This document shows positions 1-64,000 of a stretch of 64,000 nucleotides of DNA, one piece after another. Numbering within the stretch: the first letter of the stretch is position 1; each line of letters opens with the position of its first letter. The notes below the pieces were generated by a model that saw nothing but the letters and a program-made list of their open reading frames with translations, had not been told where the DNA came from and did not search any database. The DNA comes from Candidatus Jettenia sp. GTDB lineage: Bacteria; Planctomycetota; Brocadiia; Brocadiales; Brocadiaceae. The stretch is from contig CP091278.1 in the NCBI GenBank assembly GCA_021650895.1, forward strand, positions 2,447,659 to 2,511,658, in the 5' to 3' direction. The translations under genes and the position numbers were made by a program.

Positions 1-1892
1 ACGAAGGCAAAGAAGTAAAAGGCGCAGAAATTCTCTGGCAAGGGAGAAGGCTATTCGAAGAGCTTGGATGCCATGGATGTCACGAAACAATGGGTTTCGG
101 TAAAGATAAACACAGAATGATAGGTCCTGGTCTGAGAAATATAAAGAATAAAGTAAAACCTGACTGGATTACGAAATGGATAAAGGATCCAAAATCCTTC
201 CGCCCTACCACGTTGATGCCCAATTTCAAACTCTCAGAAGAGGAATCTCAATCCATAGCAGCTTATCTGTGGCAACATGCAGACGAGAGAAATATACATG
301 ATGAGGTACCCAAATTTGATGAGGGACAATTATCTCGTGGAGATTTTATCTTTGAGCATATTGGATGCATGGCATGCCATTCTTATGAGAAAGATACAGA
401 GCATGGATTTGCACCTAATCTGGCAAAAATAGGAGAGAAGATAAACTATGGGTATTTGGTAGAGTGGATTATGAACCCGAAAGGAAAAGAGCCGCTCACC
501 CGTATGCCAAACTTCAGGCTTAATCAGGAAAAAGCAAGTTTGGTTGCTGGATACCTGATAAGTAAGACAGCTATGGGTTTTACAAGAGAAGGATTAACAG
601 ATGTGGCGTGGTTAGAGGATAAGGAACGGGCACGTGCAGGAGAGGCCTTGATTAAGAAATATGGTTGTTTTAGCTGTCATGAAATACAGGGTATGGAAGG
701 GCAAGGTAAGATTGGAGTCGAATTATCGGCTATCGGGTCTAAACATGTCGAATTACTCGATTTTGGACTTTTGGAAAAAAAGATATTGGGCGAAGTTGGG
801 CTTAAGCATATCTCAGAGAATATAGGTGAGGCAAGGCGGGCATGGCTACGGGCAAAATTGCAAGATCCGAGACAATTTGATAAAGGAAAGTACAAAAAAC
901 CTGAGGATCAATTGAAGATGCCTGATTTCGAATTAACGGGTGAAGAAGTAGAATCATTGCTCGTGCTGCTCACCGGACTGAGAGAGGAAAAACTTCCCGA
1001 TGTGTATATCGATAGGCTCACAGAGAGCGAACGGGGCATAACAGAGGGGAAGAGACTCATTGGAAAGTACCATTGTACCGGATGCCATCAGCTTGATGTA
1101 GACAGATTGTATGTTGACGGAGGAATAGAACTTACGGGAATGGTAAAGCTGGATGAGGAAGATGGGGTATATTTTCAACTTATGGAAGATAGCGGTGAAC
1201 TTAAGCAAAAGGCGGGCGAGACTGTCTTCATTGATAAAGAACAAATTGTACGTAAGGAATGGGCTAAGAAGGTTGATTTTGCATCGTCGATTATAGAATA
1301 CCATGTCGATAATGAGGGTCTTGTGCCTGAAGAGGCAAGGGTATTCGCTCCGCCCTTGTTATATGGTGAAGGTAAGAAGGTTCAGCCTGCGTGGGCATTT
1401 GAATTCTTAAAAGATCCCATAGATCTGAGGCCATGGCTGGATGTAAAGATGCCGTCGTTTAGTTTACCAAATGAGGAGGCTGCCAGCCTTGTCAGATTTT
1501 TTGCTATGAGGGAAAACGAAGAGTATCCTTATGAGTATGTAGCCGAAACAAAGAAAGAGTATAGAGAGGAAAAAGAGGCAAGATCACCGGGTTATCTCTT
1601 AGCAGCAAAGAAGCTATTTGAATCCAAAGATGTCAACTGTACATTATGTCATGTAAAAGGAGAAAAAATGCCGGAAGGTGACCCAACGGGCTGGGCGCCT
1701 GATCTTATGCTTGCCAGGACAAGATTAAAACCGGACTGGATAAAGAGGTGGTTGCTTGATCCGCAATCAATCCAGCCAGGCACAAAAATGCCAAAGTTTT
1801 TCAGAGAGGGAGAGTTCCAGGATTATATTCCGGGAACACCACAGGAACAAGCAGAAGCAATGAAGGATTATTTAATGAATCTACAGGAATAG
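1..1892 (+). CDS. Multihaem cytochrome c, tandem Met-ligated domains (5' end outside window)
   Basis: The reading frame is open from the first bases (codons begin at base 3), so the gene starts upstream. Five CxxCH haem sites are visible: CHGCH at 69-83, CMACH at 366-380, CFSCH at 666-680, CTGCH at 1074-1088 and CTLCH at 1638-1652. Each is followed by a Met-Pro-x-Phe segment (MPNF, MPNF, MPDF, MPSF, MPKF), a good candidate for the distal Met ligand, so this is a string of class I-like mono-haem domains. That differs from bis-His multihaem proteins such as hydroxylamine oxidoreductase. CxxCH maturation takes place outside the cytoplasm, so a soluble or membrane-associated electron carrier there is inferred. 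A signal peptide cannot be seen because the start is missing. The partner enzyme is unknown. Confidence 0.9.
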   Translation, partial: EGKEVKGAEILWQGRRLFEELGCHGCHETMGFGKDKHRMIGPGLRNIKNKVKPDWITKWIKDPKSFRPTTLMPNFKLSEEESQSIAAYLWQHADERNIHDEVPKFDEGQLSRGDFIFEHIGCMACHSYEKDTEHGFAPNLAKIGEKINYGYLVEWIMNPKGKEPLTRMPNFRLNQEKASLVAGYLISKTAMGFTREGLTDVAWLEDKERARAGEALIKKYGCFSCHEIQGMEGQGKIGVELSAIGSKHVELLDFGLLEKKILGEVGLKHISENIGEARRAWLRAKLQDPRQFDKGKYKKPEDQLKMPDFELTGEEVESLLVLLTGLREEKLPDVYIDRLTESERGITEGKRLIGKYHCTGCHQLDVDRLYVDGGIELTGMVKLDEEDGVYFQLMEDSGELKQKAGETVFIDKEQIVRKEWAKKVDFASSIIEYHVDNEGLVPEEARVFAPPLLYGEGKKVQPAWAFEFLKDPIDLRPWLDVKMPSFSLPNEEAASLVRFFAMRENEEYPYEYVAETKKEYREEKEARSPGYLLAAKKLFESKDVNCTLCHVKGEKMPEGDPTGWAPDLMLARTRLKPDWIKRWLLDPQSIQPGTKMPKFFREGEFQDYIPGTPQEQAEAMKDYLMNLQE

Positions 1893-1904
1893 TATCTCTT
1901 TGGT

Positions 1905-1976
1905 GGATTTGCTCCGCTTAGTCCACCCTACTCATTACGGAACCACGGAGCAGGGTGGATGAGACGAAGTGGATCC
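1905..1976. repeat. Imperfect inverted repeat downstream of the cytochrome gene
   Basis: Bases 1905-1929 and 1952-1976 are imperfect inverted copies of each other, closing on the perfect pair tccaccct/agggtgga. The element lies between two convergent genes. It could be a small mobile repeat remnant or act as a bidirectional terminator; there is no T-run directly after it. Confidence 0.5.
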
Positions 1977-2055
1977 TCCATTCCGGACAATCTCGGGAAA
2001 AATGGTTTCTTACCATAACATCAGCATAACATCGTGCAGAGTTTAAACTGGATTG

Positions 2056-3201
2056 TTATTTTTTGCTTACCAGCAATGATTGCACTTTCGATAATCCTTT
2101 ACCTGGTTCCACAGGATATCCTGCCTCATAAAGTCCTTTTTCAAGGGCGGCAATGGCAACAATAATATCGAAATCATTTACATAACCCATATGACCGATA
2201 CGGATCATCTTCCCTTTTAATTCATCTTGTCCGCCGGTAAAGGTTACCCCCGTTTCATCGCGTAATTTTTTGATAATCTTATCAACATCTATTCCTGTTG
2301 GCGCCTTAATAGCAGTTAATACATTGCTTGCATATTCCCCAGCAAAGAGTTCCAACCCAAGCGCCTTTGCGCCTTCTCTTGTGGCATGAGCAAGGCGGGC
2401 ATGCCTCTTCCATACATTCTCAATCCCTTCCTTTTTGATCATATTCAGGGCTGCCTTCATAGCCATAACCAGCGAAACGGCAGGGGTAAAAGGGGTTGTT
2501 TTGTCTTTTAACTCTTTTCTCATCTTCCTGAAATCCCAGTAATATCTGGGTAAATCGGCCTTTTCTATCACACTCCAGGCGCTATTGTTAACACAAACAA
2601 AGGCCAGGCCGGGCGGCATCATACATCCTTTCTGTGATCCGGTAATAGCGACATCGATATTCCATTCGTCCATCAACAATTGATGGACACCGATTCCGGT
2701 AATGGCATCGACAACGAGCAAGGCCCCGTGTTTCTTTACGATAGGGGAAATAGACTTTATATCGTGGACAACACCCGTAGATGTTTCACATTGAGTTGTA
2801 AATACTACGTTAATTCCCTGAGTCTTATTGAGAGCAGTCTCAATATCTTGTGGATTTACAGCCTTCCCGTTTTCAACATCAATCGTAATGGTCTCAATGC
2901 CAAAGCATTTACATAGCTCTGCCCAGCGTTCACCAAATTTTCCGCTGACAACTACCAGCGCCTTATTTCCTCTGGATAAAACATTCGCAACACACGCCTC
3001 CATAGCACCCGTTCCGGAAGACATAAGGGTAAAGACATCTCCTGTCTTCGTCTGAAACAGGTATTTTAAGTCCTCGCTCACCTCGTAAAATATTTGAGAG
3101 AATTGTGGCGTCCTATGATGGATCATTGATTGTGCTTCGGCCAGCGCTACTTCAGGTGGCACCATGGTTGGGCCTGGCGTAAACAGATAATTCTTCTTCA
3201 T
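2056..3201 (-). CDS. Class V PLP aminotransferase (alanine/serine-glyoxylate aminotransferase family)
   Basis: The 381-residue protein has the family's usual length. It opens with the FTPGPTMVPPEV segment typical of serine- or alanine-glyoxylate aminotransferases and of the homologues misnamed soluble hydrogenase 42 kDa subunit. The PLP lysine lies in ITGSQKGCMMPPG, and SSGTGAMEA near residue 63 fits the cofactor phosphate-binding loop. The expected reaction is transfer of an amino group between serine or alanine and glyoxylate or pyruvate; the true substrate cannot be read from the sequence. An AAGGATAGAG ribosome site precedes the ATG. The gene stands alone and is convergent with the cytochrome gene. 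Confidence 0.88.
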   Translation of the reverse strand: MKKNYLFTPGPTMVPPEVALAEAQSMIHHRTPQFSQIFYEVSEDLKYLFQTKTGDVFTLMSSGTGAMEACVANVLSRGNKALVVVSGKFGERWAELCKCFGIETITIDVENGKAVNPQDIETALNKTQGINVVFTTQCETSTGVVHDIKSISPIVKKHGALLVVDAITGIGVHQLLMDEWNIDVAITGSQKGCMMPPGLAFVCVNNSAWSVIEKADLPRYYWDFRKMRKELKDKTTPFTPAVSLVMAMKAALNMIKKEGIENVWKRHARLAHATREGAKALGLELFAGEYASNVLTAIKAPTGIDVDKIIKKLRDETGVTFTGGQDELKGKMIRIGHMGYVNDFDIIVAIAALEKGLYEAGYPVEPGKGLSKVQSLLVSKK

Positions 3202-3639
3202 TCTCTATCCTTTCACTTATCTTGTAGCGCCGACCTGGATATCAGCCAATAATGGGAACATCCCCCTGCGCTACTTATTATTCTTTTACTCTCTTAATTA
3301 CGATGGTAAATATCCTCAGAGAGGAAATGAACCAAAGCTGAATCCAAAATAGGATTCGAAGAAAAATTATTATATGAAAACGAAAAAAAGAGTCAAGGGA
3401 TAAAACCAGAGGCGATGGTTCTTCCTGTGACCTTCGTTAGCTATCTCATGATTACAAAGATACCAAATATGAGAAAGAATTAAAGAATTTTGATAGAAAA
3501 TTAATCGCTGAAAATTCGTATTATAACTACATCATTCTCCCGCTTTTTAGTATCTTTATACCCTGACAGATCAATATTTACAAGATTTTCAACCTGTTTT
3601 TAATTGTACAGCACACATATTTTATCTTATACTTTATTT
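3202..3639. other. Intergenic, 438 bp, divergent promoter region
   Basis: AT-rich spacer between divergently transcribed genes (aminotransferase leftward, helicase rightward). It must hold both promoters. I see no RNA gene, strong hairpin or credible small ORF in it. Confidence 0.5.
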
Positions 3640-6195
3640 ATGAAAACGACAAAATGGTTAGCCGGAAATTTTATAGAGCCTGAAGCTCTGTCTTCTATTC
3701 AAGACGCCATTAAAAAGGCAGGCGGAAATGAGATATTCCTGATTGGCAAACTTAACGAAGAACTTTTGGTAATTGATGTTGATGTTTATGCTATGGGAAA
3801 TAAGAATGCTGTCCCGGCTATTACCAAAGATGCAAAATATGGGGATGTAATTATTCACAATCACCCGGATGGTATCTTAGATCCGTCCGATGCAGACATC
3901 GAAATTGCTTCATGTATGGGGGCATTAGGAGTGGGATTCTATATCACAGATAACCAGGTAAAGTATCTGTATCCTGTGGTGAAGGTAAAGAAAAAACCTC
4001 TGTATGAAGAGCTCAATTTTAAAGAGCTTTTGGGGCAATTTCTGCCCGGGGGAAATTTTGCTCAACAGCTACCGCGCTATGAGTACCGCGAACAACAAAT
4101 CGAGATGTTAAAATCGGTAATCAATGCCTTTAATTGCCATAAGATTGCCCTCATTGAAGCAGGCACAGGAACTGGTAAATCTCTCGCATACCTTGTTCCG
4201 GCAGTGTTTTGGAGCATAAAAAATCAGGAGCGGGTAGTAATTTCTACCAATACAATAAACCTGCAGGAACAGTTGATTGAAAAAGATATACCGATAGTGC
4301 AGAAGTGTTGTGGATTGAATTTTAAGAGCGTCCTGGTAAAAGGAAGGAATAATTACCTTTGCCTTAGAAAGGTTTATAATTTACGCTCCGAGGGTGGCAC
4401 GCTGATTGAAGACAGTGACAGACAGCAATTGAATACCCTATTAGAGTGGGCTGTAAAGACACGGGATGGGAGCAAGGCAGACCTGAATTTCATACCCCGT
4501 GAGGATGCCTGGGAATTGATACAATCAGAGGCAGACCAATGTACACGGTTGAAGTGCCAGTTTTATGATGCATGCTTCTTTTATATTGCACGGAGAAACG
4601 CAGCCAGTGCTGATGTTCTTGTCATAAACCATTATCTTTTAATGGCTGACCTGATTGTGCGTCAGGAATCGAAGGGCTACGAAGGTGTAGCTATCTTGCC
4701 ACCCTTCAAAAAAATCATCATAGATGAGGCGCATCATTTAGAAACCGTGGTAACAAGTAACCTGAGTAGTGTAATCTCACGGTTAAGAATAACAAAACTA
4801 CTGGGAAGATTAATTAATCTAAAAGATGCAAGGAAAGGTCTTTTACAGCACATCAAAGGCAAACTAAAAGAAGTAAGCTCAGATCATGACAAATCCATAG
4901 CAATGGATATTGCTGACAAAATCAACGCAGAAATCATTGAAGCAAGACAGCATCTCTATAACGCGGTCCTGGAAGTCTTTGAGGATATCTCCCATGCCGT
5001 AGGTAATTATATTGTAAACGCTGGTTTACAAAAAGATAAAAATGAAGAAATGAAACTCCGTATAACTACACACTTCGCTTCCACAGACCTGTGGCATGCT
5101 GGTATAGAAGTAAAGCTTAAGTCATTATGTATAGAGATCCATAAATTTACCCTATTGTTAAAGACAGTATTAGATAAGATAGGAGAATTATCCAAAAAGT
5201 CACAGGATATTTTATCATCAGTATTCATAGATATTGTATCGTGTAAGATGCGTTTAAAAATGGTGGCACATGATATATCTTTTTTTATCACCACGGACGA
5301 AAAGTTTTGCAAGTGGATAGAAATCAAAAGATACAAAAAAAATCCCATTATCCGGTTTTGTACAGCGCCTCTTTCCGTTTCTGATGGTTTGAAGGCCTGC
5401 CTCTATGATAATTACTCTACAATACTATTGACATCAGCTACATTAGCAGTCAACAATAATTTTACGTTTTTTAAAGAGAATATTGGTCTGAATCAAATCA
5501 CAGAAGATCGATTGTCTGAATTGATGCTCCGCTCTCCATTTGATTATAAAAAGCAGGTTATTGTTGGCATTCCCACAGATATTTCAGAGCCTAATGGCTC
5601 TGGTTATGCATTGGCGCTCGAGCACAATATTTTTAAGACTATAGAAATTTCCGAAGGAAGGGCATTAATCCTGTTTACCTCTTATAACCTTCTTGATAAT
5701 CTTTATCAAAAACTAGAACCGCGGATTACACATATGGGGTATACCTGTTTAAAACAAGGAATGGATAACCGCCACAGTCTCCTTGATACTTTCAAAAAAG
5801 ATAAGACGTCCGTTCTTTTTGCTACCGATAGTTTTTGGGAAGGGATTGATGTTAAAGGAGATGCTCTGGAATGTGTTATCCTCACCAGATTACCTTTTAA
5901 AGTACCAACAGAACCTATTATTGAAGCACGGGCAGAAGCTATTGAGAATTCCGGCGGTGATGCTTTCTATAATTATTCTTTACCTATGGCTGTAATTAAA
6001 TTTAAACAGGGTTTTGGAAGGCTTATACGGAGCCGCGATGATAAAGGGGTAGTGGTTATTTTTGATAGTCGAGTGGTTACCAAGAGGTATGGACATATAT
6101 TTCTCGAATCCCTTCCCGATATAAGATGTATTAAGGATAAAGGAGAGGTTGTTTTTCGAGAAATGAAAGAATTCCTGGCGCGATCTCTTCGTTAA
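3640..6195 (+). CDS. DinG/XPD-type helicase with N-terminal JAMM (RadC/MPN-like) domain
   Basis: Residues about 1-115 form a JAB/MPN-like domain with a complete zinc motif: His73-x-His75, Ser83 and Asp86 give HxHx7SxxD, inside HNHPDG as in RadC. The rest is a superfamily 2 DinG/XPD helicase. It has Walker A AGTGTGKS (about 174-181), DEAH in IIIDEAHHLE (about 362) and four cysteines between the two (YLC, DQC, LKC, DAC) placed like the XPD-family 4Fe-4S cluster. Motifs V and VI are SFWEGIDVKG and QGFGRLIRS. A TTG at 3604 would add 12 residues; the ATG at 3640 was preferred because homology-like sequence begins there. Neither has a strong ribosome site. A role in repair or nucleic-acid unwinding is inferred from family. 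Confidence 0.9.
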   Translation: MKTTKWLAGNFIEPEALSSIQDAIKKAGGNEIFLIGKLNEELLVIDVDVYAMGNKNAVPAITKDAKYGDVIIHNHPDGILDPSDADIEIASCMGALGVGFYITDNQVKYLYPVVKVKKKPLYEELNFKELLGQFLPGGNFAQQLPRYEYREQQIEMLKSVINAFNCHKIALIEAGTGTGKSLAYLVPAVFWSIKNQERVVISTNTINLQEQLIEKDIPIVQKCCGLNFKSVLVKGRNNYLCLRKVYNLRSEGGTLIEDSDRQQLNTLLEWAVKTRDGSKADLNFIPREDAWELIQSEADQCTRLKCQFYDACFFYIARRNAASADVLVINHYLLMADLIVRQESKGYEGVAILPPFKKIIIDEAHHLETVVTSNLSSVISRLRITKLLGRLINLKDARKGLLQHIKGKLKEVSSDHDKSIAMDIADKINAEIIEARQHLYNAVLEVFEDISHAVGNYIVNAGLQKDKNEEMKLRITTHFASTDLWHAGIEVKLKSLCIEIHKFTLLLKTVLDKIGELSKKSQDILSSVFIDIVSCKMRLKMVAHDISFFITTDEKFCKWIEIKRYKKNPIIRFCTAPLSVSDGLKACLYDNYSTILLTSATLAVNNNFTFFKENIGLNQITEDRLSELMLRSPFDYKKQVIVGIPTDISEPNGSGYALALEHNIFKTIEISEGRALILFTSYNLLDNLYQKLEPRITHMGYTCLKQGMDNRHSLLDTFKKDKTSVLFATDSFWEGIDVKGDALECVILTRLPFKVPTEPIIEARAEAIENSGGDAFYNYSLPMAVIKFKQGFGRLIRSRDDKGVVVIFDSRVVTKRYGHIFLESLPDIRCIKDKGEVVFREMKEFLARSLR

Positions 6196-6394
6196 CCATG
6201 CAGATACACAGGATAGGTTAAGCTGTTGAGTAAGTAAGGGAAGGCCTTAGCCTTGCTTCTCCGCTTGTATTCGTCCTGCGAATAAGCTTGAATCTTACTA
6301 CTTGCCCGTTCATACAGGCGAATATAAGGTTCTTCCCTACTTCGAATCTTTAAACTATAGTGTCGAATAATTCATGATAGAGGAGGCAAAAACG

Positions 6395-7294
6395 ATGAAG
6401 ATACTTTTGACCGGCAGTACAGGTTTCGTTGGAAAGCAGTTATTACACGATTTGATCGATAATAATTATCAGGTTAGATGCCTTGTTAGACAGGGATCTG
6501 AGAACAAAATCACGAATTACAAAGATAAAAATATTGATATCGTATACGGTGATATTACCGATGCCCATAGTTTAGACGCTACACTAAAGGGGTGTGATGC
6601 GGTAATTAATCTTGTCGGTATTATTCGAGAGTTTCCCGGGAAAGGGATTACCTTTGAGAAACTCCATTATGAGGGTACAGCAAACCTTGTTACAGCAGCC
6701 AGAACACAAGGAATCAGACGGTTTATACACATGAGTGCATTGGGGGCACGGCTACAGGGAAAAACTCAATATCAACAAACCAAGTTTCGTGCGGAAGAAT
6801 TCGTGAGGGATAGTGGACTTGATTATACAATCTTTCGCCCTTCCATCATATTTGGACCTGGTGACAAATTTGTTAATCTGTTTGCCAATATGCTCAAAAC
6901 TCAACAATTTGTGCCTGTTGTGGGTAATGGAAAGTATAAGATGCAGCCCGTGGCGCTTGAAAATGTCTCATCAGGTTTTGTAAAATCGATAGGACAAAAA
7001 AATGCTATCGGTAAAACCTTCGAGATTGGAGGACCGGAGAAGATGGAATTCGATAAGCTTATTGATATCATAGGTGAAGTTCTCTGTTTACCACCATATA
7101 AGATTCATATTCCCGCGTTTATAATGCGTTGTATGGTAGAAATGTTCGATTGGATACCATCCTTCCCTATTACAACAGAGCAAATCACCATGCTTCTTGA
7201 GAGTAACGTTTGTGATGAGAGGCCGTTTTTTGAACATTTTGGTATTAAACCTATTGGCTTTAAGGAAGGAATATCTCAATACCTTCAAATATAA
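6395..7294 (+). CDS. NAD(P)-binding epimerase-like protein (SDR, NDUFA9/complex I-associated type)
   Basis: This is an atypical extended short-chain dehydrogenase of 299 residues. It opens with the Rossmann motif LLTGSTGFVGKQL, followed by VYGDITD and AVINLVGIIRE. MSALGA then YQQTKFRAEE replaces the classical YxxxK. The pattern resembles the NDUFA9-like and NmrA-like proteins, which often bind NAD(P)H without classical epimerase activity. The start at 6395 is chosen because AGGAGG lies 8 bases upstream; an in-frame ATG at 6374 precedes that site. The substrate is unknown; quinone, lipid or sugar-nucleotide roles are all possible. Confidence 0.82.
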   Translation: MKILLTGSTGFVGKQLLHDLIDNNYQVRCLVRQGSENKITNYKDKNIDIVYGDITDAHSLDATLKGCDAVINLVGIIREFPGKGITFEKLHYEGTANLVTAARTQGIRRFIHMSALGARLQGKTQYQQTKFRAEEFVRDSGLDYTIFRPSIIFGPGDKFVNLFANMLKTQQFVPVVGNGKYKMQPVALENVSSGFVKSIGQKNAIGKTFEIGGPEKMEFDKLIDIIGEVLCLPPYKIHIPAFIMRCMVEMFDWIPSFPITTEQITMLLESNVCDERPFFEHFGIKPIGFKEGISQYLQI

Positions 7295-7332
7295 GAATAG
7301 GCTCCATAGGATAATGAGGCTGCGATGAATAT

Positions 7333-7614
7333 TTGGAATGGATAGAGGTATGTGTTCGGTATTCACAAAGATTTTTCCGTGATTATCTTGACTCCATGAA
7401 TAAGGCATCTGATTCGATTTTTCACTATGTAAGCGATGCCTATGCTACGATTAAATCACTCTATGAAGAAGGAATACTTTACCCTATGCCCGAAAACAGG
7501 CCTAAAGCTCCCGCCCCCGTAACAGAAAAATATCCTGATCTGCTTGACGGCTTTTATGGCGAATTCTTGGCAAAAGGCGGAAATCCGAGCAGGATTGAGA
7601 AAAGGGGGAGATAA
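7333..7614 (+). CDS. Small hypothetical protein
   Basis: A 93-codon frame 38 bases after the epimerase-like gene, with a TTG start and no clear ribosome site; an internal ATG at 7396 is an alternative. The protein has an aromatic N-terminal half and a proline-rich stretch (PENRPKAPAPV). No family is recognised. Composition looks more protein-like than the overlapping frames, and it may be cotranscribed with the gene before it. Confidence 0.45.
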   Translation: MEWIEVCVRYSQRFFRDYLDSMNKASDSIFHYVSDAYATIKSLYEEGILYPMPENRPKAPAPVTEKYPDLLDGFYGEFLAKGGNPSRIEKRGR

Positions 7615-8137
7615 GTGAGTGTTTTGAAAGGGAAGGGTTTAGGGCTCTGTCAAAGGGGAAATAGACAGGAATTGTTAATTCTCTTTCCTCTTTCCGAAAC
7701 GAAAGAAATAACCTCATTATTTCCTATTTTCTCAATACTCATACATTTCCCCCCTTTTTAAATCACTTGCACATTTCCCCCTTTTTTAAAGGGGGATCAA
7801 TGGGGATTATGATATTACCCATTTACTACCCTTTTGGACTGCCCTTATCCATACCCCCTTATGATCCAACAATCCGTTCATTCTCGAATGTCTTTATCGG
7901 GAATTCATCTTGTGGAAGAAACAGGAAAGGCGACTGGATTCCCACTCCCCTTTCCACGCGGACAAGCTGCATGGGAATTACAGGAAGAATCATCGTTGTG
8001 TAAGTGATGGTAAATGTATTCAGGGAATGGTCTTGTCAATCCTCACTGGTCAACATGCTCGTAGCTACACAAAATATTGTTGGATCACAGGAGAGGCGAA
8101 CCTTGTGTTCGCGTCCACCTCTTATGCAAACAGCACA
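7615..8137. other. Intergenic, 523 bp, with palindromic repeat
   Basis: Apart from the C-run/G-run palindrome at 7776-7796, this spacer holds only overlapping short frames with no protein character. It separates convergent transcription of the small ORF and the histidine kinase. Confidence 0.5.
7776..7796. repeat. Palindrome tccccc-N-ggggga
   Basis: A perfect short inverted repeat with C5 and G5 arms around an AT centre. A partial second copy of the left arm lies just upstream near 7744-7762. It is probably a dispersed intergenic palindrome and could also end transcripts from either side. Confidence 0.55.
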
Positions 8138-10708
8138 TTATGCTGAGTGTATCTCTGTTGTTTCTGATACGAAATTGTCCGTGTTATTCGTGTTCATGCG
8201 ATTTAAAGGCAGGCTAATATAAAAATCAGTTCCAATGCCCTCTTTGCTTTCTACGTAGATAGCTCCTTCATGATCTTTTATAATTCTGTATACCATAGCG
8301 AGTCCAAGCCCTGTACCTCTGTCTTTATCAGTAAAGAATGGCTCAAAGATCTGTGAGATTTTCTCGGCAGAAATTCCGATGCCGTTATCTGAGACCTTAA
8401 TAACAAAATATAGCTTGTCATTTCGATCATGCACTGAAAGTGAAGCGAAGGAAAAAAAAGTGCTATTCAGATGTATTTTTGCCATTTTCTTAAACTCAGA
8501 AAGACCTTCTGTCAAGCTTGTACTTACCCTGATATGCCCGTTTTCTGGCAGTGCATCAAGACTATTCTGCAGAAGATTTATCAGCACCTGTTTTATCTTA
8601 TCTTCATCTACAATAAGCTGGCATCTTTTTTCTTCAAAGGAGGTAATTATTTTAATACCTTTCTCTGCAGCAATATTCCTGAGAAAATTTACGGTATCTA
8701 TTATGGCGCCATGAGGATCTATATTCTGCAGGACGGGTTTAGAAGGTTTTGCCAAATCTAATAAATCTTCAATAATTCTATTAATCCTCTCTATTTCCTT
8801 TATAGCAATTTTTTGGAAATCATTATGAAATTCTTCGTCATTTTTCTTGTGAGGAAGTAGCTGAAAATAGGTGTTTATTGCTACCAGTGGATTTTTTATC
8901 TCATGTGCAATATTGGCTGCAAGAGTACCGAGATAAGCTAACCGTTCGGAATGCTGCTTTTCGCCCTGAAGTAGTTTCAATTCTGTCAGGTCTGTCAAAA
9001 TTATTAAGGCCCCAAGCTTCTCCCCATCTTCAGTTCTGAGGCTTGTTGTGGTCATACCGCAGGGTATTTTTTTATTTTCACGTTCGACAAGAATTTCGAG
9101 ATTATGGCATTCTTTCTCATTGTTCAAAGTATACCGAATCGCTTCGCGAGCATCTCTGCCAAGGTACTTAAGTATTATTTCGGTTGTACTGACATTCTCC
9201 AACCCGAGAATTCTTTTCACTTCGTTATTGATAAGAGTAAGATTACTATTATTATCCATAACGATAACACCGGTTTTCAGACTCTGAAGGATATTATCTC
9301 TATAAACTTTAGCCTCTTTCAATCCTGCATAAAGACGGGCATTATTAGCCGCCATGGCTAATTGGCCAGAAAAGGCAAGAAACATCTGAATATCTTCCTG
9401 GATAAAAATTTTTTTGTTTATCTTCTTCCCCAAAAAAATTATACCGAAGAGGTCATTCTTTTGAAAAACCGGAACACAACTTTCGACATTCAGGGACGCT
9501 AATTTCTCCTCTAGTACGTGGTCAAGCTCGCTGTGGGTAAAACGGTACAATTGATCCCGTGAAAGAACTGTTCTATTCTGGCAAAGCCACGTAACGATGA
9601 TATCCTGGCTCAGGAGAAATAAATTATCTTCAGGCGTAAAATTTATAGCTGCCTTTAATCTATAGTTCTTGACCTCTTCTTCTTTTAGCAATATGCATAT
9701 CTTTTCAATACCTACAGAATCATACAAGTACTGGATGGCATAATGAAGAAGGCCATTCAAATCATGGATAGAAGAGAACATTATTGTAGAATCACTCAGT
9801 ATCTTTGAATGGCTATACCTGGTGTGGAAAAAAATCTTCTCAATAATATGTTGGATTGATTCTCGAGCAGACACAAAGGCTATAAACGTTACTATTATAG
9901 ACACTACGTTAGTAATGGTATTCCTGTGCTCTGATGCCGGAAGGATGCTACTCAGAAACATTCCAGTAATGAAATAGATTGCACTCATGATAATGGATAG
10001 AGTAAGATAAATTGTACTCCGCTTGATTACTACACTGATATCCATGAGGTGGTATTTTGCAATAGCATAGGCTACCGCTATCGGAATGGGAAGAGATTGA
10101 AATGGTACAAATCTTTCAACTTGCCATATACCTAACATTGGCAAGAGAAAATTTGAAATACTTCCTAAAGATACAGCGACCGCTACTCCATAATATAAAT
10201 ACTGAACTTGTAATCTCTTTATTCCATAATAACGATTGCTTTTCTTATAAAGAATATACAAGGAATACATCATACATAATAAAAAATAAAGCCAAAATAT
10301 AGGAAACAACGAACCGTAGTCAACACAGGGAGCTTGTTCTACAAACGATACAGACTTAATAATGTAAGGGGAAAGAAATACCAGGATAATACTTATAGCA
10401 AAGAAGAAAATACTAGTATATCTATTAACAGATCTTTCTATACGATCAGGGAAAATGGAAGAAAAAAAGAAAAAGGTGGAAGGAATAAAAGTAGCCGCAC
10501 AAAAGACGAGCCTTAGTCTGAAGGCAGCTGATGTTGGATCCTTGGTCTGAAGGGTAATATAAACAAAGAATATCCATATAGAAAAAGCATATGCAAATAC
10601 ACAAAATCTCCTATTAATGATGTTGGCTGGATTTTTTAAGAGTACAAAGATTCCAAGTCCAGCATGCAGCAAAGATATAAATATAAACACAATTTGATTT
10701 ACAAGCAT
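8138..10708 (-). CDS. 7TM sensor histidine kinase (7TM-GAF-PAS-HisKA-HATPase)
   Basis: 856 residues. The N-terminal ~280 residues contain about eight hydrophobic helices resembling the histidine-kinase 7TM sensor region. A GAF-like domain (~310-460) and a PAS domain (~470-580, beginning LKTGVIVMDNNSN) follow. HisKA carries the phospho-acceptor in AHEIKNP (His ~602). The ATPase domain has the N box NLLQNSLDALP, G1 SDNGIGIS and G2 GTGLGLAMVYRI, with about 30 extra residues before G1. Its start is 9 bases after the stop of the ketoacyl synthase gene, so the two are very likely cotranscribed. No response regulator is in the operon; receiver proteins at 14.3 and 17.0 kb are candidate partners. Confidence 0.93.
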   Translation of the reverse strand: MLVNQIVFIFISLLHAGLGIFVLLKNPANIINRRFCVFAYAFSIWIFFVYITLQTKDPTSAAFRLRLVFCAATFIPSTFFFFSSIFPDRIERSVNRYTSIFFFAISIILVFLSPYIIKSVSFVEQAPCVDYGSLFPIFWLYFLLCMMYSLYILYKKSNRYYGIKRLQVQYLYYGVAVAVSLGSISNFLLPMLGIWQVERFVPFQSLPIPIAVAYAIAKYHLMDISVVIKRSTIYLTLSIIMSAIYFITGMFLSSILPASEHRNTITNVVSIIVTFIAFVSARESIQHIIEKIFFHTRYSHSKILSDSTIMFSSIHDLNGLLHYAIQYLYDSVGIEKICILLKEEEVKNYRLKAAINFTPEDNLFLLSQDIIVTWLCQNRTVLSRDQLYRFTHSELDHVLEEKLASLNVESCVPVFQKNDLFGIIFLGKKINKKIFIQEDIQMFLAFSGQLAMAANNARLYAGLKEAKVYRDNILQSLKTGVIVMDNNSNLTLINNEVKRILGLENVSTTEIILKYLGRDAREAIRYTLNNEKECHNLEILVERENKKIPCGMTTTSLRTEDGEKLGALIILTDLTELKLLQGEKQHSERLAYLGTLAANIAHEIKNPLVAINTYFQLLPHKKNDEEFHNDFQKIAIKEIERINRIIEDLLDLAKPSKPVLQNIDPHGAIIDTVNFLRNIAAEKGIKIITSFEEKRCQLIVDEDKIKQVLINLLQNSLDALPENGHIRVSTSLTEGLSEFKKMAKIHLNSTFFSFASLSVHDRNDKLYFVIKVSDNGIGISAEKISQIFEPFFTDKDRGTGLGLAMVYRIIKDHEGAIYVESKEGIGTDFYISLPLNRMNTNNTDNFVSETTEIHSA

Positions 10709-10717
10709 ATACCTTAA

Positions 10718-11962
10718 TTATTGGTATCTTCTTAATACGAGAACAGCATGTGTACCACCTACACTATGGCTGTTTATTAATGCAGTATCGATGGGAAAAT
10801 ATCTAGCATGATGTGGTACATAATCTAAATCACAGAGCGGATCGGAAACATCCAGATTAATCGTTGGAGGAATGATTCCATTCTTTAAACTAAGGAACGT
10901 TGCTACAACCTGAAAACCTCCTCCAGCAGCAAAAGATTGTCCTGTCATAGATTTAATGGAACTTACTGGAATTTTATAGGCACGATCACCGAAGAAAGTC
11001 TTAAATGCATTTGTTTCTGCCACATCATAACCAGGAATAGCATTGCCATGGGCGCAAATATAATCTATCTCTTCTTTGATAATTCTGCCGGCGACCAATG
11101 CCTGTTCCAAAGCACAAACCAATGCCTGACCACTGTTGTCAGTCTGAACAACTTCTTGTGCTTCGCATGTCGAGGCAAATGATACGATCTCACCATATAT
11201 ATCTGCACCTCTATTTAAGGCGTGATTCAATTCTTCAATTACTATTGATGCCCCACCTTCGCTAAGTACCATACCATCGCGATCTTTGTCATATGGTCTC
11301 GAAGCCTTTTCGGGCTCTTTGTTTCTTTTTGAAAGGATTCCTAAGGTACACAAAGTAGACATGGGAAAAGGAAGGATAGGAGCATCAGAGCTTCCTGCAA
11401 TTACCACATCGGCCTCTCCCCGTTTAATCATTTTATAACCGCTATTCACAACATCGAGTCCGGTGGAACATCCAGATGATAGTGTTGAATTGGGACCAGT
11501 AATTTTTAGTGCTGAACATATGTAGCCTGTTGTTACATGTGGCGTCAGTTCAGGAGCTGTAAGGCGACCTACCGCGTTTGGACCAAATTCTAAGAATTTT
11601 TTGTGCTGGCGCTCATATATATCATTTTCAGCTCCTACCGTTGTTCCGAAACATACACCGCATCTATCTTTATTCTCTTTGCTTAAGTTAATTCCTGAGT
11701 CTGCTACTGCCATCTTTGCGGCTGCAATACTCAGGTGAGTATATCGAGCAGTTCTTTTGACCAATTTTGGATCAAAGTAATCACAAGGATCAAAGTCTTT
11801 TACCTCTCCAGCGATTTGTGTGCTTAAGAAAGACGGATCAAAGAAGGTAATCCTTCCTATACCCGATTGTCCATGAATAAGTGCATCCCAGTATTCATCT
11901 TTCCCTTTTCCATTTGGCGCTAATATCCCCAGGCCAGTAATAACGGCACGCCTTGTAACCAT
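10718..11962 (-). CDS. Beta-ketoacyl-ACP synthase, FabF-like, with altered Cys-His-Gln triad
   Basis: 414 residues, the length of FabF/KAS II, with a full thiolase fold. The nucleophile is present in SGCSTGLD (Cys165) and the first histidine in CAHGN (His305). The second catalytic histidine, normally in SMTGH, is glutamine here: SMTGQ, Gln342, codon CAA at 10937-10939. The C-terminal glycine-rich loop reads NSHSVGGTHA where FabF has NSFGFGGTN. It should load an acyl chain on Cys165, but decarboxylative condensation may be impaired or changed. AAGGAGG precedes the ATG and begins in the stop codon of the radical-SAM gene upstream (14-base gap). A role in unusual lipid or polyketide synthesis is inferred from this partner. 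Confidence 0.92.
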   Translation of the reverse strand: MVTRRAVITGLGILAPNGKGKDEYWDALIHGQSGIGRITFFDPSFLSTQIAGEVKDFDPCDYFDPKLVKRTARYTHLSIAAAKMAVADSGINLSKENKDRCGVCFGTTVGAENDIYERQHKKFLEFGPNAVGRLTAPELTPHVTTGYICSALKITGPNSTLSSGCSTGLDVVNSGYKMIKRGEADVVIAGSSDAPILPFPMSTLCTLGILSKRNKEPEKASRPYDKDRDGMVLSEGGASIVIEELNHALNRGADIYGEIVSFASTCEAQEVVQTDNSGQALVCALEQALVAGRIIKEEIDYICAHGNAIPGYDVAETNAFKTFFGDRAYKIPVSSIKSMTGQSFAAGGGFQVVATFLSLKNGIIPPTINLDVSDPLCDLDYVPHHARYFPIDTALINSHSVGGTHAVLVLRRYQ

Positions 11963-11976
11963 AGAGCTTTTCCTCC

Positions 11977-13782
11977 TTAAAGAATATCTTTGTTTGTTAA
12001 AGAGTAGTTTTTCTCGGCTAATTTACGGCTGTATGCATTTATCTTCTGGTAAGTATTCCTAAGGAAACTATAATCTGTTGTCAGTAAGGCCAAATCGCTT
12101 TTCATCTTGAATTCCTCTAAACCTTTCTGATCAACAAATCCTGCGCTTCTTGCCGCAAGACAATGTTCATCAGAGACGTTTACGGTGTATCCCATTTCTC
12201 TAACCTTCTTCTCCATGAACCCGGCCATATTGAGCATATTCAAAAATTTTATTCCCTGTAAAGAAATATTTAATTCAGGCCATGTACTTGGATCCTTTGT
12301 CAGCTCATATTCATAGCGCAAGAGGGTCTGAATATAATCTTTCGGCAGTTCGAAGCCGAATCGCTCAGGCTCTAATTGCCAGTCTGTTGCAGGCAAGGGC
12401 GCGCCAGGGGTTATGAGAATAGAATCTGGTTTATAACCCTCGCTCTTCAATTTATGAAGTAAATATAAATTTTCTCTCAAAACTTGCTCATGAGTTATAC
12501 CATTACCATGAGGTAATGGGCAAGGATAAATAAAACTTATCCCCACGTCGAGATATTTTCCTTGGTTATATGATGCCTGTTTTATAGCCTTGATAGTAAA
12601 ATAGATATCCTCGACAGAATTACCTTTATTCATAACCTTCGTAAGAATTTCATCGTTAGCAGCTTCAACACCCATAAAAACGGCTCGAAGCCCTGAGCTT
12701 ACAATTCTCTCATAAGAATCAATTAACTCCACCATTCTTTCCCTTGCTCCAGGTTCTGCTCGCACAAACATTGAGTACTCTATAATTAAACCCTCTTTTA
12801 ACAATGCATCAGCGATCCGTCTGCCAAGAGAGACAGGTGTTGTCGATCCCGCGAATCTAAAAAGTCCAATACCGAGTTCTTGAATCGTTTTCTTAATTTC
12901 ATCAAGGGTTATATCAATATTCCGGGTTTGATACCTTCCGGTAATATTGGGATGTGTACAAAAGTTACACTTTCCATAATAGCATCCTGAGGATTCATGG
13001 ATTACTGCTATATCTACCTTTCCATCCTCCTTCTCATAAAAAGGAAAAAGTTTTGAGTTTAAAGGAAGTCTTTGAATAGTTGTTTCTTTTACCTTGCCGT
13101 TACTGCTTCTGTATATCAGATTAGGAATTTCATCAGCTTCAGCAAGGGAAATAATCTTTTTTATTACATCAGGTTTTGTACCTCCCTGAGCATACATCTC
13201 TTTTACCAGGGTAATAATTTTTATTAGGGTTATTTCACCCTCAACATCTATACAAAAGTCAAAGGGGCTTTTTTCTAATGCGTTTGTCTTAAATTGATTA
13301 ACCTGTGGTCCGCCGGCAATAACTAACGTATCCGGACTCAATTCATGAACCCTTTGCGCAAGCTTTTCGGAGTATACAAATCTATCTCCAAGCCAGGTTT
13401 TTATACCAAGTACTTTTACTCGCTTCTTGCCTATCTTCGTCGCCAAGGCATCGATATAGTTCTCCATTCTTTCTTTGACAATTTTTGTGAGATTATCCTG
13501 GAGCAGATTCCATTCCTTTCTTAAAGATACGATATCTTCAGTACTTTCCTTATGGAAGATACGAAAGGCAAGTTCTGATAATTTTTGCGTTAAATCATTT
13601 TTTGTGAATGATGTATAAAATTCGATTTGCGCAGGATCTTCAATCGTAATATCAAACCCTGCATCCCTGCAAGCCCTCGCGAGCACTCCAATACCATTCT
13701 CTTTAAAGCAATCACTAAGGGAATAGGCCTTTCCCATGAATGAATTCCATAGCATAAGGTCTATGCTTTGAGAATTGTCCAT
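11977..13782 (-). CDS. B12-binding-type radical SAM enzyme
   Basis: 601 residues. The N-terminal ~270 residues have Rossmann-like segments (VKVLGIKTWLGD, TLVIAGGPQVN) typical of cobalamin-binding radical SAM enzymes. The cluster motif is GCYYGKCNFC, that is Cx4CxxC, one residue longer than the usual Cx3CxxC. A TIM-barrel-like half follows, with FRFAGSTTP and AVFMGVEAANDE. The start at 13782 is set by AGGAGG six bases upstream; an upstream in-frame start at 13827 lacks a site. It is the first gene of an operon with the ketoacyl synthase and the histidine kinase. The substrate is unknown; methylation or ring formation on an acyl chain would fit the neighbour. Confidence 0.88.
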   Translation of the reverse strand: MDNSQSIDLMLWNSFMGKAYSLSDCFKENGIGVLARACRDAGFDITIEDPAQIEFYTSFTKNDLTQKLSELAFRIFHKESTEDIVSLRKEWNLLQDNLTKIVKERMENYIDALATKIGKKRVKVLGIKTWLGDRFVYSEKLAQRVHELSPDTLVIAGGPQVNQFKTNALEKSPFDFCIDVEGEITLIKIITLVKEMYAQGGTKPDVIKKIISLAEADEIPNLIYRSSNGKVKETTIQRLPLNSKLFPFYEKEDGKVDIAVIHESSGCYYGKCNFCTHPNITGRYQTRNIDITLDEIKKTIQELGIGLFRFAGSTTPVSLGRRIADALLKEGLIIEYSMFVRAEPGARERMVELIDSYERIVSSGLRAVFMGVEAANDEILTKVMNKGNSVEDIYFTIKAIKQASYNQGKYLDVGISFIYPCPLPHGNGITHEQVLRENLYLLHKLKSEGYKPDSILITPGAPLPATDWQLEPERFGFELPKDYIQTLLRYEYELTKDPSTWPELNISLQGIKFLNMLNMAGFMEKKVREMGYTVNVSDEHCLAARSAGFVDQKGLEEFKMKSDLALLTTDYSFLRNTYQKINAYSRKLAEKNYSLTNKDIL

Positions 13783-14328
13783 AATAAGCCTCCTAAAAAT
13801 TGCATAGATTGAGATAGCAAAAAACAATTACGCTAGATAGTCTGATTTCTTAAATTATCTATTCCTAAATTTCACCACTTTGATATTTATAAAAAGCAAT
13901 AATTTTGAAGACAGTAAGATAAAATACCTTATCGCACAAGTGTTTAAGATATTGCAATAGATGGTGTTGCAGGCTTTTGAGTCTTTGATGGGATAGAATC
14001 TGATGAGCTACTTTAGAAGAAACTGATTTGATAATTATCTCTTTATTAATCAAGCGCTAGTTAAGTTATTTACATGCCATTTCCATAAGATACATAGGCA
14101 TATTGAGAAGGGGAAGAGAAAATTGTGACTTTTTCCTGAATTATCAGAGATACCATAAGATACTCTATTCAAAGAATTATCGCTTATGCATAAATGAGAT
14201 GATATTACTTTATCCTCTTTTATCGAACTAATTTAGTATATTCTTTACCTAACCTTTTATTAACGTTTTTATTCTTTTTTACTTCTTTATAGATAGGAGG
14301 AAACAAAAGAATATTAATTGCATCTATG
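13783..14328. other. Intergenic, 546 bp, upstream of the radical-SAM operon
   Basis: AT-rich leader region between two minus-strand units, expected to hold the promoter of the radical-SAM/ketoacyl-synthase/kinase operon. A 62-codon minus-strand frame (13865-14053) with a TTG start and no ribosome site was not accepted. Confidence 0.5.
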
Positions 14329-15813
14329 CTATGAATCCTGCTTTAAACTTAACCGTTGACGTTCGGAAATCCAATCTTTAGATAGATCGGTAACCGCCTG
14401 TGTTACATCATGAGGAATTGCATTCTCAGAGTTACCTAAATATCCAATTACTAATTTCTCTAATTCCTTTATCTTTGTTTCTAATTTCACAACCTCGCTC
14501 AGATCTGAAAATATCATAATTGCGCCAATTTCTGTATAAGAATCTAACAATAAAGATGTACTGACATCATAAGTAGCTTGGGTAATCGGATGTGTGACCT
14601 CTTTCATCTTATATGTTTTTTTCTCTTTTAAAGTTCTCAGGAGAAAATCGGCAAAGAGAGAGCCAATATACTTAACATCCTTTCCCAATACATCATGAGA
14701 AGAAATATTTAACATCTTTGAAGCACTTCTATTGAAGGTGTTAATCTTATACGCTGTATTTATGGCAATTATACCGTAAGGAATATTTTCCAATACATTC
14801 TCATTATGAATTTTCCTGAGATTTACCTCCTGATAAAGGAATGCATTCTCCACAGCCATGCCTATATATCCTGCCAACATAGATAATAGTTCAATATCCT
14901 CATCAAAAAACACCTTACCGGTAATCTTATTACCCAAGGCGATTACACAACTGAGATTTCCATTAGCAAAGATAGGTATGCATAATTGCGCTTGCAAAAG
15001 ATTTATTTCCTTCTGTACGTTTATTACTTCACGCATAGTTAATTTATTCGTGGTAATTTCTCTATCTATAACATCCTTATTTAATATCTGATGGTTCTTG
15101 GATAGCCATAATATGATACCCTGGTTGTTGGTAAAGAAAATACTTCTGGCAGTTACTTCATCAAAACCCAGGCAACGATAAGGCCTGCTAATACCTTCAT
15201 GTTTATTTACAAGCATAAACACTATTTTTCCCACTTTGAATATATCAGCAATTGCATCAACAATTGAATCAGCAAGCTTTCCAAGGTCATAAACCTGCGT
15301 TAATGCCTTAGAGAACTTTTGGAAGACTTCTTTATATGCCAGGTGCAGATTACTAACGGTTGGCTGCTTATTAAATGTTAACTCAGAAGATCTATTATCT
15401 TCGGGTTTTAAACTTTTTATTTGCGATTGAATAAAACCAAGCTCTCTTTTAAGTTCCTGTTTTTCCAACGCTCTCTTTGCAACAAGCTGTATTGTCTCTT
15501 TTTTAAAAGGTTTTTCAATAAATTCATAAGCTCCCAATTTTATAGCCTCTTCAGATAATGTTGGTTGCGATTCTGGAATTAACGTAACAATCATTGGGTC
15601 TTGATTTGCCTGACGAAGCGTTTCTAACAATTTATTTGCCCCATCATCAGATAAAAGAATATCAAGGAAAGTTAGATCTATGTCTCTATCGAGGAATATT
15701 TGTAATGCCTCGTCAGGTGTTCTGGCAGCATAAACTATATAGTCTCCATCTAAATTCTTTTTAAAAAAATTGCAAACTGAATTATCATTTGAGACTACGA
15801 GAAAAGAGTACAT
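14329..15813 (-). CDS. Receiver-GAF-PAS regulatory protein without recognised output domain
   Basis: 494 residues. A CheY-like receiver comes first (acceptor Asp in LTFLDILLSDD, lysine in FIEKPF), then a short linker helix, a GAF domain (~185-330) with a FDEDIELLSMLAGYIGMAVENA helix end similar to the kinase at 8138, and a PAS domain (~345-450, starting IPYGIIAIN). No HisKA, ATPase, GGDEF, AAA+ or DNA-binding domain follows; the last ~40 residues are helical. ATG at 15813 has GAGGAGG five bases upstream, so a GTG two codons earlier was rejected. It may act as a signalling adaptor for the nearby 7TM kinase, whose GAF domain looks related. Confidence 0.85.
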   Translation of the reverse strand: MYSFLVVSNDNSVCNFFKKNLDGDYIVYAARTPDEALQIFLDRDIDLTFLDILLSDDGANKLLETLRQANQDPMIVTLIPESQPTLSEEAIKLGAYEFIEKPFKKETIQLVAKRALEKQELKRELGFIQSQIKSLKPEDNRSSELTFNKQPTVSNLHLAYKEVFQKFSKALTQVYDLGKLADSIVDAIADIFKVGKIVFMLVNKHEGISRPYRCLGFDEVTARSIFFTNNQGIILWLSKNHQILNKDVIDREITTNKLTMREVINVQKEINLLQAQLCIPIFANGNLSCVIALGNKITGKVFFDEDIELLSMLAGYIGMAVENAFLYQEVNLRKIHNENVLENIPYGIIAINTAYKINTFNRSASKMLNISSHDVLGKDVKYIGSLFADFLLRTLKEKKTYKMKEVTHPITQATYDVSTSLLLDSYTEIGAIMIFSDLSEVVKLETKIKELEKLVIGYLGNSENAIPHDVTQAVTDLSKDWISERQRLSLKQDS

Positions 15814-16998
15814 AGCCACCTCCTCATTAATCCACTAAAAGTAAACTAATATTTTGCCGAAAAACTATACCTTTACAACTATCTTCGATGAACTAAAATA
15901 CAATTATATGCATTATTCCCGGATTATCTTTATCAAAAATCACAAAGTTTAATCTTGAATAATAATCTGCACCATAAACTAGAACGGCCTGTTTCCTCTC
16001 CGGTTCCTAAAAGTATACAATAATGTCAAAGTTATGTTCGAACTTACCTTATTATGATAATAGAAAAATTATAACTAAGATATAATTCGGTAATACTTTA
16101 GAAAAATTTTATCACAATATCTCAGTTTGAATACTGCAATAAGACTGCAATTTTTATACCTATGTTTAAATAATTTAGCGACAACACGGTTGATTTATTT
16201 CCGATCCCAAAAATTATTTAGATAAGGTAATTCTAACATAATAATATAATAACTATGTTGTATTCATTTATTGAATATATATTGACAAAAGCAATCATTA
16301 CTATTAAATTATAACGCCTCATACTATAGCTATTGAAATAGGCCTTTACAAGGCTATATTGTTCTTTGATAGTATTTGCTTTAAGGTTGCTGCGTGCAGA
16401 GAATGATTATTCAATGCGTTAAATATTTAAGGTATTTTTATGTTAGCCATTATTTAATAATCTGGCAATTCAATAAAATGTTAAGATTTTTGAAAAAATA
16501 TTATGTGGATGCCTTGCTTTTCCAACTCTCTTGCATTTCTTTTTTAGTCATCTAAAAATTTATAAGTTTTTCTGAAAATTTTATATCTTTATTAAAATAA
16601 AATCCAATAATAAATGTTCAATTCTGGGTAATAGTGAACATTTTTGTCTAAAATATCCAATGAATAATCAATACATAAACCAAGAGTTAGTTTACAATTT
16701 TTATACTGTTAATAAGATTATAAAATTTACCTTAACTTGTAAGCGGATAGATAGTTAAGTTTTAAAATGTTTAGATAGTCTAATGCGAAATAATAAAAAG
16801 ATGGACGGTCTTTACTTATGATAATACTTAAGTGTTTATCAATATAGCTTTTGTGTAAAATCTTCCATGAAATTCTCTTTCTAAATTACGCTATGAATAA
16901 TTAGTCTCAAATACAAGTAAGATACAATTCATTACCAAACTCTCAAAGCAAGTTGGTACAAAAAATGCGTCACAATTCTGAATTAGAGGAATTATCAT
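15814..16998. other. Intergenic, 1.2 kb, very AT-rich
   Basis: The longest gene-free stretch in the window, lying between divergent genes for two receiver proteins. No tRNA, obvious small ORF or long inverted repeat was seen. AGAGGA before the HD-GYP gene is the only clear signal. An unrecognised small RNA or an extensive regulatory region is possible. Confidence 0.5.
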
Positions 16999-18048
16999 AT
17001 GGAACAAAAAACTAAATCAGCAAATATACTGGTAATCGATGATGATCTTGGTGTAAGAGAATCATTAAAAATGACTCTAAAAGACAGATACTCCGTTTTT
17101 ACACTATCAAGTGTTAATGAAGCACTGAATAATCTAAAAAGTATTAAACCAGAAATGATATTCCTTGATATACGAATGCCAAAGTCAAATGGCTTAGACT
17201 TTCTTAAGCAAATGCAATCTATTAATTCTACAATCCCAATAGTTATGATTACAGCATATCCTTCTTCACAAACAGCGATCACTGCTTTACGAAATGGCGC
17301 ATTTGATTATATTATAAAACCCTTTAATCTTTCTGAAATACATGCAGCGGTAGATAAGGCTCTTAACTACCGTAATGAATTATCAAAAAAGGATATGCTG
17401 GTATACAATCTGAAGATGGCTGTTCATAAGAATTTCTTTTCAACTGCACATGCTCTTTTACTCGCTATAGATGCTAAAGATTCTTACACAGCAACTCACT
17501 CGAAGAACGTATCCTGGCTATTTTCTTTAGTAGCTGACGAACTTGGCATGAGTAAATCAAAAATTGAAGTTTTGCGGTATGGCGCATTCCTTCACGATAT
17601 AGGAAAGATTGGTGTAAGTGATACAGTACTTATGAAACCAAACTATCTTACTGCGGATGAATTTCTTTTAATGAAGCGACATCCTGAGATCGGTTATAAT
17701 ATTCTTGAGCCTATAAATTTTTTAAAAGAAAGCTTGCCAATTGTGCGTCATCATCACGAATGGTATAACGGTCAGGGTTATCCAGATGGCCTGAAGGAAG
17801 CAGAAATTCCTTATGAGGCTGCCATTTTCTCTATAATAGATGTTTACGATGCCTTAACTTCTGATAGGCATTACCGTAAAAAATTTTCTCATGAAAAGGC
17901 GCTCGAAATTATCACGGAAGGGATAAATACTCAATTTGTACCTAATCTGACTGAAGAGGTTCTTGCTATTATTGATAAATACTATGAAATTAGCAATGAG
18001 AATAAGCGGATTGATGAATTTTTAGAACCAAGCGATAATGTACAATAA
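16999..18048 (+). CDS. HD-GYP response regulator (probable c-di-GMP phosphodiesterase)
   Basis: 349 residues. The receiver domain (1-120) has the acidic pair in VIDDD, acceptor Asp in MIFLDIRMP and Lys in IIKPFN. It is joined to an HD-GYP domain (~145-330) with FLHDIGKIGV (His-Asp at ~199-200), RHHHEWYNGQGYPDG (GYP at ~260) and IIDVYDALTSDRHYR. All expected metal and motif residues are present, so hydrolysis of cyclic di-GMP is likely. The ribosome site AGAGGA lies eight bases before the ATG. It stands alone after a long AT-rich leader; the cognate kinase is not adjacent. Confidence 0.95.
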   Translation: MEQKTKSANILVIDDDLGVRESLKMTLKDRYSVFTLSSVNEALNNLKSIKPEMIFLDIRMPKSNGLDFLKQMQSINSTIPIVMITAYPSSQTAITALRNGAFDYIIKPFNLSEIHAAVDKALNYRNELSKKDMLVYNLKMAVHKNFFSTAHALLLAIDAKDSYTATHSKNVSWLFSLVADELGMSKSKIEVLRYGAFLHDIGKIGVSDTVLMKPNYLTADEFLLMKRHPEIGYNILEPINFLKESLPIVRHHHEWYNGQGYPDGLKEAEIPYEAAIFSIIDVYDALTSDRHYRKKFSHEKALEIITEGINTQFVPNLTEEVLAIIDKYYEISNENKRIDEFLEPSDNVQ

Positions 18049-18124
18049 TCTATCGAAATTATTATTTAAACATGATTTTTTAAAATAGGTTAAATAATTA
18101 CCTAATAAATCTCATATCATACAG

Positions 18125-19405
18125 ATGCCTACCATGAAAAGACTAGTTGTAGTTTGCGTTTTCACTCTCATTTTCTCCTTTAAGACAACACACGTATTAG
18201 CACAGATAGCCTCTGGTTTACATAATCCTGTCTTTGGTGCTTTAGCGTTATCACAAGGAAATGCATTTGTGGCTCGTGCAGATGATGCGTCTGCAATTGA
18301 ATTTAACCCTGCCGGTCTCACACAACTTGAAAGACCGGAGGTGTCTCTGGGCTCTAGCTTTATCATTTCTTCGGCTGAATATGAGGGTAATGGAGTTAGT
18401 GAAGACATGGAGACAGGGCTAAATGCTATACCCTATTTTTATTTTGCTAGCCCGATCTTAAAGAATAAATTAGCTGCAGGCATAGGGGTAACGGTTCCCT
18501 ATGGATTGAACGGTGAATGGGACGATGAAGGTTTTTCCCGGTTTGTAATTACTGAATTTGATTTAAAAATAATTAATGTAAATCCAACTCTTACTTTTAA
18601 ACCATTCTCTTTCCTTTCACTAGGTGTGGGACTTGATTACTACTACGCTGAATCTAGCCAAAACAAGAGATTCGCACCCTTAGCCCCCGGCGCTCCTGAA
18701 GGATATGAGGATATTGATTTTCATGGTGATGCCTTTGGGTACAACGCTGGTATACTCTGTAATATTACTCCCCGCCATAGTATTGGTATTGCATTCCGGA
18801 GTAAGGCAGATTTCGATTTTGATGGCAATCTAAAACTTTCTCAGCTTGGGGTCGTACCCGATTTTGATGTAGATACCAAGACAACTGCAACTATACCAGA
18901 AATGCTCTCATTCGGCTATGCATATAGACATGGAAATCTTTGGAGTATAGAAGCTGATGTTCAGTGGACTAATTGGTCACGATTTGATGTTCTTAAATTT
19001 GATTTTGAACCAGCAAATACCTTCTTAGGGGCAAGCCATGAAGATGTCCGAAATTGGGACAATACCTTGGGTTTTGCCCTGGGTGGAGAATATTGTTTAA
19101 ATGATGCTACAAAAGTAAGAGGAGGTTACGCCTTTCACGAATCACCTGTTCCCAGTGAAACCTTTGAGCCTTCTGTTCCTCAAAGCAGCCGGCATGCCTT
19201 ATTTACGGGATTAGGATATGGCTGGGGAAGAAGTTTGAACAAATGGGTTAACTTCACTTATGGAATAGTATTTTATGAGGACAGAAAAATAGATAACTCA
19301 GTCGGAGAAGATGCCACTAAGCCACTTATGACAGGGCCACCCATAGATGGACGTTATGACTTACTTACCCATATAATTGCTATAGATTTTAGTTATAAAT
19401 TTTAA
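18125..19405 (+). CDS. FadL/TodX-type outer membrane transport protein
   Basis: 426 residues with a signal peptide (hydrophobic 8-22, cleavage probably after VLA before QIASG). The mature start follows the FadL family pattern: GALALSQGNAFVARADDASAIEFNPAGL, here given in parts as ALSQGNAF, DDASAIEFNPAGL. Many alternating beta strands end in an aromatic C-terminus (IAIDFSYKF), the usual sorting signal for outer membrane barrels. The likely role is passage of hydrophobic compounds such as fatty acids across an outer membrane. A second ATG three codons inside is possible; no strong ribosome site is visible for either. Confidence 0.9.
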   Translation: MPTMKRLVVVCVFTLIFSFKTTHVLAQIASGLHNPVFGALALSQGNAFVARADDASAIEFNPAGLTQLERPEVSLGSSFIISSAEYEGNGVSEDMETGLNAIPYFYFASPILKNKLAAGIGVTVPYGLNGEWDDEGFSRFVITEFDLKIINVNPTLTFKPFSFLSLGVGLDYYYAESSQNKRFAPLAPGAPEGYEDIDFHGDAFGYNAGILCNITPRHSIGIAFRSKADFDFDGNLKLSQLGVVPDFDVDTKTTATIPEMLSFGYAYRHGNLWSIEADVQWTNWSRFDVLKFDFEPANTFLGASHEDVRNWDNTLGFALGGEYCLNDATKVRGGYAFHESPVPSETFEPSVPQSSRHALFTGLGYGWGRSLNKWVNFTYGIVFYEDRKIDNSVGEDATKPLMTGPPIDGRYDLLTHIIAIDFSYKF

Positions 19406-19512
19406 GAGTCCAGGTTACATATATTCTCTTATAAATTTACTCTATGCAAATATACTAATTCTACACATGATACAATACCTGACCTGCAAATAGGGCAAAA
19501 GGAAACATTCCC

Positions 19513-20301
19513 ATGAAGCGTATTCACTTGTTTGAGCTAGAAGACCAATGGTGGTTTCCAACAACATTCCGCAACCCATTGACTGATGCTTTGCAATTCA
19601 GCATCACGGCATTCCAATTATATGAACCAATTGTTCCACATATCAAGAAAGTCATGCAACATATGAACTCAACGCAAATCATCGATTTATGTTCAGGAGC
19701 TTCTGGACCATGGATTCAGTTACAGGCTCAATTAGCACTTGAACAATACCCCATATCGGTCACACTCACTGATAAGTATCCAAACATTAGGGCATTTGAG
19801 AAAACTTCAAAACTGTCCAAAAATCATATACATTACATTGCAGAATCAATCGACGCAACTAATGTACCAGCTTATTTGAAAGGGGTAAGAACTATGTTTA
19901 CTGGTTTTCACCATTTTCAGCCTGACCTTGCAAAGGCAATATTGCAGAATGCAGTCGATCAACGAGTAGCAATTGGCATTTTTGAGTTCACAAAAAGGTG
20001 TTTACGAAATTTACTCCTAACGCCTATTATTACACCACTGACTGTTCTTTTAACAACACCACTGATAAGACCAATTTCTTTTACAAGATTCTTTTGGACC
20101 TACGGTATTCCCGTTGTCCCTTTAGCCATTTCGTGGGATAGTATTGTTTCTAACTTAAGAACATATTGTCCTTTAGAATTAGAAAAACTTGTTGGTTCTA
20201 TCAAAAACACTGATTATATATGGGAAATAGGATATGCCGTATCTCCCAAGACTAAAATGATCACAATTACCTATCTACTCGGATATCCTCAGTTTCCTTA
20301 A
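19513..20301 (+). CDS. SAM-dependent methyltransferase-like protein
   Basis: 262 residues. A glycine-rich motif I (IIDLCSGASGPW, ~56-67) and a following acidic strand end (VTLTDKYPN, ~82-90) match a class I methyltransferase SAM site, and GFHHFQPD at ~130 fits the region after motif II. The C-terminal half has a hydrophobic stretch (LLLTPIITPLTVLLTTPLI) that may sit on a membrane. Target unknown. AAAGGA lies 11 bases before the ATG. The gene is single and ends at a strong hairpin shared with the convergent ahbC. Confidence 0.65.
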   Translation: MKRIHLFELEDQWWFPTTFRNPLTDALQFSITAFQLYEPIVPHIKKVMQHMNSTQIIDLCSGASGPWIQLQAQLALEQYPISVTLTDKYPNIRAFEKTSKLSKNHIHYIAESIDATNVPAYLKGVRTMFTGFHHFQPDLAKAILQNAVDQRVAIGIFEFTKRCLRNLLLTPIITPLTVLLTTPLIRPISFTRFFWTYGIPVVPLAISWDSIVSNLRTYCPLELEKLVGSIKNTDYIWEIGYAVSPKTKMITITYLLGYPQFP

Positions 20302-20314
20302 TAATATTAATAAA

Positions 20315-20385
20315 AAAACCACAGAATGCACAGATGAACAATTTATATTCTTCCAACTGGTATTTTCTGTGCATTCTGTGGTTTT
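20315..20385. terminator. Bidirectional hairpin terminator
   Basis: A perfect 20-bp inverted repeat (20315-20334 and 20366-20385) with a 31-base loop. Its arms begin with A-runs and end in T-runs on either strand. It sits between the convergent methyltransferase-like gene and ahbC, so it can end both transcripts. Confidence 0.8.
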
Positions 20386-20423
20386 ATAGAGCTTTCAATA
20401 TTTTATGAAAAATACTAAGTTTC

Positions 20424-21647
20424 TTAAATAGCTACTTTTTGCCTTACCTTCTTCGGTAATTCAGCTTTAAGACCTATTTCTTCATCAGTGAGGTAGCAAG
20501 CAGGGTCTTGTTCCCATATATCGCCATAGTATGCCTCAGCTCTTGCTCTAAAATTCCCACTACAGATATTAAGCCATTTACACTTTGCACAACGTCCTTT
20601 GATATAAGGATTTTTGTTCTTTAGTTTAGCCATTAACTCATTGGAAGTATCCTCCCATATATCGCTAAACTTCCTTTTTCTGATATTTCCGAAAGAATAT
20701 TGTCTCCAGAACTGGTCAGCATATACCTCGCCATCCCAACTTATGCAGGCAAGCCCTTTACCAGAACTATTCCCCTCATTCCACTGGAGGAGCTCTAGCA
20801 CATCTTTTGCCCTATGAGAATTCTCTCTCAATAATCGTAGATATATATATGGGCCATCGGCATGATTATCTACAGTAAGCACTTCGATTTTTTTACCTTT
20901 ATCATGTGCTTCTTTGGTTTTGTTGATAATAAGATCAACAACATCTCGTGTCTCTTTATGAGAAAGGTCTTCCTCAATTAAATTAGACCCTCTGCCTGAA
21001 TAGACAAGGTGATAGAAACACACTCTCGGGATATTTTCTTCTTCAATAAGCTGAAAAATACCGGGGATATCATGAGCATTCCTTTTATTAATGGTAAAAC
21101 GCAAACCGACTTTAATGCCTACTGACATACAATTTCGAATACCCTCCAATGCGGCGTCAAATGCACCCGGAATACCACGAAAACGGTCATTGGTAACTTT
21201 AAGACCATCTAGACTAATTCCAACATAAGAGAGCCCAAATTTTTTTAATTCATTTGCCTTCTCTCTGGCAATTAATGTACCATTCGTACTAATAACCGCG
21301 CGCAAGCCTCTCCCTTTCGCATAACCGATTAATTCAAGAAGATCAGGTCTCATGAGAGGCTCTCCTCCGGAGAACAAAATTACGGGAGCTCCATAACTTG
21401 CGATATCATCCAGCATGGCCTTTGCCTCTTGTGTTGATAATTCATTAGGATATTCAATATCCTTTGATTGAGAATAGCAATGAATGCATTTCAGGTTACA
21501 ACGCTGCCCAACGTTCCATACCACAACGGGTTTTTTATCCTGAGAGAATTGTAATAAATGCGATGGTAGTTTCTTAGATTCTCTACCATATCGTAGCGCA
21601 TCGGAGGGCTCTACGGTACCGCAATACAACTTTGATATACCAATCAT
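20424..21647 (-). CDS. ahbC: Radical SAM 12,18-didecarboxysiroheme deacetylase AhbC
   Basis: 407 residues. The N-terminus MIGISKLYCGTVEPSDALRY and the cluster motif CNLKCIHC (Cys50, 54, 57) match AhbC of the siroheme-dependent haem pathway; NirJ of haem d1 synthesis and AhbD are close relatives. SGGEP follows at the SAM site. The C-terminal half has the cysteine-rich SPASM-like region (CISWDGEVYADQF, CAKCKWLNIC, DPACYL) for auxiliary Fe-S clusters. AGGAGATG lies upstream of ATG 21647, so an 18-codon upstream extension was dropped. The enzyme would remove acetate side chains of didecarboxysiroheme, feeding haem to the abundant c-type cytochromes. No other ahb gene is in the window. Confidence 0.82.
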   Translation of the reverse strand: MIGISKLYCGTVEPSDALRYGRESKKLPSHLLQFSQDKKPVVVWNVGQRCNLKCIHCYSQSKDIEYPNELSTQEAKAMLDDIASYGAPVILFSGGEPLMRPDLLELIGYAKGRGLRAVISTNGTLIAREKANELKKFGLSYVGISLDGLKVTNDRFRGIPGAFDAALEGIRNCMSVGIKVGLRFTINKRNAHDIPGIFQLIEEENIPRVCFYHLVYSGRGSNLIEEDLSHKETRDVVDLIINKTKEAHDKGKKIEVLTVDNHADGPYIYLRLLRENSHRAKDVLELLQWNEGNSSGKGLACISWDGEVYADQFWRQYSFGNIRKRKFSDIWEDTSNELMAKLKNKNPYIKGRCAKCKWLNICSGNFRARAEAYYGDIWEQDPACYLTDEEIGLKAELPKKVRQKVAI

Positions 21648-21807
21648 GTTACATCTCCTGCAAATGTATACGTATTGAAGAAACATATGGCCATAGACCA
21701 TATGTCATGTTAATAGTGAGTGTAAAGATAATAATGATTAATAAGCTTTACCTATTGAAAACAATTATACCCTAAAATAATTATTAAGTAAAAGATTTTA
21801 TTATTAA

Positions 21808-22953
21808 CTATTGGCCTAATGCATAGAATTTCCAATCTACACAACCAATGTATAAGGTATTTTTTGAGTCAATTGCAGGGGAAGAGAGTAATGGTTCTCC
21901 AATAGTCATGCTCCACTTGAGAGAGCCGTCGTTATTGATAGCATATACTTTGCCGTCCCATGAGCCTATATAAACAACACCGTTTGCATCGATACCAGGA
22001 GAGGCGGTAATCGAATTTTCCGCCTTGAATTTCCATTTCAGCGTACCATCTTTTTTTATTGCATATATATTACCATCCTGCGATCCTATATAAATTGTTT
22101 CATCTGTATCAATTACTGGAGAAGAATGTGTTCGGTTTCCCAGGTCGAAGCCCCATTTCAATGATCCATCCAAATTGATGGCATATAACTTTCCATTTAT
22201 ATCTGCGATATAAATAGTATCATTCCCAATGGCAGGTGTAGCATCTATCTTACCTTCTGTTTCCATCTTCCACTTCAAACTTCCATCTGGATTTAAAGCA
22301 TAAAGGTGTTTATCCCAGGAACCAACATAGATCGTATTTTCTTGTCCTACAGCAGGAGAAGAAGTCATTATCGGCGCTTCGGTCTTAAAACTCCATAAAA
22401 GCTTCCCATTGCTGGCAATAGCATAAAGCTTCCCGTCATAAGAACCGAAATACACCGTTCCCTTTTTATCAATAACAGGAGATGAATGAATAGCTCCTTT
22501 TGTCTGAAATTTCCATTTTAACTTTCCATCAGGATGAACCGCGCAAAATCTTCCATCGGCTGAACCAAAGTAAATAGTACCATCTGTACCAATTGCTGGG
22601 GTAACAAATATTTCGTCTGCGGCTTTGAAGGCCCACATAACCTTTCCTTTTGGAGTTATAGCTAGTAAGCTGCCATCGGTACTTCCTATATAGACAACTC
22701 CTTCTGTATTTACAACAGGAGATGACCAGATCTCCCCTGCAGTAGAAATACTCCATTTCAAGCTATTATCAGAGGGACCGGCAAAAGGCACCCGGCCTGT
22801 TCTTTGTAAATTGTATTTAAACATGGGGAAGTTATTCGGAATGTCTTGAGCATACAGAGAAGAGATTGGTGATATACTAGACACAATGAGTATAATTATG
22901 GCTAAATACAAACAGGGAGGTCTTGCACAAAAGAGAATATTTTTAGTTTTCAC
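21808..22953 (-). CDS. Exported PQQ/BamB-like eight-bladed beta-propeller
   Basis: 381 residues from a GTG start with AAGGAG seven bases upstream; an in-frame TTG six codons earlier overlaps that site. A hydrophobic signal segment (LAIIILIVSSISPISSLYA) precedes eight repeats of about 37 residues. Each contains a K/L-W-x-F strand, an SSPV or TPAI turn and a YIGS-x-D-G-x-LYAI end. This is the pattern of PQQ-like propellers that act as scaffolds, such as BamB, and no catalytic residues of quinoprotein dehydrogenases were seen. It starts 21 bases after the LysM gene's stop and is surely cotranscribed with it. Confidence 0.88.
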   Translation of the reverse strand: MKTKNILFCARPPCLYLAIIILIVSSISPISSLYAQDIPNNFPMFKYNLQRTGRVPFAGPSDNSLKWSISTAGEIWSSPVVNTEGVVYIGSTDGSLLAITPKGKVMWAFKAADEIFVTPAIGTDGTIYFGSADGRFCAVHPDGKLKWKFQTKGAIHSSPVIDKKGTVYFGSYDGKLYAIASNGKLLWSFKTEAPIMTSSPAVGQENTIYVGSWDKHLYALNPDGSLKWKMETEGKIDATPAIGNDTIYIADINGKLYAINLDGSLKWGFDLGNRTHSSPVIDTDETIYIGSQDGNIYAIKKDGTLKWKFKAENSITASPGIDANGVVYIGSWDGKVYAINNDGSLKWSMTIGEPLLSSPAIDSKNTLYIGCVDWKFYALGQ

Positions 22954-22974
22954 TATTGCACTCCTTATCAAACA

Positions 22975-23814
22975 TTAAAGTTCTGGTATAATCAGTTCTT
23001 GCCCAACCTTCAAAGATTTTTTATTTTTCAGAGTTTTCTTATTTGCATCTAATATTTTGTTCCATTTTGCACCATTATCATAATATTTTACGGCTAATTT
23101 ATATAACGAGTCTCCTTGCTGAACTCTATGTGTTTTCACCGCTGATTTTGCATCTTCTACTTCGATTACTTGGGAAAGCGATGGAGTGATTATTTCTCCT
23201 TTCGATTTTTGAGATACTATTTTCTCTTCAGGTATAATAAGTTCAGTACCAATCTTAAGGTTATTACGATCGTGAATTTTGCTTCTGTTTGCATCGAAAA
23301 TAATAATCCATTTAGAGGCATCCCCATAATATTTTTTTGCTATTTTAGAAAGATCGTCCTTTTGTTGAACCTTATATATCTGAGATTTTTTAGTAATTCT
23401 CTCTTTACCTTCTAAAGAAACATCCATCCAATCTTCTTTGGTTGCCGTTGTATGTGATGCCTGGTCATTCGTAGTTGTATTGTTATCTTCTTCCTTTGCC
23501 TTATTCCATTCACCTACAATTACATTGTCTTGATCTTTCGTTTGGTGCTCCTCCACTTTTACCGTATTCACGGTGGCAGGCTCTTTTTGTTCTGAATTCT
23601 GAACAGTAGTTACCTCATGAAAAGTTTCCTGAGATTCATCAAAGGAATCCTGTGGCAAGTCGTGTATATCAAGTATACCCACTTGGGTATCTTCTTCTAT
23701 TTCGGGGATAGGGATATTCGGTTCTTTAACCGTGGTTCTCGTGCTCAGGAACACACCAATAATTGCTAAAATAATTACCCCTAAAATTACACCGACTTGT
23801 ACATCTCTTTTCAT
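22975..23814 (-). CDS. Membrane-anchored protein with two LysM domains
   Basis: 279 residues. An N-terminal membrane anchor (VGVILGVIILAIIGVFLS) is followed by a long acidic, Thr/Gln-rich linker and two LysM domains (~140-195 and ~228-279), each with VQQ-x-D-x-L-x-K-x-A-x-K-YY and an LIIPE end. LysM binds peptidoglycan or related glycans, so the protein probably tethers to cell wall from the inner membrane. ATG 23814 is preferred to an upstream TTG because AAGGA lies nine bases ahead. It is the first gene of a pair with the beta-propeller. Confidence 0.87.
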   Translation of the reverse strand: MKRDVQVGVILGVIILAIIGVFLSTRTTVKEPNIPIPEIEEDTQVGILDIHDLPQDSFDESQETFHEVTTVQNSEQKEPATVNTVKVEEHQTKDQDNVIVGEWNKAKEEDNNTTTNDQASHTTATKEDWMDVSLEGKERITKKSQIYKVQQKDDLSKIAKKYYGDASKWIIIFDANRSKIHDRNNLKIGTELIIPEEKIVSQKSKGEIITPSLSQVIEVEDAKSAVKTHRVQQGDSLYKLAVKYYDNGAKWNKILDANKKTLKNKKSLKVGQELIIPEL

Positions 23815-23977
23815 TGTCTTAATTCCTTTCAAAGGTTATAGGAATGACAAAACAAATTAACGCGTCTTTTTATCAATTACACAAGACCAAAGAAACTTAG
23901 AACGCTTCTAAAGTATTATAGATGCATGTTATATCTTCCCTGCTCTTGTTCTTCGTCAGATGGAAAAATGAAGAATC

Positions 23978-24016
23978 GTGAGATCATATGATAATTTTAA
24001 TTCAATATGATCTCAC
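23978..24016 (-). terminator. Hairpin downstream of secDF
   Basis: A 12-bp perfect inverted repeat (23978-23989 and 24005-24016) with a 15-base AT loop. Read on the minus strand it follows the secDF stop by about 70 bases and precedes a T-rich stretch, as expected for the operon's end. Confidence 0.5.
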
Positions 24017-24084
24017 ATTGGCTTACTACTTTCTGTTAAACATCCAAATTGTATCTGGTAATGATTATAGTATTATTTAGTCCT

Positions 24085-27000
24085 TCATCGCCTTAAAGCG
24101 GCTTCCTTTCCTTTCGTTGGGTAATTTTGCTTTGGTAACATCGGGCTTTCCAGAGAGAGACCCTTCCATCTGAGCAACATGGGACATGCAATAAAAATGG
24201 TAGAATAGGTACCTACTATAATTCCGACCAGCATGACAAATGCGAATCCATGAATCTCTGGTCCACCCAGGAAGAACAGGGCAAGCAATACGCCAATAGT
24301 GGTAATACCTGTTAAAAGAGTTCGGCTTAAAGTTTGATTAATACTATCATTAACCAGTTGAGGTGTGAGTATTTTACCCCGTCCGCCCATATTTTCCCTA
24401 ATTCTATCAAATATAACAATCGTATCATTCAGAGAATAGCCGATTACCGTAAGAAATGCCGCTACTATGGCTCCGTCGATCTTCATATTTCCAAATAAAT
24501 AATCAGCTATAGCCACAGCGCCAAGGGTAATCAAAATATCGTGGATAACAGCAACAATTGCGGATGAGCCAAATCGAAAATCTCCAAACCGGAACCACAC
24601 ATAAAATATCGTTGCAATACAAGAGAATATCACAGCCAGAATAGCCCGGCCCTTCATTTCGCCAGCAACAGTGGAACCGATACTAACAATTCTCTTCAGT
24701 GGTTGGGGTATTTCGAATGCATTTATTAAGGTCTTTTTTATTGTTTCTGCATCTTGAGTATTGAAAACAACAGAAACAGCTTGATACTCTTGCCCTTCCT
24801 CCAAACCTTCACCGAGGATGTTGGGGTAGCCAGCCGAGGCTAGCGCCTCTTCAATAACTTCCTTTTTTAAAGGTTTTGACAAAGTCATACGGGCTCGTAC
24901 TTGATTTGACTCGTTTTCTTGGATTGCTTCTGCAGATGAGACTGGTGGAACACTATCGTCAATCGATTGTGTATCACTAAGTTCTGTGCCTTGAGAAACG
25001 TTCCCGATAAATTCAAAAGAAACATGTATTTTTTCTTTATACAAATTATCTTGAAAGGTATTAATTATATCCTCTCGAATTTTCTCTTGCACCTTTGCGG
25101 CACTCAAGGGCTGTACATGAACAGTAAATAATTGTGAGGGAGCATCCAGTGCGTAAATACTTTTTACATCATTTTTTAGAGGTTTAATTCCTTCAATCGT
25201 AGCTACAAAATCTTTTTTCGTAATATCCTCTTTTAATTCCACCTGAATAGCATCATCTCTGATAGAAATGCTCGGTATAGAGATCTGCTCCTTCACTGTT
25301 TGCTTTACATCTTGCAAAATTGTTTTTGAACCTTCGATCATTAATTTATAAGAACGTATCTTTTCAGCATCTTGTAACTGTTTTTTTACGGTAACATCCT
25401 GAAATCCCATCCTGTTTAATTCAAAACTGAGAAGGGCTGGTTCTATTGCTTCACTAACTTCCACATTCAGAAAAGGCTTCGGTGATATTATATCTGTATC
25501 CTGAGTCGGTACCATTTCAGTGATTTCAGACAACGTTATATGAACATCATGAAAATGTAAGTTATTTTTTAATCCATCCACAACCGCATTAACAAGTTGT
25601 AAACGCTTTTTGGCATCTTCCATTCCTTTTACATTTATTGCATATTTTTTTGCAGGCTGATCAACAGGCATTAGCGATAGCAAATCTTCCTGGCCATACC
25701 CGACTGTTTTGAGAATATCCCGAATCGAATTCTCCTCTATCGGCTTTTGCAACTTAAGATTAAATACTGTTGGCTCAAGAAAATCAATTCCTGCAAATAA
25801 ACCTACTTTATCTAAAGCACCCTTTATATCTTCCGTTAATTTTTCTTTTATCTTTTCATCATTCAATTCTTTTATTCGGATTCCGAATTCATTGGATGAT
25901 GATACAAACTGTGTTAAATTCTCACCAGCCCAAATACTCTGGACCTCAGCCTCTTTATAACTTGTCTCGGCCAGCTCATTCCTTACAACTCCAGGTTGTA
26001 TTGGATTATTGAGATGCAAATGAACCAGGGTACCACCGGTAAAATCGATATCATATTTCTTGTTTCCACGAAGAATAAATATGGTCATCCCGCCAATAAG
26101 GCATATGCCGGAAATAATCGCCAAAGCATATCGGTAATTAACAAATTTAACGTGAGGAATGCCAATTAATTTGAACATGGAAAAATTCTTTATCCAGCCT
26201 AAATCCATGAAAAAATCATACATAACCCGTGTTACAAAAATAGCGGTAAACAAGTTGATAATCATTCCAAGGATTAATGTCCATGCAAAGCCTTTTACAG
26301 GGCCAGTACCGACTGCGGCGAGTATCACTCCTGTAATTAACGTAGTAACATTAGAGTCAAAAATAGCTGAAAACGCCTTCTCATATCCGGCCTTTACGGC
26401 TGCACGATTGGGCTTTCCTTTTGCTCTTTCCTCACGAATTCTCTCGAAAATAAGCACATTAGAATCAATTCCCATACCTAGCATGAGCACCAAACCTGCT
26501 ATACCAGGAAGTGTCATGGTAGCATTGAGTAACACCATCGTTGCAACTACCAAAAAGACATTCAAAACATTTGCAAAGTTAGCAACCCATCCGATTCCTA
26601 AATAATAAATTCCAATAAAGAGGAGGGCAAAGGCGCCGCCTACAGCACCGGCTAATAATCCTTTATTGATCGAATCCCTTCCCAGACTAGGTCCTACCAT
26701 GGTTTCCATCTCTAGCTCAAGATCTGCGGGAAGACTTCCCGCACGCATTACAGCAATAAGATCATTAACTTCATCTTGGGTGAAACTTCCCTCAATAATC
26801 CCTTGCCCCGGAATACGATCGCGTATCACTGGCGCTGAATAGAGAGTGCCATCCAGGATAATTGCTAAAGGCTTACCAATGTTACGCTCGGTAAGTTGGC
26901 CAAATTTAGATTTGCCAATCGCATCAAATTCAAAACCAACCACAGGCTCAATACCCTTACGATCAGCGTATATTCTGGATAGATGTTCTCCTGAAATTGC

Positions 27001-27672
27001 TATTTTATTCTGAACAAGAAACCACTTACCTGCCTCACCCTCTTCTCCCTTTTTCTTTCGCAACCAATGTTTATAATAACCGGGAACTTGCTTTCCTTCC
27101 ATTGCATCTTTATACTCAGGACTATCAGGACTAGCTCCTAACCTGAACTCAAGTTTCCCAAGGCGGGTAATTCGATTCTTTAAACCTTCGACCTCTGCCC
27201 TGGCTGCACCAGGAACCTGAATAAGTATGCGATGGCTTCCCTGCTCTTGAATTCTGTATTCTATGACTCCTTGCGGGTCAATCCTCTTTTTTAATACCTC
27301 AATAATTTCATTAGTAATCCCCGGACGATCTTCTTTCTCTTCCACCCTGACTTTATAAAGTAACTCGGAACCACCTTTGAGGTCTAACCCAAGCTTAACC
27401 TTACCCTTTGATACATACTCAACGGTCTTTGTGCTTACCTTTTTGCCATCTTTATTAACTTCTTCATGTACAATCGTCTCCCGGATAGTTGGGTTTGTTA
27501 CGAAAACGCGTGTCCATGATTTTTCTAAGATAGTGCGATCTACAACCTTACCATCAATCTCTTTGACTTGTTCCCTCTTTAATACCTTTTCCGATGGTGG
27601 ATACAAAATCATGGTACCGATAGCAATAACTATGATAATAAGAGGTATCCTCCACCTTAAATTTTTCGCCAT
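24085..27672 (-). CDS. secDF: Fused protein translocase SecDF with expanded periplasmic domain
   Basis: 1195 residues, against about 750 for ordinary fused SecDF. The SecD half (1-~500) has an N-terminal helix, LGLDLKGGSELLY, the P1 region and five clustered helices with GMGIDSNVLIFERIREE. The SecF half begins ~510 (FTGGTLVHLHL) and ends in five helices with VIGYSLNDTIVIFDRIREN. Between ~560 and ~985 are about 430 residues where SecF normally has ~100. They read as roughly five related beta-alpha units, each opening like KPIEENSIRDILKTVGY or KPLKKEVIEEALASAGY. The protein uses proton motive force to help SecYEG export. It follows yajC by 82 bases. Confidence 0.95.
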   Translation of the reverse strand: MAKNLRWRIPLIIIVIAIGTMILYPPSEKVLKREQVKEIDGKVVDRTILEKSWTRVFVTNPTIRETIVHEEVNKDGKKVSTKTVEYVSKGKVKLGLDLKGGSELLYKVRVEEKEDRPGITNEIIEVLKKRIDPQGVIEYRIQEQGSHRILIQVPGAARAEVEGLKNRITRLGKLEFRLGASPDSPEYKDAMEGKQVPGYYKHWLRKKKGEEGEAGKWFLVQNKIAISGEHLSRIYADRKGIEPVVGFEFDAIGKSKFGQLTERNIGKPLAIILDGTLYSAPVIRDRIPGQGIIEGSFTQDEVNDLIAVMRAGSLPADLELEMETMVGPSLGRDSINKGLLAGAVGGAFALLFIGIYYLGIGWVANFANVLNVFLVVATMVLLNATMTLPGIAGLVLMLGMGIDSNVLIFERIREERAKGKPNRAAVKAGYEKAFSAIFDSNVTTLITGVILAAVGTGPVKGFAWTLILGMIINLFTAIFVTRVMYDFFMDLGWIKNFSMFKLIGIPHVKFVNYRYALAIISGICLIGGMTIFILRGNKKYDIDFTGGTLVHLHLNNPIQPGVVRNELAETSYKEAEVQSIWAGENLTQFVSSSNEFGIRIKELNDEKIKEKLTEDIKGALDKVGLFAGIDFLEPTVFNLKLQKPIEENSIRDILKTVGYGQEDLLSLMPVDQPAKKYAINVKGMEDAKKRLQLVNAVVDGLKNNLHFHDVHITLSEITEMVPTQDTDIISPKPFLNVEVSEAIEPALLSFELNRMGFQDVTVKKQLQDAEKIRSYKLMIEGSKTILQDVKQTVKEQISIPSISIRDDAIQVELKEDITKKDFVATIEGIKPLKNDVKSIYALDAPSQLFTVHVQPLSAAKVQEKIREDIINTFQDNLYKEKIHVSFEFIGNVSQGTELSDTQSIDDSVPPVSSAEAIQENESNQVRARMTLSKPLKKEVIEEALASAGYPNILGEGLEEGQEYQAVSVVFNTQDAETIKKTLINAFEIPQPLKRIVSIGSTVAGEMKGRAILAVIFSCIATIFYVWFRFGDFRFGSSAIVAVIHDILITLGAVAIADYLFGNMKIDGAIVAAFLTVIGYSLNDTIVIFDRIRENMGGRGKILTPQLVNDSINQTLSRTLLTGITTIGVLLALFFLGGPEIHGFAFVMLVGIIVGTYSTIFIACPMLLRWKGLSLESPMLPKQNYPTKGKEAALRR

Positions 27673-27754
27673 TTGTTTCTCCTCAACAGGCTCCCTTTCC
27701 GTTGTTTATTGAAAATAAAAATTTGATTTATCATACATTACAGAATTACCTTGG

Positions 27755-28120
27755 CTATTTACTTTCTTTTGTGATTTCTTTAGGTTCTTCTACATCACCT
27801 ACATCATCATGAGAAATTTCCAATACGGTAGCGATGGAACCTCTATCAACCTTGATTTTTATATCTTTTGTATCATCTATACGGAGTATAACTTCGGTTT
27901 CTCTAACAGATGTAATGGTTCCATGAATTCCGCCAGCTGTTATCACCCGATCATTCTTCTTAATCCTTGATAATAACTCCTTGCGCTCTCTTTCCTTTTT
28001 TTTCTGCGGTCTTAAGATTAAGAAATACATTACAACAAACATCAGTATAAAGGGAAGCAACATAGATAACATGCCACCTGGTGATGATTGCTTTCCGGCC
28101 GCCTGTAACAAAAAAAACAT
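27755..28120 (-). CDS. yajC: Sec translocase accessory subunit YajC
   Basis: 121 residues with one N-terminal transmembrane helix (LLPFILMFVVMYFLIL) followed directly by RPQKKKERERKELLSRIKK and the conserved small beta domain (DRVITAGGIHGTI). That is the classic YajC layout. The C-terminal tail is acidic. It sits between tgt and secDF, the same tgt-yajC-secDF order known from many bacteria, which supports the call. Confidence 0.95.
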   Translation of the reverse strand: MFFLLQAAGKQSSPGGMLSMLLPFILMFVVMYFLILRPQKKKERERKELLSRIKKNDRVITAGGIHGTITSVRETEVILRIDDTKDIKIKVDRGSIATVLEISHDDVGDVEEPKEITKESK

Positions 28121-28158
28121 AATATTCCTCCTAACTGTTAAAAATTTTCAACGAGAAA

Positions 28159-29283
<1,125 letters not shown>

Positions 29284-30471
29284 TCAGTATACCCGAACTA
29301 GTTCTATCTTTGGATAGTAATGTTTTAAAATAGATTCATACCCAAAGCCATTTTTAGCCATGTTTTGAGCGCCGTACTGACAAAGTCCTACACCATGACC
29401 CAAACCTTTCCCCGAAAAGGTTATGCTTTTCCCATTACTTCTGGAATAAAAAGCAGTGCTGTATAAGTAATTTGGACCGATCAGAAGCCGAAAACCATTT
29501 GCGCTCATTTCTCTGGTTCCATCCGCAGAAATAATTTCAATCCTTGAACAGTGCTCACCCAATCCCTGATCTAAAGCATTTATTGTGTGAATATTCGAAA
29601 CATAAATATTTGCCTCTCTTAATTTTTTTTCGATATCTGATTTGCTAATGTCCTTGCTCCATAGGGAATATTTCGAGTTATTACAATAATTACATACGAC
29701 ACCTCCTAAAGGTGGTATGCTATCATCTCCAAATACATGATTGCTGTTTTCTGTATGGCCTCCGCAAGTACTATGGAAATAAGCAGGGAAAATATTCCAA
29801 TTGTATACCATAATAATACCTTTGGTTTCTTGCACTATTTTATTGATTCTCACAGTCTCATTTGACATACCACGATACGCAAGTTCCAGCATATCCAGAT
29901 GGTAAACTTTATCCTGTTTTATCCTTCTCTTATACATAGCGTAGGTTCTTGCTATTATTGCCTGAGCACGCAACGCCTCTTCATTCCAAGCTTTCGGCAT
30001 TTCACTACCAACAACACCTGCAATAAAACTCTCGAGATCCACCTCTTCGATGACTGAAAATCTATTATTAGGTTGCTGTAAAATCCTAATTTCGCCACGA
30101 TACCGTATATTATTAAATTCGATCCTTCCTTCTCGCAGAGTTGTAATTCGTATTTCGCTGGTATTGTAATATTTGCTTCCTACAGAAATACTACCTTCGT
30201 TTATCGATATTGTAGATTTTTGTAATCCTTGACCCCGATCTATAATATTAGCTAAACTATCAGTAATTTGATAACAATCATCGATTGCTAATCGGGCTTC
30301 TCGGGCATCCTTTACAAGAAGCACACGTATGACAGGTTTCTTTTCTAAAAGATTTTTATAATCATAAATCCCATCTTGAACTTCGGGAGCGCTTCTTTGA
30401 CACGAAAGAGGCATCCCTCCAGCTATAGATGATAACATGGTGGCAATCGTTAATAATAGTGGCCTAACCAT
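29284..30471 (-). CDS. SpoIID/LytB-type cell wall protein
   Basis: 395 residues from ATG 30471; in-frame TTG 30522 and ATG 30492 are alternatives. The chosen start gives a short signal-like hydrophobic segment (LLLTIATMLSSIAGG). The SpoIID domain shows DLESFIAGVVGSEMPKAWN, with the glutamate corresponding to the catalytic Glu of SpoIID lytic transglycosylases, then EALRAQAIIARTYA, YFHSTCGGHTE and GKGLGHGVGLCQYGA. It probably cleaves or activates cleavage of peptidoglycan glycan strands denuded of peptides. There is no sign of sporulation here. It is nine bases from tgt, in the same operon. Confidence 0.9.
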   Translation of the reverse strand: MVRPLLLTIATMLSSIAGGMPLSCQRSAPEVQDGIYDYKNLLEKKPVIRVLLVKDAREARLAIDDCYQITDSLANIIDRGQGLQKSTISINEGSISVGSKYYNTSEIRITTLREGRIEFNNIRYRGEIRILQQPNNRFSVIEEVDLESFIAGVVGSEMPKAWNEEALRAQAIIARTYAMYKRRIKQDKVYHLDMLELAYRGMSNETVRINKIVQETKGIIMVYNWNIFPAYFHSTCGGHTENSNHVFGDDSIPPLGGVVCNYCNNSKYSLWSKDISKSDIEKKLREANIYVSNIHTINALDQGLGEHCSRIEIISADGTREMSANGFRLLIGPNYLYSTAFYSRSNGKSITFSGKGLGHGVGLCQYGAQNMAKNGFGYESILKHYYPKIELVRVY

Positions 30472-30531
30472 ATCTTTTGTATCTAGAGTCATCGAAGATA
30501 ATTTAATGTATAGGAAATTCAAACAAACTAC

Positions 30532-30559
30532 GTAGTGGCAAGGCGTGCCTTGCCACTAC
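30532..30559. repeat. Near-perfect palindrome, 13-bp arms
   Basis: Bases 30532-30544 (gtagtggcaaggc) and 30547-30559 are exact inverted copies with a 2-base centre. The palindrome is GC-rich against the local background and lies in the queH/spoIID-like spacer. It is probably a dispersed intergenic palindromic repeat, which could attenuate the transcript. Confidence 0.75.
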
Positions 30560-30694
30560 ACGCCGCTAAAGTTGCCGAAGGCCTAATTTATTTAATCGTT
30601 TTGTTCTCTCTATTTTTTCATAGAAATTATAAATCCATTTTCCATGTAACCAGATACATCTTATTCTGTAACAAGAAAATCCTTATACATGTGT

Positions 30695-31336
30695 TTATCC
30701 ACCAAAACAGTTACATTTTTGCGATGTATTATCTTCCGTATTAAAAGCTTCTACGGTGTTTTTCTCCTCTTTACTATATGAAATGTTGCCTTTATATAAC
30801 TCTCGGGTAGTATCTTTATATCTTTCATATTCGCTGAAAATACAGCCACAATAACCCTGTCTATAGATCATTTTTCTTTTGGCAAGATCATGACTGCATT
30901 CAGATAGATAGCGATAATCACGATAAATAAATTTACTATTATGCTCTCTTGCTAGATTTTCTGAAAGCGTTTTTAATTGCTCATGATTCTGGTAAACACT
31001 AAATAACATGGTAGATGTAAAAGCATCAAATCCATTTTTTTTTGAAAAAGCAACCACAAATCTCAATCGCATGGCATAACAATCGGCACAGCGATCATTT
31101 CCCTCATAATTCACATTCTTCAAATATTCCTTTATGCCGTAATCTTCACAATAGATTACCGGAATAGGGTCGGTTTCTTGAAATACACGCAATGCTTTTA
31201 ACCGCTTTCTAAATTCAAGAAACGGATGTATATTCGGGTTATAAAAAAGCCCTGTTACTTTGAAACCTTCCTTCCTCAGTTCACCTAGCGGTGCACAGAG
31301 GCAGCAGGCACAACAAATATGCAATAATAAATTCAT
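30695..31336 (-). CDS. queH: Epoxyqueuosine reductase QueH
   Basis: 213 residues of the DUF208/QueH family. The N-terminus LLHICCACCLCAP carries the paired cysteines, with further Cys in GNDRCADCYAMR and GYCGCIFSE, enough for the known Fe-S and iron sites. FTSTMLFSVYQNHEQL is a family hallmark. It converts epoxyqueuosine to queuosine in tRNA, replacing QueG. A ~25-residue tail ending CNCFGG extends past the usual domain. It starts 13 bases after ruvB and shares a transcription unit with tgt, giving two queuosine genes close together. Confidence 0.93.
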   Translation of the reverse strand: MNLLLHICCACCLCAPLGELRKEGFKVTGLFYNPNIHPFLEFRKRLKALRVFQETDPIPVIYCEDYGIKEYLKNVNYEGNDRCADCYAMRLRFVVAFSKKNGFDAFTSTMLFSVYQNHEQLKTLSENLAREHNSKFIYRDYRYLSECSHDLAKRKMIYRQGYCGCIFSEYERYKDTTRELYKGNISYSKEEKNTVEAFNTEDNTSQKCNCFGG

Positions 31337-31349
31337 ACGAATGACTCCT

Positions 31350-32375
31350 CTAAAATAATCTTTTCTGGAGCCCTGCTTCTGGATGGTATTGATATCCTAA
31401 ATGCTCATACGCCAGTTTTGTTGCAATTCTTCCCCGAGGTGTTTTATCCAGATATCCACTTTGTATCAGAAATGACTCATATACTTCCTCTATGGTATCC
31501 TCTTCTTCGCTTACTGAAACCGCAATGGTTTTTAAGCCAACAGGGCCACCATCATATCGAATAACAGTTTCTAGGATTCTGCGATCCATATCTCCCAGTC
31601 CGTTCTCATCTACCCCTAACATCTCTAATCCTCTTCTGGCAACTTCCTCATTGATGATATCATTTCCGCGAACCTGAGCAACATCGCGAAGACGTCTCAA
31701 AAATCTATTGGTTATTCTTGGTGTGCCGCGCGACCGTTTTGCAACAATTTCTGCTCCTTTCTCATCTATTTGAATAGAGAGCATGCGGGCAGAATTCTGC
31801 ACAATTTTGTAAAGATCAGTCCAGGGATAAAACTCTAGTTTCTCTAACACCCCAAAACGTGAACGGAGAGGTGCTGTAAGTAATCCCTCTCTGGTAGTAG
31901 ATCCAATGAGCGTAAATTTTGGTAATTTGATTTTTACTGATCTTGCCTTAGGCCCCTGGTCGATAATAATATCAATAGTAAAGTCTTCCATCGCTGAATA
32001 AAGATACTCTTCAACCGTTGCGTGAAGTCTATGAATTTCATCAATAAAAAGAATATCTCCTTGTTGCAAATTCGTTAGGATACCCGCAAGATCTACAGGC
32101 TTATCTAAAATAGGACCCGAAGTCGTTTTAATCGATGCATGAGCTTCATTTGCTATAATTTGCGATAATGTTGTTTTCCCTAAACCAGGGGGGCCGGAAA
32201 ATAAGATGTGATCTAAAAATTCCCCTCTTTTCTTTGCAGCTTCGATATAAATACGGAGGTTTTCTTTTATGCGATCCTGCCCAATAAAATCATTAAATCG
32301 TTTAGGCCTGAGTGTAAGGTCTAAATTCTTATCCTCAACTATGGCTGTAGAGGATAAAACATCTTCGTTTATCAT
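31350..32375 (-). CDS. ruvB: Holliday junction branch migration ATPase RuvB
   Basis: 341 residues. Walker A GPPGLGKTTL, Walker B LFIDEIHRL, sensor 1 LIGSTTREG, arginine finger region PLRSRFG and the C-terminal winged helix (GYLDKTPRGRIAT, LGYQYHP) are all present. It forms the hexameric motor that moves Holliday junctions with RuvA, whose gene lies 41 bases upstream. No ruvC is next to them. Confidence 0.98.
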   Translation of the reverse strand: MINEDVLSSTAIVEDKNLDLTLRPKRFNDFIGQDRIKENLRIYIEAAKKRGEFLDHILFSGPPGLGKTTLSQIIANEAHASIKTTSGPILDKPVDLAGILTNLQQGDILFIDEIHRLHATVEEYLYSAMEDFTIDIIIDQGPKARSVKIKLPKFTLIGSTTREGLLTAPLRSRFGVLEKLEFYPWTDLYKIVQNSARMLSIQIDEKGAEIVAKRSRGTPRITNRFLRRLRDVAQVRGNDIINEEVARRGLEMLGVDENGLGDMDRRILETVIRYDGGPVGLKTIAVSVSEEEDTIEEVYESFLIQSGYLDKTPRGRIATKLAYEHLGYQYHPEAGLQKRLF

Positions 32376-32416
32376 ACTTAAATCCTACCATATATAATTC
32401 AGAACCATACTAAAAA

Positions 32417-33007
32417 TTAAACCTTATATTTCAGTGCTTCTCTGACAAGCGCCTCGATAGTATCGATCTCTTGTAATTTTTTAGCTGCTTCGCTTACCGC
32501 TTTCTCAGCGACCATTCTCCCATAACCTAAAGATATTAAAGCCATAACAGCATCAGATATAAGCGCCCTTTGTTGAACACTCATGCCAATAGGCACAGTC
32601 CTCGCGAGTTCTTTAACATTTTCCTTTAATTCCAGGATAATTCGTTCAGCCGTTTTTTTCCCTATTCCTTTAATTTTTTCTAAAGCCTTTACATCTTCAT
32701 GCATCACGGCATGTCTAATATCATCAACGGTACTACCAGAAAGTATTGTAATGGCTGTATTAGGTCCTATGCCCTTCACGGACAGCAACAATTGAAATAA
32801 ATCCCTTTCTTCTCCTGTTGCAAACCCAAACATCTTTATTTGGTCTTCCCTTATGAATAGCTGGGTAAGAATGGTAACTTCGCCATGGTTAGGGATTTTC
32901 TCGAAGGTAGATAGGGGAATGTGTAATCGATAACCGATGCCTAATACTTCCAAAATTAAGCGAGTAGGAGACTTACTAATCACCCGTCCTCGGATGTAAT
33001 CCAGCAT
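32417..33007 (-). CDS. ruvA: Holliday junction DNA-binding protein RuvA
   Basis: 196 residues, standard length. It begins MLDYIRGRVISKSPTRLILEV in the OB fold and carries two helix-hairpin-helix motifs (LLSVKGIGPNTAI and LEKIKGIGKKTAERIILELK) plus a C-terminal RuvB-binding domain (AVMALISLGYGRMVAEKAV). It binds the four-way junction and loads RuvB. Confidence 0.97.
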   Translation of the reverse strand: MLDYIRGRVISKSPTRLILEVLGIGYRLHIPLSTFEKIPNHGEVTILTQLFIREDQIKMFGFATGEERDLFQLLLSVKGIGPNTAITILSGSTVDDIRHAVMHEDVKALEKIKGIGKKTAERIILELKENVKELARTVPIGMSVQQRALISDAVMALISLGYGRMVAEKAVSEAAKKLQEIDTIEALVREALKYKV

Positions 33008-33065
33008 GTATGCATCGTCCCTGCTATATTATACTTATGTCATCCAAAAATTGTTTCTAAATATA

Positions 33066-34442
33066 CTACTCTATAGAACTATTTTCTAACTCTGTCTCTG
33101 TACTCATATTATTATGTACTTTTAAACTTAAGCCGAATTTGGAGAGGCTTTCCTTTATCTCATCTATATAATTTTGCTTGATATCTTTTTGGATTAACTC
33201 AGCCTCATTCTTTTCTATAATATCCCCAATGGTTTCTATGCCGGCCTTCCAGAGTGCATTTCTACAACGGGTAGAAAGTCCAAGCTCTGAAATAGTCTCG
33301 ACGGTATCCATTATTTTCTCTTTACCTTTATTATCGCCAAATAATTCAGTTTCATCATCACTTTCGAATGCTTGTCCTAACCGTAATCCTTTTTGGGATA
33401 AAATAGCTTTAATTTCATTCAGTGATGTTTCTCCAAAATTTTTAAAAGACAGGAGATCGGCCTCGGTAATTCGTGTAAGGTCTTTTAACGTACGAATATT
33501 CATTTTTTCAAGACAGTTCTTACTTCTTACTGAGAGTTCAAAGTCAGAAATAGGAATATTTAGTACTTCAGTTTCCCGGCCTTGTTTTTTCGAAACCTCT
33601 TCATCGTAATACATAGCTGTTGAAGCTTTTGCATCTTTTACAAACAGAGATGCCCTGGCATTAGTTGGCTCAACATCTAAAACTGCTTCAAAGCAATATA
33701 CTGCATCATCATATTCACCTTTATCCTCATACAATATCCCTAAATTCATAAATGCATTTTTGTACGTAGGATTTAGTTTTGTACACCTTTCGTAGTACTC
33801 AATAGCCTTTTCATCTTCTCCGTCTATATCATAATTAAATGCTATACGGAAAAGAGCCTTTGCATGATTTGGATCAATTTGGAGCGCCTGTTCATACTTC
33901 TCAAGTGCTTCTTGATATTCTCCCAAGTCATCTAAACAATGTCCCCATTGATAAAATAACTCAGCGTCATTTTCGTGTGATGGTAAAAAACGCTTAATTA
34001 TTTCCAATGCACCTTCAACGTCTCCAGACATTCTCTTTGTCTCAGCAATATCCATAGTAATATCAAATTCTTCAATATCTGTTCTTTTAGAACGTCCGAA
34101 ACACTCTAAAGCCTGACTATAGTCGCCAAGCTCCTGATAACATTTCCCTAAATAATACGATCCTATCTTTCTTGATTTTACTTCTTTTAGGGTATTTGAT
34201 GCCTCTTCTATCTTTCCGGTAATCCACTTGCATATTCCGAATAACAGCGTTAAATCTTTTGATTTTGCACTATCACGCTCTTTATTAATATCAAGCTTTA
34301 ATTCCTCAATTTTTTTATCTAATCTTTCTCTATTTTCTTTGGAACTATATACCTGTTCTCTTATATATGCAATTGTTTCCCTTGATATTGCTTCTGTATC
34401 CAGCAATTTATCAAGGTCAATATCAGTGATAGCCGTAATCAT
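33066..34442 (-). CDS. TPR protein with two C-terminal RNA polymerase alpha-CTD-like domains
   Basis: 458 residues. An N-terminal coiled region leads into about five TPR units (~90-280; for example ALEKYEQALQIDPNHAKALF). Two alpha-CTD-like helical domains follow at ~295-355 and ~380-440. The first reads FELSVRSKNCL, then NFGETSLNEIK. It keeps the residues equal to E. coli alpha Arg265, Asn268, Ser299 and Glu302, while Lys298 is Thr. The second keeps Arg and Asn (STRCRNAL) but lacks the GKKS loop. It might recruit or modulate transcription through UP-element-like DNA or sigma contacts; that is inference. It is first in the run leading to ruvAB. Confidence 0.85.
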   Translation of the reverse strand: MITAITDIDLDKLLDTEAISRETIAYIREQVYSSKENRERLDKKIEELKLDINKERDSAKSKDLTLLFGICKWITGKIEEASNTLKEVKSRKIGSYYLGKCYQELGDYSQALECFGRSKRTDIEEFDITMDIAETKRMSGDVEGALEIIKRFLPSHENDAELFYQWGHCLDDLGEYQEALEKYEQALQIDPNHAKALFRIAFNYDIDGEDEKAIEYYERCTKLNPTYKNAFMNLGILYEDKGEYDDAVYCFEAVLDVEPTNARASLFVKDAKASTAMYYDEEVSKKQGRETEVLNIPISDFELSVRSKNCLEKMNIRTLKDLTRITEADLLSFKNFGETSLNEIKAILSQKGLRLGQAFESDDETELFGDNKGKEKIMDTVETISELGLSTRCRNALWKAGIETIGDIIEKNEAELIQKDIKQNYIDEIKESLSKFGLSLKVHNNMSTETELENSSIE

Positions 34443-34983
34443 TCTTGTTTAACCTCCGTTACTACTTAAAATATATCTATTATCAAAATGAACACCTTTG
34501 ATAGCTTTAAAAGTCGTAGTTTAACAAACATACGTCAAAAATTCAACTAAAATTTATGACATATCATAGTATGATAATGTATTATTTCTCTTATTTATCT
34601 AGATATATATTATAATGCTTGACAGAAAAAATAGCAGAGATAAACTCCGTAAACTCTGCGGTATTTCGCTGGATAATTATGAGAAGAAAATGATTTTAGA
34701 ACGCCAAATAGACATATTATGTAGCTTATTAACAAAAAGGAACATTGAATTTGATATGATCACAGAAAGGAATGCATGAGGTTATAAAAATTCTTAAATT
34801 ACGTCAACGCCAAATCAAGTTTCAATAGGCTAGCTAATAGATAAAATCTGGAAGCTATTTATAAATTCGATGTTAATCCGATATATGGAGGGGGCTTTGA
34901 GGTTACGGATTTGGAACTCAGATTAGTCGAGCATATTCCTCTCTTTGTATATATTCAATCATTTAACTCCTTAATAACGAAAT
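34443..34983. other. Intergenic, 541 bp
   Basis: Promoter region of the TPR/ruvAB run on the minus strand. It contains one weak plus-strand small ORF (34615-34779, listed separately) and nothing else recognised. Confidence 0.45.
34615..34779 (+). CDS. Possible 54-residue small ORF
   Basis: ATG to TGA frame encoding a lysine/arginine-rich, helical peptide (starts MLDRKNSRDKLRKLCG, ends ITERNA). There is no ribosome site, and a TATAAT box overlaps the ATG, so it would have to be leaderless. Codon content is reasonable but this may be chance. Confidence 0.25.
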   Translation: MLDRKNSRDKLRKLCGISLDNYEKKMILERQIDILCSLLTKRNIEFDMITERNA

Positions 34984-35187
34984 CTAATAAGTCTTTTTAT
35001 TTAACGTTGACAAAAGTTTCGAATATTTCTTACGCACTTTCTTCTCATGTTTTATAGCATCTTTGACAATTCTTTTCAAGAATACCTGAACAAAAGGGTC
35101 TGTTTCCTGACTTGCAAGTTTCGAGTATTTTTCTTGTAACTCCCTTTCATCCTTTGCTACCATATCCATTGCTTCGGATAAGTTCAT
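34984..35187 (-). CDS. Small rubrerythrin-like helical protein
   Basis: 67 residues from ATG 35187, ten codons inside the longest frame, with AGAGAGG eight bases upstream. Two amphipathic helices (SEAMDMVAKDERELQEKYSK and FLKRIVKDAIKHEKKVRKK) joined by ASQETDPFV resemble half of a ferritin-like/rubrerythrin four-helix bundle. The usual ExxH metal motif is only partly kept (DAIKH), so metal binding is doubtful. It could dimerise to form a bundle. Confidence 0.6.
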   Translation of the reverse strand: MNLSEAMDMVAKDERELQEKYSKLASQETDPFVQVFLKRIVKDAIKHEKKVRKKYSKLLSTLNKKTY

Positions 35188-35518
35188 TATTATGCCTCTC
35201 TCTTCTGAATTTCCCAAGATAAAATATCACGTTAATTGCTAAAGATAATACATTTTGGGAAGTAAATTTACCAAATTAGATAGTAAATATCAATATACTT
35301 TATTTTTTATCCTTAAAGTTTATTTATTTGGTTAGGTAAATTGTAAATTATTATGTCCTTCAGGAATAGTAACACATATATACATCTGATTAATATTATT
35401 GGAAGACTTGACAAACTAAAAATATGAATCTTATAATATTTAATAGTTAAGATTTAAAATCACAAGGTTTACGTTTCCTTTACTAGACACTTTATAAATA
35501 TATTTTTTAGAATACATC
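35188..35518. other. Intergenic, 331 bp
   Basis: Very AT-rich divergent spacer between the small helical protein and the glycosylase. No feature beyond presumed promoters was recognised. Confidence 0.45.
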
Positions 35519-36349
35519 TTGCCCAAAATCCCAATAAAAGATTTTCATTTGGAATATACGTTATCATGTGGACAATTATTTCGGGTGTCCAAAGTAGAAG
35601 ATTGGTATTATATTACCGTAAGAGATCGTATTTTTAAGGTTCGTCAATCTCCTGCATATCTGGAATTTGATGGGGTTAGCAAAGAATTTTTAATGTATTA
35701 TTTTGCCCTTGATGAGCCATATTCCACTATCCTTACACAGATAAATAAGGATCCACACATAAATAGTGCTATCAAGAGATATTACGGTTTGAGGATTATA
35801 CGACAAGATCCGTGGGAATGCCTGATATCTTTCCTGTGCTCTTCGGCAGCAAATATCCCCAAAATAACATTAAACCTTGAAATGTTATCACGATCCTTTG
35901 GGAAAAAAATTGAGTTAAATGAATTTGAACAATATTCATTCCCAAATCCGGGAGAATTAAATAATTATGAACAAATTTTATTAGCGAAGACAGGATTTCG
36001 AGCAAAATATATCAAAATCGCTAATAGTCTTGTTAGTGAGGATTTTTTAAAATCATTAAGAAAACTTTCCTATGGCGAGGCAAAACAAACACTGAAAAAT
36101 ATCCCGGGCATTGGAGATAAGATTGCCGATTGCATTCTTTTGTTTTCGCTTGGTTTTACCGAAGCTTTCCCTATTGATACGTGGATGAAGAAAATTCTCC
36201 AGAAACTTTATTTCAAAAATAAGGTAACATCAAACAAAGAACTATCAGCCTTTGGGGTAAAATATTTTGGGAAATACGCTGGATATGCCCAGCAATTTCT
36301 CTATATATTTGCAAGAAATTCTATAGCAGCTTCACCACGTGTTCTCTAG
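35519..36349 (+). CDS. ogg: 8-oxoguanine DNA glycosylase/AP lyase (OGG1-like)
   Basis: 276 residues. The N-terminal OGG domain has SCGQLFRV, and IRQDPWECLISFLCSSAANI matches the OGG1 pattern closely. The HhH-GPD core carries IPGIGDKIADCILL, with Lys in the place of OGG1's catalytic Lys249, and FPIDTWM, with Asp in the place of Asp268. It should excise 8-oxoguanine and nick the abasic site. The start is TTG with no clear ribosome site; an in-frame stop lies eight codons upstream, so it cannot be much longer. OGG1-type enzymes are less common in bacteria than MutM. Confidence 0.9.
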   Translation: MPKIPIKDFHLEYTLSCGQLFRVSKVEDWYYITVRDRIFKVRQSPAYLEFDGVSKEFLMYYFALDEPYSTILTQINKDPHINSAIKRYYGLRIIRQDPWECLISFLCSSAANIPKITLNLEMLSRSFGKKIELNEFEQYSFPNPGELNNYEQILLAKTGFRAKYIKIANSLVSEDFLKSLRKLSYGEAKQTLKNIPGIGDKIADCILLFSLGFTEAFPIDTWMKKILQKLYFKNKVTSNKELSAFGVKYFGKYAGYAQQFLYIFARNSIAASPRVL

Positions 36350-36473
36350 AATAATTCTGTTATTAATAAATAATATGAAAAAGTAGAGGACTTTTGAGAA
36401 GAATAATTATAAGATATGCCTGGACATGATGTATGTGTTTACGTCAGGAAAATTCCTTTTTACTCATGTTTAT

Positions 36474-37670
36474 TCATGCCGATGGATTGTCTGTTAGTGT
36501 CTTAACAAAATCATACCCAAAGATGGAGCACCTTTTTAAATCGTCTTCTGTAGGAGTAAGAACAACTTTTATGGGAGGCTGGATAACTTTTAGTTTAAGT
36601 CCGTTTAATCGGTCTTCCATTTGTTTTGTTGCCTCACCGCTCCAGCCATACGTACCGAATGTCGCACACTTCTTGCCTTTTGCATTAACACTAAACATAA
36701 TATCGATAATGTCCCACATCGGCCGTATCGCATCGCCATTTAAAGTTGAAGACCCGAACAATATACCGTCCGCCGATTCAATTTCACACCGTATAAATTC
36801 CGGAGATATTTGAGCAGCATCAAAAACTTTTACCTCTGTGTTTATTGTAGATGCCCCCTTAGCTACCGCTTCCGCCATTTTTTTCGTATTTCCATACATA
36901 GACGCATAAAAAATTATTATCTGTTTTTTATTAGGATCTTTTCTCGAGGTACTCCAATCCTCATATGCTTTAATATACTTCCTTGGATTAGTTCGAAGAA
37001 TAGGACCGTGGCTTGGTGCAATCAACTGGATATCTAAATTTCTAATCTTTTCTATCGCCTCAAGGATCTTCTTCCTGTAAGGACCCATTATGTGCTCGTA
37101 ATAGTGCTGAAAATCTTCCGTGAAATCATCTACCCTATCATCAAAGAGCCGTTCATCGCAAAAATGTGTTGCAAATCCATCACAAGGAAAGAGTACTCGA
37201 TCTTCTTCTAAATAGGAAAACATCGTATCAGGCCAATGCCAAAAAGGAGCATGGACAAACTTTAATTGTTTATTACCCAAACTAACAAGCTCACCATCTT
37301 CAACTATTTTTCCGTTAAAATCCTTATGAAGAATGTTTTTTAGAAAAAACGCCGCTGTTTTTGTAGATAAAATTTGAGCATTCGGAGCTTCTCTCAGTAA
37401 ATCACCCAGCGCCCCTGAATGGTCCATTTCTGTATGATTGACAACAATGTAATAAATATCTTTCAGGTCAATTAATGATTTGAGTTTGGCGATATGTTCT
37501 TCGGTAAACTTTGCATGAACGGAATCAATAAGCGTAGGTTTATCTGCTTGGATTAAATAAGAATTGTATGTAGTGCCATATCGGGTTTGAAATACTACAT
37601 CGAATACCCTCAGAGTAGCATTTAATGCGCCTACCCAATGTATATTTTTTTTAATTTCCAGGGTTTGCAT
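36474..37670 (-). CDS. fprA: Flavodiiron protein (FprA-type O2/NO reductase)
   Basis: 398 residues: a metallo-beta-lactamase domain followed by a flavodoxin domain. Diiron ligands are in place: His79-x-Glu81-x-Asp83-His84 (NHTEMDHSG), His in APFWHWPD, Asp in FPCDGFA and His in PSHGPI. The FMN-binding site starts FYASMYGNTKKMAEA, and FGTYGWSGEA marks the second loop. It reduces oxygen to water and/or NO to N2O in the cytoplasm of anaerobes. No rubredoxin gene or fused rubredoxin domain is present, so the electron donor is elsewhere. Confidence 0.95.
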   Translation of the reverse strand: MQTLEIKKNIHWVGALNATLRVFDVVFQTRYGTTYNSYLIQADKPTLIDSVHAKFTEEHIAKLKSLIDLKDIYYIVVNHTEMDHSGALGDLLREAPNAQILSTKTAAFFLKNILHKDFNGKIVEDGELVSLGNKQLKFVHAPFWHWPDTMFSYLEEDRVLFPCDGFATHFCDERLFDDRVDDFTEDFQHYYEHIMGPYRKKILEAIEKIRNLDIQLIAPSHGPILRTNPRKYIKAYEDWSTSRKDPNKKQIIIFYASMYGNTKKMAEAVAKGASTINTEVKVFDAAQISPEFIRCEIESADGILFGSSTLNGDAIRPMWDIIDIMFSVNAKGKKCATFGTYGWSGEATKQMEDRLNGLKLKVIQPPIKVVLTPTEDDLKRCSIFGYDFVKTLTDNPSA

Positions 37671-37920
37671 GATTATTTATTACCAGAAGGGTATAGAATA
37701 TTAATATTTCAAAAGATAAATCTCTGCAAAGTCCAACCAGAAAAACTTTCCGTACAATCAGTCTGTATTTCCCAGTATAAAGGGTAGACTTAACCTTCAA
37801 TATCTAAAGATATTTCAACAGTATCACGATTCTATCTTTTTAACAAGAATAAAACTTTATGGATGAGATATCTTTATTTGAGGAACAGCATGGCGATTTT
37901 TGTTACATAAACCATACAAA

Positions 37921-38424
37921 CTAGAGCTCATTTTTAGAATGAGCTATATTCTTTTTTACAAAATTCATTAATCCACCAGCCTGAATAATCTCCTGCATCT
38001 CTTGCGGAAACGGTTCAAATTTGAATTTCTTTTTTGAAGTATGGTTGAGAATCTCAGCGGTTGCCAGATCAATTTCTATTTCATCTCCCTCCTGGATTTG
38101 TTCTACCGCCTCAGGACATTCAAAAATAGGCAAACCAATATTGATAGCATTTCTAAAGAATATGCGGGCAAAGGATTTTGCGATAACACATGAAATCCCT
38201 GCAGCCTTGATGGCAATTGGCGCATGCTCACGGGAGGAACCGCATCCAAAGTTATCCCCTGCCACAATAACGTCACCGCCTTTAGCCTTCTTTATAAAAT
38301 TTGGATCAATATCCTCCATGCAGTGAGATGCTAGTTCTTTTGTATTAATAGTATTCAAATATCGCGCCGGAATAATCTCATCAGTATTGATATTATCCCC
38401 AAATTTCCAACATGTGCCTTTCAT
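37921..38424 (-). CDS. leuD: 3-isopropylmalate dehydratase small subunit
   Basis: 167 residues, the short archaeal/bacterial LeuD type. It has [19 protein letters not shown], the swivel-domain active-site stretch [14 protein letters not shown] and [17 protein letters not shown]. It pairs with LeuC to isomerise 2- and 3-isopropylmalate in leucine synthesis. LeuC lies upstream on the same strand, separated by a 4.3-kb activase gene, which is unusual. Confidence 0.95.
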
Positions 38425-38587
38425 ATGGTTAATCTCTTTAGTATATAATAATTCATTTGTAATAATATTCGGAATATTTAGAATCTAATCCTGTTTACAA
38501 TCACCGTATTTAACTTTAAAAAGCCCGAATTAACTCAAGAAAACTATCACGATACATCCTATGAGCTGGTTTCTTATACGGAGGGAT

Positions 38588-41500
38588 CTACTCTGAAAAA
38601 ACTTCTTTTTTAGAAATCTTTTTTCTTTCTTTATCTTTACCTTGCGAATGAAATGCAACGGAAGGCTTTTTCTGTCTGTGGTTTACTTTACCATATTTTT
38701 TCGAATTTAATCTGCCTTCCATTCTTTGGTATGCCTGGTGTATAAATGCCTCTAACCGTGTCTCTTCGTTAGTTTGCTCCTGACCGTCGAAGGATAATTT
38801 GAGGCATGGCAGACCATTAAAATCTCTTTGGAACTTTTCAAGCACTCCATTTACGACCGTTCCCGGCATACAGTGGAAAGGGATTACATTTACAATTCCA
38901 TCAAACCCTTCCTCAAAATACTCGATTGCCTTGCCCATGCTCAGCACCGGATCGCCTTTGTAAGAATCATCTATATATGGCTTCCCTTTTTTAATAAGTT
39001 CTTTGATAGATGTATCTTTCAAGAAGTGCCGAATTCTCCCTTTAAATACCTGTGTGAGTCTATAGGCATCATATCTCTGGACAATATCCGAAATAAATTC
39101 GCCTAAAAAACCTTTGTAGTTCTTCTCAGAGAGGCAATTTTCCCTACGGCAGTGTGCAATATAATTAATCCACTCAGCAAAAGGCGGAATAAAAGCCTCT
39201 CCTCCCAAACGCTCAATATGTCTTGCGAGAAAATTATTTGCAAATTCATTGCATCGAACATAGGTCTCTCCGATGACACCGATTAACGGTCTGGGTTTAC
39301 TCCGATCTACCTTTATACTGGTAAAAGCCTTGCAAGCTTCCCTGGAGAGCTCAATGAGATTTAGATGTTTTTCAAGCGCTAGCTCCGATTTTTTTACGTA
39401 ATCTTCATAGAGCACATCCGTTTCACCTTTATTTACTTCATAAGGCCTTGTTTCTCTTTGTAGCTTTTGCAAGAGGTCAATATACATAATGCCGTTCCAT
39501 GCTAACTTACGAAAATGGGTGCCCAATTTTTTAGTATCTTCGCCATAGTTTTCTCCTTGATCCATTGTGTATATAGGCACGTTATGAAATCCAAGCTCAT
39601 CCAATACCATACGGTGGAATGTATTATATTGTCCAAATCGGCAAGGACCGGATGCTGTTGCCATAAAGAATGCGCTGGATTCGGGATCAAAATCAGGACT
39701 TAACGCCTTTTTTACAATATCTCCTGTTGTAAGAATTGCAGGGTAACATTCCTTTCCTGAAGTAAATTTACGCCCGATATCAACCGATTGCCTGTTTGCC
39801 ATAGGCAGTGCCTCTGCCAGTACTCCATTCGCTCTCATAGAGGCGGCAATCATTCTTCCATGATCGCACATATAAGGAATGTAAATCGTCCTTTTCTTTT
39901 TTTCAATGAATCCTTTAACAGGAATAGTTTCTCTTAATCTTTTACCGTTATGGCCGGGCTTAACATTTTTCAGGCTGTCGATAAATGCCTCACATCGAGT
40001 TATTGCCCCCACATCAGAACTGTGCTCATCAATTTCTATGGTCAAACAAGGTTTTCCCTCTAGCTCTTTGGTAAAGAATTTAGTTATAAATGAATCAGGA
40101 CCACAGCCAAAATTAGTAATATACAACGGATAGAGTCTCTTATCTTTAGCTATTAATCTGGCAGCCGCAAGAAATTTTTGCCCTGTTTTCCAGTACATAT
40201 TTGGATAATCATGAGCTATATCTTCAAGATCTAACTTCAAAAAATCGAGAGGAATGGTCATAATTCCTAAATCGCGCAATTTTTCCGGAAGACCTAAGTT
40301 CATACCGGTATCACATCCATTGTAAGAGCGACTAATCAGCACAAATGCCTTTTCATTTTCTCCTAATTTCTCCAAAATTTCTTTTCCCCGAGCTTCTAAA
40401 GTTTTGTTAAAAGCTTGTTGTGCTTCATGTGCTGCCTTGATAGATGTTTCTATTACTTTTCCTGTCCTTCCTATACTTCTTGCAATTTGCCGCAATGTCT
40501 TATTTACATAATCTTCCCCGTATTCAAAATGAATAATGGGAGACAAGACCTTAAAGTTCTTTTCCCTAAAATCAATAGCCGAGCGTACAAGATATGGAAT
40601 ACATTGTACATAAGGACATGCATATGAGTGTGTAAATTTTGAACTGGCATGTGTTAAATTAATAACGCCGGGAAGAAATAGATAATCAATATCCCTATCT
40701 AAAAGATCTATTACATGTCCGTGGGCTACTTTAATGGGAAAGCATGTTTCTGCTGTAATTACTTCTACCCCATTATAAACAATATCTTTATTGGTATCGC
40801 TGGAAGTTATAACATCAAAACCTAATTCTATGAAAAATGCCTTCCACATAGGATAAAAATCATGGAAAGTAGACACTTGGGGTATACCGATCTTTTTCCC
40901 GATAGGCTGGTCTGGTTTGTTTTTCTTGTAGGTATTAAAGAGGGCTTCCTTCCTTTCACGAAAAAGTCTGGGCAGGTGTTTCCCCTTTTTTAAAGATCGT
41001 TCATCGTCAAATTTACCACAACGACTGCCATAATGAAGTGGATTTTCTCCCTCAATACTGACTTTTCTAATTTCGCAGATGTTTGAACAATCCTTGCAAA
41101 CAAAAGAAGATAGCTCATATCTTTTGTGGCGGAGATCAAATCCTTTAAATCTTGATTTTTCCCAGGTTTTTTCTTCCATAGCAATAATGGCAGAGCCAAT
41201 GGCGCCCATAATATCATGATGAGGGGGGACTATAATCTTTTTCCCTGTTACTTTCTCGAATGCTGCCTTCACACCTCGGTTAGCGGCTACTCCTCCCTGA
41301 AAGAAAATAGTATTTCCAATCTTTCTATCCTCAACTACCCGGTTAATAAAGTTCAACACTACAGAGTAACTAAGACCTGCCAGTAAATCATCCTTGGATG
41401 TTCCTCGTTGTTGGTGGTGGTTAAGATCGGATTCCATAAAAACGGTGCACCGCTCACCAAGATGGGAGGGACAACATGAAGAAAGGGCTCGTTTGCTAAA

Positions 41501-42901
41501 TTCACCTTTGATACTTATACTCAGCTTTTCGGCCTGCTCTTCTAAAAATGAACCAGTGCCAGCAGCACACACTTTATTCATGGCAAAATCAACAATAGCG
41601 CCATTTTCTAATCGTATAAATTTTGAATCTTGTCCACCGATTTCAAAAATAGTATCTACATTTTTATCTACACAAGCGGCAGCAGTAGCATGAGCTGTTA
41701 TTTCATTCTTTGCAATGTCAGCGCCGATAAAATCTCCTGTCAAGTAACGGCCGGAGCCTGTGGTTCCAGCACCACAGATAACCACTTTATCTCCTATCTC
41801 TAATCCCACTTCATAAAGACCTTGCTTTACAGCTTCTAATGGTCTTCCCGCCGTCATAAGATAGCGTCTTGATAAGACATTTTTATGTTTATCGATAACA
41901 ACAACATTTGTGCTAATTGAACCAACGTCTACACCGACATATGCCTCAATCTTCTCATCTCCACTAACCGGATGTAATCCATCAATGATTTTGTAGTTAT
42001 CTGTACGGAGAGGTTCAAGGTTAGATGCCTTTGCACTGCGGTCTCTCAGGTACTCCTCAATCTCCTTCAGCCCTCTGAAAGGTGAATGAATACCTTTATC
42101 CATAATAGTAAATACCGCTCCAATTGCTCCCATTACCTTAAAATATTTTGGTATAATTAGTTCCCCTAGTTTAAGTTCTAAAATATCCTCGAATGCCTTA
42201 ACCATACCAACATTAGCTGCCACACCACCTTGCAAGACAATAGGTCTGAAAAATTCCTTTCCCTTTCCGATATTGCTTTTAAAATTCCTTGCCATAGCAT
42301 AACAGAGGCCAGCAACAATATCATGTACAGGTGTACCCTCTTGCTGAAGATGGATCATATCTGTTTTGGCAAACACACTGCAGCGGCCGGCTATGCGTGG
42401 CGGGTTCTTAGATTTTAATGCCAATTCCCCAAATTCTTTCTCTATAGCAATGCCAAGTCTTGTGGCTTGTTGATCTAAAAATGAACCTGTGCCCGCAGCG
42501 CACATAGTATTCATTGAGAAATCCGAGACCTTTGTTTGTTGTGTTGTAGAATCACGTTCAATAAGCATGAGCTTTGAGTCTTCACCGCCAATTTCGACAA
42601 TAGTCCGTACTTCAGGGTGCAATGTTGTAGTCGCCTTACTATGAGCCACGACTTCGTTAATAAACGCAATGTTCATTAATTCAGACACTAACTTGCCACC
42701 AGACCCTGTAATGGCCATACCATCGATATCGTCAATGTGGGTTCTGTTGAATAGATCTTTTAAGACAAGGAGAAATGTTTCTACCGGTTGACCATGCGAG
42801 CGGATATAATGGTCTTCCAAAATTTCCTTATGTTCATTAATCAATACCGCTTTTACACTAACTGAGCCAATATCCAGTCCTATATATTTTTTCCGGGACA
42901 T
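38588..42901 (-). CDS. Giant 2-hydroxyacyl-CoA dehydratase activase-like protein (two ASKHA domains plus HgdB-like regions)
   Basis: 1437 residues from ATG 42901; a GTG four codons upstream is possible. Two BadF/HgdC-type ATPase domains lie at ~1-270 and ~315-585. They start YIGLDIGSVSVKAVL and YVGVDVGSISTNVVV, and each has the Fe-S cysteine (MCAAGTGSF, VCAAGTGSF) and its partner (GRCSVFAKTD, ERCTVFMESD). Behind them are a DUF2229-like segment (IGIPQVSTFHDFYPMW) and cysteine-bearing regions like dehydratase subunits (CDTGMNLG, GKECYPAIL, PFHCMPGTV). Such proteins couple ATP to low-potential electron transfer; the substrate of this large form is unknown. It lies between leuC and leuD. Confidence 0.9.
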   Translation of the reverse strand: MSRKKYIGLDIGSVSVKAVLINEHKEILEDHYIRSHGQPVETFLLVLKDLFNRTHIDDIDGMAITGSGGKLVSELMNIAFINEVVAHSKATTTLHPEVRTIVEIGGEDSKLMLIERDSTTQQTKVSDFSMNTMCAAGTGSFLDQQATRLGIAIEKEFGELALKSKNPPRIAGRCSVFAKTDMIHLQQEGTPVHDIVAGLCYAMARNFKSNIGKGKEFFRPIVLQGGVAANVGMVKAFEDILELKLGELIIPKYFKVMGAIGAVFTIMDKGIHSPFRGLKEIEEYLRDRSAKASNLEPLRTDNYKIIDGLHPVSGDEKIEAYVGVDVGSISTNVVVIDKHKNVLSRRYLMTAGRPLEAVKQGLYEVGLEIGDKVVICGAGTTGSGRYLTGDFIGADIAKNEITAHATAAACVDKNVDTIFEIGGQDSKFIRLENGAIVDFAMNKVCAAGTGSFLEEQAEKLSISIKGEFSKRALSSCCPSHLGERCTVFMESDLNHHQQRGTSKDDLLAGLSYSVVLNFINRVVEDRKIGNTIFFQGGVAANRGVKAAFEKVTGKKIIVPPHHDIMGAIGSAIIAMEEKTWEKSRFKGFDLRHKRYELSSFVCKDCSNICEIRKVSIEGENPLHYGSRCGKFDDERSLKKGKHLPRLFRERKEALFNTYKKNKPDQPIGKKIGIPQVSTFHDFYPMWKAFFIELGFDVITSSDTNKDIVYNGVEVITAETCFPIKVAHGHVIDLLDRDIDYLFLPGVINLTHASSKFTHSYACPYVQCIPYLVRSAIDFREKNFKVLSPIIHFEYGEDYVNKTLRQIARSIGRTGKVIETSIKAAHEAQQAFNKTLEARGKEILEKLGENEKAFVLISRSYNGCDTGMNLGLPEKLRDLGIMTIPLDFLKLDLEDIAHDYPNMYWKTGQKFLAAARLIAKDKRLYPLYITNFGCGPDSFITKFFTKELEGKPCLTIEIDEHSSDVGAITRCEAFIDSLKNVKPGHNGKRLRETIPVKGFIEKKKRTIYIPYMCDHGRMIAASMRANGVLAEALPMANRQSVDIGRKFTSGKECYPAILTTGDIVKKALSPDFDPESSAFFMATASGPCRFGQYNTFHRMVLDELGFHNVPIYTMDQGENYGEDTKKLGTHFRKLAWNGIMYIDLLQKLQRETRPYEVNKGETDVLYEDYVKKSELALEKHLNLIELSREACKAFTSIKVDRSKPRPLIGVIGETYVRCNEFANNFLARHIERLGGEAFIPPFAEWINYIAHCRRENCLSEKNYKGFLGEFISDIVQRYDAYRLTQVFKGRIRHFLKDTSIKELIKKGKPYIDDSYKGDPVLSMGKAIEYFEEGFDGIVNVIPFHCMPGTVVNGVLEKFQRDFNGLPCLKLSFDGQEQTNEETRLEAFIHQAYQRMEGRLNSKKYGKVNHRQKKPSVAFHSQGKDKERKKISKKEVFSE

Positions 42902-43092
42902 AATTTTATCCACTCTCTATATCGCTATTTATGAAATACTCTGAGCACACTGAAAAACTAACTACATAAGGAATAGATTCTTCGCTTCGGCTGGATGATA
43001 TTATTGTAGTACTGCTTTATCATTCTGAAGAAGCGGTGATAGAATTTGTTGCACATTGCAACTAAATACAAGCAGTTCAAGAATCTTGATTC

Positions 43093-43109
43093 TTGAAATT
43101 CCTAAACAT
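43093..43109. repeat. Copy of 17-base motif ttgaaattcctaaacat
   Basis: The same 17 bases recur exactly at 57508-57524 and with one mismatch at 57708-57724. This copy lies just 3' of leuC. Function unknown; it is probably the edge of a dispersed intergenic element. Confidence 0.5.
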
Positions 43110-43124
43110 AAACATTCAATGTAA

Positions 43125-44393
43125 TTACTTCTTTACCACCTCATTGGGTGGTGTTATAACGCCTGTAATGGCAGACGCAGCGGCAACAGCGGGACTGCAA
43201 AGATATATCTCGCTTTTAGGATGGCCCATACGACCAACAAAATTACGGTTAGTCGTTGATAATGCCCGCTCTCCTTCTGCCAGAATTCCCATGTGCCCTC
43301 CCAGGCAGGGACCACATGTTGGAGTAGAAACTACTGCTTCAGCTTCAATAAATATCTCAATCAGATTCTCTTTTAATGCTTGTCTATAAATATCCTGGGT
43401 TGCTGGTATAATGATAAGTCGAATAGAGGGGTGTATCTTTTTCCCTTTGAGGATTTGAGCTGCTATGCGAAGGTCTGAAATCCTTCCATTAGTACAAGAA
43501 CCTATAACCACCTGATCAATTTTAATCCCCGAGACATCTTCTACTGGTTTTGTATTTTCAGGCAAACTAGGAAGCGCTATCTGAGGTGAAATATCATTGG
43601 CATCAAATTCATACGTCCTCGTATATCCACAATCAGAATCGCTTTGATACATCGTGTATTTCTTCCCTACCCTACCTTTTATATAATCTTCTGTATTTTT
43701 ATCAGGAGAGATAATCCCACTCTTTGCACCAGCTTCTATTGCCATATTGCATATAGAAAAACGATCATCCATAGACAAATGAGTAATGGCGCTACCGGTA
43801 AATTCCATTGCCTTATAAAGAGCACCGTCCACACCTATCTTCCCAATCGTATAAAGGATTAAGTCTTTCCCGGATGTCCAGCTTTTTGTCTGACCATGAA
43901 AAACAAACTTAATTGATTCAGGTACCTTCAACCACACCTTCCCTGTAGCAAAGCATGCGGCAAGATCAGTACTTCCAACCCCCGTGGAAAACGCCCCGAG
44001 TGCACCATATGTGCAAGTATGAGAATCGGCGCCTATGACAAGGTCGCCGGGAGCTACAATCCCTTTTTCCGGAAGAAGCGCATGTTCTATTCCCATCCGA
44101 CCGATTTCAAAATAATGCTTCAAGTTATGCTCTACAGAAAATTCACGAAGGGATTTTGATTGTTGGGCGGATTTAATATCTTTATTGGGAGTGAAATGAT
44201 CCGGGACTAATACGATTTTTTCTGGATCAAAAACTTTTTTAATTCCGGTCTTTTCAAATTCTTCGATAGCAATAGGTGCAGTAATATCATTTCCTAAACA
44301 AATGTCGACATTCGCATAAACAAATTGTCCTGGATGTACTTCTTTGAGATTACTGTGTGCAGCAATAATCTTCTCTGTTATTGTCATTCCCAT
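43125..44393 (-). CDS. leuC: 3-isopropylmalate dehydratase large subunit (HACN family)
   Basis: 422 residues, the shorter aconitase-superfamily type shared by archaeal-like LeuC and homoaconitase. Fe-S ligands are in [13 protein letters not shown] and [31 protein letters not shown] is the substrate-binding stretch. With LeuD downstream, isopropylmalate isomerase is most likely; homoaconitase activity cannot be excluded from sequence alone. It reads into the activase and leuD genes. Confidence 0.94.
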
Positions 44394-44476
44394 AGATTTT
44401 TTAAGTAGCGTGCTCCGTTTTATCTTTCAAGACATAAGCAGTCTGGATAATTGTTGAAAAACAAAGAAAGTAATTT

Positions 44477-44785
44477 TTAATTTTCTGAAAATCGCGTTTG
44501 GCGCCATGATTTTAAGAACAAAGGGTCCTGTAGATATTTTTTATGGCATTTGGCACACAAATCAAAGCGAAAGGTCTTGTATTCTCCATTCTCTAACATA
44601 TCAACAGCATCAGCAATATTATCACGCCCTTCGACCGTTTCTTCTATCTCCATAATTTCTTCATCTATATCCTCATCCATGTCTATAGCGTCACATGCGG
44701 TATAAACCTCAATTTTTACAACATATCGAGTATCCTCTTCTGCTAGCAATGGTTTACCGCACATATCGCAAGTATAGTGAACCAT
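44477..44785 (-). CDS. Small acidic protein with CxxC pairs (zinc-ribbon-like)
   Basis: 102 residues. One CxxC pair is at the start (YTCDMCGKPL) and one near the end (DLCAKCHKKYL), around an acidic middle (DMDEDIDEEIMEIEE). This suggests a four-cysteine zinc ribbon. GGAGGAATATGA gives a strong ribosome site. It precedes leuC by 83 bases on the same strand. Family not identified; DNA/RNA or protein binding is possible. Confidence 0.75.
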   Translation of the reverse strand: MVHYTCDMCGKPLLAEEDTRYVVKIEVYTACDAIDMDEDIDEEIMEIEETVEGRDNIADAVDMLENGEYKTFRFDLCAKCHKKYLQDPLFLKSWRQTRFSEN

Positions 44786-44968
44786 TCATATTCCTCCAAG
44801 TAATATTTGTAGAATCATAGTTTACTTTGTCAACAGCTCAGGATGTTAGAGTCCGAAGGTATAACAGATCTTCATGCAAGATTTAAAACCAACTACAGAA
44901 AAGGATTGTGATTTTAATCTCTATGTAAGCAATTTCTGTGCTGAAGTTGGCATTCTTGAATGGCCTTT

Positions 44969-45814
44969 TCATGCCATAGCCCTGAGCCTCTTGATCCGTT
45001 CTTCGATTGGTGGGTGAGTACTAAAAATTGCAGCGAATGAGCGGCCGCTTAATGGATTCACAATAAATAAATGTGCAGTAGATTTACCTGCATCCATTGG
45101 CTTAGCTATTGCCGCCTTTTGTAATTTTTCAAGGGCGCTAGCTAATCCTAATGGATTTCTAGTCAATAAGGCACCACCTTCATCGGCAGCATACTCTCGT
45201 GAGCGCGAGATTGCCATTTGGATTAAAAGGGCTGCAATAGGCGCTAAAATAGCCAAAAATAAAACTCCAATACCGCCCCCCCGACCTTCTTCCTCATCTC
45301 TTCCTCCAACTCCGCCAAAAAGTGCTCCCCATCGGGCCATATCCGCTAATAGCATAATAGCACCTGCAATAGTAGCTACGATGGTAGATATAAGTATATC
45401 TCTATGTCTGATATGGCTTAACTCATGCCCTAAAACTCCTTTTAATTCCTCACGTGTTAAAGAGTTAAGCATTCCTTCGGTAACAGCTACAGCAGCATGG
45501 CTTGGGTTTCTCCCTGTTGCAAATGCATTCATAGCATTCGTTGGTATAACATATATTTTAGGCATAGGAATTCCTGCCTGCGTTGTTAGTTCCTTAACAA
45601 TTCCATAGTAAGTCGGTAGCTGTTGCTCAGAAATTTCCTTAGCACCGTACATCTTCAAAACAATCTTATCGCTGAACCAATAACTGAAGAAATTCATACC
45701 CATCGCCATAACAAAGGCAAACATCGCTCCTTGCCGCCCTCCAACCATGTTACCAACCCATATGAATAATAGTGTCAAGGCAATTAATAATATAGCTGTT
45801 TTAAAATAACTCAT
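44969..45814 (-). CDS. htpX: Membrane zinc metalloprotease HtpX
   Basis: 281 residues, M48B family. It has two N-terminal helices, a zinc site HELSHIRH with the third ligand Glu in [11 protein letters not shown], two more hydrophobic segments ([17 protein letters not shown] and [19 protein letters not shown]) and the closing [14 protein letters not shown]. It degrades misfolded inner-membrane proteins together with FtsH. It is single, with its own promoter region. Confidence 0.97.
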
Positions 45815-46065
45815 ACTACAACTTCTCCAATTTACAACATATTTAAAATATAATGAAAAGAGCTCTTATTAAATATTTTAAACATAAATATTAGGAATTA
45901 CTAAAGAATATAGCGAACTTAAATATGATAAAAATTTATTATTATTAAATATTTCTATTCAAAATCATTATAAGTATAGCTAATCTTTTGTCAAGGAATT
46001 TAATCTGGATAGTATCAAAGAGGGATATAAATAATGTTATTGATGTTTAAAGAGATATTTAAGGC

Positions 46066-47403
46066 TTATAAGGATATTTTCTCAAGTTTCCTGTCGATAG
46101 CGGTCATTATCTCATCGTACCTTGGTGAAACTTCTACCGGAAGATTGGCAAAACGTGGGATTACTTCTTCTAATTTATTCTCGTGATAATTTATTTTAAA
46201 TTCAGGAAATTTCAAACCATGTGCAGTAGAGATAACTACAACCTTTTCATTCCGCATTATCTCATTCTTTTTTATTAATTTTATTAATACTGCTAATGCT
46301 ACTCCTGTATGGGGACAACTAAATAAACCGGTTCTATCTGCTTGTGCAGAAGCATTTGCCAATTCATCCTCTGTTGCTTGTTCTACAACACCATGGAAAG
46401 TTTTTAAGACATTGATAGCCTTTTTATAACTCACAGGATCGCCTATTTGAATTGCATTAGCAAGGGTCTTTTGTGCCTTCACAGGTCTAAATTCTTTGAA
46501 TCCATGTAAGTAACTAAGATACAGAGGGTTTGCCTTTGCTGCTTGCGCACATACGATGCGAGGTTGTTTCTCTATCAGACCCAACTCCTTCATCATGAGA
46601 AAGCCTTTTCCTAATGCTGCTGTATTGCCCAAATTTCCTCCTGGAACAATTATTACATCAGGCACTTCCCAATCAAACTGCTGAACTATTTCCATACTTA
46701 CTGTCTTCTGTCCTTCAATTCGGAGAGAATTCATGGAGTTAGCTAAGTAGATATTATTTTTACTGCATATTTCTCTAACAAGTTTCATGCACCCATCGAA
46801 ATCCGTATCTAACGATAAAGTGAGAGCTCCATTTGCGATAGGCTGAATAAGTTGTGCATGAGACACCTTATTCTTTGGCAAAAATACAATAGCAAGAATG
46901 CCGGCTGCAGCACAATATGAAGCTAATGCGGCAGAAGTATCTCCGGTAGAAGCACAAGCGACAGCCGGGATGCTTTTCCCTTCAGAAATCATTTGCTTAA
47001 CCATAGATACCAGTACGGTCATCCCTAAGTCTTTAAAAGAACCCGTATGGGCATTCCCACACTGTTTAATCCAAAGATCTTCAACACCAAGTTCCTTTCC
47101 GAGTCGCTCTGCCCAAAAAAGATTACTACCTCCTTCATAAAGAGAAACAATATTCTCATTATCAACATTTGGACAAACAAACTCCTTTTTGCCCCAAACA
47201 GAACTTCCGTAAGGCCACTTGGTTCTCCTGTAGCGCTCATCAAATAACTTTTTCCAATGCTCCGGGGAATGCCTGCGAAGTTTACTTAAATCATGTTTTA
47301 CCTCCAGCAAATCACCGCACTTCCTGCACTGGTAAATGATCTCGTTCAGCTCATACTTTTCATCGCAACCCGAAATGCATTGAAACCATGCGTGATATGG
47401 CAT
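46066..47403 (-). CDS. thrC: Threonine synthase
   Basis: 445 residues. The PLP lysine lies in [11 protein letters not shown], with [14 protein letters not shown] and [14 protein letters not shown] for phosphate binding. An N-terminal ribbon with four cysteines (QCISGC and YQCRKCGDL) precedes the catalytic domain, as in the type carrying a zinc-like N-terminal extension. It converts O-phosphohomoserine to threonine. It is monocistronic. Confidence 0.95.
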
Positions 47404-47676
47404 GAACTATTTCTCCTCTCCAAACATTATAAAAATTTTACAATTCACTCATAGCTCTCTTTGGAATAGTTTTTCCAAATAATTCAATACAAACATCTCT
47501 TAAGTATCGAATATTGTTCTAAATAAATTAAAATTTTAACTACTGATATTTATCACAAACAATAAATTAATTATAGGCAGAGAAACGTATAATTACAAGT
47601 ATAATATGTGGTGTATATACAGAAGTTATTTTAATTTTGACAAAGGCATCGTAGTTTTGATAAGATTCCGAATACC

Positions 47677-48087
47677 GTGTATTTACAAAAATTTTTTTCA
47701 AGAATATTTTCATATTTTGATAAGATTGATAGGCAATCCATCCGGCAGGGATTCAAGCATGCCTTCAGCGTTGGTACGTCTTGTGAAAATACAACATTAA
47801 GCGAAAAAGAACAAGTTCTTATTTCAAAATTAGTTACTATCGTCGAAAAAAGGAAACTTATAGTTCCAGCCTCGCTCTTTCTTGAAAGTGTACAGCCGCT
47901 AAATTATATTGGAAGCCAGATGATGGTATTCTTCAGGCCATTTTTAACTTTTTTCTTTACCCCTACAGAATATGATTTGCTTCAGGGCATCCTTGAAAAA
48001 AGGGATGGCATTAAAAGAATCATTGAGGAGCTAGAAAAAAGGGGAAATATCATTGCAGAGATACCAAGAGAAAACAAGAAGCAATAA
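47677..48087 (+). CDS. Hypothetical protein upstream of the GlmL-like gene
   Basis: 136 residues from a GTG start without a strong ribosome site. Basic N-terminus (MYLQKFFSRIFSYFDK), a middle with a LIVPASLFLESVQPLNYIGSQ stretch and a hydrophobic MMVFFRPFLTFFF segment, then a charged coil (KRDGIKRIIEELEKRGN). No transmembrane helix is certain. It is 88 bases upstream of the GlmL-like gene on the same strand, so it may belong to that cluster. Confidence 0.7.
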   Translation: MYLQKFFSRIFSYFDKIDRQSIRQGFKHAFSVGTSCENTTLSEKEQVLISKLVTIVEKRKLIVPASLFLESVQPLNYIGSQMMVFFRPFLTFFFTPTEYDLLQGILEKRDGIKRIIEELEKRGNIIAEIPRENKKQ

Positions 48088-48175
48088 AAAACAAATATAT
48101 CTTCTATACTATTTAAGACTTTGTGTTTTTCACATTCTTCTTGCGATGAATTATTATAAGAGAGGATAATGATTT

Positions 48176-49963
48176 GTGAATGTAATCATCGCTACAGATT
48201 GTGGTAGCACCACGACAAAAGCCATTTTAATTGAAAAGAAGGACGGGGTATACCGGCAAACTTTCCGTGGGGAGTCACCTACTACAGTAGAGGCGCCTTT
48301 TGAAGATGTAACCAGAGGTGTCTTAAATGCCTTTGCAGAATTAGAAGAACTCTCTGGTCGAAAAATACTTGATGGAGAAAAGATTATCACACCAGCACAA
48401 GGAAATGTTGGAGTAGATATTTACGTCTCTACCAGTAGTGCTGGTGGTGGATTGCAAATGATGGTCGCTGGAGCCGTAAAGACAATGACCGCTCAAAGTG
48501 CCCAACGTGCAGCACTAGGAGCGGGTGCAATTGTAATGGATGTTATTGCTTCTAACGATCAGCGCCTTCCCCACGAGAAGATTGATCGCATTCGGCACTT
48601 AAGACCCGATATGATTCTTCTCTCCGGTGGCACGGATGGCGGTACAGTTACTCATGTAGTAGAGCTAGCAGAATATATATCTGCAGCTAACCCCAAGCCC
48701 CGGCTTGGTATGGCTTTTCAACTACCTGTTATTTATGCAGGCAACAAAGATGCACGAGAAAAAATTAAAGAAATTTTAGATAAAAAAACTTCTCTCCATA
48801 TTACAGAAAATATCCGGCCTACACTTGAGCGAGAAAATCTTTTTCCCGCACGGCAAGAGATCCAGAATCTTTTTCTCGAACATGTCATGGCTCAGGCCCC
48901 TGGCTACAAAAAGCTTATATCATGGACCGGAGCGCCAATCATGCCAACACCCGGTGCGGTTGGCCTTATTATGCAAACTATTGCCAGAAAAAATAACATT
49001 AATGTAATTGGGGTAGATATCGGCGGTGCTACCACGGATGTCTTTTCCGTGTATGGCGAAATCTTTAATCGAACCGTGAGTGCTAACCTCGGGATGAGTT
49101 ATAGTATTTCTAATGTACTAGCTGAAACCGGGCTTGAGAATATCCTCCGTTGGGTGCCATTCGATATGGAAGAATCGGACCTTCGAAATAGGATTAAAAA
49201 TAAGATGATCCGCCCCACGACGATACCCCAAACCCTGGAAGAGCTCAAGATTGAGCAGGCTATAGCACGTGAAGCGCTAAGGGTATCTTTTGAACAACAT
49301 AAATCCCTGGCAGTAGGACTCAAGGGTGTACAAAAGGAACGTGATATCTCAGAGGCATTTAAACAAGAAGCTACCGGTGAAACAATCATAGACATGTTAA
49401 AGCTAGATCTCCTAGTGGGTAGTGGTGGGGTACTCTCACACGCCCCGCGACGGTCACAAGCTATGCTTATGATGATTGATGCATTCCAGCCCGAAGGGAT
49501 CACAAGGATTGCCGTTGATAGCATTTTCATGATGCCTCATCTCGGTGTCCTTTCCACGGTAAATGAGCAGGCTGCCACAGAGGTTTTTGAGAAAGACTGT
49601 CTGATTCATCTGGGAACGTGCATTTCTCTCGTTAAAGGTAGTATTGGAAAACACGGAGAAAAATGTATCTCATATACGATAATAATGTCAGATGGTAAAA
49701 GGATAGAAGAATCACTTCCTTATGGGGAATTACGTGTTATACCACTTGGTATCGATGAGACTGCAGAAATTGAGATTTTATCAGGAAAAAATTTTGATAT
49801 CGGCGCAGGAAAGGGCAAGCCTATAACCAAAAAGATTTTTGGAGGAGTTGTAGGCATTGTTATTGATACTCGTGGAAAGCCAATAACCCTGGCGAAGGAT
49901 AAGGCATCCAGGGTAAAGCAACTTCAACAATGGACTAAGGCTATCGATGCCTATCCAGAATAA
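48176..49963 (+). CDS. GlmL/MutL-like ASKHA ATPase
   Basis: 595 residues. The N-terminus IIATDCGSTTTKAIL is the ASKHA phosphate 1 loop, VIGVDIGGATTDVFS (~280) the phosphate 2 loop, and LLVGSGGVLSHAPR (~420) the adenosine region. This is the GlmL family named from clostridial glutamate mutase and ornithine aminomutase operons, where it is thought to help B12 enzymes. No mutase subunit is nearby. A GTG start has AGAGGA nine bases upstream. Downstream come a lipoyl/KOW-like protein and four membrane-protein genes. This suggests a different job for the family here. Confidence 0.88.
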   Translation: MNVIIATDCGSTTTKAILIEKKDGVYRQTFRGESPTTVEAPFEDVTRGVLNAFAELEELSGRKILDGEKIITPAQGNVGVDIYVSTSSAGGGLQMMVAGAVKTMTAQSAQRAALGAGAIVMDVIASNDQRLPHEKIDRIRHLRPDMILLSGGTDGGTVTHVVELAEYISAANPKPRLGMAFQLPVIYAGNKDAREKIKEILDKKTSLHITENIRPTLERENLFPARQEIQNLFLEHVMAQAPGYKKLISWTGAPIMPTPGAVGLIMQTIARKNNINVIGVDIGGATTDVFSVYGEIFNRTVSANLGMSYSISNVLAETGLENILRWVPFDMEESDLRNRIKNKMIRPTTIPQTLEELKIEQAIAREALRVSFEQHKSLAVGLKGVQKERDISEAFKQEATGETIIDMLKLDLLVGSGGVLSHAPRRSQAMLMMIDAFQPEGITRIAVDSIFMMPHLGVLSTVNEQAATEVFEKDCLIHLGTCISLVKGSIGKHGEKCISYTIIMSDGKRIEESLPYGELRVIPLGIDETAEIEILSGKNFDIGAGKGKPITKKIFGGVVGIVIDTRGKPITLAKDKASRVKQLQQWTKAIDAYPE

Positions 49964-50030
49964 AAATAGTATAGTTATTTCTGTATTTTATTTAGATACG
50001 ATATAAATACCTATAGGGATTTATGAGTAT

Positions 50031-51161
50031 ATGACCCACGCTTATACACCTGGTTTACGCATAGCAGAAAAAACAACGGTCACAAGCCATCGTGCCTTAC
50101 CTTTATTGGGTGACGTTGTAGTTAAAAAAGGCGATCTCCTAAAAGCGGAAGACATTGTGGCTAAAACCTATTTGCCTGGCAAGGTACATGCTATCAACGC
50201 CGTAAACCGCTTAGGTATCCAGCCTAAAGATCTCAGGGAATACATGCTAAAGAAGGAGGGTGACTCTGTCCAAAAAGACGAACCCATAGCTGAAACTAAA
50301 CCCTGGGTCAAGATGTTAAAATCGGTCTTACACTCTCCCATTGCAGGTACCATTGAAACAATCTCCACGGTAACGGGGCAAATACTCCTGCGAGAACCGC
50401 CAAAGCCAATCCAGGTATATGCGCATATAGATGGCATGGTGATAGAGGTTATCGAAAAAGAGGGTGTAGTTATGGAAACGATAGCCACCTTTATTCAGGG
50501 TATCTTTGGCGTAGGAGGCGAAACGGTAGGTGAACTGGCTATTGCTGTAGATAGGCCTGGCGATATACTTACAGCAGAACATATTCAATCCGGACATAAG
50601 GGTAAGATCATTGTTGGCGGTTCCTTTATTCAGCATGACACTATTGATAAAGCAAAAAAAGTTGGTGTTAAGGGCATCATTGTCGGCGGGTTTAACGATG
50701 AAGATCTCAGGAAGCTCCTTGGATACGATCTTGGCGTAGCCATTACCGGTTCAGAAGATATTGGTATCACACTCATTATCACTGAAGGTTTTGGTAAAAT
50801 ACAAATGGCTCAAAGAACTTTCGAACTTTTAAAATCACGCTCAGGTGCAAAGACCTCTATAAATGGTGCTACTCAGATTCGGGCAGGCGTGGTAAGACCT
50901 GAGGTTATTGTACCTTACGAAAAAAGGGATAAGACCGTTAATGAAGGAACGGACAAACCCATCGACAGAGGTATGGAAATCGGAGATCCGGTAAGGATCA
51001 TCCGTGTACCCTATTTTGGGAAAATCAGCAAGATCAAGGCCCTCCCTTTTTCTCCTCAAAAGATAGAAACCGAGGCCACCGTACGCATCCTCGAAGTAGA
51101 ATTCCCCGACGGTACTACAGCCATCGTCCCACGGACAAATGTAGAAATGATCGAGAGATAA
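50031..51161 (+). CDS. Protein with lipoyl-like hammerhead and KOW-like C-terminal segment
   Basis: 376 residues with no signal peptide. The first ~90 residues (GDVVVKKGDLLKAEDIVAKTYLPG) look like a biotinyl/lipoyl-type beta barrel without the modified lysine motif. A second such stretch, HSPIAGTIETISTVTGQILL, is at ~102. The middle (~185-280) is Rossmann-like (GKIIVGGSFIQHDTIDKAKKVGV, GIIVGGFNDEDL). The end (~320-376) resembles a KOW/SH3 fold (GDPVRIIRVPYFGKISK, EFPDGTTAIVPRTNVE). Family unknown. It begins 67 bases after the GlmL-like gene and is probably cotranscribed. Confidence 0.8.
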   Translation: MTHAYTPGLRIAEKTTVTSHRALPLLGDVVVKKGDLLKAEDIVAKTYLPGKVHAINAVNRLGIQPKDLREYMLKKEGDSVQKDEPIAETKPWVKMLKSVLHSPIAGTIETISTVTGQILLREPPKPIQVYAHIDGMVIEVIEKEGVVMETIATFIQGIFGVGGETVGELAIAVDRPGDILTAEHIQSGHKGKIIVGGSFIQHDTIDKAKKVGVKGIIVGGFNDEDLRKLLGYDLGVAITGSEDIGITLIITEGFGKIQMAQRTFELLKSRSGAKTSINGATQIRAGVVRPEVIVPYEKRDKTVNEGTDKPIDRGMEIGDPVRIIRVPYFGKISKIKALPFSPQKIETEATVRILEVEFPDGTTAIVPRTNVEMIER

Positions 51162-51628
51162 CTATTGTCTTGCTTTGCAAGGCTTCTAAGAAAAGAGGAA
51201 TGGCAAGTAACAAATGGCTGCTTACTCCATCACTTTTGCACGTTCTGCCCGAAAAAACTGGAGTCTTTGGACATGACTGTTGTCGAGGGAATCTTTCCAA
51301 AGATAGAAGCATTGGCAAAAGAACCACGTTCGAAAGGCTTGCTATAGGCTGAAAGGCGGGAAAAAACCTAACAAACACATGCACCCGGAACGTGGGTAAG
51401 CGAAGTTCGTATGATACAGCCAATATTTCAGCACATGCCCGGTTTATCTCATATTGCAATAGATGTTCCGTGAGGCTGTACTGGCATTTATGGGGGTAAA
51501 GGATGAGGATACAGGTGTGCAAGGCATTTGGTGAAAAATAGGAGTGAGTATTGTAAAGGTGTGGACTGGAAGCGTGTAAGGGATATTTTGGTGAGGGGAT
51601 TTTAGAACGTGTGTGCTACGTATCCGAA
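51162..51628. other. Intergenic with decayed or non-coding sequence and repeat copy 1
   Basis: The first ~400 bases are richer in GC than their surroundings and hold several overlapping short frames, none convincing (for example 51200-51352 plus). They look like remnants of inserted or decayed sequence. The first copy of the 68-bp repeat closes the stretch. Confidence 0.4.
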
Positions 51629-51631
51629 TTA
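51564..51631. repeat. 68-bp direct repeat, copy 1
   Basis: Matches 51860-51927 at 62 of 68 positions. Read on the plus strand the repeat is open and encodes LEACKGYFGEGILERVCYVSE; the other copy gives nearly the same peptide. The last three bases are the TAA stop of the small minus-strand ORF. Confidence 0.85.
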
Positions 51632-51823
51632 GAGTGAAAGACAAAAAAGTATAAGAAGCACAAAAACAATAAAGCATATGACAGGAATTTCTTTGTACAT
51701 ATGTCTTAAAGACTTTTTTGGTATTTTTATTTCTTTTGTGGCACACCGATTAAAAGCCCGTTTATACGAAAGATGTGAATACAGTGCGCCAAGAATTGCA
51801 ATAAAAAATAAAATAGCTTCCAT
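51629..51823 (-). CDS. Small membrane protein (64 residues), repeat-associated
   Basis: A hydrophobic N-terminal helix (AILFFIAILGALYS), a basic middle (ATKEIKIPKKSLRHMYK) and a hydrophobic C-terminal helix (VICFIVFVLLILFCLSL) make a two-helix membrane peptide. No strong ribosome site. Its stop codon lies in the last bases of repeat copy 1, the same arrangement as the neighbouring minus-strand ORF. Real gene or chance is uncertain; the physical character favours a gene. Confidence 0.45.
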   Translation of the reverse strand: MEAILFFIAILGALYSHLSYKRAFNRCATKEIKIPKKSLRHMYKEIPVICFIVFVLLILFCLSL

Positions 51824-51859
51824 GTGAATACTATACCAAAAGGATATATATGAGTCAAC

Positions 51860-51927
51860 GACTGGAAGCGTGTACGAGGTATTTTGGTGAGGCGATTTTG
51901 GAACGTGTGTGCTACGTGTCCGAATTA
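51860..51927. repeat. 68-bp direct repeat, copy 2
   Basis: Second copy, 296 bases after the first. It is preceded by atgagtcaacga, which recurs at 52253-52264 without the rest. On the plus strand an ATG at 51850 opens a frame through the repeat (MSQRLEACTRYFGEAILER). The repeat ends in the stop codon of the minus-strand ORF beside it. Confidence 0.85.
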
Positions 51928-52227
51928 AAATTCTTTGAGGAAGTCCCGTATGTCAGATTCGTCTTTGTCATCAGATTCGTCTAAGACAATAGTATTTTCT
52001 TTTTTCTTATTTTTATATTGTTCCCAAGTACAAGGATGGGAGTTGGAGCGTGACAAGAAATCCCGTATGTCAGATTCGTCTTTGTTATCAGATTCATCCA
52101 AAACAATAGTATTTTCTTTTTCTTTATTCTTATATTGTTCCCAGGAACAAGAACGAGAGCGGGACCGTGATCGGAAATAACAAACAATTCCTATGATGAT
52201 TAAAATAAAAGATATAAGGTTTTCCAT
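51925..52227 (-). CDS. Small membrane-anchored protein with duplicated 39-residue unit
   Basis: 100 residues: one N-terminal membrane helix (LISFILIIIGIVCYF), an Arg/Ser stretch, then two copies of a unit containing CxWEQYKNKxKENTIVLDES followed by DxKDESDIRDFL. At DNA level this is a 117-bp tandem duplication, 51944-52060 and 52061-52177. The repeat units are charged and probably cytoplasmic. Its stop codon falls at the same place in repeat copy 2 as that of the neighbour in copy 1. The overlapping plus-strand frame is Ser/Phe-rich and less protein-like. Confidence 0.5.
   Translation of the reverse strand: MENLISFILIIIGIVCYFRSRSRSRSCSWEQYKNKEKENTIVLDESDNKDESDIRDFLSRSNSHPCTWEQYKNKKKENTIVLDESDDKDESDIRDFLKEF
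51944..52177. repeat. 117-bp tandem duplication
   Basis: Two adjacent units starting tcccgtatgtcagattcg at 51944 and 52061, lying within the small minus-strand gene and keeping its frame. A few substitutions separate the units, so the duplication is not brand new. Confidence 0.8.
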
Positions 52228-52671
52228 AGCACTATTATAACATACTGTAATGAGTCAACGAGTAGAATTTATTATTAAGAATATATCCGTAAATAACTAG
52301 TACAGTGTCAAGATGATTTTTAATAATATATTGTGTTGTAACTAACTATTAATAAAGTAGTTATAATATAATAATAGTTATAAACTATTTTGACAGTGTA
52401 CTACTATATCATTCAAGATATATAGTCAAAAAATCTATTTTTTGAAAAATTTTTGTAGAATCCACCGATTTTAAGCCCTGTTCTGGCGCTTAAATTTCTA
52501 AAATCAGATTTATTTGACTATATAATTACGTTATAACCATAGTACCCGAATATCAACACCTATAAGTTCTCATCGCGGTTACTTTTCTTATTGTAATTTA
52601 GGTGCAATAAATTATAATTACAAAAGTTTATATATGAGATTTTTCATTTACCTTAGAGTGATATTAATACA
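52228..52671. other. Intergenic, 444 bp, with long-range inverted repeat
   Basis: Very AT-rich. An 18-19 base inverted repeat pairs 52419-52436 with 52506-52524 with one insertion, enclosing about 70 bases. This may be a small mobile-element remnant or a transcript fold ahead of the membrane-protein operon, whose promoter must lie here or further upstream. Confidence 0.5.
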
Positions 52672-53910
52672 TTGTTTAAAAAACTATTTTTTATTACTAG
52701 TATTTTGGTTTTACTTCTTTTCCCCTGTTTTATAAGTTTTGCTCAACAATTACCTGCGTTTCTTATCCCTCCCACAGAATTTAAAGCCTTTGATACTCCT
52801 AATGATGCCGGGGAAACAGTATCACTGACCTGGTCAACTTCTCCTAGCGATGCACCCGATGTCTTTTATATAATTTATATCGATAAGGATAAAAACGGCA
52901 CCTTTGAGAAAGAGGCTATTCGTATAAAATCAAATACCAGTTATCGGACAAGTGTTCCTGAAATTTATGGGTATAAGAAAGGAAATGGCGATTACCACTA
53001 TGTTCAGATTAATCCCAGAAAGGTTTTCAACGGAGAAGCGATTGATAAAAGACAAATCTATTATTTCAAACTGGCAATGGTGGCCGGGGATAATAAAATT
53101 ATCCTGGATACTGTAGCCTCAGCATCGCCCCGTGCCAATTGGCTACACACAAAAAAGATAAATAATTTTGTGATTATGATCATACTCTCGGCCATTATTC
53201 TTTATTTTATTGTGCATGCACGAAGAAATCCTGATATGTTTCTGAGAAAGATAGGCGGATTAGATGCTGTAGATGAAGCCTTGGGCCGTGCCACGGAAAT
53301 GGGTAAACCGGTACTTTTCGTTCATGGATTGACCGGTATGGGAAGTATTTCAACAATTGCAGCAACGAGTATACTGGGCAGAATTGCACGGAAGATTGCT
53401 GATTATGATGCAAATCTGAAGGTCGTTAACAATGACCCGATTGTTATGTCTGTAAGCCAGGAAGTAGTAAAGGAATCTTATCTGGAAGCAGGACGTCCCG
53501 ATGCTTATAATCCAGACAACGTATTTCTTGTAGCCTCAGAACAGTTTCCTTATGTAGCAGCAGTAAGCGGTATTATGACCCGTGAAAAACCAGCTGCCAA
53601 CTTTTTTGTAGGATATTTCTATGCAGAAGCCTTGATTTTGGCTGAGACGGGCGCAACGACAGGGGCAATTCAGATTGCCGGAACGGATGCTTACACTCAA
53701 TTGCCCTTCTTCATTACCACGTGCGATTATACCTTAATTGGAGAAGAACTTTATGCAGCCAGCGCTTATTTATCAAGAGAGCCTATGCTTATGGGTACAC
53801 TCAGGGCACAAGATGTAGGAAAGGGTTTACTTATTATTGTATTACTGTTGGGCACAATACTGGCTAGTTTTGGATTTGAATATATTACGCATCTATTTGA
53901 TGCCTTTTAA
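52672..53910 (+). CDS. Membrane protein, Fn3-like outer segment plus DUF6754-like domain
   Basis: 412 residues from TTG. A signal peptide or first helix (LFFITSILVLLLFPCFISFAQ) is followed by an exported fibronectin-III-like part (EFKAFDTPNDAGETVSLTW, VFYIIYIDKDKNG). A transmembrane helix sits at ~163-181 (FVIMIILSAIILYFIVHA). The following domain has RKIGGLDAVDEALGRATEMG, VHGLTGMGSISTIAA, MTREKPAANFFVGYFYAEALILAETG and a last helix at ~385. I think it matches DUF6754, a domain of unknown function. It is the first of four linked membrane-protein genes downstream of the GlmL-like cluster. Confidence 0.8.
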   Translation: MFKKLFFITSILVLLLFPCFISFAQQLPAFLIPPTEFKAFDTPNDAGETVSLTWSTSPSDAPDVFYIIYIDKDKNGTFEKEAIRIKSNTSYRTSVPEIYGYKKGNGDYHYVQINPRKVFNGEAIDKRQIYYFKLAMVAGDNKIILDTVASASPRANWLHTKKINNFVIMIILSAIILYFIVHARRNPDMFLRKIGGLDAVDEALGRATEMGKPVLFVHGLTGMGSISTIAATSILGRIARKIADYDANLKVVNNDPIVMSVSQEVVKESYLEAGRPDAYNPDNVFLVASEQFPYVAAVSGIMTREKPAANFFVGYFYAEALILAETGATTGAIQIAGTDAYTQLPFFITTCDYTLIGEELYAASAYLSREPMLMGTLRAQDVGKGLLIIVLLLGTILASFGFEYITHLFDAF

Positions 53911-53987
53911 GATTGTTTAGCCATAAATTAGCACAATATAAATAATAAAAATAATATTATTTTATATAATTTTTAATAAATAATTAT

Positions 53988-54641
53988 ATGAACTTTCTCA
54001 AACGAACTATTCCATTGCTTATTGCTTTTGTCATGGGCGTACTCATGGCTATGCAGTACTACGTTCCTCATAAACTATCACAGGATTTATTAGAGATAGT
54101 AACCCGGTGGGATAGGATTATAGCGGGTTTTGCTGTATTTATTGGAGCATATAGTTTATTCCATCTTCACTGGACAAGAATCAAAAGAAGGGTAGAAGGA
54201 TGGGGATACAGTATTTTTGTTTATTTCGGAGCTATCATTACCTTAATTTTTGGCCTTATAAATGGAGGGAAATTCTTCTGGAATGATAAGCAGGATGGGA
54301 CAATGTTTGATTGGTTTTATTACTACATACAAGTGCCGGCAGGGGCTACCATCTTTTCTATTTTAGCCTTCTTTATCGCTTCTGCAGCTTATCGGACCTT
54401 TCGTGCGCGCACAAGGGAATCGACGGTATTGTTAATTGCTGCTATTCTTGTTATGCTTGGAAGGGTTCCTATTGGAAATTATATTTCTCAGTACATTCCG
54501 GCTGTCGCTGACTGGATTATGGCGGTTCCTAACCTTGCTGCCAAACGAGGTATTCTTTTAGGTGTAAGCTTAGGAGCAATTGCAACCTCACTAAAGATTA
54601 TATTTGGCATAGAACGATCTTATCTTGGCGGGGGTGATTAG
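53988..54641 (+). CDS. Polytopic membrane protein, about six helices
   Basis: 217 residues with hydrophobic segments near 8-25, 44-62, 76-94, 112-130, 142-160 and 185-205. No known family recognised. A charged loop (RIKRRVEGWGYS) follows helix 2, and a GGKFFWNDKQDG loop lies between helices 3 and 4. Its stop codon overlaps the next gene's GTG by one base, which argues for translational coupling. Confidence 0.8.
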   Translation: MNFLKRTIPLLIAFVMGVLMAMQYYVPHKLSQDLLEIVTRWDRIIAGFAVFIGAYSLFHLHWTRIKRRVEGWGYSIFVYFGAIITLIFGLINGGKFFWNDKQDGTMFDWFYYYIQVPAGATIFSILAFFIASAAYRTFRARTRESTVLLIAAILVMLGRVPIGNYISQYIPAVADWIMAVPNLAAKRGILLGVSLGAIATSLKIIFGIERSYLGGGD

Positions 54642-55456
54642 TGGAAAGGTTTTTACGGATAGACCGGCGCTTTATCTTCGCAATCATTACGGTAGCTGTT
54701 ATTATCTCCCTCATCCTGCAATTTGAGCTGCCTGTGCCTGAATCAGAACCTGTTCGGAGAATTTATGAGAAAGTAGAGTCATTGCCTAAAGGTTCTCACA
54801 TCATGATTGCCTTTGATTATGATCCATCCTCTAAAGAGGAGTTGCAACCGATGGCTATTGCCTTTCTCCATCACTGCTTTAGCAGAGATTTAAAAGTAAT
54901 CGGTATGACACATTACACGGGGGCATCAGGCCTTGCAGAACAGGCAATGAATCTTGTGGCCAAAGAGTACCAAAAAAAGTATGGTGAAGACTATGTCTTT
55001 TTAGGTTACAAACCTGGTGGCGCTTCTCTCATTATTAATATGGGAGAGAATCTTTATTCTGCCTTTCCGAAGGATTTTTACGGAAATGATACCACGACCT
55101 TACCAGCCCTACAGGGTATCGATTCGTTAAGAAATATTGATTATTTACTCGATATTGCAGCAGGAACAACGATAGAAACCTGGCTTGTGTATGGAAAAGA
55201 GAAATATAAATTCGAACTTGGTGCAGGATGTACTGCAGTAATGGGTCCTGATATGTATCCCTTTCTTCAATCAAAACAGCTTAATGGCTTACTCGGAGGC
55301 CTCAAAGGAGCGGCGGAATATGAGGCATTGATCAACAAAAAGTCCTTTGCGGTAAGTGGAATGCGCCCCCAAAGTGTGGTACATATGCTTATCATTCTTT
55401 TTGTTATATTTGGCAATGTTGTTTATTTTGCATCCAGAAGGACACGGCATGCGTAA
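54641..55456 (+). CDS. Bitopic membrane protein with large extracytoplasmic or soluble middle domain
   Basis: 271 residues from a GTG overlapping the previous stop. One helix near each end (FIFAIITVAVIISLIL and VVHMLIILFVIFGNVVYF) encloses a soluble alpha/beta domain: SHIMIAFDYDPSSKEELQPM, VIGMTHYTGASGLAEQAM, DYVFLGYKPGGASLIINMG, and AGTTIETWLVYGKEK. The alternation of strands and small loops is Rossmann-like. No family recognised. It overlaps the following gene by eight bases. Confidence 0.8.
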   Translation: MERFLRIDRRFIFAIITVAVIISLILQFELPVPESEPVRRIYEKVESLPKGSHIMIAFDYDPSSKEELQPMAIAFLHHCFSRDLKVIGMTHYTGASGLAEQAMNLVAKEYQKKYGEDYVFLGYKPGGASLIINMGENLYSAFPKDFYGNDTTTLPALQGIDSLRNIDYLLDIAAGTTIETWLVYGKEKYKFELGAGCTAVMGPDMYPFLQSKQLNGLLGGLKGAAEYEALINKKSFAVSGMRPQSVVHMLIILFVIFGNVVYFASRRTRHA

Positions 55457-56198
55457 GGATTCGAATTTTTTTATCCTCATTGGCTCGATTGGTTTATTCG
55501 TTTGTATTAATATCTTTTTAATGGCATCAGGAAAGCTGCCTTTTACCTCTCACAGTTTTGGAATTATTCTTGGCGCAGGACTTACCCTGGCTATCTACAG
55601 TTTTCTTTATCGGGATAATCCAGCCTTTAAGATTGCCGAAAATCTTTATGTAGGTGTTTCCTTAGGATATACCATCATTATTACCTGGTTTAATTTCCTT
55701 AAACCAGACCTGTATGATCCGCTTATTGTACCTGTTTTTTCAAAGGCTGCAACGAAAGAGCCGCAGTATGCATTATTAATACCTTCCTTATTAGGCATTT
55801 TTATGCTGCTGAGATTTTCAAAAAGTTTATCATGGCTAAGTCGCTGGACGTTTGCATTTGTGGTAGGATTAGGGGCAGGAATTAGTATTCCAAGGGTGAT
55901 CTCAGCGTTCATCTTGCAACAAATAAAACCTTCATTACAGCCTGTCTTTTCCGGTAGTGAAACCATTCTCTCCAGTATAGATACCTTACTTATATTATTA
56001 GGAGTAATATCGGTGCTTATCTATTTTATCTTTTCTGTTGAACATAAGGGCGCAATTGGAAAGTTATCAAAGATTGGGATATGGTTTCTTATGATATCCT
56101 TCGGAGCTTCTTTTGGTTATACGGTTATGGCAAGGGTATCATTACTCATAGGCAGGATCCAGTTTTTACTAAAGGATTGGTTGGGTATTTTGCAATGA
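55449..56198 (+). CDS. Polytopic membrane protein, about seven helices
   Basis: 249 residues from ATG 55449, which overlaps the previous stop in ATGCGTAA; a longer frame from 55356 would overlap by 101 bases and was rejected. Hydrophobic helices occur near 8-25, 36-53, 66-84, 113-130, 140-158, 185-203 and 214-235. Nothing enzymatic is visible. Coupled translation with the preceding gene implies a shared complex. It ends 24 bases from the convergent MaoC-like gene. Confidence 0.82.
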   Translation: MRKDSNFFILIGSIGLFVCINIFLMASGKLPFTSHSFGIILGAGLTLAIYSFLYRDNPAFKIAENLYVGVSLGYTIIITWFNFLKPDLYDPLIVPVFSKAATKEPQYALLIPSLLGIFMLLRFSKSLSWLSRWTFAFVVGLGAGISIPRVISAFILQQIKPSLQPVFSGSETILSSIDTLLILLGVISVLIYFIFSVEHKGAIGKLSKIGIWFLMISFGASFGYTVMARVSLLIGRIQFLLKDWLGILQ

Positions 56199-56222
56199 TG
56201 TTAAGAACTTTTTGTAGCTATT

Positions 56223-57206
56223 TCATACTTCATTGATACCATGAAGTGGTAGGGTATTTTCCTCTGTGTTTATCAGCTTATTAATTGCTTCCAGAACAGG
56301 CTCTGTGGAGTTCTGAAATTTAGCTATAGGATTCACAATTGCAAGGCCACGGTAATAGGTAACAAGTCCTTCTGCAATCTCTGTCATAATCTTGTTGAAA
56401 GTATTTCGCTTTTTTGCTCTCGCAAGTTTTACTTCAGGACCTTTATCGCCGGTAATTGGAATCCTTTCATAACTTCCAAAATCCATCCTTAGTATGTTAA
56501 TCATGCCGCCTTGTCCGGATAATTGATTCACAATTTCTGCCGAAGGTAACGAGGCAATGTAAGCTAAAGGATATGTGTAATCTTTGTAGTTGTCTTTATG
56601 CACATAAAAATCACTTCGAATCTCCAGAGTATCAAAGTACGCTTGCACTTTTGCAAAACATTCTTTATTTACTATAGATTCGTCTATTTCTTTGATCTGT
56701 TTACTATCTGCTTTCAATCTTCCCAGAATAATGGTAGTAGCAATCACTCTGTCTTGCTGATACGTTTTTACCTCAATTTGAATATAATCATTACTCACAA
56801 ACTGCCATAAGAATAAATTACATGTTCTTTCGGTGTAAAAAGCCGAACCAGTAAATTTTATATTTAATGAAGATATTTCTAATTCTGGAAACAGAATTTC
56901 AAGAGGAAGGATGATTTTGGAAACGGTCATAGCACCAGGAACTATGTTCCCTTTGCGATGAATAAGATTATTATCATTTGTTACATCAACAAAACGTTCA
57001 CCATGTTGTTTAGAGATTCTATATTCATGTTTGATCAAAAATTTATCCCATACCAACAACCGACGTTCATTATTACTATCGTGCTCTAATACTAAACTTG
57101 GATGCGGTGTTTGTGCCTTTGCGTCCCGAAAGCAGATTTTATCGGTTAAAAAACCATCTACCCGTCTTAATGGAAGCAAAAATATAGGGGTTTTCGATCG
57201 ATTCAT
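56223..57206 (-). CDS. MaoC-like hotdog-fold protein
   Basis: 327 residues. Around residues 72-83 the sequence FVDVTNDNNLIH keeps the Asp78 and His83 of the R-hydratase/MaoC motif (D-x4-H), followed by GNIVPGAMTVSKIILPL, as in enzymes that hydrate or dehydrate acyl-CoA or acyl-ACP. A first strand set ends near 165; the second half (~190-327) is not recognised and may be a second, divergent hotdog. Possible role in fatty acid or unusual lipid synthesis; the ketoacyl synthase lies far away at 10.7 kb. Confidence 0.6.
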   Translation of the reverse strand: MNRSKTPIFLLPLRRVDGFLTDKICFRDAKAQTPHPSLVLEHDSNNERRLLVWDKFLIKHEYRISKQHGERFVDVTNDNNLIHRKGNIVPGAMTVSKIILPLEILFPELEISSLNIKFTGSAFYTERTCNLFLWQFVSNDYIQIEVKTYQQDRVIATTIILGRLKADSKQIKEIDESIVNKECFAKVQAYFDTLEIRSDFYVHKDNYKDYTYPLAYIASLPSAEIVNQLSGQGGMINILRMDFGSYERIPITGDKGPEVKLARAKKRNTFNKIMTEIAEGLVTYYRGLAIVNPIAKFQNSTEPVLEAINKLINTEENTLPLHGINEV

Positions 57207-57468
57207 TATGATACTGCCGATAAAAAATTTATTTCTTTTAATTTTTTTGATTTTATTATGCGAACTAACTTATGTCAAGGATTTTAAAAATTTTTCATTT
57301 TTATAAAACAAATCTTATTTCAACGAAACATACGACCGTAGATTGCATACTTGACAAAGATTGCAAGTCTCAGTATGCTACCGACATTTATATAGTAATT
57401 AGCAGATGTTTTTATATACAGTAAATGGCTGATAAATTAGGTCTTCGGCGACTTTTTATAACACCGGT

Positions 57469-57498
57469 GTAGGGGCAGGTTTTAAACCTGCCCCCTAC
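57469..57498. repeat. GC-rich palindrome, ~14-bp arms
   Basis: gtaggggcaggttt pairs with the following aaacctgccccctac, one extra C in the right arm. Typical of dispersed intergenic palindromes. Confidence 0.7.
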
Positions 57499-57507
57499 AA
57501 CAAAACA

Positions 57508-57524
57508 TTGAAATTCCTAAACAT
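57508..57524. repeat. Copy of 17-base motif ttgaaattcctaaacat
   Basis: Exact match to 43093-43109. A one-mismatch copy lies 200 bases further on at 57708-57724. Confidence 0.5.
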
Positions 57525-57585
57525 TAAATTAGGTTGGGTTTTAAATAGCAAAACTCAACGGCTTTTCCTTTTTACCCACCCTGAG

Positions 57586-57610
57586 AGGGGACTTTTTTAT
57601 TCCCCTCTTG
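57586..57610. repeat. Short hairpin, 8-bp arms
   Basis: agagggga and tcccctct enclose nine bases, mainly T. It could act as a terminator or belong to the palindrome cluster around it. Confidence 0.5.
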
Positions 57611-57707
57611 GGAAGGGTTAGGGATGGGTTTATTTCCCTGGAGAGACGCAAAATCTTGCGCCCCTACAATTGAAGTTAGGGGTATGTTAACAGCATCATG
57701 AAAAACT

Positions 57708-57724
57708 TTGAATTTCCTAAACAT
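57708..57724. repeat. Variant copy of the 17-base motif
   Basis: ttgaatttcctaaacat, one mismatch from the two exact copies. Confidence 0.45.
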
Positions 57725-57741
57725 CAAGCTAAAGACGGCAA

Positions 57742-57766
57742 CACGGACAAACAGAGTTTGTCCGTG
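57742..57766. repeat. Perfect palindrome cacggacaaac-aga-gtttgtccgtg
   Basis: Eleven-base perfect arms around a three-base loop, 160 bases upstream of the GlmU-like gene. Likely a dispersed palindromic repeat. Confidence 0.7.
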
Positions 57767-57926
57767 CCACCCTGAAAAACCGCTTAAATAAAATGAAAAT
57801 TCCTATACAATCAAGTTATACTCCTCTTTGCACCTTTCTCAACGAGAGAAACGGAAGTAAGGCTTTTCTAAAAGACGAAGAACGTTACGGGAAAATGGAA
57901 TTTATTTTAATAAAGGAGATATTGAA

Positions 57927-59162
57927 ATGCAACATGTGTGTGTATTTGAGGATTACCAGCATTCACAATTAACTCCACTTGTATATGCGAGAGCGACTTT
58001 TGAACTCAGATGTGGTCTCTTTACTACCTTAGAAAGGATTACAAGGCATTACTCTCATATCCCTGTTACACTTTTTTGTAGAAATTATTTATCTGATATA
58101 ATGCAAGAGCGTTATCCCTATTGTGTTAATAATCTCCTTACAACCGATGATATCTGCCTTTTTTTAAATGGGCGTGCAATCTTTTCAACCCGTATTCCTA
58201 CAGAAGGTAATGAGGAAATTGGAATCCAAGACAATACTATTGTTTATATGAGACTTAAAGGGGAAAATATTAAAAAAATATCCCCTGAGGTATTTCTTAC
58301 GCAGAACCCTATTGAATTACTAAAGGGAGTTCCAATAGTTGACATTCAAATACCAATGATTAACTATTTTTGGGATATTATTAATCTCAATAAATCCCAA
58401 CTGGGAAAGGATTTCACGCTGTTTGCCCAAAAGGGAATTACTTCTGAAAGATTGTATGATGGTGTTTACTTTATGAATAAGGACCAAATTTTTATTGGTA
58501 AAAATACCCAGATTAAACCGTGCTGCGTATTGGATGCCGAAAGAGGGCCAATTTATGTTGGTGATTACGTTACCATCTCCCCTAACACAACTGTCGAGGG
58601 ACCTGCTTATATTGGTAACTATTCAGTTATCCAGCCAAACTCAAAGTTGCGTGGAGGAACGAACATAGGAGAGTTGTGCAAAATAGGCGGGGAAATTATA
58701 AATACTATCTTTCATGGTCAGAGCAATAAACAGCATGATGGATTCTTTGGTGATTCATATATTGGCTCATGGGTCAATATTGGAGCAAGTACAGTAAACA
58801 GCAACTTACTTAATACGTATGGAGATATAAAAGTAAAATTGGGAAATGATATCCTGAATACTGGGCATATGTTCCTTGGAATGGCAATGGGTGATAACAC
58901 GAAAACGGCAATTAATACCACAATCATGACCGGTAGTGTTTTTGGCTTTGCCTGCAGTATCGTTGCTCCAACATATCCTCCAAAATATCTTCCCTCTTTT
59001 GCCTGGTATTCACATCATGGTATAAAAGTCTATACCTTAGAAAAAGCCTTGCATGTGGCAAAGATTGCGATGAAAAGACGTAACAAAGAAATGACTCCGA
59101 CGGAAGAACAGCTTTTTACGATGGTATTTCAGCTTACTGAAAAAGAAAGAAATTCCCAGTGA
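57927..59162 (+). CDS. GlmU-like sugar nucleotidyltransferase with left-handed beta-helix
   Basis: 411 residues. The N-terminal region ([27 protein letters not shown]) is the divergent form seen in GlmU-family putative sugar nucleotidyltransferases. From ~190 the hexapeptide repeats of a left-handed beta-helix appear ([50 protein letters not shown]), ending in [18 protein letters not shown]. It probably makes or acetylates a sugar nucleotide for a surface glycan. GGAG lies nine bases before the ATG. The PIN-domain gene follows by 10 bases, so they are cotranscribed. Confidence 0.82.
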
Positions 59163-59172
59163 AAGGAATTTT

Positions 59173-59775
59173 ATGGAAAAAAAAATCAAACACGAGCGAA
59201 TTATTATTGATACCAGTATTTTTACCAACCCTGATGTTTATCAGTCATTTGGCGTTTCTCCCACAGAAGCACTGCGCACGTTCTTAGAAATTATTAGCAA
59301 ATTAGATGGACCAACTTTTTATATGCCTCCAACAATCTATCAGGAACTGCTTAATTTTGTTGTAATTGAAGATATTCCTCTTGATTTGCAAATCCGTATA
59401 TTCCAGAAACCCCCAAAGCGGTATGAGCTATCGGTTCCGGCCTTTTTGTTGTATGAACTTATAGAAGATGTACGCCTTAGGATCGATAAGGGCCTGCGAG
59501 TGGCAGAAGAAGCAGTGCGCGGAACATCACCCGAAACTGAGCCAGAGGCTATTGCTAACTTGCGGAAAAAATATCGCGCGGCACTCCGTGAGGGTATTAT
59601 TGACAGCAAGGAGGATGTGGATTTGATCCTTTTAGCTAAAGAGCTGGATGGTATTGTAATGACAGCCGATTCAGGCATTGTCAAATGGGCCGACAAGCTT
59701 GGTATTAGATACATCGATCCTCGTATGCTACGAGGCATTCTGGATAAATTAGCAATGTCAAAGGATGTCGAGTAA
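59173..59775 (+). CDS. RNA ligase partner protein (PIN-domain)
   Basis: 200 residues. Asp residues in [30 protein letters not shown] and [13 protein letters not shown] match the acidic sites of a PIN nuclease. Overall it resembles the RNA ligase partner family, which co-occurs with Pab1020-type RNA ligases; such a ligase is encoded head-on 72 bases downstream. A role in trimming or cutting RNA before ligation is inferred. It follows the GlmU-like gene directly. Confidence 0.82.
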
Positions 59776-59847
59776 AATACGTCGTTTTTCTCTCCATTCC
59801 TTATCACAAAGAGATCGTTTGTTCAGGTTACGTAAAGTTCAATCTAT

Positions 59848-60978
59848 TCAATCTACATGAAACGAGCCTCCCAGGTGTTTTTGGAGAATTTCATATGATG
59901 CATAGCACTTTTTTGCAAATCTGACATGCCAATAATCACCCTCCCTGCTTTTAGATAATACCTCAAACTTCACTTTGCATTTATACAGATGATCTATCAT
60001 CCGTTGTATATTTTTTTCCTCCCGGAAACGCAGGAGAAACCGCTCTTCAATTACCTCTTCTCTTGCCACCTTAGTAATGCTCTCATAGATAGGCTTTAAA
60101 AGCGACTCACCAAGCTGGGCAAAAACTTCTGGTTTTAATGAATGAGTGTGCTCATGGATAGAGAGCGCTGCACGAATGATCCGATGAGTGAAAAACTCAG
60201 ACATCATTTCTGCCATTAAGGGAGCAGTAACCCGAATATCACGGAAACAAGAGCCTAATGTTACGTATTTCAAGGTCTTCTCAAGGGGATTGATTGGTTT
60301 TATCAGCATCCCCTCGCACCCTCTTTCCTCTAGCTCCTTAACAACCTCTTTCAGTCCTGAAATATCGGAGGGAGAAAAACATCCAAATCTCCTTACTGTT
60401 GGTATATCATAAACATCAAAGAGTTTATATCGCTCTTCTATGGGAAGATTATGAGGTTTATTCATTACCATTAAATCAAATGCAAAAAAACGAATATCTT
60501 CTTTTACATAGGGAGGATGCTCGATATTGTAAGGATTGTCCGGACCTGCAAATTCACCACAAACAATTAAACCAGGATTTTCATCAAATATCCTTTTTAC
60601 ATCCAGAAAATCCACAATCCGATCTGTTGAAAACGGGCAAATATAGGCACCACGTGAGAAAGCTACTATTTGCCCCTGGATACGCGCAATTCTCACATTA
60701 TAACCATCAACCTTTTCTTCAACGTAAAATGGTTGAGTATAGGCATGATAAACGCCATTTTCTAAATGCATTATCCGGGCAATTCGGGGAAAATCAAAAA
60801 TAATCCCATCTTGGGTAACGATAGATCCTTTTTCCAAAAGACCAACCTTTTTTGCAACCCTATAGACGCAAATGTCACCGAATTCTTCATGGATGACATC
60901 ATGTTTTTCAATAGATTCCTTCCACATCGGTTCTGAGATACCAACCTGCTTAACCACTTCATACATTTGCATATTCAT
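59848..60978 (-). CDS. ATP-dependent RNA ligase, Rnl3/Pab1020 type
   Basis: 376 residues from ATG 60978 with GAGAG ahead; an upstream TTG (60990) is less likely. The nucleotidyl lysine lies in VEEKVDGYNVR (Lys89). Further motifs include FSRGAYICPFSTD, IVCGEFAGPDNPY (motif III region), FFAFDLMVM and GCEGMLIKP (motif IV), and LKYV as motif V. A C-terminal helical domain follows, as in archaeal homodimeric ligases that can circularise RNA. Biological substrate unknown. It is convergent with its PIN partner. Confidence 0.92.
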   Translation of the reverse strand: MNMQMYEVVKQVGISEPMWKESIEKHDVIHEEFGDICVYRVAKKVGLLEKGSIVTQDGIIFDFPRIARIMHLENGVYHAYTQPFYVEEKVDGYNVRIARIQGQIVAFSRGAYICPFSTDRIVDFLDVKRIFDENPGLIVCGEFAGPDNPYNIEHPPYVKEDIRFFAFDLMVMNKPHNLPIEERYKLFDVYDIPTVRRFGCFSPSDISGLKEVVKELEERGCEGMLIKPINPLEKTLKYVTLGSCFRDIRVTAPLMAEMMSEFFTHRIIRAALSIHEHTHSLKPEVFAQLGESLLKPIYESITKVAREEVIEERFLLRFREEKNIQRMIDHLYKCKVKFEVLSKSREGDYWHVRFAKKCYASYEILQKHLGGSFHVD

Positions 60979-61365
60979 CGAATCTCTCAATGTATATTTC
61001 GGAATTTACCATAACTCATAAAACAATCTTTCTACCAGAAAAATGCTAAAACTATAAAATTTTTGTTCTTCGTAATGACACCCTTCTCTCATAGCCTGTT
61101 TATCTCAGATATCAGAATAAATGCGATTTTTAAACTGATGTTACCTAAAGCAATCTCTTGATTTCAATAGAAAAACTGAAGAACCGACGGGTATATCCAT
61201 TGTTGCTTTAGCACAATTATTTATATAACTCTTGTATTTACATAAGGTTAAATTTAAGATGCATTTAGTTTTTAATATTGACTTCAAAAACATGCAATCG
61301 TATAATGAAACTTCTATTCTATATTTTTAATTGAAAATGAGATTCCTCTCATAAGGATATAATTA
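60979..61365. other. Intergenic, 387 bp
   Basis: AT-rich divergent region between the RNA ligase and the DHH protein. AAGGATA precedes the DHH gene's ATG. Nothing else recognised. Confidence 0.45.
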
Positions 61366-62838
61366 ATGTATATAATCCTAGGTTGCGACGATATTGGATC
61401 TGCCTTAGCTTTAAATTTAATGAGATCCGGCGAGGAAGTACTCGTAATTGATAGTAATGAAAAAGCCTTAATAGGATTAAAGGAATGTAATATTCAAACG
61501 ATTACATCAGATATTAATACATTAGACTTTAGTTCATTACCGACGAAAGATATCATTGCTTTTATCCTCTTACAAAAAAATCTTAAAGATAATCTGACTT
61601 TAGCAAATTATATAAAAAAGGTATTTCCCGATAAATTTGTGTTCTCAAGAGCAGTCGATGAAAAAGAGACCTTTGAGCTATTAGAGAATGGTGTTGATAG
61701 TACCATTCAAACAGTTAAAATTATAACGAATGCAATTCTGAATGAATTGGAAATGGCGAAATTAAAAAGGTCTGTTTTTCATTTAACAAGCGTTATTAAA
61801 GCAGCATCCAATAAAGGATTAGCCATTTTTTTGCAAGATAATCCCGATCCAGACGCCATTGCTTGTGGGCTTGCACTTAAATGCATTGCCGAGAAATTCG
61901 ATATCAAATCCAAGATTTATTATGGCGGAAATATTGGCCATCAACAAAATAAGACCCTAGTCAATTTGTTAGAAACTGATCTTATCCGATTAAGAACGAC
62001 AGATGAATCGCTAGAGATAATTCATAACGTCGATAAAGTTGCATTAATAGAGGCTTCCATTGCTTCAAAAAATAATGTATTACCAGCAAACGTAGTTCCT
62101 AATATTATTATTGATCATCATCAAACAGACTTTAGCCTTGTAAAAGGTGAGTTTGTTGAAATATTGCCGAAGATTGGTGCTGCTTCTACTATTATGACAA
62201 GGTACCTACGGCAATTAGACATTGTGCCGGACCCGCCACTTGCCACAGCTCTTCGCTATGGAATCAGGGTTGATACAAGCGGGTTCACCAGGAATACTAC
62301 TACAGAAGACCTTGATGCTGCAGCCTACCTCTCATCGCTAGTTGATGTAGGATTGTTAAATCAAATAGAGAACCCTCCTATGAGCGCAGAAACGCTCGAT
62401 ATTATTGGAAGAGCTATAAGAAACCGAGAGGTGAGGGGATCGTATCTTATATCTTTTGTAGAGTTTATAACTGACCGTGATGCATTACCACAGGCGGCAG
62501 AATTAATGTTACAGATGGAAGGAGTATCTACGGTACTTGTATTCGGAATTGATAAAGACAAGGTGCAATTGTCAGCTCGAAGTATGGACTCAAGAATCAA
62601 TCTGGCATCACTATTGCAAAAAGCATTTGGGTTTATGAATGCGGGCGGACATGCAACGATGGCAGCCGGTACTATAGATCTAGGTATTTTTGGAGATGTG
62701 AATGATAAAAAATCGCTATCAAGGATTACTTTTGATGCTGTACGAAAAAAGTTTTTTTCTGCAGCAGGAATAGATACAGAAAAAAAAGAAATACCCGATG
62801 AATTAGAACTAATGATTAACAACGGTGTTAGGAATTAA
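61366..62838 (+). CDS. TrkA-N/DHH-DHHA1 phosphoesterase
   Basis: 490 residues. An N-terminal Rossmann domain (YIILGCDDIGSALALNLM, VLVIDSNEKAL) of the TrkA-N/RCK type (1-~115) is joined to a DHH phosphoesterase (~145-330) with DNPDPDAIACG (~161) and IIDHHQTDF (~249), and a DHHA1 domain with NAGGHATMAAGT. DHH/DHHA1 enzymes of this group cleave oligoribonucleotides or cyclic di-AMP (NrnA and GdpP relatives). The NAD- or nucleotide-binding front domain suggests ligand control, perhaps linked to potassium or c-di-AMP signalling; that is inference. AAGGATA lies seven bases before the ATG. Confidence 0.88.
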   Translation: MYIILGCDDIGSALALNLMRSGEEVLVIDSNEKALIGLKECNIQTITSDINTLDFSSLPTKDIIAFILLQKNLKDNLTLANYIKKVFPDKFVFSRAVDEKETFELLENGVDSTIQTVKIITNAILNELEMAKLKRSVFHLTSVIKAASNKGLAIFLQDNPDPDAIACGLALKCIAEKFDIKSKIYYGGNIGHQQNKTLVNLLETDLIRLRTTDESLEIIHNVDKVALIEASIASKNNVLPANVVPNIIIDHHQTDFSLVKGEFVEILPKIGAASTIMTRYLRQLDIVPDPPLATALRYGIRVDTSGFTRNTTTEDLDAAAYLSSLVDVGLLNQIENPPMSAETLDIIGRAIRNREVRGSYLISFVEFITDRDALPQAAELMLQMEGVSTVLVFGIDKDKVQLSARSMDSRINLASLLQKAFGFMNAGGHATMAAGTIDLGIFGDVNDKKSLSRITFDAVRKKFFSAAGIDTEKKEIPDELELMINNGVRN

Positions 62839-62883
62839 TTGTATTGGCTATCTTTATAGGTGATGGAAAATAGGAGAAATATT

Positions 62884-64000
62884 ATGGGAAAAGGATTTTT
62901 AGGTGTAGTATTAGTAAGTCTTGCAATCTTTTTGAACTCTTGTGTTACTACCCAAAGGCAAGTAAAGGAGGCAGAAGAGCACGAGTTAAGGCAGAAAGAG
63001 ACATCTGCACCTGTAGAACCTGTACCTGCACAGCCAGAAGCTGTTGCCCCCGTTGAACCCGCTCCAGAAGCTGTTATTCCTTCACTGCCAGAAGAAGAGG
63101 TTGGGGAAGAAACACCTGCCGAAGAGGAAGACCTTGAAGAAGCGCCAATAACAGAACCTGCACAGCCAGAAGCTGCTGCCCCCGTTGAACCCGCTCCAGA
63201 AGCTGTTATTCCTTCACTGCCAGAAGAAGAGGTTGGGGAAGAAACACCTGCCGAAGAGGAAGACCTTGAAGAAGCGCCAATAACAGAACCTGCACAGCCA
63301 GAAGCTGCTGCCCCCGTTGAACCCGCTCCAGAAGCTGTTATTCCTTCACTGCCAGAAGAAGAGGTTGGGGAAGAAACACCTGCCGAAGAGGAAGACCTTG
63401 AAGAAGCACCAATAACAGAACCTGCACAGCCAGAAGCTGCTGCCCCCGTTGAACCCGCTCCAGAAGCTGTTATTCCTTCACTGCCAGAAGAAGAGGTTGG
63501 GGAAGAAACACCTGCCGAAGAGGAAGACCTTGAAGAAGCACCAATAACAGAACCTGCACAGCCAGAAGCTGCTGCCCCCGTTGAACCCGCTCCAGAAGCT
63601 GTTATTCCTTCACTGCCAGAAGAAGAGGTTGGGGAAGAAACACCTGCCGAAGAGGAAGACCTTGAAGAAGCACCAATAACAGAACCTGCACAGCCAGAAG
63701 CTGCTGCCCCCGTTGAACCCGCTCCTGAGGCTGCCACTTCTACAGAACAAACGGAATCTATGGGAAAGTCTATAAATCAGTGTACCACCTGTAATAAAGC
63801 AGCTGGAGAAGGACATGTCTGCGGCCTTACTACATATTGCCAACAATGCTCAGAAGAAGTTGGACCTGGCCATATCTGCGATTTAACCTTCTTTTGCTCT
63901 GATTGTAAAAAAGAAGTTGGAGACGGTCATATTTGTAATGTGACAACATTCTGCACAAAATGTGAAGAAGAAGTTGGATCTGGCCACATCTGCGATATAA
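62884..64000 (+). CDS. Repeat lipoprotein with C-terminal CxxC/GHxC array (3' end outside window)
   Basis: The ATG at 62884 follows AGGAGA. A lipoprotein signal (VLVSLAIFLNSC, cysteine 20) is followed by an acidic Pro/Glu/Ala-rich stalk of five 44-residue repeats (PAQPEAxAPVEPAPEAVIPS, then LPEEEVGEETPAEEEDLEEA and PITE) and a sixth partial copy. Then come at least four ~20-residue units of form CxxC-x4-E/A-x-G-x-GHxC (QCTTCNK, YCQQCSE, FCSDCKK, FCTKCEE, each followed by GHVC or GHIC). Each unit could bind one zinc or iron. A surface or periplasmic metal-binding or structural role is inferred. The frame is still open at the window's end. Confidence 0.82.
   Translation, partial: MGKGFLGVVLVSLAIFLNSCVTTQRQVKEAEEHELRQKETSAPVEPVPAQPEAVAPVEPAPEAVIPSLPEEEVGEETPAEEEDLEEAPITEPAQPEAAAPVEPAPEAVIPSLPEEEVGEETPAEEEDLEEAPITEPAQPEAAAPVEPAPEAVIPSLPEEEVGEETPAEEEDLEEAPITEPAQPEAAAPVEPAPEAVIPSLPEEEVGEETPAEEEDLEEAPITEPAQPEAAAPVEPAPEAVIPSLPEEEVGEETPAEEEDLEEAPITEPAQPEAAAPVEPAPEAATSTEQTESMGKSINQCTTCNKAAGEGHVCGLTTYCQQCSEEVGPGHICDLTFFCSDCKKEVGDGHICNVTTFCTKCEEEVGSGHICDI
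63025..63730 (+). repeat. 132-bp tandem repeat, five full copies plus a partial
   Basis: Units start at 63025, 63157, 63289, 63421 and 63553, with a partial copy from 63685. They are nearly identical (for example gcgcca against gcacca late in the unit), keep the reading frame and lie within the lipoprotein gene. The near identity indicates recent expansion or ongoing homogenisation. Confidence 0.97.

What the first reader, a model, noticed from the sequence alone, without database searches (positions are those of the whole stretch)
10718..11962. Ketoacyl synthase with catalytic His replaced by Gln
FabF-type synthases use Cys-His-His. Here Cys165 and His305 are kept, but the second His, in the SMTGH motif, is Gln342 (codon CAA at 10937-10939). 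The C-terminal loop is also altered (NSHSVGGTHA). The change is not the Cys-to-Gln change of KSQ domains or chain length factors. The protein may act as a transferase, a priming or length-control partner, or a synthase with unusual chemistry.
Basis: partly seen in the sequence, partly recalled or inferred. Interest (0 to 1): 0.68.

Follow-up and report, generated by a model that had tools for sequence, protein, structure and literature searches.

The report
Anammox ketosynthase, His-to-Gln, sensor-linked cassette
A fatty-acid-type carbon-joining enzyme of an ammonium-oxidising bacterium has swapped one catalytic histidine for glutamine and rebuilt its gate, and it is always inherited together with a vitamin-B12 radical enzyme and a membrane sensor, which suggests a dedicated, possibly signal-making, pathway.

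Summary
The protein at 10718-11962 (-) is a FabF-type ketosynthase with Cys165 and His305 intact and Gln342 aligned to E. coli FabF His340. It is not an error or a decaying gene. A subfamily ("KS*") of 27 orthologues in 62 Brocadiales genomes carries Gln in 20, encoded by both CAA and CAG, under strong purifying selection. Seven orthologues, one Brocadia clade, carry His. Gln is therefore conserved but not indispensable. More fundamental, and present in all 27, is a rebuilt gate (Phe398, Gly399, Phe400 to His, Ser, Val; Asn404 to His), with Thr305 to Asn and Glu349 to Gln. KS* lies in a three-gene run with a cobalamin-type radical SAM enzyme and a histidine kinase with a membrane sensor domain. 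KS* and the kinase occur in exactly the same 27 genomes, the radical SAM gene in 26 of them (the exception is a contig end); all three are absent from the other 35, including, by inference, ladderane makers. It is thus probably not a core ladderane enzyme. Best reading: an active Cys-His-Gln ketosynthase, analogous to Cys-His-Asn enzymes, making a small acyl-derived product that the radical SAM enzyme modifies and the kinase senses. The cassette is shown; chemistry and signalling are inferred.

The parts
10718..11962 (-). KS*: FabF-like ketosynthase, Cys165-His305-Gln342
   Evidence: Translation; PF00109/PF02801; NCBIfam FabF subfamily NF005589 397.5 bits vs cut-off 387, but TIGR03150 FabF equivalog 411.7 vs cut-off 493.75
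10937..10939 (-). codon of Gln342 (CAA), at the place of FabF His340
11468..11470 (-). codon of Cys165 (FabF Cys163)
11048..11050 (-). codon of His305 (FabF His303), followed by Asn307 and Ile309 where FabF has Thr305 and Thr307
10748..10774 (-). rebuilt loop 1, N397-S-H-S-V-G-G-T-H405, in place of FabF N-S-F-G-F-G-G-T-N
   Evidence: role of GFGG loop, Phe400 and Asn404 from PMC7138838
11977..13782 (-). cobalamin-type radical SAM enzyme, immediately upstream of KS* (14-bp gap)
   Evidence: PF04055, weak PF02310; AlphaFold model mean pLDDT 79.9, VIA-align best matches OxsB 5ul4 Z 19.9 (rmsd 3.8, 408 residues), TsrM 6wtf Z 18.5, MgmA 9ccb Z 18.0, CysS 9n1d Z 17.1, TokK 7kdx Z 15.8
12958..12984 (-). 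cluster-binding cysteines of the radical SAM enzyme, C267-X4-C272-X2-C275
   Evidence: invariant in 11 orthologues
8138..10708 (-). histidine kinase with N-terminal 7TM region, PAS, HisKA and HATPase; 9-bp gap after KS*
   Evidence: Pfam PF16927, PF00989, PF00512, PF02518; gap table; N-terminal region present in exactly the genomes with KS*
14329..15819 (-). receiver-GAF-PAS protein upstream, frequent but not constant member of the neighbourhood
   Evidence: Pfam; family c3 in most loci

Best explanation
KS* is a working enzyme of a dedicated small pathway found only in some anammox-type bacteria. Cys165 takes up an acyl group as in every ketosynthase. His305 and Gln342 together hold the thioester carbonyl of the second substrate and stabilise the enolate, Gln playing the hydrogen-bond-donor role that His340 has in FabF and that Asn has in Cys-His-Asn ketosynthases. 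The rebuilt gate (no Phe400; His and Ser instead of Phe398 and Gly399) and altered pantetheine channel give it an unusual second substrate or release step rather than iterative chain elongation. The cobalamin radical SAM enzyme encoded next to it methylates or rearranges the product, probably while it is still bound to a carrier. The product is most likely sensed by the co-encoded histidine kinase, so that the cassette is a signal synthase plus its receptor. Shown: the sequence, the gene run, the co-inheritance, the selection. Inferred: the role of Gln342, the chemistry, and the signal function.
For: Conserved catalytic Cys, His303, Lys335, Asp311 and Glu314 in all orthologues and dN/dS 0.04-0.11 speak for an active enzyme. 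Gln is fixed in 20 of 27 orthologues and changes only once within the family. KS* and the kinase's sensor region are present together in the same 27 of 62 genomes and the radical SAM gene in 26 of them, all three absent in the other 35; the one gap, G037, is a contig end in a 58%-complete genome. They lie in one run with mostly very short gaps. In Anammoxibacter (G002) the kinase is about 7 kb from KS* and still co-occurs, with a sigma54-type response regulator and a receiver-GAF-PAS-kinase beside the radical SAM gene. The radical SAM fold matches cobalamin enzymes, among them CysS and TokK solved with pantetheinylated substrates. Precedents: PqsBC, a signal-making ketosynthase that lacks the third catalytic residue, and FabH, which uses Asn at that place (PMC4807248); autoinducer synthase and sensor genes are usually adjacent and co-evolve as a cassette (PMC3376566).
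Against: No product, activity or expression is known. In one Brocadia clade the residue is His, so Gln cannot be essential to the cassette's function. Co-inheritance of neighbouring genes may reflect joint transfer or loss of a block. A kinase in a biosynthetic operon may only regulate it, or sense membrane or redox state. The KS* structure prediction was poor (mean pLDDT 46.4), so the geometry of Gln342 and His399 was not examined.
Confidence: 0.42

Rival explanations
1. KS* is an acyltransferase or priming enzyme: Cys165 accepts an acyl group and passes it to a carrier or small molecule, and loss of His340 has removed malonyl decarboxylation. The cassette makes a lipid or cofactor-like metabolite and the kinase only controls its expression.
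For: Both His residues contact the substrate carbonyl in FabF (PMC7138838), so losing one fits loss of condensation; Thr305, Thr307, Phe400 and Glu349 are changed too. Most genomes with the cassette have no dedicated ACP or partner KS in it.
Against: One clade has His with the rest of the family's signature unchanged, which would be odd if condensation had been given up. Asn serves at this place in Cys-His-Asn enzymes, so an amide does not preclude condensation.
Confidence: 0.27
2. KS* belongs to lipid modification (for example methyl-branched or other unusual membrane lipids), with the radical SAM enzyme as lipid methylase and the kinase as a membrane-state sensor.
For: FabF-like ketosynthase plus B12-radical SAM enzyme; anammox bacteria have unusual lipids; ladderane clusters contain divergent FabF paralogues and radical SAM genes (PMC2649909).
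Against: Absent from the complete genome G031 (genus of Kuenenia hertensis, by inference K. stuttgartiensis) and from all 17 genomes of family f4, so not part of a lipid pathway common to anammox bacteria. No other lipid gene lies beside it in the window.
Confidence: 0.18
3. KS* is a chain-length-factor-like or non-catalytic partner subunit.
For: In eight Brocadiaceae loci a Cys-His-His KS, a degenerate KS and, where found, an ACP lie just upstream.
Against: KS* keeps Cys and His303, unlike chain length factors; the degenerate KS in those loci (Ala, Ser, Phe at the three places) already fits that role; 15 loci with resolved flanks, including the window, lack the partner KS.
Confidence: 0.07
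4. Gln342 is a neutral or slightly harmful substitution in a gene with an ordinary FabF role.
For: His is found in one clade of the family.
Against: Gln is kept over orthologues down to 61% identity with synonymous codon change; six other active-site positions are fixed differently in the whole family; an ordinary FabF with the full triad is present elsewhere in the genome (L002).
Confidence: 0.06

Closest known systems
FabF / KAS II (Cys-His-His elongating ketosynthases)
   Same: Fold family, length, Cys163, His303, Lys335, Asp311, Glu314; best solved relative B. subtilis FabF 4ls5
   Different: His340>Gln in most members; Thr305>Asn, Thr307>Ile/Met, Glu349>Gln, gate FGFGG>HSVGG and Asn404>His in all; own clade with 100/100 support
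FabH / KAS III and other Cys-His-Asn ketosynthases
   Same: Cys, one His and a side-chain amide at the third place: what it may work like
   Different: Belongs by sequence to the FabF branch, not to KAS III
PqsBC of Pseudomonas aeruginosa
   Same: Signal-pathway ketosynthase lacking the third catalytic residue (PMC4807248)
   Different: FabH-type heterodimer with Val at the place; no radical SAM partner
CqsA/CqsS and LqsA/LqsS signal synthase-kinase pairs
   Same: Biosynthetic gene next to a membrane histidine kinase gene, co-inherited (PMC3376566)
   Different: Those synthases are not ketosynthases (own knowledge); no signal is known here
Anammox ladderane-cluster KS paralogues (PDB 9s5h; Kuste2805, 3348, 3606)
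   Same: Divergent FabF paralogues in anammox bacteria; the window genome's L003 closely matches 9s5h_B
   Different: Those lie elsewhere in the genome; KS* is absent from several anammox lineages and has a different residue set
Cobalamin radical SAM enzymes OxsB, TsrM, CysS, TokK (for the partner)
   Same: Two-domain fold, VIA-align Z 15-20 over about 400 residues
   Different: Cluster motif spaced CX4CX2C; no NCBIfam model reaches its cut-off

Membership tests
FabF (KAS II) | sequence match to the family | tested here: met
   NF005589 397.5 bits vs 387; PF00109 and PF02801 above gathering; but the FabF equivalog TIGR03150 is below cut-off, 411.7 vs 493.75
FabF (KAS II) | Cys-His-His triad | tested here: not met
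   Gln at His340 in the window protein and 19 orthologues; His in 7
FabF (KAS II) | GFGG gating loop with Phe400 | tested here: not met
   SVGG in all 27 except SVGN in one
FabF (KAS II) | decarboxylative condensation with malonyl-ACP | not testable with these tools
   needs the purified protein
Chain length factor | loss of the active-site Cys | tested here: not met
   Cys165 invariant
Chain length factor | gene next to its partner ketosynthase | tested here: not met
   no second KS in the window neighbourhood
KSQ domain | Cys to Gln | tested here: not met
KAS III (Cys-His-Asn) | sequence match to KAS III | tested here: not met
   no KAS III family among the NCBIfam or Pfam matches
Ladderane pathway enzyme | present in ladderane-making lineages generally | tested here: not met
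   absent from 35 of 62 Brocadiales genomes, incl. all f4 and G031; that these are ladderane makers rests on inferred names
Autoinducer synthase-kinase cassette | synthase and membrane kinase genes adjacent and co-inherited | tested here: met
Autoinducer synthase-kinase cassette | product sensed by the kinase | not testable with these tools
   no compound known
Cobalamin radical SAM methylase (partner) | cobalamin-binding plus radical SAM fold | tested here: met
Cobalamin radical SAM methylase (partner) | canonical CX3CX2C motif | tested here: not met
   CX4CX2C invariant in 11 orthologues

The most novel reading that the evidence does not exclude
KS* and its cobalamin radical SAM partner are a previously undescribed signal synthase of anammox bacteria, using a Cys-His-Gln condensation, and the adjacent 7TM histidine kinase is the receptor: a new class of cell-cell signal that is neither acyl-homoserine lactone nor hydroxyketone.
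Probability: 0.28. Interest if true: 0.8.

Novelty: new variant of a known kind. Interest (0 to 1): 0.52.

Why it matters
If the enzyme condenses with Gln in place of the second His, it shows in nature that the FabF branch can work with an amide triad like the KAS III branch, and the Gln/His switch between close orthologues is a natural experiment for the role of that residue. If the cassette makes a sensed product, it gives a testable, genome-defined signalling system in bacteria that are used in wastewater treatment and that grow in dense communities.

Tried and rejected
Ladderane role: rejected as the default because of the distribution. Chain-length-factor role: rejected on residues and gene context. 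His399 as a stand-in for the lost His: not favoured, since His399 is equally present in the orthologues that have His at 340. Gln/His tied to the presence of the extra KS-KS-ACP genes: 6 of 8 loci with those genes have His, 2 have Gln, none of 15 without has His; only one or two independent contrasts exist, so no test is possible. AlphaFold model of KS* too poor to use. Sigma-54 sites: 49 weak matches over the window against 24 expected, none convincing upstream of the radical SAM gene. Literature searches for a Cys-His-Gln ketosynthase, for anammox ketosynthase/chain-length-factor papers and for a KS-radical SAM-kinase cassette found nothing relevant; most subscription papers are not in that library.

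Full report
Observation. The ORF at 10718-11962 on the minus strand codes for 414 residues. Its closest solved relatives by sequence are FabF enzymes, best B. subtilis FabF 4ls5 with E 1.5e-99 (organism from own knowledge). Aligned with E. coli FabF from K-12, Cys165 falls on Cys163, His305 on His303, Lys337 on Lys335 and Gln342 on His340.

Is Gln342 conserved? A search of 62 genomes of the order found orthologues in 27, 61-100% identical to the window protein and clearly apart from the other ketosynthases, which are at most about 42% identical. They form one clade with 100/100 support. Of 27 distinct sequences, twenty have Gln, with both CAA and CAG codons; seven have His, always CAT. On a tree built without that column, the seven His rows are one clade at 100/99. 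They sit beside a Gln row (84/93) within the Gln rows; the whole tree needs two changes of state and the orthologues alone one. With ordinary FabF outgroups all His, the simplest reading is His to Gln once on the stem and Gln to His once in Brocadia; counts of changes cannot prove the direction. dN/dS between orthologues is 0.04-0.11 in pairs from both states, so the gene is under purifying selection either way. Nine alignment positions separate the His clade from the Gln rows, among them FabF positions 132, 193, 229, 270 and 340, so several other positions changed together with the residue.

Rarity. A degenerate DNA pattern for K-S-M-x-G-Q-x-x-[GA]-A in 334 planctomycete genomes matched 13 KS* genes and six stretches with no similarity to a ketosynthase; the same pattern with His matched in 239 genomes. 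Gln at this place is thus confined to KS* among the sampled planctomycetes, within the limits of the pattern.

What else is changed. Thirteen positions are fixed in KS* and fixed to another residue in six comparison ketosynthases. They include FabF Thr305>Asn, Glu349>Gln, Phe398>His, Gly399>Ser, Phe400>Val and Asn404>His. Loop 2 (Tyr267, His268, Thr270) is changed as well. In FabF, His303 and His340 contact the substrate carbonyl, the GFGG loop with Phe400 is the gate, Gly399 is a pivot, and Asn404 stabilises the open gate; a Phe400Ala mutant of another FabF loses control of reaction order (PMC7138838). The gate of KS* is therefore rebuilt, and it is rebuilt in the His members too. This, more than Gln342, defines the subfamily.

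Gene context. KS* lies between a radical SAM gene (14-bp gap) and a histidine kinase gene (9-bp gap). The radical SAM protein has a radical SAM domain and a weak B12-binding match; its model (mean pLDDT 79.9) aligns best with cobalamin radical SAM enzymes, OxsB Z 19.9, TsrM 18.5, MgmA 18.0, CysS 17.1 and TokK 15.8. CysS and TokK have been solved with pantetheinylated substrates (titles), which fits a carrier-bound substrate. Its cluster motif is CX4CX2C. The kinase has an N-terminal 7TM region, PAS, HisKA and HATPase domains. In the window's genome no other gene matches the kinase's first 300 residues.

Co-inheritance. Searches for KS*, the radical SAM enzyme and the kinase's N-terminal region gave the same set: KS* and the kinase in the same 27 genomes, the radical SAM gene in 26 of them, the missing one being at a contig end in a 58%-complete genome; none of the three in the other 35. 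G031, a single 4.4-Mb contig of g6, is probably K. stuttgartiensis and lacks the cassette; f4, which lacks it in all 17 genomes, is probably the Scalindua family. These two names are inferences. As these lineages make ladderanes (own knowledge; PMC2649909 for Kuenenia), KS* is unlikely to be a core ladderane enzyme. Nor does its residue set match the divergent Kuenenia fabF paralogues tabulated in that paper.

Extra genes in some loci. In eight Brocadiaceae loci a degenerate KS (Ala/Ser/Phe or Gly/Ser/Tyr at the three catalytic places), a Cys-His-His KS and, where found, an ACP lie upstream of the radical SAM gene. Six of these have His in KS*, two have Gln; none of the 15 other loci with resolved flanks has His. 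This hints that His goes with a local ACP and partner KS, but the tree offers only one or two independent contrasts.

Mechanism. Loss of one His does not mean a dead enzyme. FabH uses Cys-His-Asn; PqsC, which makes a quinolone signal precursor, has no third residue and lets its substrate supply the group (PMC4807248). Gln can place an amide NH2 about where the outer ring nitrogen of His lies (own structural reasoning, not tested). I therefore favour an active Cys-His-Gln enzyme with an unusual second substrate over a pure transferase, but only moderately.

Function. Synthase genes of diffusible signals usually lie beside the gene of their sensor and are believed to co-evolve with it as a cassette (PMC3376566). 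A biosynthetic pair that, in the genomes searched, never occurs without one particular membrane kinase fits this pattern. Quorum-sensing work on anammox bacteria that I found concerns acyl-homoserine lactones (PMC7734396). The signal reading remains an inference; regulation of a lipid or other metabolite pathway by the kinase is the main alternative.

Verdict. It is a new variant of a known enzyme kind in a cassette that I did not find described.

Noticed in passing
L040, L041, L044, L047, L048, L053, L055, L102 (5' of the radical SAM gene): In eight Brocadiaceae loci a degenerate ketosynthase, a Cys-His-His ketosynthase and often an ACP precede the radical SAM-KS*-kinase genes: a larger type II cluster that other genomes lack.
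   Followed up: partly
window 12958-12984; also L101 9083-11023: The radical SAM partner has a CX4CX2C motif instead of CX3CX2C; a stand-alone distant relative in another planctomycete family (G362) has the same spacing and no ketosynthase beside it.
   Followed up: partly
L039 7800-9203: Anammoxibacter (G002) has a second B12-radical SAM gene directly after KS*, below cut-off for all named families.
   Followed up: no
window 16999-18048 (+): A response regulator with a receiver and, judged by its sequence, an HD-GYP-like domain is a frequent divergent neighbour of the cassette in Brocadiaceae (family c4).
   Followed up: no
L010 and L110 (G020 contigs C104, C105): Genome G020 (a Brocadia MAG) contains short contigs with two Jettenia-type copies of KS*, one identical to the window's: probably binning contamination.
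   Followed up: no
window 63024-63733: A nearly perfect 132-bp tandem repeat (5.4 copies, 99% matches) near the window's end.
   Followed up: no
window 24085-27672 (-): SecD and SecF appear fused in one 1195-residue protein with a long insertion (judged by sequence only).
   Followed up: no
L003/L004 (window genome), PDB 9s5h: The solved structure 9s5h holds two KS chains; chain B closely matches the anammox KS in L003, whose neighbour L004 has Val, Asn and Glu at the catalytic places.
   Followed up: partly
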